Shown here one piece after another: positions 1-22,983 of a stretch of DNA of 22,983 nt (its first letter is position 1; every line of letters starts with the position of its first letter). The stretch is from Pseudomonadota bacterium. Lineage in GTDB: Bacteria; Pseudomonadota; Alphaproteobacteria; Acetobacterales; Acetobacteraceae. A program made the position numbers and the translations under genes. The notes below the pieces were generated by a model. The model made no database searches and was not told the DNA's origin. It was given only the letters and a program-made list of their open reading frames with translations. The stretch is from positions 1 to 22,983 of the forward strand of contig JAJZVE010000006.1 in assembly GCA_021845835.1 (NCBI GenBank), read 5' to 3'.

Positions 1-100
1 CTTGTCCCTGCGTGAGCCCCGCCGGTGATTGCGCGAAGCCAGGCGCAGCAAAAGATACTGCGGCCAGCAGAACAGTGAGCGGCAAGCGGAGGGACCGCAT
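1..100 (-). CDS. Exported protein, N-terminal part only
   Basis: Only the first 33 codons are inside the window; the gene runs off the left edge. The reading begins MRSLRLPLTVLLAAVSFAAP and continues GFAQSPAG, a classic Sec signal peptide with arginines, a hydrophobic core and an A-x-A-type end (GFAQS). The ATG at 100 follows a good ribosome binding site, TAGGAG, which contains the TAG stop of the upstream baseplate gene. It is therefore probably the next gene of the same minus-strand operon. The mature protein cannot be identified. Its signal peptide resembles those of the fibre-like proteins at 5203, 6060 and 7777, suggesting a related exported product. Confidence 0.6.
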   Translation of the reverse strand, partial: MRSLRLPLTVLLAAVSFAAPGFAQSPAGLTQGQ

Positions 101-109
101 GGACAACTC

Positions 110-1582
110 CTACGGCAGCGGCGAGATGGTTTCGTTCACGGAAACAGGACTGGCGGCGGCGCCGATCGGTTGGACCTTGGCGACGATGTCCGCCAGGAAC
201 TGCGGTTGGATTTGTGCCGTACAGGACAGGATTTTCCCGGTGCGCGGATCGGCGTTGATGGCGCTCTGCGCGAAGGCCGCGAGTTTCGCCGCCTCGCCCT
301 GGCCGGCGGTGGCGCCGACCTCGCCGGGAATGCGTGACCCGTAGGCCGTATGGTAGACCAGCGAACCGAGCGGGGTCTGCACGCGCCGGCCGATCGCGCG
401 GGCGAAATTGAGCAGCCCGGTGATCAGGTTGAAGTCGCCGGTCCACGCCGGCATGTCGCCGTTGACCGGCCCGAAATCATAGTCCGTGCCGAGCACGTTC
501 GCGGCGTAGGACGGTGCCGCAGCGCCGGAGGCGACCACGGTGCTGCTCCCCGGCAGCAGGAGTTGCCGGCCCGCAAGCGTCGCGTTGCCGACGCCGGGAT
601 AGGGCGGCGCCAGTCCGTTCAGCGTCGCGATCGACCGCCACTGCTCGAAATCGCCGACGCTGCGCGCGGCGAGGTCCTGCAGCGTCTCGTTGTTCCGCAG
701 GGTGGCGAGGCTGACCTGCGATGTCTGCGGCTGCCGCAAGGTCAGCAGGAAGATGGCGACCTGGAACGCCATGTTGGTCAGCGCGTAGCGCACCACGCCG
801 CAGACCTGGTTCTGCAGCGCGTTCGGCGTCGCGAGCGTGGCGGCGTCGAGCAGGATGGTCGGCAGCGCGACGCACTGGTTCCACATCGTCGGCGCGGACA
901 CCGCCGACCCGATGGCGGAGACGCCGATCACGAAATCCCCGATCGCCGCGGCACCGTCACTGCCGCCGAACGGGCCGGACGTGACGGAATTGACCAGGGT
1001 CGCGGTGAACTGGCTGACCCGGTACTGCCGGGCGGCCGTGTCGTAGGCGGTGCTGACCGGGCCGCCCTGCAACACCGAGACCGCTGCTGCGATCGTGCTC
1101 CAGGCCGATGCCGCAGCGGTCGCCTGTGCCGGCAGCGTCGCGGCGGTCAGGCCGGCGGGCGGCGTCTCGGCGGCGAACCCCCTGCACCAGTCGAGAAAGC
1201 CCGGATCGGCCACCGCCGCCGACCCGGCCGCCAGCGCGGTCGTCACGCCGGGGATGTCGATCGCGGGCGGCAGTGCCGCGATGCCGGAGGCGGCGGCACC
1301 GACCGAGGCGCTGCGCGCGGTGAGGAAGGCGAGCGTGGTCGGGTCGATGCTGATCGGCAGTGCCTCGACCGCGACCAGCGCGTTCGCCTCGCCGGCCAGC
1401 ACCTGCCCGGTCTGCCACGCATCGACGGCGGCGACGGCGTTGCGCAGGGTGGCGAAGGTGGCGAGCGCCGCCGAGGTCTGCCCGACCGCGCTGCCGCTGG
1501 CGAGTTGCGCGCCAAACCAGGCGACCGTCTGGTAGGCCGCCTGCCACACCTGGCCCGGATAACCGAGGAACGCCGTGGTCAT
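110..1582 (-). CDS. LysM + gp25-like baseplate/tail protein
   Basis: This 490-residue protein is probably a structural component of a contractile-type tail baseplate. Residues 1-285 are Ala-rich and mostly helical, with no family I recognise. Residues about 290-345 look like a LysM fold (NNETLQDLAARSVGDFEQW, then NGL and a GRQLLLPG end). Residues about 379-470 resemble the GPW/gp25 baseplate wedge domain (GDFNLITGLLNFARAIGRR, TPLGSLVYHTAYGSRIPG). LysM modules occur in tail proteins such as gpX/gp53 types, where they hold subunits together; here LysM and gp25 appear in one chain. The start ATG overlaps the upstream stop by ATGA, so translation is coupled. The domain calls are by eye; baseplate is fairly likely and the exact position in the tail is unknown. 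Confidence 0.65.
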   Translation of the reverse strand: MTTAFLGYPGQVWQAAYQTVAWFGAQLASGSAVGQTSAALATFATLRNAVAAVDAWQTGQVLAGEANALVAVEALPISIDPTTLAFLTARSASVGAAASGIAALPPAIDIPGVTTALAAGSAAVADPGFLDWCRGFAAETPPAGLTAATLPAQATAAASAWSTIAAAVSVLQGGPVSTAYDTAARQYRVSQFTATLVNSVTSGPFGGSDGAAAIGDFVIGVSAIGSAVSAPTMWNQCVALPTILLDAATLATPNALQNQVCGVVRYALTNMAFQVAIFLLTLRQPQTSQVSLATLRNNETLQDLAARSVGDFEQWRSIATLNGLAPPYPGVGNATLAGRQLLLPGSSTVVASGAAAPSYAANVLGTDYDFGPVNGDMPAWTGDFNLITGLLNFARAIGRRVQTPLGSLVYHTAYGSRIPGEVGATAGQGEAAKLAAFAQSAINADPRTGKILSCTAQIQPQFLADIVAKVQPIGAAASPVSVNETISPLP

Positions 1583-2298
1583 ACGATACTGAACCCCGGC
1601 AGCGGCCCGGTGATCGGATTGTCCGGCACGCCGACCGGCAGGTAGGCGGCGGCGAAGGCGGCGGCGGTCGTCGCCATCGTGCCGGCTGCCGCAGCGGCGG
1701 GCGTGCCGAACACGGCGAGCAGCGCGTCGGCGCTGCCAAGCACCGGCGCGAAGACGGATTTCACGCCGGCCCAGCGGAACCGGTAATAGGTCAGCAGCGG
1801 GCGGTCGGCGGCCTGACGGAACACCTGCGGCCCGACCGGCTCGACCTGCCAGAACTCGCCCGAGAAGAAGTCGTAGAACTCCAACTGGTAGAGCTGCGTG
1901 TTGCCAGCCGCGCGTTGCTGCTGGTTCAGTTGCGCGTAGGTGTCGAGGAACTGTTTGAGCAACTGCACCGACTGCAGCCCGGTGATGATGCCGCCGTCGG
2001 TGTCGTGGTAGTCCCAGCCGGTCGTGCCTTCGATCAGGATGTTCGGCGGCGTCAGGCCGTAGGTGTCCACCACCCGCGTCACGCCGAGTTTCGAGGCGGG
2101 GCCTTGCGTGTCGAAATAGGACGACAGCGACGACGGCTCGTAGCGCAGGTGCTGCGGCGACAGCGGGAAGGTGTAGGTGGCGTAGGCCGCGAGCGAACCG
2201 AGACCGGCCAGCGGCCCCGCCGAGGCGACGATCGCCACCTGATAGAGCGCCGCCTGGAGGTTCGGCGCCGGCGTGGTGCGAAAGGATTGCCCGGCCAT
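1579..2298 (-). CDS. Phage tail/baseplate-associated protein, unknown family
   Basis: This is a 239-residue soluble protein starting MAGQSFRTTPAPNLQAAL. It has a central part rich in aromatic residues (PLSPQHLRYEPSSLSSYFDT, GTTGWDYHDTDGGI, YQLEFYDFFSGEFWQVEP) and an Ala-rich C-terminal tail. The phrase LEFYDFFSGEFWQVEP is typical of tail proteins that sit between tube and baseplate, but I cannot assign a family. The ATG at 2298 is one base after the TGA of the upstream gene, and the stop overlaps the next start (ATGA). It is thus the middle of a three-gene translationally coupled block. A longer reading upstream of 2298 exists only as an out-of-frame overlap with the upstream gene and is not supported. 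The pairing with the gp25-like protein supports a tail-assembly role. Confidence 0.6.
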   Translation of the reverse strand: MAGQSFRTTPAPNLQAALYQVAIVASAGPLAGLGSLAAYATYTFPLSPQHLRYEPSSLSSYFDTQGPASKLGVTRVVDTYGLTPPNILIEGTTGWDYHDTDGGIITGLQSVQLLKQFLDTYAQLNQQQRAAGNTQLYQLEFYDFFSGEFWQVEPVGPQVFRQAADRPLLTYYRFRWAGVKSVFAPVLGSADALLAVFGTPAAAAAGTMATTAAAFAAAYLPVGVPDNPITGPLPGFSIV

Positions 2299-2299
2299 C

Positions 2300-4081
2300 T
2301 CAGACCACCTGCACCAGCGCGCCGGCGAGCGAAGTCGCGGCGTAGACCGCGGTGCCCGAGGCCAGCAGCGCGGAGAACCCCATCGGCGTGCCCGACGCCT
2401 GGCCGCCGTAGACGCCGATCGTGCCGGAGGCCGCGAACGCCGCGCCGGAGGTGAAGGTCCACAGCGAGTTGTCGGTGCAGGCGACGCGGTAATTGCCGCT
2501 CGCGTCGGTGCCGATCGCGGCCGGGTAGCGCCCGGCGCCGAGCGAACCGGTCGCCCAGGTCGTGCCGTTGTAGACGCCGAGCACGCCGGCCTGCACCGGC
2601 TGCGGCACGTAGGGCGTGCCGGAGAACGAGAACAGCGTCGTCGCGCCCGTGGACGCGGCGAACAGCGTGGTGCCGGCGACGCCGAGCGCGTCGAGTCCGG
2701 CCACGCCGGTGACGGCGCCCTGCTGCGTCCAGCCCGAGGCGCTGGACTGGCCGTAGACCAGCAACCCGCTTGCCGCCGGCACCGCGAACACGATCCGCCC
2801 TTGATCGACCAGCATCGCGCTCGGCGCCCCGGAGGCGAGCGCGCCGGACCCGATCGCCGTCGTGCCGGAAAACACGGTGAAGGCACTGGCGCCCGCCGCG
2901 TAGATGCGGGCAAAGGAATCGGCGGCGATCAGCGTCGGCAGGTAGGAGAGGGCCGCCGAGGCGGCGACGCTCCAGGTGCTGCCGCTCTTGGTCAGCAGGG
3001 CGACGCCGGATGCGTAGGCGACGGCGGCGCTGCTACCACTGACCGCGACGACCGCCTGGGGCGACGCGAGCGACAGCGACGCGCCGCTGGCGGCCCAGGC
3101 GCCCCCGGTCGCGGTCAGCGGGAGGACTGCGTTGCCGGCGGTCTGGCAGACCAGCGCGTCGGTATCGCTCGCCATTGCCGCGACCGATCCGGCGTTGGCG
3201 ACGGCGAGCGTCTGCGCCAGCGACAGCACGCCGCCGGAGTAGCCCAGCACCTGCACGACGCCGGATGACGGCGCCGTCGCCAGCGCCTGCACGCCGTTCG
3301 GCACCCAGGCGAGCGCGGTCAGGTCGGCGAGGCCGGTGACGGATTGCGACACGGCCCATGAATCGCTGTTGCCGGACGCCGCCGCGCTCGTCCACAGCGT
3401 CGCCGCGCCGGACCCGACGCCGAGCAGCAGCGACGAGTAGGTCGGGTCGCCCGCCAGTGCAGCGGCGCCGGCCAGGGTCGGCGCGCTGGCCCACCCGGCG
3501 ACGGCGAGCGGGCTGGCGGTCACGGTGAAGCAGGACGCCTCGCTGATCGCGGCCGGCAGCGCGATACTGCCGGTCACACCGCCGGTCGTCATCGTGCCGA
3601 CGAAGCCGCTGGCCGGCAGCAAGGTGTAGAACAGACCACCGCTCGCCTGCAGCCCGGCCATCGCCGCGGACCACGCACCGATGGGTGTGCCGGACGTAAC
3701 GACATGGCCCGCGCCGGCAGAATCGTTGACGCCGAAATAGGCCACGCCGCCGCTGACAGCGGCGCCGGCGTACAGCGCGCCGACGACCGGAACCGCGCCC
3801 GACGCCGTCACGCCGCCTGTCGTGACATGCCACCAGCCGCCGCCCCACCCGACCGCGTAGACACCGCCACCGCCGTCGGCAACGGCGGCTACCACACCGA
3901 GGTCGAGCGGCGAGGTGGCGCCGGACGGCAGCGCGATGCCGTTGCCGGACCCGCTGAAGAAGGGCCACGCCGTCAGGTCAGCCCAGTCGGGCACGAACAT
4001 GCCGCTCGCGCCGAACGGGGCGAGCGCGATGCCGCGCGCCGCCGCGCCGGACGGAGGCCAGGAATAGGCGGGAGCGGTCAT
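2300..4081 (-). CDS. Beta-propeller-like tail-associated protein
   Basis: This 593-residue protein consists almost entirely of short Gly/Ala/Ser/Val-rich beta-strand segments with recurring turn signatures (VAAVADGGGGVYAVGWGGG, GVQALATAPSSGVVQVLGYS, YPAAIGTDASGNYRVACTDN). This is the texture of WD40/NHL-like propellers that read out blade after blade. No signal peptide, catalytic motif or membrane segment is visible. It is the first gene of the minus-strand tail block and starts 70 bp from the divergent plus-strand genes. It may be a tail tip or receptor-contact protein, because propeller-like proteins of this composition are found near baseplate genes. The blade count was not determined and the function is an inference. 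Confidence 0.5.
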   Translation of the reverse strand: MTAPAYSWPPSGAAARGIALAPFGASGMFVPDWADLTAWPFFSGSGNGIALPSGATSPLDLGVVAAVADGGGGVYAVGWGGGWWHVTTGGVTASGAVPVVGALYAGAAVSGGVAYFGVNDSAGAGHVVTSGTPIGAWSAAMAGLQASGGLFYTLLPASGFVGTMTTGGVTGSIALPAAISEASCFTVTASPLAVAGWASAPTLAGAAALAGDPTYSSLLLGVGSGAATLWTSAAASGNSDSWAVSQSVTGLADLTALAWVPNGVQALATAPSSGVVQVLGYSGGVLSLAQTLAVANAGSVAAMASDTDALVCQTAGNAVLPLTATGGAWAASGASLSLASPQAVVAVSGSSAAVAYASGVALLTKSGSTWSVAASAALSYLPTLIAADSFARIYAAGASAFTVFSGTTAIGSGALASGAPSAMLVDQGRIVFAVPAASGLLVYGQSSASGWTQQGAVTGVAGLDALGVAGTTLFAASTGATTLFSFSGTPYVPQPVQAGVLGVYNGTTWATGSLGAGRYPAAIGTDASGNYRVACTDNSLWTFTSGAAFAASGTIGVYGGQASGTPMGFSALLASGTAVYAATSLAGALVQVV

Positions 4082-4151
4082 GCCGCGAGCGTAGCGTGTC
4101 GCCGGCCCTTCGCCGTGCCGGAAGGCGGGGGACGCGGGCTATCGTCGCGAC
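4082..4151. promoter_or_regulatory. Divergent intergenic region between tail blocks
   Basis: These 70 bp separate the minus-strand tail block from the plus-strand fibre block, so both must be transcribed from, or through, this spot. It is very GC-rich. An imperfect hairpin, CCTTC-N9-GAAGG, lies near 4108-4126. I see no convincing -35/-10 pair and only weak Shine-Dalgarno sequences on either side. A promoter is expected from the layout but not shown by the sequence. Confidence 0.3.
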
Positions 4152-4520
4152 ATGAGCGAACCCTTGCGACAGCGGATCGGCCGGTCGGCCGCGCGCGCCG
4201 AACGCGCCGCGATCAGCGCCGTCGCGCGGGCGCTGGCGACCTCGGCCTGCGTCTGGTCGTTCCTCGCCCTGTCGTTGCTGCCGGCGTTCTGGATCGCCTC
4301 GCTCGACGTGGTGCAGTTCATCTCGTCGGGCGTGCTGCAACTGGTGGCACTGCCGGTGCTGGCGGTCGCCGCGAAATTCGACAACCGCGACCTCGCACGC
4401 CAGTCGGCCGAGCAGCATGACGCGGTCATGGAGATCCTCGCCGACGTGCGCCAGGCGCAGGCGGAACTGCACGCGATGCACGGCGAGATGCGCGCGCTGC
4501 TGGCGGAGCGCGGCGCATGA
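4152..4520 (+). CDS. Two-helix membrane protein with C-terminal coiled coil
   Basis: This 122-residue protein has an Arg-rich N-terminus, two likely membrane helices (about residues 30-50, SACVWSFLALSLLPAFWIAS, and 57-75, ISSGVLQLVALPVLAVAA) and a charged helical tail (EQHDAVMEILADVRQAQAEL) able to form a coiled coil. The arrangement recalls DUF1003 / low-affinity iron-permease-like small membrane proteins (two helices, then a polar helical tail), but it is short and the match is weak. It is the first gene of the plus-strand block, and its stop overlaps the next start (ATGA). In a phage context it could act at the membrane during infection, for example in exclusion or lysis timing; that is speculation. 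Confidence 0.55.
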   Translation: MSEPLRQRIGRSAARAERAAISAVARALATSACVWSFLALSLLPAFWIASLDVVQFISSGVLQLVALPVLAVAAKFDNRDLARQSAEQHDAVMEILADVRQAQAELHAMHGEMRALLAERGA

Positions 4521-5203
4521 GCTTCATCAACGGGCTGATCGGGCTGGGCACGGCGGTGGTGTCCGGTGTGATCGCGGAACCGACCAGTGGCACCGGCTAC
4601 GCGCGGGCGCCGATCGCGTTCGACGTGATTTCCGGGGCGGTGACGCTGAACGTGGTCAACGGCGTGTTCGGGCCGTTCACCGCGGAACCCGGCACGCTGA
4701 GCGTGTTCCAGTTGTTCGACCCATCCGGCAATCCGGCCTGGACCGGCACCTTGCAGGCCCCGGTCACGCCCTCGGTCGGGCAGCAGGTCTACATCCCGGT
4801 CGGCTCGATCTCGATTCCGGTGGACAACCAGTTGAACGCCGGCAGCGCCGCGAGCGGGTTGCAGTCGGCGATCACCGTGCCGGCGGGCGCCGTGCTCGGC
4901 AACGCCACCTCCGGCGCGTCGCCGGTCGGGATGGCGCTCTACGCCGTCTCCGGCATCGGCATGGCGTCGGGCAGCACCGCCGGGTCGGGCGCGCTCTACG
5001 TCACACCGGCGACGAGCGGCGCGATCGGCGGCGTCGTGGTGCCGCCCGGCGGTTATCTCTCCGTCGATGTGTCGGGAAACCTGTCGATGGGCACGTCTGG
5101 TTTCACCGACCTGCTCAATCTGGCGGCGCAGCAACTGCCGAAGACCGCGCCGGGCGTGACCGGCGTGGTGTGGAACAACAACGGGGCCTTGTCGGTATCG
5201 TGA
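4517..5203 (+). CDS. Tail-fibre-like structural protein
   Basis: This 228-residue protein of low-complexity beta character is rich in Gly, Ser, Thr and Val. It starts MSFINGLIGLGTAVVSGVIA, continues with beta-rich segments (GAVTLNVVNGVFGPF, GQQVYIPVGSISIPVDNQ), has an exchange-like stretch VPAGAVLGNATSGASPVGM, and ends with GVVWNNNGALSVS. That last motif recalls C-terminal ends of phage fibre and virion proteins. There is no clear signal peptide, although the N-terminal 20 residues are hydrophobic. It overlaps the genes on both sides (ATGA upstream, TGATG downstream), so it belongs to the fibre operon. It is probably a trimeric fibre or adaptor subunit; the family is not recognised. Confidence 0.5.
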   Translation: MSFINGLIGLGTAVVSGVIAEPTSGTGYARAPIAFDVISGAVTLNVVNGVFGPFTAEPGTLSVFQLFDPSGNPAWTGTLQAPVTPSVGQQVYIPVGSISIPVDNQLNAGSAASGLQSAITVPAGAVLGNATSGASPVGMALYAVSGIGMASGSTAGSGALYVTPATSGAIGGVVVPPGGYLSVDVSGNLSMGTSGFTDLLNLAAQQLPKTAPGVTGVVWNNNGALSVS

Positions 5204-5583
5204 TGAAGCGCATCCTGCCTGCAATCCTGTTCCTGATGCCGTTCGTGGCCAGCGCGCAGTCGCCGACCTATTCCAGCCTGACGGTGACCGGCAACACCAC
5301 CACCGGGTCGCTGACGGTGCAGGACAACCTGACCGCCTACAACATCAACCTGACCGGCGGCATGACCACCGGCAACTGGGACTCCGCGCACCGGCCGTCC
5401 TGCAACAACGGCGCGCAGGGCTTCAACAACACGCTCGGCAACTACGATTTCTGCATCAACGGCGTCTGGAGCAACCCGGCGTTCTTCGCCAACGGGGTCA
5501 ACTTCACCGTGCCCGGCACCCTGACGGCAAAGGACGCGGCGGTCGCCGGATCGTTCACCACCCCGCTGCTCGGAGGGCTTTGA
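5203..5583 (+). CDS. Exported short fibre-like protein
   Basis: This 126-residue protein begins with a textbook Sec signal peptide (MKRILPAILFLMPFVASAQS, cleavage after A-S-A). The mature part then has beta-repeat fibre texture: SSLTVTGNTTTGSLTVQDNL, NINLTGG, and later VPGTLTAKDAAVAGSF. The SLTVTGNTTTGSLTV type of repeat is common in phage tail fibres and in trimeric adhesins. The ATG at 5203 overlaps the upstream TGA by one base (TGATG), fixing the start. A signal peptide on a fibre-like protein is odd, because virion proteins normally assemble in the cytoplasm. It may be a surface or periplasmic protein expressed by the prophage. Confidence is high that the gene is real and low for its role. 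Confidence 0.55.
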   Translation: MKRILPAILFLMPFVASAQSPTYSSLTVTGNTTTGSLTVQDNLTAYNINLTGGMTTGNWDSAHRPSCNNGAQGFNNTLGNYDFCINGVWSNPAFFANGVNFTVPGTLTAKDAAVAGSFTTPLLGGL

Positions 5584-5586
5584 GCC

Positions 5587-6060
5587 ATGTTCCGCACCCT
5601 GCTGCTCGCGGCGGTCGCCGCGTCCGCCGCCGTCGCCTCCGCCTCGGCCGCCACCGCGCCGAACTACGCCGGTTCGCCGATGAGCGATGTCGCGCAGATC
5701 ACCAACGCCATCGGCACTGCGGCGGTGACGCTGACCACGGCAGGCAGCAACGGTTCGCGCCGGTTCTCGCTCGCCTGCGCCAGCACCGACACCGCCGCGC
5801 GCTCTTTGGTGGTGGCGAAAGTGCGCTCCGGCGTCTCCTATCTGCTGGCGACGGTGAACATTCCGGCCTCGTCCGGCAATGTCGCCGGCACGCCGCGCGT
5901 CGCGGTGCTGAGCACCACCAACTTCCCCGGCGTGCCGCTCGATCCGACCGGCAACCCGTTCCTGACCTTGCAGTCCGGCGATACGCTGACGATCGCGGTC
6001 ACGGCGTCGGTGACCAGCGGCGATGTGGTGGCCTGCGAAGCAAGCGGGGTGGATTTCTGA
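5587..6060 (+). CDS. Exported beta-rich protein
   Basis: This is a 157-residue protein with a Sec signal peptide (MFRTLLLAAVAASAAVASAS, cleavage near ASA-AT). The mature domain of about 135 residues is a beta sandwich-like sequence (AAVTLTTAGSNGSRRFSLAC, SGDTLTIAVTASVTSGD) with two cysteines that could pair after export. It starts three bases after the preceding stop, and its own stop overlaps the next start (TGATG), so it is co-expressed with the two exported fibre-like proteins around it. I do not recognise a family. It may be a pilotin-, adaptor- or decoration-like partner of the fibre proteins. Confidence 0.5.
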   Translation: MFRTLLLAAVAASAAVASASAATAPNYAGSPMSDVAQITNAIGTAAVTLTTAGSNGSRRFSLACASTDTAARSLVVAKVRSGVSYLLATVNIPASSGNVAGTPRVAVLSTTNFPGVPLDPTGNPFLTLQSGDTLTIAVTASVTSGDVVACEASGVDF

Positions 6061-7799
6061 TGCTGCGCAAGGCGCTCCTGCTGACGGCTGCTCTGCTGCT
6101 CTGCGGAGCGCCGGCATACGCACAGTCGTCGCTTGATTCCGGCAATCCAGCGGCGGCGCTGTTCAACCGGCCGCTCTACCTCGGCACGGGTGTGTTTCAG
6201 GCCGGCGGAATCACCAACACCCCGATCAGCGGCAGCGCGGGCGCGTTCACGTCGCTGAACGCGACCGGCGCCGTGTCGCTCACCGGCAGCGGCACGGCGC
6301 TGAGTCTTCCGAACGGTTATCCGTCACTCGCGAACGGCTTCATTTATAGCGATGGGAGTGGATCGTCCAGCACGATCGGGTCGTTCCACGCCGATTCCAA
6401 CTGGGGCGGTATTCTGCACTGCCGGAGCGGCGGCATAGCGGATTGTGCGCTCCAAGATAGCGGCGGCACAGTTCAACTGGAAGTGCGGAACGGAACAGAT
6501 GTTTACATTCCAAATTTGCTTACGACAAAACAAATCCAATCCACACAGGTAACTCAGTCTCTTTCCAGCGCCAACCCATATCCGCTGATAAATCTTCTAA
6601 ACAATTATTCCGGCACGTCCGGAACTGGTAATTTTACGGTTGCAAATATCACGGCAAATGCGGACACGATGACTGCCCCATCCGGGGCAACATTTACGAT
6701 GCTGGGCGTGAATGATTACCCTGGATTGGGCGCCGCAGGAAACCGGGTTGCTATCGCAGCAAATATCGCTCCGACCGCCGCCACCACACAGAGCGCGAAC
6801 GGGGATTATGTGGCATTCGCCGGCACCATCAACATGAACTATTCAGCGGGGGGCACGTCCACATCCCCGCGCGGCGCGCAATGGGGCGCGGTCCTGCAGT
6901 CGCAGATCACATCGTCGTCCGTGGCATATTGGGGTGAGGTGACGAGCCTGGAAAACGACTGCGGCGCGGTTACAGGCAGCACTCTGGCCGAGATGTCATG
7001 CCAGAAAATCGTTGCGCGCGGTTCAGGTTCGGGCGGTGTGGCGGTTGCGCATGGATCGGTGTTGGACGTCGGACTGGCCTTCAACGGTTCGTATGTGTCA
7101 GGGACAAGCACAGACGACGGTTCATTCAACAACCTTATCACTGTCGGTTCCTACTCGTATGGCTCTCCGACCAATCCACAAAGCTACATCCTTCAGTGGC
7201 AATGGCCTTTCGGCCCGTCTGGTGGGCAGCCGGTTGCGGCCGGTGGCATTGACCTCGTGCAAGGTTCATTCAGCGGCACGGGCAATACGGGTGGCGGTTT
7301 TGCGTGGCGGTCGCCCGGATCGCTGATCGACGCTTCCGGAAATCTGTGGTCCGATAACGCATCGCTCGTCAGCAGCGCCACAGGCGCGACGTTGGACGCC
7401 AATGTTGAGACGCTCACCGGCACGCCGACCGTTGTAGCAGGTGGCTCCAACGCAGTTGTTGGGCAGCCTCTTGCCGACGACAACGGCGACCTTCTGACAG
7501 TTGCGACCGTTTCATCGGGCGCAGTCGCCACGGTCAACGTGCTGGTGCGCGGTCATGCTCTTTCGACGAACCTGCCTGCCAACCCGGTCACGTTCAATTG
7601 CCTGCCGGGAACGTCGTCAGGCGCATGCACGGGTCCGGTCACGCTGAACCTGTCATGGGCACTGTCCAATTCTGGTGCCCCGCAACTCGCGCTCGGCGGG
7701 GTAGCGATCATCGTCGCAAAAAACCTGCCGACATCCTGCACCAGCGAACCCACCGGAACTCTTTGGAACAACGCGAATGTCGTCAATGTTTGCCCGTAA
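6060..7799 (+). CDS. Large exported tail-fibre-like protein
   Basis: This 579-residue protein starts MLRKALLLTAALLLCGAPAY followed by AQS, a Sec signal peptide whose core also contains a cysteine. Residues about 55-85 carry fibre repeats (ISGSAGAFTSLNATGAVSLT). The middle (about 90-400) is mixed beta and encoded by clearly lower-GC DNA than its neighbours. The C-terminal portion contains TLTGTPTVVAGGSNAV and ends LPTSCTSEPTGTLWNNANVV-NVCP, a tail seen in fibre-type phage proteins. The start overlaps the upstream stop (TGATG). The last 23 nt overlap the following gene. The modular GC profile suggests that the central receptor-contact part was exchanged between phages. Fibre or adhesin is likely; whether it is a virion part is open because of the export signal. 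Confidence 0.55.
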   Translation: MLRKALLLTAALLLCGAPAYAQSSLDSGNPAAALFNRPLYLGTGVFQAGGITNTPISGSAGAFTSLNATGAVSLTGSGTALSLPNGYPSLANGFIYSDGSGSSSTIGSFHADSNWGGILHCRSGGIADCALQDSGGTVQLEVRNGTDVYIPNLLTTKQIQSTQVTQSLSSANPYPLINLLNNYSGTSGTGNFTVANITANADTMTAPSGATFTMLGVNDYPGLGAAGNRVAIAANIAPTAATTQSANGDYVAFAGTINMNYSAGGTSTSPRGAQWGAVLQSQITSSSVAYWGEVTSLENDCGAVTGSTLAEMSCQKIVARGSGSGGVAVAHGSVLDVGLAFNGSYVSGTSTDDGSFNNLITVGSYSYGSPTNPQSYILQWQWPFGPSGGQPVAAGGIDLVQGSFSGTGNTGGGFAWRSPGSLIDASGNLWSDNASLVSSATGATLDANVETLTGTPTVVAGGSNAVVGQPLADDNGDLLTVATVSSGAVATVNVLVRGHALSTNLPANPVTFNCLPGTSSGACTGPVTLNLSWALSNSGAPQLALGGVAIIVAKNLPTSCTSEPTGTLWNNANVVNVCP

Positions 7800-8151
7800 C
7801 ATCATCCTCCCCGCTCTCCTTCTCGCCCCCCTCGCCGCGCAGGCGCAGCAGCCGCCCGCGAAGCCCGACATGGCGCTGCTCCCGCGCGCCGCCGTGGAAG
7901 CCGCGATCCGCGATGTGCAGGCCATCGCGACGCTGCACCCGGACCTCGCCACGCCGGCCGTGCAGGAAGTGTTCGGCGCGCTTGCCGCGTGCCTTGCGGA
8001 CAACCCCGTGCAGGGCCGCCTGACGCGCCAGGGCACCGATCAGTGCCCGGCCGTCACCGAATCCCTCGCCGCGCAGAAGGCGCTGGCGGACGCGCGGAAG
8101 CCCGCGGAGAAGCCGGCGCCGCACGCGCAGGCGGCCGAACCGAAGCACTGA
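7777..8151 (+). CDS. Small exported helical protein
   Basis: This 124-residue protein has a signal peptide (MFARNIILPALLLAPLAAQA, then QQPPAK). The mature part is helical, with an Asp/Gln/Ala-rich sequence (AAVEAAIRDVQAIATLHPDL) and a Lys/Pro/Ala-rich end (ARKPAEKPAPHAQAAEPKH). Two cysteines may form a disulfide. Two starts are possible, ATG 7777 and ATG 7786; the second removes MSS and gives a cleaner signal peptide. Either way the gene overlaps the end of the large fibre-like gene (23 or 14 nt). No family is recognised. Its position suggests a periplasmic partner or chaperone of the exported fibre proteins, but this is inference only. Confidence 0.5.
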   Translation: MSSMFARNIILPALLLAPLAAQAQQPPAKPDMALLPRAAVEAAIRDVQAIATLHPDLATPAVQEVFGALAACLADNPVQGRLTRQGTDQCPAVTESLAAQKALADARKPAEKPAPHAQAAEPKH

Positions 8152-8169
8152 CATAGGAGCGTCCCGGCG

Positions 8170-9258
8170 ATGAGCGTCTATCCCTCGGAACTGCTGTTCT
8201 ACGGTTGCGCGGACATGCCCGAGGCCGATGGCGCAACCGTCGGCGGCGCGGTGGACTTCGCCAAGAAGGTCACCTTCTACGACCTGACCGCGACCGGCGC
8301 GCTCGACTATTTCTCGTCGAGCGCGTCCGACACCGCGACCAAGATCACGCTGTCCGGCCGCGACGGGACCGGCGTGATCCAGAACGAGACGGTGACGCTG
8401 AACGGCACCACCCAGGTCGCCGGCAGCATCTCCTTCCAGCGCATCCTCTACGCCGCATCGTCCGGTGCCGGCGCCGGCGGCCCGCTCGCCAACCCCGGCG
8501 GCACCACGGCAACCGGCGACCTGTGCGCGATGTCCTCGACCCGCACCGTCAGCGGCCACACCGCACGCGCCGGCAGCGCCGACCACACCGGCACCACGCC
8601 GCCGCTGTTCTACCTGCAGGCCGGCGACGGCGCGTCCTGCCAGATCGGCATGGTGCTGCGCATCACAGGCGGCACCGGCGCCAACCAGATCCGCAGCATC
8701 GTCGCGACCTCGGGCTACGGCACCGATGTCGTGGGGGTCAGCCGCGACTGGAGCACCATCCCGGACGCGACTTCCACCTACGACGTGGCGCCAGGCATCG
8801 TGTTCGACCTCGCGCCGAGCCAGATCACCCAGGTGATCCGCACCTTCGCCACCGTCTCGTCCGATATCGTCGGCGGCAGCACGCGGACCTACTACGAGAA
8901 GGTGTTCGCGGTGAACACCGACACGGCGACCGCGCTCACCGTCGCGTCGATCCTGAAGCAGACCGACCCGGCTGGCCTCTATACCGGCGGCGGGGCGCTG
9001 GACTTCGCGCTGACCTCCGCGCTGAACGATACCGGCACCGTCACCAACCGGCAGACCGCGCCCGCCTCCGGCATCACTGCGTTCTCCACCGGCGCGGCGC
9101 CGCAGACGATCGCCGTGCCCGGTCCGCAGAACCTGCCCTCGGGCGCCGTGCCGAACGCGGCGGGCGCGCAAGGCAGTTGGTGGCGCCTGACGCTGCCCGC
9201 CGGCCTCGCGCCCGGCGACAGCAGTTTCACCCAGCGCGTCACCGGGCAGACCACCTGA
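8170..9258 (+). CDS. Virion-like structural protein, 362 aa
   Basis: This protein has no signal peptide and starts MSVYPSELLFYGCADMPEAD after a strong AGGAG ribosome binding site. It is beta-rich with regular Thr/Ser-Gly turns (DGTGVIQNETVTLNGTTQV, GGTGANQIRSIVATSGYGTD, YEKVFAVNTDTATALTVASI), in the style of phage tail surface and decoration proteins. The phrase KVTFYDLTATGALDYFSSSA and later ASCQIGMVLRITGGTGANQI suggest repeated immunoglobulin-like or carbohydrate-binding folds. It heads a run of four virion-like genes (8170-11507) with small gaps. I do not recognise the exact family; it may be a tail or neck surface protein. Confidence 0.5.
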   Translation: MSVYPSELLFYGCADMPEADGATVGGAVDFAKKVTFYDLTATGALDYFSSSASDTATKITLSGRDGTGVIQNETVTLNGTTQVAGSISFQRILYAASSGAGAGGPLANPGGTTATGDLCAMSSTRTVSGHTARAGSADHTGTTPPLFYLQAGDGASCQIGMVLRITGGTGANQIRSIVATSGYGTDVVGVSRDWSTIPDATSTYDVAPGIVFDLAPSQITQVIRTFATVSSDIVGGSTRTYYEKVFAVNTDTATALTVASILKQTDPAGLYTGGGALDFALTSALNDTGTVTNRQTAPASGITAFSTGAAPQTIAVPGPQNLPSGAVPNAAGAQGSWWRLTLPAGLAPGDSSFTQRVTGQTT

Positions 9259-9273
9259 TCGGAGGCGACCGAC

Positions 9274-9762
9274 ATGACCAACCCGATCGCTGCCGCTTAC
9301 TGGGCGCTCACACCGACGCCGAGCAATCCGCCGATGATGACGGAAGTCGAGGCGAACGTGAAAGTCCTGAACGCGCAGACGACCACCAGCACGACGCCGC
9401 TTGCCTCCGTGCCGGTCGCGGCCGTGCATGGCGTGCTGCTGCTCTCGGCGACCTACGACTGGGCGAAGATCGAGACACAGGCGGCGCAGGCGTATTCCGT
9501 CGGGTGGCCGTCCAGCCCGAACGCTGGTGATGGCCTGATCGCCGCGGCGAAGAACGCCGTGACGCTGGCGACATCGCAGGTGACGGCGGTCCAACCTGCG
9601 GACTGGCCGGCGCTTCTCGCGTCGCTGCAGGCGCTGCAATCGGCCGGCGTGGTGTCCGCCGCGTCGCTGTCCGCCATTGAGGCGCTGGCCGTCTACACGC
9701 AACCCGTCTGGTCGCCGCCGCTGACGGTCGGTGATTTGCAAACCGCGCTGGGGATGATCTGA
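9274..9762 (+). CDS. Hypothetical helical phage protein
   Basis: This 162-residue protein starts MTNPIAAAYWALTPTPSNPP with a good GGAGG ribosome binding site 16 bases after the previous stop. It is mostly helical (NVKVLNAQTTTSTTPLASVP, LIAAAKNAVTLATSQVTAVQ, WPALLASLQALQSAGVVSAA), with Trp/Pro segments near the end (YTQPVWSPPLTVGDLQ). There is no membrane helix, signal peptide or catalytic motif. Its setting between two virion-like genes, with a 1-base gap to the next, makes it part of the same structural operon. The function is unknown. Confidence 0.5.
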   Translation: MTNPIAAAYWALTPTPSNPPMMTEVEANVKVLNAQTTTSTTPLASVPVAAVHGVLLLSATYDWAKIETQAAQAYSVGWPSSPNAGDGLIAAAKNAVTLATSQVTAVQPADWPALLASLQALQSAGVVSAASLSAIEALAVYTQPVWSPPLTVGDLQTALGMI

Positions 9763-9763
9763 G

Positions 9764-10246
9764 ATGACGACCGGGACACCGATCGGCTGGGACGCCAGTG
9801 ACGGCGGCACGGCCTGGGCGCCGACCGCGTGGACGACCTCGCTGTTGTCGCTGGCGAACGGCGCCTCCAGCATCTCGCCCGTGATCGACAACACTGTCGC
9901 CACGCTCGGGGAGGCGGCTTACGATACCGGCGTGCTGGAAATCAATCTCGGCGCGTCAACCGCACTCGGCAGCGCGCTGCCGGTCACGCTGCAGGCTGCC
10001 GTCCTGAACTCCGTGGACGGCACGAATTTCGACGCGGCATTCGTGTCGAATAGCACGCTGTATCCGCTGGAGACGTGGAGCCAGGCGTCGTTCCCGGCTT
10101 CCGCGTCGGCGCAACTCCTGCTGGTCAAGAATCTGCCGCTGCTGCCGGTGCTGTTCAGGGTCGCGCTGCTGAACACGCTCGGCGTGCCGTTCCCGGCGAG
10201 CGGCGTCACCAGCACGTTCTATCGCTATCGCGGGCGCGCGGGGTAG
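9764..10246 (+). CDS. Virion-like beta-sandwich protein
   Basis: This 160-residue soluble protein starts MTTGTPIGWDASDGGTAWAP one base after the preceding stop. The body is a jelly-roll-like alternation of hydrophobic and polar residues (EINLGASTALGSALPVTLQA, LNSVDGTNFDAAFVSNSTLY, LPVLFRVALLNTLGVPFPAS) and ends with FYRYRGRAG. Such sequences, with the VLNSVDGTNFDA type of strand-turn-strand, are typical of phage surface and fibre-associated proteins. No catalytic residues are evident. The following gene starts with GTG four bases downstream, so the pair is coupled. I do not recognise the family. Confidence 0.5.
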   Translation: MTTGTPIGWDASDGGTAWAPTAWTTSLLSLANGASSISPVIDNTVATLGEAAYDTGVLEINLGASTALGSALPVTLQAAVLNSVDGTNFDAAFVSNSTLYPLETWSQASFPASASAQLLLVKNLPLLPVLFRVALLNTLGVPFPASGVTSTFYRYRGRAG

Positions 10247-10250
10247 CGTC

Positions 10251-11507
10251 GTGGCCGGATTGCGGCTCGGCCCGAAGATCGTCCCGACCGAGCCGGTCGA
10301 GATCGACGATACGCACAAGTTGGCGTTCGACCGCGCGCTCTACATCCCCGGTGGTAGCGCCGCCCTCGCGGACATCACAGCTAAGCTGCCGTCGCTGGCG
10401 CTCGCCAACGGGCCGCTGCCCGCCAGCACTGCCGTTGGCCCCGCACTGCAATTCAACGGCAGCACTCAATACGCGAGTGTCTCCGCATGGCCGGGCGCGC
10501 TGCCGATGTCGGCCGTTACGGTTTCCGTTGGCGTGCAGATACTGGCAGTTGGCAGCGGCACGAACACAAATATCTTTGAGTTTGATAATGATGGCGGCGA
10601 TCCACCCTGGGGACTGCAAGCACTTCTGAGTGGATCGAATCCGTGGTTCGCTGGCGTTTTTGGCGGGACACAATACAATATCATCAGCGCGACTACAGTC
10701 GCGGCCGGCGGTTTTTATCGTCTTATATTCACCTATGATGGTTCCCGCATGCGCCTGTTTGTCAATGGCGCCGAAGATGCAAACTCGCCCGTCGTGACCA
10801 GCGGTGTGATGCGCGGGGTGGGACAATACCTGACTCTAGCGACAACCGGCCTGGACGGCATCCATGGGCGGTTCGCGAACATCCGCATGACGGATGTCGG
10901 AATTTCGTCGCAAGCGTGGACCGCCGATCAGGCCGCATGGCTCGCCGCCGAACCGTTCGCGATGCTGCGGCCGACGCGGCGCGTGCGGGTGTACGTGCCG
11001 AGCGGCAACGTCATTCGGCTTGACGCAGGCAACCCGGCCGCGTGGAGCGCAGACCTCTCCCGCGGCAGCAGCGCGGCGGTTGAGTGGGTCAACGCCCTGA
11101 CCCACAACGCGGTCGATCCTCTGGCGTGGCCGGCGTCTCTGGCAACCACTGAAACCTCGCCCGTCGCGTGGCTCGCCGCGCCGCGCGCGGACAGCCCTGC
11201 ACTGATTGCCTGGGCGGGCGCCCCTTTCAGGCTCGCCGCCGCCCCGGTCAATTGGCTGTCCGGTCTGCGTGCTGACCGGGCGCAACCGGTCGCGTACAGC
11301 ACCAGCGTCACGCTGAGCGCGACCGCGCCGCTGGAGTGGCTCGGGCGCGCCGTTGCTGTCCACGCCGACGGCGCCAGCCCGGTCGAATGGTCGCTGCGAC
11401 CTGCGACAATTTCAATAACATTTAACGTTAGCGGAACGAGTGCGCCGCCGGCGCCAAACCCGTCGCCGCCACGTTCGGCCGTACAGGTGAGCTTTCCGGG
11501 ATCGTAA
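10251..11507 (+). CDS. LamG-like protein with C-terminal 14-residue Trp repeats
   Basis: This 418-residue protein uses GTG at 10251, four bases after the previous stop. Residues about 64-230 look like a concanavalin A/LamG jelly roll (ALQFNGSTQYASVSAW near the start, FYRLIFTYDGSRMRLFVNG in the middle, a TADQAAWL end), a fold used for glycan binding. Residues 262-383 form a repeat: Trp or Tyr at 265, 279, 293, 307, 321, 335, 349 and 363, exactly 14 residues apart, with a last Trp at 380. Most units carry P-[VL]-x-W with Pro three residues before Trp. The tail is Pro-rich. DNA of about 10540-10800 is lower in GC than the rest, as in the 6060 fibre gene. This is likely a receptor-binding virion protein. 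Confidence 0.6.
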   Translation: MAGLRLGPKIVPTEPVEIDDTHKLAFDRALYIPGGSAALADITAKLPSLALANGPLPASTAVGPALQFNGSTQYASVSAWPGALPMSAVTVSVGVQILAVGSGTNTNIFEFDNDGGDPPWGLQALLSGSNPWFAGVFGGTQYNIISATTVAAGGFYRLIFTYDGSRMRLFVNGAEDANSPVVTSGVMRGVGQYLTLATTGLDGIHGRFANIRMTDVGISSQAWTADQAAWLAAEPFAMLRPTRRVRVYVPSGNVIRLDAGNPAAWSADLSRGSSAAVEWVNALTHNAVDPLAWPASLATTETSPVAWLAAPRADSPALIAWAGAPFRLAAAPVNWLSGLRADRAQPVAYSTSVTLSATAPLEWLGRAVAVHADGASPVEWSLRPATISITFNVSGTSAPPAPNPSPPRSAVQVSFPGS

Positions 11508-11508
11508 C

Positions 11509-11898
11509 ATGAGCGCCACCCTGCCGCCCGGAACCCGCACGATGACCGACCAGAGCACGATGAGCACCCTGGAGTGGATTCTGACGGCCGCCGTCGCCGC
11601 CATCATCGCGGCGTTCGGACACGCGCACGTCCGCATCAACCGTGTCGAGGACGACGCGAAGAAGGATATCGACGAGGTGAGGAAGGCGGTCAGCGACGTG
11701 CAGACCCGCGCCAGCGAGGACACGCTGCGCGGCGACAAGGCGCTGCACGACCTGCTCGACGAGCGCGAGCGCGCTGACCGCGCGTTCCGCGAGCGCGTCC
11801 TGCGCGAGATGGTGACGAAGGACGACTGGCGGCAGTTTTCCACCGAGATCCGCCAGTTCATCCGCGACCTGTCCGGCCGCACGCCGCCCGCGGCATAA
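11509..11898 (+). CDS. Membrane-anchored coiled-coil protein
   Basis: This 129-residue protein has one N-terminal membrane helix (MSTLEWILTAAVAAIIAAFG) followed by a long charged coiled coil (RVEDDAKKDIDEVRKAVSDV, ERERADRAFRERVLREM, DDWRQFSTEIRQFIRDL). Possible starts are ATG 11509, 11542 (MTDQSTM) and 11560 (MSTLEW); the first is one base after the previous stop. The topology, a short cytoplasmic end, one helix, then a periplasmic coil, fits an inner-membrane spanin (Rz-like) or another phage membrane accessory. It sits directly upstream of the muramidase gene. The family is not certain. Confidence 0.5.
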   Translation: MSATLPPGTRTMTDQSTMSTLEWILTAAVAAIIAAFGHAHVRINRVEDDAKKDIDEVRKAVSDVQTRASEDTLRGDKALHDLLDERERADRAFRERVLREMVTKDDWRQFSTEIRQFIRDLSGRTPPAA

Positions 11899-11911
11899 TT
11901 GCGTTGCCGGC

Positions 11912-11927
11912 ATCACGCCGGCGTGAT
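11912..11927. promoter_or_regulatory. Perfect 16-bp palindrome before the lysozyme gene
   Basis: ATCACGCCGGCGTGAT is a perfect dyad. It ends one base before the AGGAG ribosome binding site of the muramidase gene (ATG 11939) and begins 14 bases after the preceding stop. It could be a protein-binding operator, or, as RNA, a small hairpin that limits access to the ribosome binding site. No T-run follows, so a terminator is unlikely. Confidence 0.45.
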
Positions 11928-11938
11928 AGGAGTGTGCC

Positions 11939-12484
11939 ATGCCGCCCGGCGGTCCCCTGTCGTTCGAGGCCGACCAGTCGCTGATCTTCGGCGACGAGGG
12001 TGGTTATTCTTGCGACCCGTCCGACGCCGGCAACTGGACCGGCGGCGCGGTCGGCGCCGGCACCCTGCGCGGCACCAAATACGGCATCTCCGCCGCCGCC
12101 TTCCCGACGCTCGACATCGCGGCGCTGACCCGCGCGCAGGCGGCGGCGATCTACCGCGCCCGCTACTGGGACCGGATCGGCGGCGACGCGCTGCCGGCGC
12201 CGCTGGCGCTGCTGCTGTTCGACTGCGCGGTCAACCAAGGGGTCGGCGCCGCCGCGCGCATCCTGCAGGCGTCCCTCGGTGTGGCGACCGACGGCGTGAT
12301 CGGGCCGGTGACGCTGGGCGCCGTGGCGCGCGCCGACCAGGCGTCGCTGCTGGTCGACGTCACCGCGCGGCGGGCGCTGCGCTACGCCGAGACCGGCGCG
12401 CTGGTGGTGTTCGGCCTCGGTTGGATGCGTCGGCTCACCCGCACCGCCCGCCTCGCCTTCCTCGCGCAAGGAGCGACGCCATGA
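11939..12484 (+). CDS. GH108 N-acetylmuramidase endolysin
   Basis: This 181-residue enzyme should cut the beta-1,4 glycan bond of peptidoglycan and so lyse the host. The N-terminal domain has the GH108/ZliS signature: FGDEGGYSCDPSDAGNWTGG (residues 18-36), then GTLRGTKYGIS, with Glu20 of E-G-G-Y as the catalytic acid. A helical domain follows (RAQAAAIYRARYWDRIGGDA). Residues about 95-150 (FDCAVNQGVGAAARILQASL, GVATDGVIGPVTLGAV) match the peptidoglycan-binding domain that accompanies GH108. There is no signal peptide, so release should need the holin nearby. The start follows AGGAG by 6 bases, and the stop overlaps the next gene (ATGA). This is the best-supported functional call in the window. 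Confidence 0.9.
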   Translation: MPPGGPLSFEADQSLIFGDEGGYSCDPSDAGNWTGGAVGAGTLRGTKYGISAAAFPTLDIAALTRAQAAAIYRARYWDRIGGDALPAPLALLLFDCAVNQGVGAAARILQASLGVATDGVIGPVTLGAVARADQASLLVDVTARRALRYAETGALVVFGLGWMRRLTRTARLAFLAQGATP

Positions 12485-12585
12485 CCGCCGCGCGCCCGCT
12501 GGAGCGCCTGCCCGTCGTCTGGACCGGCATCCTCGCCGGGGCCTGCTGGCTTGGCCTGCGGCTGCTCCTGGACTGGCTGACCTGA
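12481..12585 (+). CDS. 34-residue single-helix membrane protein
   Basis: The ATG at 12481 overlaps the lysozyme stop (ATGA). The product, MTAARPLERLPVVWTGILAG then ACWLGLRLLLDWLT, is short and basic with one hydrophobic segment (residues about 11-31). Its position between the muramidase and the holin-like gene suggests a lysis accessory such as an antiholin or pinholin-like peptide, but the length gives no family evidence. Confidence 0.5.
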   Translation: MTAARPLERLPVVWTGILAGACWLGLRLLLDWLT

Positions 12586-12598
12586 AAGGACGACCTCG

Positions 12599-13012
12599 AT
12601 GACCGTCGATCTCTCACCGCTCGTGCAGGGTCTTGCCGGGCTTGCCTTCGCCGCCGTCACCGCCGCCATCCCGGTCGTCGTGCCGGCGCTGCTGAAGCGG
12701 TGGCACCTGGACGCCACCCAGGCGCAGAAGGACGCGCTGGCGAACGCCTGCAGCCAGGCCGCCGATCTCGCCTACAAGTTCCTGATCGACAACAAGGCGT
12801 CGTACGACAACGTGCCGATTCGCAACGTCGCCCTGGCGACCGGCGTCGCCTACGTGACGACGCATTTCTCCGGCGCGGTGCAGGCGCTCGGCCTGACGCC
12901 GGAGCATGTGCATGACATGGTCGAGGCGCACCTGGGCGCCCGCTACGTCGCCGACGCGAACCTGTCGATCGCGCCGGCCACACCCGCCGCAACCCCGGAG
13001 AAGCCTGCGTGA
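12599..13012 (+). CDS. Holin-like protein (LLH-type topology)
   Basis: This 137-residue protein has one strong N-terminal membrane helix (VQGLAGLAFAAVTAAIPVVV, ending LLKRW). A helical cytoplasmic part follows, with KDALANACSQAADLAYKFLI and a C-terminal GLTPEHVHDMVEAHLGARYV. The order (N-terminal helix, then helices ending in an I/M-V-E-A-H-type motif) resembles the LLH/phage_holin_6 family, whose members make the membrane lesion that lets endolysin out. It has an AAAGGA ribosome binding site, and its stop overlaps the next start (GTGA). Its location two genes after the muramidase supports the call; the family match is by eye. Confidence 0.6.
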   Translation: MTVDLSPLVQGLAGLAFAAVTAAIPVVVPALLKRWHLDATQAQKDALANACSQAADLAYKFLIDNKASYDNVPIRNVALATGVAYVTTHFSGAVQALGLTPEHVHDMVEAHLGARYVADANLSIAPATPAATPEKPA

Positions 13013-13146
13013 CGCACGTCTTGGTTGTGTCCTGCATTGCGGCGTGGGCTGCTTGGTGCTGGTGGCGCGGGCCACTTCCGCCGGCGGGACGCGGACAACG
13101 CCCGTCAACACCGAAACCCACTATAGTCCAGGAGAAGCCCGCATGA
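13009..13146 (+). CDS. 45-residue Trp/Pro-rich membrane peptide
   Basis: A GTG at 13009 overlaps the holin stop (GTGA), and the TGA overlaps the next start (ATGA), so translation is coupled on both sides. The product has a hydrophobic, Trp-rich segment (VLVVSCIAAWAAWCWW) followed by a Pro-rich tail (GPLPPAGRGQRPSTPKPTIV). A Pro-rich tail and a cysteine within a lipobox-like VVSC recall outer-membrane spanins (Rz1), but it is short and the lipobox is weak. The double overlap is the main evidence that it is a real gene. Confidence 0.5.
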   Translation: MTHVLVVSCIAAWAAWCWWRGPLPPAGRGQRPSTPKPTIVQEKPA

Positions 13147-13694
13147 GCAAAACCGCGTTCGACAAAATCGCGGCTGGCCTAAATGACGCGCTGGCGTTCG
13201 CGCGCGGTCACCGGAAGGGCGCAATCGCGCATCGCCGTAATTTCCTCGCCGCCTCCGCGCTGCTCCCGCTCGGCCTCGCCGCCTGCGCCGGCCAGACGCA
13301 GACGCAGTTGCAGGCCGACGTGCAGGCCGTCGCACAGGGACTCGGCGGCGTCGTGTCGTCGCTCTCGGCCGTGCCGCATGTGCCGCAGGCCGTGGTGACG
13401 CAGGCAATGGCGCTGATCGGCCAGGTCAAGGCCGACGCCGCGCAGATCGCGACCGCGCTGACGCCGAACCCGAATGTGGTGCAGCATATCGCCGATACGA
13501 TCAACGCGCTGCTGCCGATCGTCGCGCCGTATTTCCCGGTGGCGCCGGCCGTCGCGGCGGTGCTGCAGGCCGCGCTCGCGCTGGTGCCGGTGATCCTGGC
13601 CGCCGTCGGCAAACCGGTCCCCGCCGGTGCCGCTACGGCCGCAATGACGCCGGCGCAGGCCCGTCTGGTGCTGCTGGCCGCGCCGCATGGTTGA
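13143..13694 (+). CDS. Tat-like lipoprotein of the lysis cassette
   Basis: This 183-residue protein has a long charged N-region (MSKTAFDKIAAGLNDALAFA), then HRRNFLAASALLPLGLAACA. That segment is a twin-arginine motif (R31-R32) followed by a hydrophobic core and a lipobox L-A-A-C with the lipidated Cys at residue 48. The mature part is helical (LQADVQAVAQGLGGVVSSLS) and ends in a hydrophobic stretch (AVAAVLQAALALVPVILAAV) that may form another membrane or amphipathic helix. It overlaps its neighbours on both sides (ATGA; 8 nt downstream). A lipoprotein in this place could be the outer-membrane partner of a spanin pair, but a Tat-type signal is unusual for that. The N-region could be vestigial. 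Confidence 0.55.
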   Translation: MSKTAFDKIAAGLNDALAFARGHRKGAIAHRRNFLAASALLPLGLAACAGQTQTQLQADVQAVAQGLGGVVSSLSAVPHVPQAVVTQAMALIGQVKADAAQIATALTPNPNVVQHIADTINALLPIVAPYFPVAPAVAAVLQAALALVPVILAAVGKPVPAGAATAAMTPAQARLVLLAAPHG

Positions 13695-14061
13695 CGACTA
13701 TCTCGCCAATGTCGGCACCGATGCCGAGGCGCTCGCCCGCGACGGTGACGCCCTGGTGTCGGCGCTGACCGGCGGGGCGGCCAACCAGACGGTCTCGGAT
13801 CGCGTCGCGCTGGCGGAACGCCGCGGCGCGTGGTGGGCGCGCTGGTTCTGCGCCGTGCTCTCGCTCGCCGTGCAACCGGATCACTGCGGCGCCATGTTCC
13901 GCCGTGCCCCGGTGCCGTGGTGGGCCTACCCGCGGGCGGCGTTCTGCTTTGCCTTCGTACTGGTCGGGTTGCCGTGGATGTTGCTGGCACCGTCGGCCGC
14001 GTTGTGCGGCGGCTGGATCGGTCTGATGGCGGTCAATCTGGCGTGGGGGGCGCTATTGTGA
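13687..14061 (+). CDS. Membrane protein with C-terminal helices
   Basis: This 124-residue protein starts MVDDYLANVGTDAEALARDG within the end of the lipoprotein gene (8-nt overlap). The first half is soluble and helical. The second half has one or two membrane helices (YPRAAFCFAFVLVGLPWMLL and SAALCGGWIGLMAVNLAWGA). The stop overlaps the next start (TGATG). No family is recognised. Its setting suggests a lysis or membrane function such as a second holin or antiholin, but there is no direct evidence. Confidence 0.5.
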   Translation: MVDDYLANVGTDAEALARDGDALVSALTGGAANQTVSDRVALAERRGAWWARWFCAVLSLAVQPDHCGAMFRRAPVPWWAYPRAAFCFAFVLVGLPWMLLAPSAALCGGWIGLMAVNLAWGALL

Positions 14062-14792
14062 TGAGGCTCGGGTGCCTGGAGCACGATCCGGCGCGTGCGG
14101 CGGCGATGCCGCTCGCGCGCCTCGGTGCCGTGCCGCCGCCGCTGCGCATCCCGCTGCCGGACTGGCAGCCAGACAGATACGACAACGACACGAATCCTAC
14201 TTGCACCGTCTGCGCGCTCGCACACAGCGCGCGGGCGTGGAGTTGGAAATTCGGCGGCACCGACGTGCAGGTGCCGGTGTCGGCGATCGACGCGCTGTAT
14301 TCCCGCGCGACCGGCGTTCCGCTCGCCGGCATCGCAGCGAGCGACGGAGCGGACCCGCTGCAGGTGGTGGCGACCGCGCAGGCGGACGGGTGGGACATCG
14401 GCGGCCAGGCGCCGCTGGTGCCGGCGTCCCGCGTGACCAGCGCGCGGCAACTCGACATCGCGCGTGCGATTGACCGGGCCGGCGTGGCGATGCTGGCGCT
14501 GACGCTGACCGAGGGCGACATGGAGGCGGTCCAGGCCGGGCGCGAGTGGACGCTCGACTACGCGCCGGGGCCGGTCGCGGGCGGTCACATGGCCGCGATG
14601 GGCGCCTACGATGGCCTGGGGCCACTTTACGCCGCGCATATCGCGACGTGGGGGCGCTGGCAGGCGGCCTCGTGGGAGTGGGTGCAGGACCGCATCCGGC
14701 TCGTGCTGGTGGCCGGTTGGCGGCAGTTGCTCGGGCCGGCGCAGGTGGCAGCGTATGACGCGCTGTGGAGTGCGGCTGCGGCTGCGGCGTAG
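14061..14792 (+). CDS. Papain-like-fold phage protein
   Basis: This 243-residue protein has an N-terminal motif DNDTNPTCTVCALAHSARAW (Cys residues followed by a helix). Later come AGGHMAAMGAYDGLGPLYAA and HIATWGRWQAASWEWVQDRI. The order Cys...Gly-Gly-His...T-W-G resembles papain-superfamily enzymes, where catalytic Cys, then His (GGHA) and a W-G strand form the active site. Related unannotated phage proteins with an N-D-x-x-G-D-C-T start are known to me, but here the pre-Cys residues differ (NPTCTVC). Activity may be protease, amidase or peptidoglycan peptidase, or it may be lost. GTG at 14058, just before ATG 14061, is an alternative start. It is the last gene before the terminator. Confidence 0.5.
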   Translation: MRLGCLEHDPARAAAMPLARLGAVPPPLRIPLPDWQPDRYDNDTNPTCTVCALAHSARAWSWKFGGTDVQVPVSAIDALYSRATGVPLAGIAASDGADPLQVVATAQADGWDIGGQAPLVPASRVTSARQLDIARAIDRAGVAMLALTLTEGDMEAVQAGREWTLDYAPGPVAGGHMAAMGAYDGLGPLYAAHIATWGRWQAASWEWVQDRIRLVLVAGWRQLLGPAQVAAYDALWSAAAAAA

Positions 14793-14817
14793 CTGCTGCG
14801 GATGCGTGGATGCGAAG

Positions 14818-14851
14818 AAGCCGGCGGGGAGCGGTCCTCGCCGGCTTTTTT
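14818..14851 (+). terminator. Strong intrinsic terminator ending the late operon
   Basis: The arms AAGCCGGCG (14818-14826) and CGCCGGCTT (14839-14847) form a perfect 9-bp stem with a 12-nt loop, followed by a run of six T (14846-14851). It lies 26 bases after the papain-like gene and would stop the plus-strand lysis transcript. A short A-run sits at the stem base on the other strand, so weak activity against the minus-strand operon ending at 14948 is possible. Confidence 0.9.
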
Positions 14852-14947
14852 CGTGCGCGGTGCGGCGCTGATAGGCCAGGGCTTCCACCTGCCGCCGGCG
14901 CATGGCCGTCTGCGCGGGATTCTTTGGCCGCCGCGCCGGGGTGGGGA

Positions 14948-15268
14948 TTAGGTTGACGCAAGATCGTTGCGCATCGGATCGACCCACATCCCGTCAGCTT
15001 CCGAGCAGCCGCCCAGGTGCCACTCGATGCAGTCGATCGGCTCCAGCAGTCCCTTGCTCGCTATCCAGCCAAGGAACTTGTAATCCTGAAAGCGGTATGA
15101 TTGCGCCTGATCTGGATGCGCCATAAGCCACTCAGCGCGCAACGCTTCGGGATCAATTTCTGCCTTCGCACGAAATACCCCACCAACGGTGTAGTCGCTG
15201 TATTCGCCTGTCGATATGGTAAACAGCGACCCCGACGGTATCGGCTGCATCTTGGCTTTCCAGTTCAT
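14948..15268 (-). CDS. Hypothetical protein of the minus-strand small-gene operon
   Basis: This 106-residue soluble protein starts MNWKAKMQPIPSGSLFTIST. It is hydrophilic with mixed alpha/beta segments (RFQDYKFLGWIASKGLLEPI, CIEWHLGGCSEADGMWVDP). No family, signal or membrane helix is seen. It is the last gene of the minus-strand operon; its start is preceded by the shared AAACCCCC element and a weak GAAG ribosome binding site. The following terminator region at 14818-14851 may also end this transcript. The function is unknown. Confidence 0.55.
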   Translation of the reverse strand: MNWKAKMQPIPSGSLFTISTGEYSDYTVGGVFRAKAEIDPEALRAEWLMAHPDQAQSYRFQDYKFLGWIASKGLLEPIDCIEWHLGGCSEADGMWVDPMRNDLAST

Positions 15269-15278
15269 GGCTTCTTCA

Positions 15279-15300
15279 CGGGGGTTTGAAGCGCGTCAGG
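15279..15300 (-). repeat. AAACCCCC intercistronic element, copy A
   Basis: On the minus strand this reads CCTGACGCGCTTCAAACCCC followed by CG. It includes the stop codon of the 15296 gene and lies 11 bases before the ATG of the 14948 gene. It is nearly identical to copy D at 16315-16334 (TGACGC-TTCAAACCCC). See the related finding for the full comparison. Confidence 0.6.
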
Positions 15301-15757
15301 AATAGGCAGCCGCAGCGGTCGCGATGACGGCCGCTCGGCTGGCCGCAGCGTTGGCCTGCTCTTGGAGTCGGCGCGACCTATCGGCCGCCTTCGCCTCCTC
15401 GATCTCTTTGCGCAGTTCATCCAGCACGTCGAGCATGATCTGCTGCCACGGACCGTCCACGCTCCAGTCGCCGGTGCTGTAAAAGCGGATCGCTTGCCCG
15501 TTCACGGGGTGCGGGTAGGGATCACCATACGTGGCTGGATCGTGGGACCACGGCTTGAACTCCACCGGGCGCGCGGTGAACGCTTCGGCAAAGCAATAGT
15601 CATTGGTGTTCCACTCATTGCACAGAAGAATGTCGCGACGGAGCACGAAGCAGGGATGCTTGCGGAATGCACTCCCGGTCATCGTGCCTTTGAGTTTCCA
15701 GTGCCGCGCCGCTGCGATGAGTTCGCAGAACTCGCTTGCGGTCGGTGCTCCCAACAT
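15296..15757 (-). CDS. Hypothetical protein, 153 aa
   Basis: This protein starts at ATG 15757, six bases after the GGAGG ribosome binding site; a GTG at 15769 would add four residues but places the ribosome binding site inside the gene. The N-terminus is MLGAPTASEFCELIAAARHW. The middle holds several aromatic, Cys-containing segments (HPCFVLRRDILLCNEWNTND, YPHPVNGQAIRFYSTGDWS). The C-terminus is a charged helix (VLDELRKEIEEAKAADRSRR) ending in an Ala-rich stretch. No known domain is recognised. It belongs to the minus-strand small-gene operon. Confidence 0.5.
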   Translation of the reverse strand: MLGAPTASEFCELIAAARHWKLKGTMTGSAFRKHPCFVLRRDILLCNEWNTNDYCFAEAFTARPVEFKPWSHDPATYGDPYPHPVNGQAIRFYSTGDWSVDGPWQQIMLDVLDELRKEIEEAKAADRSRRLQEQANAAASRAAVIATAAAAYS

Positions 15758-15766
15758 TGTTTCCTC

Positions 15767-15781
15767 CACGGGGGTTTAGGA
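15767..15781 (-). repeat. AAACCCCC intercistronic element, copy B
   Basis: On the minus strand, TCCTAAACCCCCGTG contains the TAA stop of the 15776 gene and runs directly into the GTG/GGAGG start region of the 15296 gene. The shared core is AAACCCCCG. Confidence 0.55.
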
Positions 15782-15994
15782 GACGCGCGCTGCGGCGCGG
15801 TGTTCGTAGATCAGATTTGCATCGGCCAGCGACTTCGGCCGCTCGCCCTTCGATCCGTTCGGAGTCCCGCGATAGGCGATGGCACATTCCGCGTGCTGGG
15901 TGCGCCAGCCGCCGGCGTGCCGCTCAAAATGGCCGGCGTTGGGTTCGACGCGCTCGCCGCAACGGTAGCAGATGCCCGGATAACGATTTCGCAT
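15776..15994 (-). CDS. Zinc-knuckle small protein
   Basis: This 72-residue protein, starting at ATG 15994, has a GGAGG ribosome binding site. It begins MRNRYPGICYRCGERVEPNA and continues GHFERHAGGWRTQHAECAI. The C-x-x-C pair plus His and Cys residues (CYRC, HFERH, QHAEC) form a probable zinc-binding knuckle. Small proteins of this type occur widely in phages as DNA-binding or regulatory factors. A frame-open extension to ATG 16159 exists but lacks a ribosome binding site and has no protein-like character, so I reject it as the start. The stop TAA lies in the next AAACCCC element. The DNA target is unknown. Confidence 0.6.
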   Translation of the reverse strand: MRNRYPGICYRCGERVEPNAGHFERHAGGWRTQHAECAIAYRGTPNGSKGERPKSLADANLIYEHRAAARVS

Positions 15995-16166
15995 CTGTGG
16001 TCCTCCGGTGATGGGGGTTTGAGTAGCGGGGCCGACCCCCTGATTTCCCGTCCCGCTGCGCTCACACGGGATGCCCTGTCGGATTTTCCAGGCGCGCCGT
16101 TCCACGGGACTTTCCGGGGCCGATCTGCCCGGCGTTTTCCGCTGAGAGGGCGGGAACATGGGGTTT
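15995..16166. other. Non-coding gap between minus-strand genes
   Basis: These 172 bp separate the 16167 membrane peptide from the zinc-knuckle gene. The gap contains AAACCCC element copy C at 16013-16023 and a weaker one at 16160-16169. On the plus strand, [TC]TTTCC recurs at about 16084, 16110 and 16135, an imperfect 25-26 bp spacing. The gap is long for this compact operon, so it may hold an RNA or protein-binding element. I see no stable stem with a T-run and no promoter I would defend. Confidence 0.35.
16013..16023 (-). repeat. AAACCCCC intercistronic element, copy C
   Basis: On the minus strand this reads CTCAAACCCCC, upstream of the GGAGG ribosome binding site of the zinc-knuckle gene (ATG 15994). 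Confidence 0.5.
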
Positions 16167-16298
16167 TTAACTAAAGCTAATCGAAACGTGGTGGAACAGC
16201 CACGGGAGTAGCAGCGTCGCCGTCACTCCGCACGCCACGCCCGCGGCAAACGCCACGGCCATCAACCCGGAAATGTAGGCTGCGAGTGCTTCGCCCAT
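16167..16298 (-). CDS. 43-residue membrane peptide
   Basis: The product is MGEALAAYISGLMAVAFAAG then VACGVTATLLLPWLFHHVSI-SFS. It is a single long hydrophobic helix (residues about 5-35) with a His/Phe end. The ATG at 16298 has a GGAGG ribosome binding site five bases upstream, and AAACCCC element copy D lies just before it. It is the second gene of the minus-strand operon. A small phage membrane peptide is likely; the role (antiholin, exclusion or stress peptide) is open. Confidence 0.55.
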   Translation of the reverse strand: MGEALAAYISGLMAVAFAAGVACGVTATLLLPWLFHHVSISFS

Positions 16299-16314
16299 GC
16301 GGGCCTCCGTCATT

Positions 16315-16334
16315 CCGGGGTTTGAAGCGTCAGG
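16315..16334 (-). repeat. AAACCCCC intercistronic element, copy D
   Basis: On the minus strand it reads CCTGACGCTTCAAACCCCGG. It contains the TGA stop of the 16330 gene and precedes the start of the 43-residue peptide. It matches copy A apart from a 2-nt difference in spacing. Confidence 0.6.
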
Positions 16335-16575
16335 CCGCACGCGACCAGGAGCCGTCCGCAGCCCGGATCATCCGGGCCGAGACGCCACCGTGCTGCCGGA
16401 CCTTGCGTGACCGCAACGCCGAAATTTCGGCGTCGCCGCGCGTGCCGTTCTCGGCCAGCCAGGCGTCCCGGTCAGCGCGGGTGTAGAACTGGAAAACTGC
16501 GCGCTCGTCGAAATTTCGGCGCTCGCCCGTGGCGCCGTCGATCGCGGCGGGGAAGACGGCAAGGACGTAGAACAT
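16330..16575 (-). CDS. Hypothetical protein, first gene of the minus operon
   Basis: This 81-residue protein starts MFYVLAVFPAAIDGATGERR and continues NFDERAVFQFYTRADRDAWL. It looks like a small alpha/beta protein, with TRADRDAWLAENGTRGDAE as a conserved-looking helix; such short proteins are common in phage early operons. It has no membrane or zinc motif. It starts about 45 bases downstream of the inferred TTGACA/TAGGTT promoter at 16623-16651, fitting a lead gene. The family is not recognised. Confidence 0.55.
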   Translation of the reverse strand: MFYVLAVFPAAIDGATGERRNFDERAVFQFYTRADRDAWLAENGTRGDAEISALRSRKVRQHGGVSARMIRAADGSWSRAA

Positions 16576-16616
16576 TGGGTGTCTCCCGCCTCTGATGGAC
16601 CGCGAGGCGCCGGTAT

Positions 16617-16654
16617 GGGTTGAACCTATTATGTCGCCTTGTCACTGTCAACCC
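16617..16654 (-). promoter_or_regulatory. Minus-strand promoter inside an inverted repeat
   Basis: On the minus strand, TTGACA (16646-16651) and TAGGTT (16623-16628) form a sigma70-type promoter with a 17-bp spacer, about 48 bases before the ATG at 16575. The repeat GGGTTGA (16617-16623) and TCAACCC (16648-16654), separated by 24 bp, places one half-site near the -10 box and the other over the -35 box. This is a plausible operator for an unknown repressor. Confidence 0.5.
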
Positions 16655-16666
16655 TACTTGTAGAAA
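16639..16666 (+). promoter_or_regulatory. Possible plus-strand promoter for the recombinase operon
   Basis: TTGTCA (16639-16644) and TAGAAA (16661-16666) are 16 bp apart and would start transcription about 20 bp before the recombinase ATG at 16693. The pair overlaps the minus promoter and its inverted repeat, which could make the two divergent operons mutually controlled. Both boxes are imperfect. Confidence 0.35.
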
Positions 16667-16692
16667 AACCATCGCAGTGCTAGTTACCGGGC

Positions 16693-17343
16693 ATGGCACG
16701 ATCCAGACCAGTGAGAGCGGCATCTACGCCGCCTGAGCAGCCCGAAGCGCCCGAAAAGCCGCACTTGTTGGGCTATGCGCGGGTGTCGATGGCGGACCAA
16801 GACCCTCGTCTTCAGATCGACGCGCTGCTGCGGGCCGGCGTGGATGAGGCCGAAATATGGGTCGAGCAGGCCAGCGGCGCCAGCACCAAGCGCCCGCAGT
16901 TCCAACGGGTGCTGAAGGCCGCGCAACCGGGCGACGTGCTGGTGGTGTGGAAACTGGACAGGCTGGGCCGGAACGCCCGCGAGGTGCTGAACACCTTTCA
17001 CACGCTATCCGAGCGCGGCGTGGCGATCCGGGTCATCACGCAGCCCGGCATGGACACCAGCACGGCGATGGGCCGCCTCATCATCACAGTGATGGCGGCT
17101 GTGGCCGAGATGGAACGCGACCTGATCCGCGAGCGGACGCTGGCCGGTCTGAAGGCCGCGCGGGATCGCGGCGTGACTGGCGGCCGGCAGCCGATCGCCA
17201 GCAAGGAACAGCTTGAGGTCGCGCGGCGCCGCATTCTGAACGGAGAGCGCGTCGGCGAGGTCGCGAAGTCGCTCGGCTATAAGTCTCGCACCACGCTCTA
17301 CAAGGCGTTCGACAGGTTCAACATTCCGAGGATTACCGAATGA
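16693..17343 (+). CDS. Small serine recombinase (resolvase/invertase type)
   Basis: This 216-residue protein belongs to the resolvase/invertase group. The catalytic serine is in GYARVSMADQDP (Ser32). The core has WKLDRLGRNAREVLN, then GVAIRVITQPGMDTSTAMGR and the E-helix MAAVAEMERDLIRERTLAGL. The C-terminal 40 residues (RILNGERVGEVAKSLGYKSR) are a helix-turn-helix for site binding. An N-terminal Pro-rich extension of about 24 residues precedes the domain. These enzymes cut and rejoin DNA at paired sites, to resolve cointegrates or invert segments. It is much too short for a large serine integrase. It heads the plus-strand small-gene operon, and its stop overlaps the next gene (ATGA). Confidence 0.9.
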   Translation: MARSRPVRAASTPPEQPEAPEKPHLLGYARVSMADQDPRLQIDALLRAGVDEAEIWVEQASGASTKRPQFQRVLKAAQPGDVLVVWKLDRLGRNAREVLNTFHTLSERGVAIRVITQPGMDTSTAMGRLIITVMAAVAEMERDLIRERTLAGLKAARDRGVTGGRQPIASKEQLEVARRRILNGERVGEVAKSLGYKSRTTLYKAFDRFNIPRITE

Positions 17344-17693
17344 GCAACCAGACAAAGACGACCACCTACTACGGCGCTGGACGCGCCGCCCATGCTGACG
17401 GCACGCTGTACTCGGATTGCCCTGTCGGGTTTGGCGAGAATGGCGATGCGCAGCACAGGCGCGAATGGCAGCAAGGTTGGCGCGACGCGGAACAAGAGGC
17501 ACGGCATCAAACCACCATCTACCAGTTTCCGTCAAAGACAGAATGGGACGCCGTAGATGCGGCGATGGGTGAGCACATGTCGCCGACGGGTTGTTTGCGG
17601 TTCTATTCACCGCTGCCCGGCGTCGTGCAACATTCTCTCGAACGCGAATGGCGCGGCTCACTCGGCACGATCTGGGGGCGAGTCCCGACATGA
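17340..17693 (+). CDS. RMF/CrpP-like small protein
   Basis: This 117-residue protein has a first half close to the ribosome modulation factor/CrpP type: GAGRAAHADGTLYSDCPVGF, then RREWQQGWRDAEQEARH. The key features G-R, C-P and R-x-W-x-x-G-W are all present (Cys27, Trp43, Trp47). RMF binds stalled ribosomes in stationary phase, and CrpP-like relatives are often encoded on mobile elements. The second half (residues 58-117) is unassigned. The N-terminus MSNQTKTTTY is a loose version of the leader shared by the following genes. It overlaps the recombinase stop (ATGA) and the next start (ATGA). The domain call is by eye; the role in this phage is not known. Confidence 0.55.
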   Translation: MSNQTKTTTYYGAGRAAHADGTLYSDCPVGFGENGDAQHRREWQQGWRDAEQEARHQTTIYQFPSKTEWDAVDAAMGEHMSPTGCLRFYSPLPGVVQHSLEREWRGSLGTIWGRVPT

Positions 17694-18001
17694 CCGACGC
17701 CCCGAGCCATTCCGATACCACCGCCGCGCGCGAGCGCGCCATTTGCCGAGGGTGCGGCAAGCCACTCGATGGCGATGCCTATATGTATGGAGGCCGCGCC
17801 TACGTGCCGCACGGCCCGCAGGACGATCATCGCCGACCGCGCCGCGAAGCGAAAGCTTGTCATTATGGCGGCTTTGTGTGCTCGGAAGCGTGCGACCGCC
17901 GCGCGCACCTTGATCTGGAGCAGACGATGCCAGGACACGGCGGACAGACCCGGTTGTCGGCGCATCATAGCGAGATGATCAGCAGGAAGTGGGCAGCATG
18001 A
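17690..18001 (+). CDS. Zinc-finger-like protein with MTD leader
   Basis: This 103-residue protein starts MTDAPSHSDTTAARER (leader variant), followed by ICRGCGKPLDGDAYMYGG and CHYGGFVCSEACDRRAHLDL with the end QTMPGHGG. The cysteines (C-x-x-C, then C-x5-C-x3-C) would bind zinc; similar cysteine-rich small proteins occur in prophages. It overlaps both neighbours by ATGA. The role, perhaps DNA or RNA binding, is not established. Confidence 0.55.
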   Translation: MTDAPSHSDTTAARERAICRGCGKPLDGDAYMYGGRAYVPHGPQDDHRRPRREAKACHYGGFVCSEACDRRAHLDLEQTMPGHGGQTRLSAHHSEMISRKWAA

Positions 18002-18243
18002 CCGACAGCCCCGACCAGTCTCCAATGACCCACTGCGGTTGCGAACGCAGTCACAACGGACTCGGTATTGCTGGCCGGGAATGCGACTGCCAAGACATTC
18101 CCGATATCACCGCCCCGATGGACGCGCCGCTGACGCACTACGAGACCGGCCTGGTGGCGGCGACGATCGGCGCTCGCCCAGACACCGCCAGCCTCGATGA
18201 TAACGAGGCGCGCGAATACATGGAGGGATACCATGCAGCCTGA
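17998..18243 (+). CDS. Leader-bearing cysteine-rich small protein
   Basis: This 81-residue protein starts MTDSPDQSPMTHCGCERSHN, then GLGIAGRECDCQDIPDITAP. C-x-C and C-D-C pairs suggest metal binding. The C-terminal half (THYETGLVAATIGARP, DDNEAREYMEGYHAA) is helical and polar. The ATG at 17998 overlaps the upstream TGA (ATGA) and has an AGGAAG ribosome binding site; an upstream ATG at 17989 lacks this. The family is not recognised. Confidence 0.5.
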   Translation: MTDSPDQSPMTHCGCERSHNGLGIAGRECDCQDIPDITAPMDAPLTHYETGLVAATIGARPDTASLDDNEAREYMEGYHAA

Positions 18244-18412
18244 CCGAGAGCAGACCACCGAGACTGACTGCCAGGAGCAGCAGGACGAATGCCCGAACTG
18301 CGGCGGCGAGGGAATGGTGTGGGGCTGTTTCGAAGACACCTGCGTCTGCATAGACGATGACGGCCTCGGCTGCGTGCCGCGGCGCTGCGACTGGTGCAAA
18401 GGAAAGGGTTGA
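18233..18412 (+). CDS. DnaJ-type zinc-ribbon small protein
   Basis: This 59-residue protein starts MQPDREQTTETDCQEQQDEC. The zinc motif is CPNCGGEG near residue 20 and CDWCKGKG at the end, giving two C-x-x-C-x-G-x-G units as in the DnaJ cysteine-rich domain, with CVCIDDDGLGCVPRRC between them. In DnaJ such units hold zinc and bind unfolded protein; here only one pair is present, without a J domain. Its start lies inside the previous gene (11-nt overlap) after GGAGGG. The leader (MQPDREQTTE) is a loose copy of the MTD type. Confidence 0.6.
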   Translation: MQPDREQTTETDCQEQQDECPNCGGEGMVWGCFEDTCVCIDDDGLGCVPRRCDWCKGKG

Positions 18413-18415
18413 CCG

Positions 18416-18661
18416 ATGCCGAACGAAACCACCGCGCCGACTGACCACGACGGCCGAGGCATCGACCGCCGCGTATGGCTGATGGCCCGCGCGATGGCGC
18501 GCGTGCTCTACCCGCAGATCACGGACGAGGAACTGGATCGGCCAGCAAAGCGGTGGAACGGCACCGCGCTGGCCGATGCCAACTGCTCGGTGTGGCAGGA
18601 CCATGTGCCGGAAGCGGAGGCGGCGCTCGCTGCGCTCAAGTCGGAGGGATTTGTGCAGTGA
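18416..18661 (+). CDS. Small helical protein
   Basis: This 81-residue protein starts MPNETTAPTDHDGRGIDRRV, with Thr-rich leader remnants. The body is helical and rich in charged residues (MARAMARVLYPQITDEELDR, QDHVPEAEAALAALKSEGFV). It starts three bases after the previous stop, and its stop overlaps the next GTG (GTGA). It has no metal-binding motif, unlike several neighbours. A DNA- or protein-binding helper is possible, but no family is recognised. Confidence 0.5.
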   Translation: MPNETTAPTDHDGRGIDRRVWLMARAMARVLYPQITDEELDRPAKRWNGTALADANCSVWQDHVPEAEAALAALKSEGFVQ

Positions 18662-18858
18662 CCGACAGCCTCAGCCACACCCCAACCACCAAGCCGGCCG
18701 CCATGCCGCCATGCGTGTGGTGCGGCGCGTCGCGGGCTGACCAGATCGGGGTCAGCTACTACGACGCGCAGGGAGAGCCTTTGTGCTTGCCCTGCTGGGA
18801 GCGCGAATACGGTGAAGATTACCGCAAGCAATATCAGCCAGCGGAGACAACGTCATGA
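18658..18858 (+). CDS. CxxC small protein with GTG start and MTD leader
   Basis: GTG at 18658 overlaps the previous stop (GTGA). The 66-residue product begins MTDSLSHTPTTKPAAMPPCV with C-V-W-C-G after the leader, and ends LCLPCWEREYGEDYRKQYQP. Two C-x-x-C units form a probable zinc knuckle. GTG with a GGAGG site 13 bases upstream gives a real but weaker start. It overlaps the MazG-like gene (ATGA). Confidence 0.5.
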   Translation: MTDSLSHTPTTKPAAMPPCVWCGASRADQIGVSYYDAQGEPLCLPCWEREYGEDYRKQYQPAETTS

Positions 18859-19175
18859 CCGACAGTCTCGACCAGACTCCAACCACCGCACATTTCAATG
18901 GCCTGACGCCCGGAGAGGCCGAGCGATTGGCGCTGTTAATGGAGGAGTGCGCGGAGGTGCAGCAGGTCATCGGCAAAATCCTGCGCCACGGCTATTCGCG
19001 CTGTCACCCGAACGGCGGCCCGGACAACAGGGCGCTTCTGGAGCGCGAGTTGGGCGACCTCGATGCTGCTCGCGCTCTGCTCATCAAGGCGCACGACATT
19101 ACAGAGCATTCAATCGACCTGCATGCCCGCGTGAAACTCGGCCGCGTCGGGGAGTATCTTCACCATGCAGAATGA
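18855..19175 (+). CDS. MazG-like nucleotide pyrophosphohydrolase
   Basis: This 106-residue protein carries leader MTDSLDQTPTTAHFNG, followed by a MazG-type helical domain: ERLALLMEECAEVQQVIGKI (E30-E31-x-x-E34), a LRHGYSRCHPNGGPDNR loop and ERELGDLDAARAL (E65-x-x-D68). The E-E-x-x-E...E-x-x-D pattern holds Mg2+ and the nucleotide. Such phage enzymes cleave NTPs or dNTPs, or the alarmone ppGpp, to a monophosphate. It is a single-domain, short form. It overlaps its neighbours (ATGA upstream; the next gene begins 11 nt inside its end). The call is strong at family level; the substrate is open. Confidence 0.75.
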   Translation: MTDSLDQTPTTAHFNGLTPGEAERLALLMEECAEVQQVIGKILRHGYSRCHPNGGPDNRALLERELGDLDAARALLIKAHDITEHSIDLHARVKLGRVGEYLHHAE

Positions 19176-19347
19176 CCGCCCCGATACCACCACCGCCGAG
19201 CGGCAGGCGGAAGCGTTCGCCGTTGCCGCCGGCCAGGAACGCGCCGCGCTGTTGCGCGAGAACGAGCGGCTGCGCGCCCTTGTGCGGCATTACGCGGCTC
19301 AGTGCGGTGTGGATGATAGCGAACTTCAGAGGGTGCATCGTGTATGA
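19165..19347 (+). CDS. Small coiled-coil protein
   Basis: This 60-residue protein starts MQNDRPDTTTAERQAEAFAV (loose leader). The rest is one long charged helix (QERAALLRENERLRALVRHY) typical of a coiled coil, ending GVDDSELQRVHRV. It starts inside the MazG-like gene (11-nt overlap) and overlaps the next start (ATGA). A dimerisation or regulatory adaptor is plausible; no family is known to me. Confidence 0.5.
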   Translation: MQNDRPDTTTAERQAEAFAVAAGQERAALLRENERLRALVRHYAAQCGVDDSELQRVHRV

Positions 19348-19574
19348 CCGACAGTTCCGACCAACAGAAGACGACCGCAGGCCAGAAGATCGTGGACGGC
19401 CTCACCGAAGCACTCCGGGCCGTCGCGTTGGTGCGCGCTGTCCGCGCGCTGGACGGCTTCGAGATGACCGAGCAAGAGGCGGTCAATGTGCTGGCGCAGG
19501 TCGATGCCGTTGACCCGCTGCGGCAACCGCATCCGTTTCTCGACAACCGCAAGAGGTTTTCGACACATGAGTGA
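19344..19574 (+). CDS. Small helical protein with MTD leader
   Basis: This 76-residue protein has the leader MTDSSDQQKTTAGQKIVDGL, a helical body (ALRAVALVRAVRALDGFEMT, EQEAVNVLAQVDAVDPLRQ) and the ending PHPFLDNRKRFSTHE. It has an ATGA overlap with the previous stop, and the next gene begins within its last codons. There is no membrane or metal motif. The function is unknown. Confidence 0.5.
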   Translation: MTDSSDQQKTTAGQKIVDGLTEALRAVALVRAVRALDGFEMTEQEAVNVLAQVDAVDPLRQPHPFLDNRKRFSTHE

Positions 19575-19815
19575 CCGCGATCAAAATGCGCGACGCATTC
19601 TTGCGATGCGTCCTGGCGGAGCCGCAGGCATGACCGACGCCCCCGACCAGCCCCCAACCACCCGCGGTTGGTCGATCGACATCAGCGGCGGCACCGTAAT
19701 GCTTTTCCAAGACGGGCGCCGCGTCGGTTCCTATCCGCTCAAGTTCTCGCGCCGGGGGCGCATTTGCCTACGCCATGAGGGCGAGTGGCTGATCTTCGAG
19801 CGGAGGAAGCCATGA
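19567..19815 (+). CDS. Small beta-strand protein with internal MTD leader
   Basis: The 82-residue reading begins MSDRDQNARRILAMRPGGAA-G and then MTDAPDQPPTTRGWSIDISG. Two starts are possible: ATG 19567 (8-nt overlap with the previous stop) or ATG 19630, which is where the shared leader begins and gives a 61-residue protein. The second part (GTVMLFQDGRRVGSYPLKFS, RRGRICLRHEGEWLIFERRK) is a small all-beta domain, as in plug- or SH3-like folds. The double leader may show two original genes fused. It overlaps the next gene by ATGA. Confidence 0.5.
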   Translation: MSDRDQNARRILAMRPGGAAGMTDAPDQPPTTRGWSIDISGGTVMLFQDGRRVGSYPLKFSRRGRICLRHEGEWLIFERRKP

Positions 19816-19913
19816 GCCAGACTCCAACCACCGACGCGCCCCCTTGGTGGAGCACGCGACGCGGACAAGCGCAGCACGTCAGTCCACGTCCTGGGAAGCC
19901 GCCTTTTCAGTGA
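19812..19913 (+). CDS. Leader gene interrupted by the TnpB element
   Basis: This open reading of 33 codons starts MSQTPTTDAPPWWSTRRGQA and ends QHVSPRPGKPPFQ. It overlaps the previous gene by ATGA, after GGAGG. The last base pairs and the stop TGA (19911-19913) already belong to the end of the IS200/IS605-type element, so the gene probably once continued and was cut by the insertion. Its leader is the last of the series upstream of the element; another copy begins at 21382, on the other side. Confidence 0.45.
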   Translation: MSQTPTTDAPPWWSTRRGQAQHVSPRPGKPPFQ

Positions 19914-20110
19914 ACACTCCGCCAGCTAAAGCAGGCGGCTTCTCGGACAAGCTATGCGGCAACCCGCTGGCTTGGCATCCGACCGGGCGTTCCACCCGGA
20001 GAAGTCGCCCGCTGCAACACGATCCGCGACGCCGCCACGTCCCGATCAAGGTCGCATCCGCAGTCGCAGATGTGCCGCCGCTGGGAGAGGGGCTTGCGTG
20101 TCACCGTGCC
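19910..20110 (-). ncRNA. Likely omega RNA region at the tnpB 3' end
   Basis: TnpB proteins use an RNA transcribed from the 3' part of tnpB through the right end, with the guide taken from flanking DNA just outside the element. Here that would cover the last tnpB codons, the hairpin at 19919-19938 and, as guide, minus-strand sequence from 19909 downward (beginning TGAAAAGGCGGC). The limits are approximate and inferred from the family, not from a recognised RNA motif. Confidence 0.35.
19919..19938. repeat. Right-end hairpin of the TnpB element
   Basis: CCGCCAGCTAAAGCAGGCGG pairs as CCGCC/GGCGG and GC/GC around a TAAA loop, with one A-A mismatch in the stem. It lies close to the tnpB stop at 19952, where the transposase and TnpB RNA machinery would recognise the end. 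Confidence 0.6.
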
Positions 20111-21070
20111 GCAGTCGGGGCAGGTTTGGGATGTGCCGTTCGGATCGACCAGAACTACGGCAGCGCCGGCGCCTTCCGCCTTGTACTGCGTGAAACTGAC
20201 GATTTGGGACCAAGCGGCGTCGTGGACCGACCGAGCGAGCATCCCGCGCTTGAGGCCGGAAAGGTTCAGGTTCTCGAATGCGATCAGGCTGTAACGGTCC
20301 GCCAAGTACCGAGACAGTTTGTGCGCGAAGTCGCGGCGCTGGTTGGCGACGCGGGCCGATGCGGCGGCAATGCGTGCCTTGGCCTTGCGTCGCCGGTTGC
20401 TGCCGCGCCGGCACCGGGCAAGCGCCCGCTGTGCCCGACGCAACGCCTTCTGAGCCTTGCGGGCGAAGCGAGGAGCCGGGATCGTCTGCCCGTCGCTGGT
20501 GGCGATCAGGTTGTTCAGTCCGAGGTCGATTCCCACAACCGGGCCGGTGCGCACCGGTCCGGTGGCATCGAACTCGACTTGGAAGCAGATGAACCACTTG
20601 CCGGCCTTGCGGCTGATGACCGCGTGGCCGAGTTTGGCGCATCCCGGCATTTCCCTGTGCCACACCACCTTGATCTGACCTGGGATGCCGACAACGCCGA
20701 TCCGGCCGGTCTTGCGGATCGTCAGGCCGTCGCCCGCCCGCATGTCGGCGCTGTCGAAGCGGGCGCGCGAGCGGAAGCGCGGGAAGCCGTGGCCGCGACG
20801 AAAGAAGGCGACATAGGTCTTTTCCAGGCGGCGAAGCACCTGTTGCAGCGTGGTGAAGCTCCACCGCGCCAGCGCCGGTTCGGCCTCGCGCACCGCCTTC
20901 AACTCGGACGCCTGATTGCTGTAGCGCAGGCTGATGCCACGGCGTCGGTAGGCGTCGATGCGCTGTTCCAAGCAGGCGTTGTAGAGCGCGCAGCAATCCC
21001 AGAGCATCACGTCCAAAGCCTCCGCCTGCGCCCGGTTCGGCCGCAGCCTGAACTTGAACGTCCGGATCAT
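19952..21070 (-). CDS. tnpB: TnpB RNA-guided nuclease
   Basis: This 372-residue protein starts MIRTFKFRLRPNRAQAEALD, the usual TnpB N-terminus. The RuvC residues are present: D182 in VVGIDLGLNNLIA, E266 in LIAFENLNLSGL, and D344 in CDLDRDVAASRIV. The zinc ribbon has CPDCG (C317, C320) and a compact CDCGC (335-339). A basic linker (KALRRAQRALARCRRGSNRR) follows the first motif. With its RNA, TnpB cuts DNA next to a short motif and helps retain its element at the donor site. The start ATG 21070 overlaps the RHH stop (ATGA), so the open frame farther upstream is not used. All catalytic residues are intact, so it may be active. Confidence 0.9.
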   Translation of the reverse strand: MIRTFKFRLRPNRAQAEALDVMLWDCCALYNACLEQRIDAYRRRGISLRYSNQASELKAVREAEPALARWSFTTLQQVLRRLEKTYVAFFRRGHGFPRFRSRARFDSADMRAGDGLTIRKTGRIGVVGIPGQIKVVWHREMPGCAKLGHAVISRKAGKWFICFQVEFDATGPVRTGPVVGIDLGLNNLIATSDGQTIPAPRFARKAQKALRRAQRALARCRRGSNRRRKAKARIAAASARVANQRRDFAHKLSRYLADRYSLIAFENLNLSGLKRGMLARSVHDAAWSQIVSFTQYKAEGAGAAVVLVDPNGTSQTCPDCGTVTRKPLSQRRHICDCGCDLDRDVAASRIVLQRATSPGGTPGRMPSQRVAA

Positions 21071-21204
21071 TTGCTCAGGCGCCATTCGTCGATGATACGG
21101 CGGATCAGGTCCGAGACGCTGATGCCGAGGCGCTTTGCCTCCGCTTCCAGCACCTTGCGCTGGGGATTGGTGAGCGTCACCGACTGCCGGGAAGTGTCTG
21201 CCAT
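21067..21204 (-). CDS. Ribbon-helix-helix protein coupled to tnpB
   Basis: This 45-residue protein starts MADTSRQSVTLTNPQRKVLE and continues AEAKRLGISVSDLIRRIIDE, ending WRLSK. The pattern (strand SVTLT, then two helices with GISVSDLIRRIIDEW) is the CopG/Arc ribbon-helix-helix fold, a small DNA-binding dimer. The ATGA overlap with tnpB shows coupled translation. A likely role is autoregulation of the tnpB promoter by binding the upstream GC-rich region, limiting nuclease expression. The fold call is by eye but fits well. Confidence 0.7.
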   Translation of the reverse strand: MADTSRQSVTLTNPQRKVLEAEAKRLGISVSDLIRRIIDEWRLSK

Positions 21205-21276
21205 GCGAACCACTATCGGACCACATGCGGTGCGGTGTCAACCGCCGTGTGCGCCCTGCGGGCGCCCGGCATTCCT

Positions 21277-21296
21277 CCGCCGGCTAAAGCCGGCGG
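21277..21296. repeat. Left-end hairpin of the TnpB element
   Basis: CCGCCGGCTAAAGCCGGCGG is a perfect 8-bp stem with a TAAA loop. It lies about 75 bp upstream of the RHH start. With 19919-19938 it makes a direct repeat with two substitutions, marking the two ends of the element. Confidence 0.65.
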
Positions 21297-21315
21297 TCCC
21301 CAACCGGAGGCTTTG

Positions 21316-21432
21316 ATGGCGCTTCCCATCGCTGCGCGAGGTGCTGTCGTGGCGGCGGTCACATCGCGCATGGAGACGAGGATGAGCCAACCTCAAACGA
21401 CCGATTACCCGTCCGCGCCAGCCTCCGTCTGA
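21316..21432 (+). CDS. Small reading frame beyond the TnpB element
   Basis: This is a 38-codon reading from ATG 21316 (GGAGG ribosome binding site): MALPIAARGAVVAAVTSRME, then TRMSQPQTTDYPSAPASV. A second ATG at 21382 begins MSQPQTTDYPS, another copy of the shared leader and close to MSQTPTTD at 19812. Removing the element joins the 19812 gene to this frame at one of the three possible junctions. The 3' end overlaps the convergent minus-strand gene by 28 nt. It may be the displaced rest of that gene, or a truncated leader gene. Confidence 0.35.
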   Translation: MALPIAARGAVVAAVTSRMETRMSQPQTTDYPSAPASV

Positions 21433-21815
21433 CCGATTAGCGCCCTCGTCTGACGCCGTTTGACGGGCGGCATTCCTCGCGCCGCTCGCATCCGGTCCCG
21501 GATCAGCGCCGCCGCATGCCGGCGCACGTCGCGCGGGATGCCTTCCGTCTGCAGACGTGCCAGCGCCTCGGCGGCCAGCGCGATCTCCGCCGTCTCCATC
21601 GGTATGACGGCCTGTCTGGCGCCGTCTGACGGCCGCTCGTCTGGCGGGATCACCCGCTCGCCGCTCTCCATGTCGGACAGCAGTTTGACGGCCCGTGTGA
21701 CCCATTCAGCCACGGTCTGCCCTTGTCGCCGGGCGCACTCCACGGCGGTTTCGCTGGTAGAGACCGGACAGTCGCGGATCGACCACGGCTTCCTGTTTGA
21801 CGGCTCGTCGGACAT
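21405..21815 (-). CDS. Regulator-like protein with RHH/ParD-style sequence
   Basis: This 136-residue protein starts MSDEPSNRKPWSIRDCPVST after a GGGGGG site. The segment WSIRDCPVSTSETAVECARR then QGQTVAEWVTRAVKLLSDM has strand-helix-helix texture like RHH proteins of mobile elements that carry W-S-I-R-D-V-P-type starts. The C-terminal half is helical and basic (EIALAAEALARLQTEGIPRD, RRHAAALIRDRMRAARGMP). Nine-base GT[CT]TGACG[GC] repeats lie within the gene and just upstream of it. A DNA-binding regulator or partition-type protein is likely. Its stop overlaps the plus-strand reading at 21316 tail to tail. Confidence 0.45.
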   Translation of the reverse strand: MSDEPSNRKPWSIRDCPVSTSETAVECARRQGQTVAEWVTRAVKLLSDMESGERVIPPDERPSDGARQAVIPMETAEIALAAEALARLQTEGIPRDVRRHAAALIRDRMRAARGMPPVKRRQTRALIGQTEAGADG

Positions 21816-21877
21816 GCTCGCCCCCCTTTGGAGACGTGTGTCTGACGAAAATCAGCCGGAGTCAAACGGCGTCAGAC
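21448..21877. repeat. Cluster of GT[CT]TGACG[GC] repeats and an 18-bp inverted repeat
   Basis: Exact or near copies on the plus strand start at 21448, 21458, 21602, 21614 (one mismatch), 21624, 21639 (one mismatch), 21683, 21795 and 21840; an inverted copy ends near 21877. CGTCTGACGCCGTTTGAC at 21447-21464 recurs as an exact reverse complement at 21861-21878. GCCGTCTGACGGC at 21621-21633 is itself a dyad. The cluster overlaps the 21405 gene and its upstream region. Confidence 0.5.
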
Positions 21878-22288
21878 GCGCCGCCTCACCGCCCACGCCG
21901 CCGCGAATCGCGCCTCCCGTGCCTGGCGCACCGCCGCCAGCGATGGCGCGGCCGGAGGGTGTGACAACTCGGCACAGCATTGGATTCTGATAGATTCTGC
22001 TCTTGGAGCGGCGCCGAAACTGTAGGCATTCGCGATCCGCACCGCCCATCCCCGCCCGCACACGACGCGCGGCTGCCACGACAGCAGTCCGAGCGCGCTC
22101 AGCCGGGCCAGAGCGCGCAGCACCGTCCGGCGCGAGCAGCCGGCGGCGCGGGCCAAGCCGCGATGGGTCGGCGTGGCACTGCGCCAGTGCAGCAGCTTGG
22201 CGAGGATGTGGACGTGCAGCCGGGTGGGGCGCTGGCCGGGCGGCAGCGTGCGCGCGAGGCGGTCGGCGGTGGCGAGGGTGGGGTGCAT
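21872..22288 (-). CDS. Winged-helix DNA-binding protein
   Basis: This 138-residue protein starts MHPTLATADRLARTLPPGQR after an AGGAG site. Residues about 24-75 form a winged helix: LHVHILAKLLHWRSATPTHR, then GLARAAGCSRRTVLRALARL and GLLSWQPRV with a wing (CGRGWAVRIANAYSF). The rest is basic and less ordered. Such proteins act as repressors or replication accessories in phages and plasmids. The stop lies at the end of the 18-bp inverted repeat (21861-21878). It is close to the repeat cluster, which may be its DNA target; that link is an inference. Confidence 0.6.
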   Translation of the reverse strand: MHPTLATADRLARTLPPGQRPTRLHVHILAKLLHWRSATPTHRGLARAAGCSRRTVLRALARLSALGLLSWQPRVVCGRGWAVRIANAYSFGAAPRAESIRIQCCAELSHPPAAPSLAAVRQAREARFAAAWAVRRRV

Positions 22289-22517
22289 GGGCGGCTCCTG
22301 AGCGAGCCGGCCGAAGGGCGCACGTCGCCGTGACCCGTTTTAGGGGTTGCGCGGAGACGCTGGTTGTTGGATGCTGCGGTCCTCTCACAGATCGCGGCAT
22401 CCAGTGCAGGGCGGCCCTAACCGGCCGCTCTCACTACGTCATGGGGGTTGCTCCGCCGGCCGGGGATTCGGCCGGACGGGCAACCTGCGCCGATTCAGGC
22501 GGTCAGGGCAAGCGGGA
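22289..22517. other. Structured intergenic region
   Basis: This gap of 229 bp holds three hairpins in a row: 22369-22402 (GGATGC-T-GCG/CGC-G-GCATCC), 22411-22428 (GCGGCC/GGCCGC) and 22456-22475 (CCGGCCG/CGGCCGG). AACCCC-type sequences on the minus strand lie near 22335 and 22440. No T-run and no ORF with a ribosome binding site was seen. It may be a leader or ncRNA of the downstream winged-helix gene, but no known RNA family is recognised. Confidence 0.35.
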
Positions 22518-22763
22518 TCAGCGGGCGACCGCGTCGCCGCCAAGAGCGGTCCAGAAATCATCGACGGCAACAGTGATCTGCTTGTCGCCGCGCTGGATCG
22601 CGAAATCCTTCACGCGGGCAAGATTGAATGTCCACGTCACGGGCTGTTTCCAGTCGTAGAGCGTGAGAGTTCCGGAATTTGCGCTGTCTTGCGTCTCAGC
22701 GCCCTCTGCGTGCCCGAACGGCATCATGGCCAGCAGCAACAGCGCCTCACGTTTGGTCATCAT
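22518..22763 (-). CDS. Small exported protein
   Basis: This 81-residue protein starts MMTKREALLLLAMMPFGHAE then GAETQDSANSGTLTLYDWKQ. A Sec signal peptide (about residues 1-19) gives a mature protein of about 60 residues with beta character (TLTLYDWKQPVTWTFNLARV, KDFAIQRGDKQITVAVDDFW). The two ATGs (22763 and 22760) are equivalent choices. The ribosome binding site AAGGG sits in the loop of a small hairpin (22765-22779), which may reduce translation. No family is recognised. Confidence 0.5.
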   Translation of the reverse strand: MMTKREALLLLAMMPFGHAEGAETQDSANSGTLTLYDWKQPVTWTFNLARVKDFAIQRGDKQITVAVDDFWTALGGDAVAR

Positions 22764-22764
22764 T

Positions 22765-22779
22765 GTTGTCCCTTACAAC
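22765..22779 (-). promoter_or_regulatory. Hairpin enclosing the ribosome binding site
   Basis: On the minus strand, GTTGTAAGGGACAAC pairs as GTTGT/ACAAC with the AAGGG ribosome binding site in the loop, one base before the ATG. It is a small stem, but well placed for regulation of the exported protein. Confidence 0.35.
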
Positions 22780-22823
22780 TATCTGAGTTGCTACGAATCT
22801 GGTGTTTGAGGACGGTTCCAGAG

Positions 22824-22845
22824 TGGCCCGCTACCACACGGGCCA
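22824..22845. other. Intergenic hairpin without T-run
   Basis: TGGCCCG (22824-22830) and CGGGCCA (22839-22845) form a 7-bp perfect stem with an 8-nt loop, between the partial gene ending at 22857 and the exported protein. No T-run follows on either strand, so it may be a weak terminator or a processing site. Confidence 0.35.
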
Positions 22846-22856
22846 TTCCGAAATGA

Positions 22857-22983
22857 TCACGGCGCTTCGACGTAATCCGCCACCTTGTCGAGTGCCTCCC
22901 CCAGCAGAATCACGGCACTCGTCAGGCGCTCATCTGCGCCGGCTTCCTCGACGGCCTGGACGGCATCGCGGATCGCCTTCTCG
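22857..22983 (-). CDS. Partial helical protein, C-terminal end
   Basis: Only the last 41 codons are in the window, with the start beyond the right edge. The reading EKAIRDAVQAVEEAGADERL then TSAVILLGEALDKVADYVEA and P is a charged helical pair, as in small regulators or helical bundle subunits. It ends with TGA at 22857-22859. It is probably the upstream gene of the minus-strand operon that continues with the exported protein. No family can be assigned. Confidence 0.45.
   Translation of the reverse strand, partial: EKAIRDAVQAVEEAGADERLTSAVILLGEALDKVADYVEAP

Follow-up and report, generated by a model that had tools for sequence, protein, structure and literature searches.

How phages join unrelated tiny genes into tight operons while keeping them expressed is an open question, and it is raised in concrete form by a phage-like contig on which about a dozen small, seemingly unrelated consecutive genes open with variants of one stretch of ~33 nucleotides (nt) that is both the end of one gene and the start of the next. 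We examined this array within a 22,983-nt stretch of DNA (hereafter 'the window'), for which a sequence-only reading had named a series of gene starts; checked against the sequence, their coordinates and peptides are as given there. The run comprises the following features:

16693..17343, plus strand: serine recombinase of the DNA-invertase type, first gene of the run (Pfam Resolvase, E 9e-44; phrog_125 DNA invertase, E 6e-63)
17340..17693, plus strand: 117-aa gene with a marginal RMF-like match and a weak leader, MSNQTKTT
17690..17722, plus strand: leader copy MTDAPSHSDTT, overlapping the upstream stop TGACCG
17690..18001, plus strand: 103-aa gene of a cysteine-containing family with at least 14 other homologues among the matches listed
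17998..18030, plus strand: leader copy MTDSPDQSPMT
17998..18243, plus strand: 81-aa gene, no assigned function
18233..18259, plus strand: variant junction ATGCAGCCTGACCG...CAGACCACC (MQPDREQTT), start 8 nt before the upstream TGA (repeat family D10)
18233..18412, plus strand: 59-aa cysteine-rich gene without a family match
18410..18433, plus strand: variant junction TGACCGATGCCGAACGAAACCACC (MPNETT), start 3 nt past the stop
18416..18661, plus strand: 81-aa gene, no assigned function
18658..18690, plus strand: leader copy VTDSLSHTPTT (GTG start)
18658..18858, plus strand: 66-aa gene with CxxC pairs
18855..18887, plus strand: leader copy MTDSLDQTPTT, with 0 mismatches to the consensus used
18855..19175, plus strand: 106-aa MazG-like nucleotide pyrophosphohydrolase (phrog_4856, E 2e-15)
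19165..19191, plus strand: variant junction ATGCAGAATGACCG...GATACCACC (MQNDRPDTT), start 8 nt before the upstream TGA (repeat family D10)
19165..19347, plus strand: 60-aa gene, coiled-coil-like by eye
19344..19376, plus strand: leader copy MTDSSDQQKTT (repeat family D3)
19344..19574, plus strand: 76-aa gene, no assigned function
19567..19629, plus strand: short in-frame opening that spans the stop before it (TGACCG at 19572) and may not be the true start
19630..19662, plus strand: leader copy MTDAPDQPPTT
19630..19815, plus strand: 61-aa gene, no assigned function
19812..19832, plus strand: shortened leader copy MSQTPTT, its CCAGACTCCAACCACC identical to the 18855 copy (repeats D4 and D12)
21382..21402, plus strand: shortened leader copy MSQPQTT, borne by a remnant of 16 codons that again stops at TGACCG (21430; repeat D4)

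Six of the genes (17690, 17998, 18658, 18855, 19344 and 19630) carry full leaders. Among the domain labels proposed for the bodies, MazG-like was borne out for the 18855 protein, which beside its phrog_4856 match has a Pfam MazG match below the cut-off (E 0.018), whereas the RMF-like match of the 17340 protein is marginal (Pfam E 0.019 and NCBIfam E 0.026, both below cut-off) and the supposed 'DnaJ-type' protein at 18233 has no family match in Pfam, PHROGs or NCBIfam. The 17690 and 18855 proteins belong to distinct families, each with its own homologues; in 385 genomes of the class of genome G001, the 17690 family gave one match, weak and with internal stops. A protein search with the 66-aa protein of 18658..18858 returned only itself, tblastn of phage records found no relative of 17340 or 18416 at E 0.01, and neither PADLOC on 10 proteins nor Rfam on the window gave a match.

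Over the leaders themselves, mean nucleotide identity among the six is 0.70 from the start codon to codon 11. In codons 2–11 it is 0.696, against 0.405 in codon-shuffled leaders, and in codons 4–11, with the common MTD excluded, 0.619 against 0.374; none of 5000 shuffles reached the observed value in either case. Pairwise identity is 19–28 of 33 nt, with at least 24 in 7 of the 15 pairs. A consensus search allowing up to three mismatches found four matches in the window, all at gene starts (17998, 18658, 18855 and 19630), and a mean of 0.00 matches in 100 dinucleotide shuffles. Because no codon shuffle reached the observed identity, start-codon and low-complexity bias, an objection foreseen in the sequence-only reading, does not account for the similarity. 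Convergence alone, with GC-rich genes sharing an ATGACC start and an unstructured beginning rich in T, P, D and Q, is in our view very improbable: TGACCG is indeed common in the window (30 plus-strand copies, against ~10 expected from dinucleotides, and 25 on the minus strand) and an MTD start also occurs elsewhere in it (11542), but leader identity far exceeds that of shuffled leaders even without MTD, the 18855 and 19812 copies share 16 identical nt, and 11 other starts of the window, taken together, are not A/C-rich.

The shared block also ends abruptly. Identity among the six leaders is 0.280 in the 30 nt upstream and 0.300 in codons 13–22; position by position, it is elevated across +0 to +32 and close to background elsewhere, except at −12 and +56 within the range printed. 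The raised position at −12 is a G in the Shine-Dalgarno region, and the Shine-Dalgarno sequence is not included in the shared block. Since the similarity is far above that of shuffles and is sharply bounded by the start codon on one side and the end of codon 11 on the other, common descent is its natural reading, and the proposal of a 'duplicated start module' is supported, the leaders being related as DNA. If whole genes had been duplicated in tandem and their bodies had then diverged fast, leaving the leader as the last recognizable part, junction repeats would result too; the genes are small and adjacent, and the 18233/19165 pair additionally shares ACCATGCAG just upstream of TGACCG (D10). 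We nevertheless consider such a history quite unlikely, as the best body-to-body match in the array has an E value of only 0.80 (19165/19344), the 17690 and 18855 genes are of separate families, and identity falls to background within one base at both edges of the block.

CCG comes directly after the upstream TGA at 9 of the 11 array junctions, and also after the remnant stop at 21430. Elsewhere in the window, where 22 other gene stops were picked by eye and two further entries that proved not to be stops were left out, it follows a single one (1 of 14 with TGA stops alone); in 82 GC-rich loci the rate is 13 of 232 for ATGA stops and 15 of 772 for the other TGA stops. Most starts had been described as overlapping the previous stop by ATGA or GTGA; a 4-nt overlap is found at 7 of 11, beginning with the recombinase, whose stop overlaps the start of the 17340 gene (ATGA), whereas the overlap is 11, 11 and 8 nt at three others, and the remaining start falls 3 nt past the stop. 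Ten of the 11 junctions are thus overlapping, although the one counted at 19567 would be 55 nt long if 19630 is the start. A leader copy is indeed present at 19630, but an in-frame ORF already opens at 19567 and the copy is possibly internal; we favor 19630 as the start because the codon-position GC of 19567–19629 (21 codons only) is not gene-like. The loose leader forms vary in start codon and early reading frame but have TGACCG at the stop in common: it is kept at 18233, 18416, 19165 and 19567 although the start codon sits elsewhere. What is shared is DNA at the stop/start junction.

The leader has an A+C content of 78%, compared with 51% in the bodies and 52% at 11 other plus-strand starts of the window. 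The start region is predicted to fold more weakly with its own leader than with a body segment substituted for it (mean z +1.63, 10 genes); relative to synonymous recoding the weakness is modest (mean z +0.73, with −0.06 at 18855 and −1.39 at 19165). A comparison of synonymous and non-synonymous differences, as the sequence-only reading had suggested, gave a pN of 0.29 and a pS of 0.35 (15 non-independent pairs), a ratio of ~0.8 at which changes in the peptide are almost as common as silent changes. Each protein probably carries the translated leader, which seems to be of little importance as a peptide.

These values weaken the view that the N-terminal M(T/S)D..DQ.PTT is a shared protein tag, kept since the small proteins bind one partner (of phage or host) or are routed alike, and we regard it as unlikely. 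The leader does end in T-T, in frame with the body, in 11 of 12 cases (M-T in 17998), a count that, like the 3'-end test on the 12 leaders, is partly circular since the ends were placed by eye at TT; in addition, N-terminal stretches that end in TT are present in the nearest homologues of two genes (P0002, MADDQTT and ADDQTT; P0123, MASDGNKTT). The leader peptide varies from 6 to 11 residues, however, the loose forms alter the early frame while leaving TGACCG in place, and most listed MazG-like homologues are without the leader: in 92 of 119 among the matches listed (of 486), no more than 8 residues precede the body motif, for which the window has ~14. Of the two options originally put forward, a translation-initiation cassette or linker fits better and a shared tag worse.

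We therefore think it rather likely that the leaders are copies, by descent, of a stop/start linker that provides a coupled start of translation, with genes added or shuffled along it. The first letters of the ~33-nt linker (RTGA) would be both the end of the upstream gene and the beginning of the downstream one, its A/C-rich and weakly folding remainder would offer a ready translation start coupled to termination of the preceding gene, and past codon 11 any body could be attached. Each gene of the array would be a linker plus a body, arranged head to tail, and recombination between linkers could therefore add, lose or swap whole genes with their frames intact. We infer that the array was built by recombination at the linkers, and that the linker was retained because it works as a translation start. 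Recombination today would have a poor substrate, because the copies are alike at only 19–28 of 33 nt and the loose forms contain indels. A further point against this reading is that a few homologues open in an MTD-like manner without the rest of the leader (P0044, P0048). The copies at 19812 and 21382 are short remnants flanking a TnpB-type element, and the 19812 copy looks as if an internal segment had been lost from the 18855 leader, with which it has 16 identical nt.

The run opens with a DNA-invertase-type recombinase (16693-17343) and the repeats sit at gene borders, an arrangement in which the leaders might be recognition sites of that enzyme and the genes its cassettes. Crossover sites of the serine recombinase class are near-palindromic, and phage invertases usually act on tail-fibre genes. 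The dyad symmetry of the leaders is not clearly above that of shuffles in five of the six (195, 96, 39, 7, 143 and 108 of 200 shuffles reach the observed value, the 7 belonging to 18855), and the copies vary in length and sequence; we find this origin hardly credible.

The sequence-only reading had suggested looking for the leader in front of other domains elsewhere; pattern searches of viral and genome contigs found no repeated linker. In viral contigs two leader patterns had no match and a third matched 44 stretches once each; the MADDQTT form matched 15 stretches, again once each, and in genome contigs the leader pattern gave 8 scattered single matches. A profile of the six leaders, run against 174 sequences, scored E <0.01 only for its own sources (next, L124 at 0.084), and a 36-nt leader query matched 10 phage records, in every case near E 5. 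DNA similarity to the region is confined to the recombinase and the MazG-like gene in 6 phage records, and to the recombinase alone in plasmid records (best 20 of 507). Searches of phage, plasmid, viral-contig and genome-contig sequences found no sister genome with the array, nor a relative with the same linker before other bodies or one lacking an array gene, and thus no recombination at the linkers was seen.

A broader scan for start-anchored repeats with unrelated flanks, covering the same number of sequences (174; 2.17 Mb), found 9 pairs in 5 sequences at gene starts, compared with 1, 3, 1, 1, 0, 0, 0 and 0 pairs at eight in-gene control offsets. A first, looser scan of 96 sequences had given more pairs for a repetitive locus, L085 (18), than for the window (10); in stricter scans the window came first or level with viral contig L157. 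In L157 three consecutive genes share a start module of their own, and the pattern may therefore recur. A further shared start, MNARQKAKK at L007, was not found in phage records or the literature. It is conceivable, and we put it forward tentatively, that short private coding linkers, placed where one gene stops and the next starts, serve phages generally as a means of enlarging operons. Each new body would be attached behind a linker copy that terminates the gene before it, gives the new gene a start of fixed strength and remains a safe place for later gene exchange; the array and L157 would be two separate cases of an unnamed class whose copies evolve in concert within a genome. If true, the copying of a coding linker between genes would be a concrete, testable mechanism for tight operons and could account for odd shared N-termini among phage small proteins, with the caution that a common N-terminus need not imply a common function.

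The nearest known systems are the start-associated sequences (SAS) and the junction direct repeats of mycobacteriophages. SAS and Extended SAS (ESAS) are known from Cluster K mycobacteriophages and Cluster EF Microbacterium phages; SAS are 13 bp long and occupy the ribosome-binding position ahead of the start codon, in Cluster K mostly after gaps of >50 bp (PMC3203893, PMC7302621). Like the linker, they are short repeats at many gene starts of one phage genome, before different families, are largely private to a phage group and have a proposed role in translation initiation. The block in the window is likewise common to starts of bodies without detectable relation, but it is coding sequence that runs from the start codon onward and overlaps the upstream stop, without taking in the Shine-Dalgarno sequence, and its junctions overlap or lie 3 nt apart where SAS genes mostly lie >50 bp from the upstream neighbor. 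The 13-bp SAS consensus GGGATAGGAGCCC has no match with up to two mismatches in the window, and no inverted repeat pair tied to starts, of the kind that marks Extended SAS (17 bp, imperfect, just upstream), was found among the longest 25 of 84 pairs. In Corndog, gene 14 is flanked by a 17-bp direct repeat at its junctions that is single in relatives lacking the gene, which that report explains by gene gain or loss through recombination (PMC4351075). Direct repeats at both borders of a gene, at stop/start junctions, are found here as well, with about a dozen copies in one operon rather than two around one gene.

Termination-reinitiation at overlapping stop and start codons gives translational coupling (PMC6728339), which is predicted here from the 4-nt overlap at 7 of 11 starts; that account, in the portion available, concerns the overlap itself, whereas here a leader is repeated downstream of it. 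CA-rich enhancers downstream of the start codon (reviewed in PMC4611024) resemble the A/C-rich, weakly structured stretch directly after the start, although a sequence repeated between genes of one operon is not described in the accessible part of that review. In literature on repeated starts, boundary repeats, shared N-termini, coupling and CA repeats, the only close matches among those listed were PMC3203893, PMC7302621 and PMC4351075. The remark that no named system is like this one is thus fair within the literature searched, with the qualification that SAS and the Corndog junction repeat are close in kind.

The window is a GC-rich, phage-like contig that carries baseplate (phrog_975) and endolysin (phrog_315) genes. 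The genes considered here, named by their start coordinates, are arranged as follows:

From 16693, plus strand: a serine recombinase of the DNA-invertase type, which opens the run of small genes.
After the recombinase and up to 19815, plus strand: an almost gapless run of small genes (the 'array').
19812 and 21382: two short remnants that flank a TnpB-type element on either side.

Codon-position GC is gene-like (highest at position 3, lowest at position 2) in most of the array ORFs, the exceptions being 19165 (position 1 highest), the 33-codon ORF at 19812 and the segment 19567-19629. The TnpB-type element (19917-21296) lies between the two shortened leader copies, and its hairpin-like ends resemble each other (91% identity over 22 nt); among the matches listed, the best plasmid relative of the TnpB, from Methylorubrum extorquens AM1, is 65% identical. 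Beyond it, a minus-strand gene (21405-21815) and its surroundings contain an 18-nt perfect inverted repeat (21447-21464 and 21861-21878) and three more repeats of the GTxTGACGG type (21602, 21683 and 21795). This repeat region (21430-21880), which could represent operator or replication sites, adjoins a gene (21872-22288) that weakly matches replication-initiation families.

The sequence-only reading had proposed that the small genes open with variants of a single leader, and this was borne out: the six full leaders (starts 17690, 17998, 18658, 18855, 19344 and 19630) align over 33 nt without gaps. Position by position, identity is elevated between 0 and +32; outside that block it stays near background, with −12 (within the Shine-Dalgarno region) and +56 as the exceptions. 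Mean identity is 0.696 over codons 2-11 and 0.619 over codons 4-11, versus 0.405 and 0.374 after codon shuffling, with 0 of 5000 shuffles as high in either case; pairwise, the leaders share 19-28 of 33 nt, with at least 24 in 7 of the 15 pairs. A consensus scan of the window allowing 3 mismatches found matches only at the starts 17998, 18658, 18855 and 19630, and repeat finding returned the same leader families, plus the pairs 19812/21382 and 18233/19165. The leader at 19812 resembles that of 18855 minus approximately 12 nt. When 12 leaders were aligned on their bodies (the gene parts that follow), their 3' ends were also alike (0.640 versus 0.386, 0/5000), a partly circular result since those ends were placed at TT by eye.

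Such leaders might be a protein tag; we read them as the product of descent rather than as a tag. Peptide changes among the six are almost as common as silent ones (pN 0.29, pS 0.35, measured on a short stretch, each of the 15 non-independent pairs having roughly 7 synonymous sites). The array bodies show no mutual relationship (best body-to-body E 0.80, in a comparison where the 19567 body still contained the 19630 leader). Among the MazG-like homologues of 18855, 92 of the 119 listed (of 486 found) have at most 8 residues ahead of the body motif, versus about 14 in the window; one of the 27 longer homologues is an artefact of the search pattern. The closest of those listed (P0002, 79% identical) begins with MADDQTT and has ADDQTT again immediately before the MazG body. 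A cysteine-rich module precedes that second DDQTT stretch, and P0105 likewise has a cysteine-rich stretch ahead of MazG. The closest homologue of 17690 (P0123, 71% identical) begins with MASDGNKTT; three others (P0124, P0126 and P0127) have a different common N-terminal stretch, ending in PSNDNR, where the window has its leader. By eye, leaders of different genes in the window resemble each other more than they resemble the nearest ortholog's leader, although the bodies are 71-79% alike, which suggests copying or homogenisation of leaders within one genome, as judged from two short metagenomic contigs and predicted starts.

What is shared is located at the stop/start junction. The upstream gene's TGA is followed by CCG at 9 of 11 array junctions, as is the stop of the remnant at 21430. 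CCG follows 1 of 22 other gene stops of the window (1 of 14 if only TGA is counted; stops chosen by eye, with two entries that proved not to be stops excluded). Across 82 GC-rich loci with a mechanical ORF set that probably includes some false ORFs, it follows 13 of 232 stops of the ATGA form and 15 of the 772 remaining TGA stops. Since TGACCG is a frequent word in the window (30 plus-strand copies versus approximately 10 expected), the weight of this evidence lies in its placement at stops, not in copy number. It matters most at four starts whose codon is displaced from the first letter of the TGA: 18233 and 19165 (each 8 nt ahead of it), 19567 (5 nt ahead; an alternative in-frame opening before 19630) and 18416 (6 nt beyond it). 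There TGACCG is kept even though the displacement puts the early peptide in another frame or makes it begin later.

The leaders also differ in composition (31% A, 47% C, 16% G, 6% T) from the bodies (19/32/34/16) and from eleven other plus-strand starts of the window (16/36/28/19). Around ten starts, folding was predicted for the native leader and for two kinds of substitute. The native sequence folds less strongly than versions in which body segments replace the leader (mean z +1.63, with 19165 and 19630 close to zero), and slightly less strongly than synonymously recoded versions (mean z +0.73, with 18855 and 19165 zero or lower). According to PMC4611024, CA-rich sequence downstream of the start stimulates expression in E. 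coli. The shared stop/start sequence, or linker, may contribute to translation initiation. Exact 4-5 nt Shine-Dalgarno matches precede 12 of 13 starts at variable spacing, with none ahead of 17690. The 30 nt upstream of the six starts share no sequence, indicating that the ribosome-binding site is supplied by the preceding gene body rather than by the linker.

The sequences scanned for start repeats were not a random sample; in a loose scan of 96, a repetitive locus (L085, 18 pairs) outranked the window (10 pairs), and a stricter scan of 174 (2.17 Mb) found one four-start cluster, in the window, while 14 further sequence strands had one pair each. A search for start-anchored 24-mers that recur between unrelated flanks turned up 9 pairs, spread over 5 sequences (three each in L157 and the window, one each in L087, L007 and L023), versus 1, 3, 1, 1, 0, 0, 0 and 0 pairs at eight in-gene offsets. 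L157, which contains a relative of the 17690 gene, carries a module (GAGGTGAACCATGACGCACTTTGAC) that is identical at three consecutive genes (15700-16470; the third integrase-like by eye) and spans the Shine-Dalgarno sequence, start, leader (MTHFDRD/MTHFDK) and end of the upstream gene. Two ORFs ending at this module finish in EVNHDAL, over the same bases. Because its 24-nt form has three copies in L157 and none in the other viral contigs searched, both modules seem to be multi-copy yet private to their own genomes. Two nearby L007 genes with differing bodies (8896 and 9469) share the start MNARQKAKK(Y/L)KK and the surrounding 24-mer.

From the sequence, we infer recombination at the linkers. 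The adjacent serine recombinase was considered as the mover of genes and set aside, the leaders having no clear dyad symmetry. No sister genome of the array was found in the collections searched, several by exact pattern match.

Two known systems invite comparison. Start Associated Sequences (SAS) recur at the gene starts of phages in Clusters K and EF and, as described in PMC3203893 and PMC7302621, lie upstream of the start codon, whereas the window's leaders begin at the start codon and are coding; the 13-bp SAS consensus had no match in the window at up to 2 mismatches. The clearest precedent for the inferred history is in Cluster O phages, where PMC4351075 places Corndog gene 14 between 17-bp direct repeats, with one copy in relatives that do not have the gene. 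The history of the array would be this process about ten times over, with a coding linker; we class the array with repeated junction sequences, as a novel form of them, rather than with SAS.
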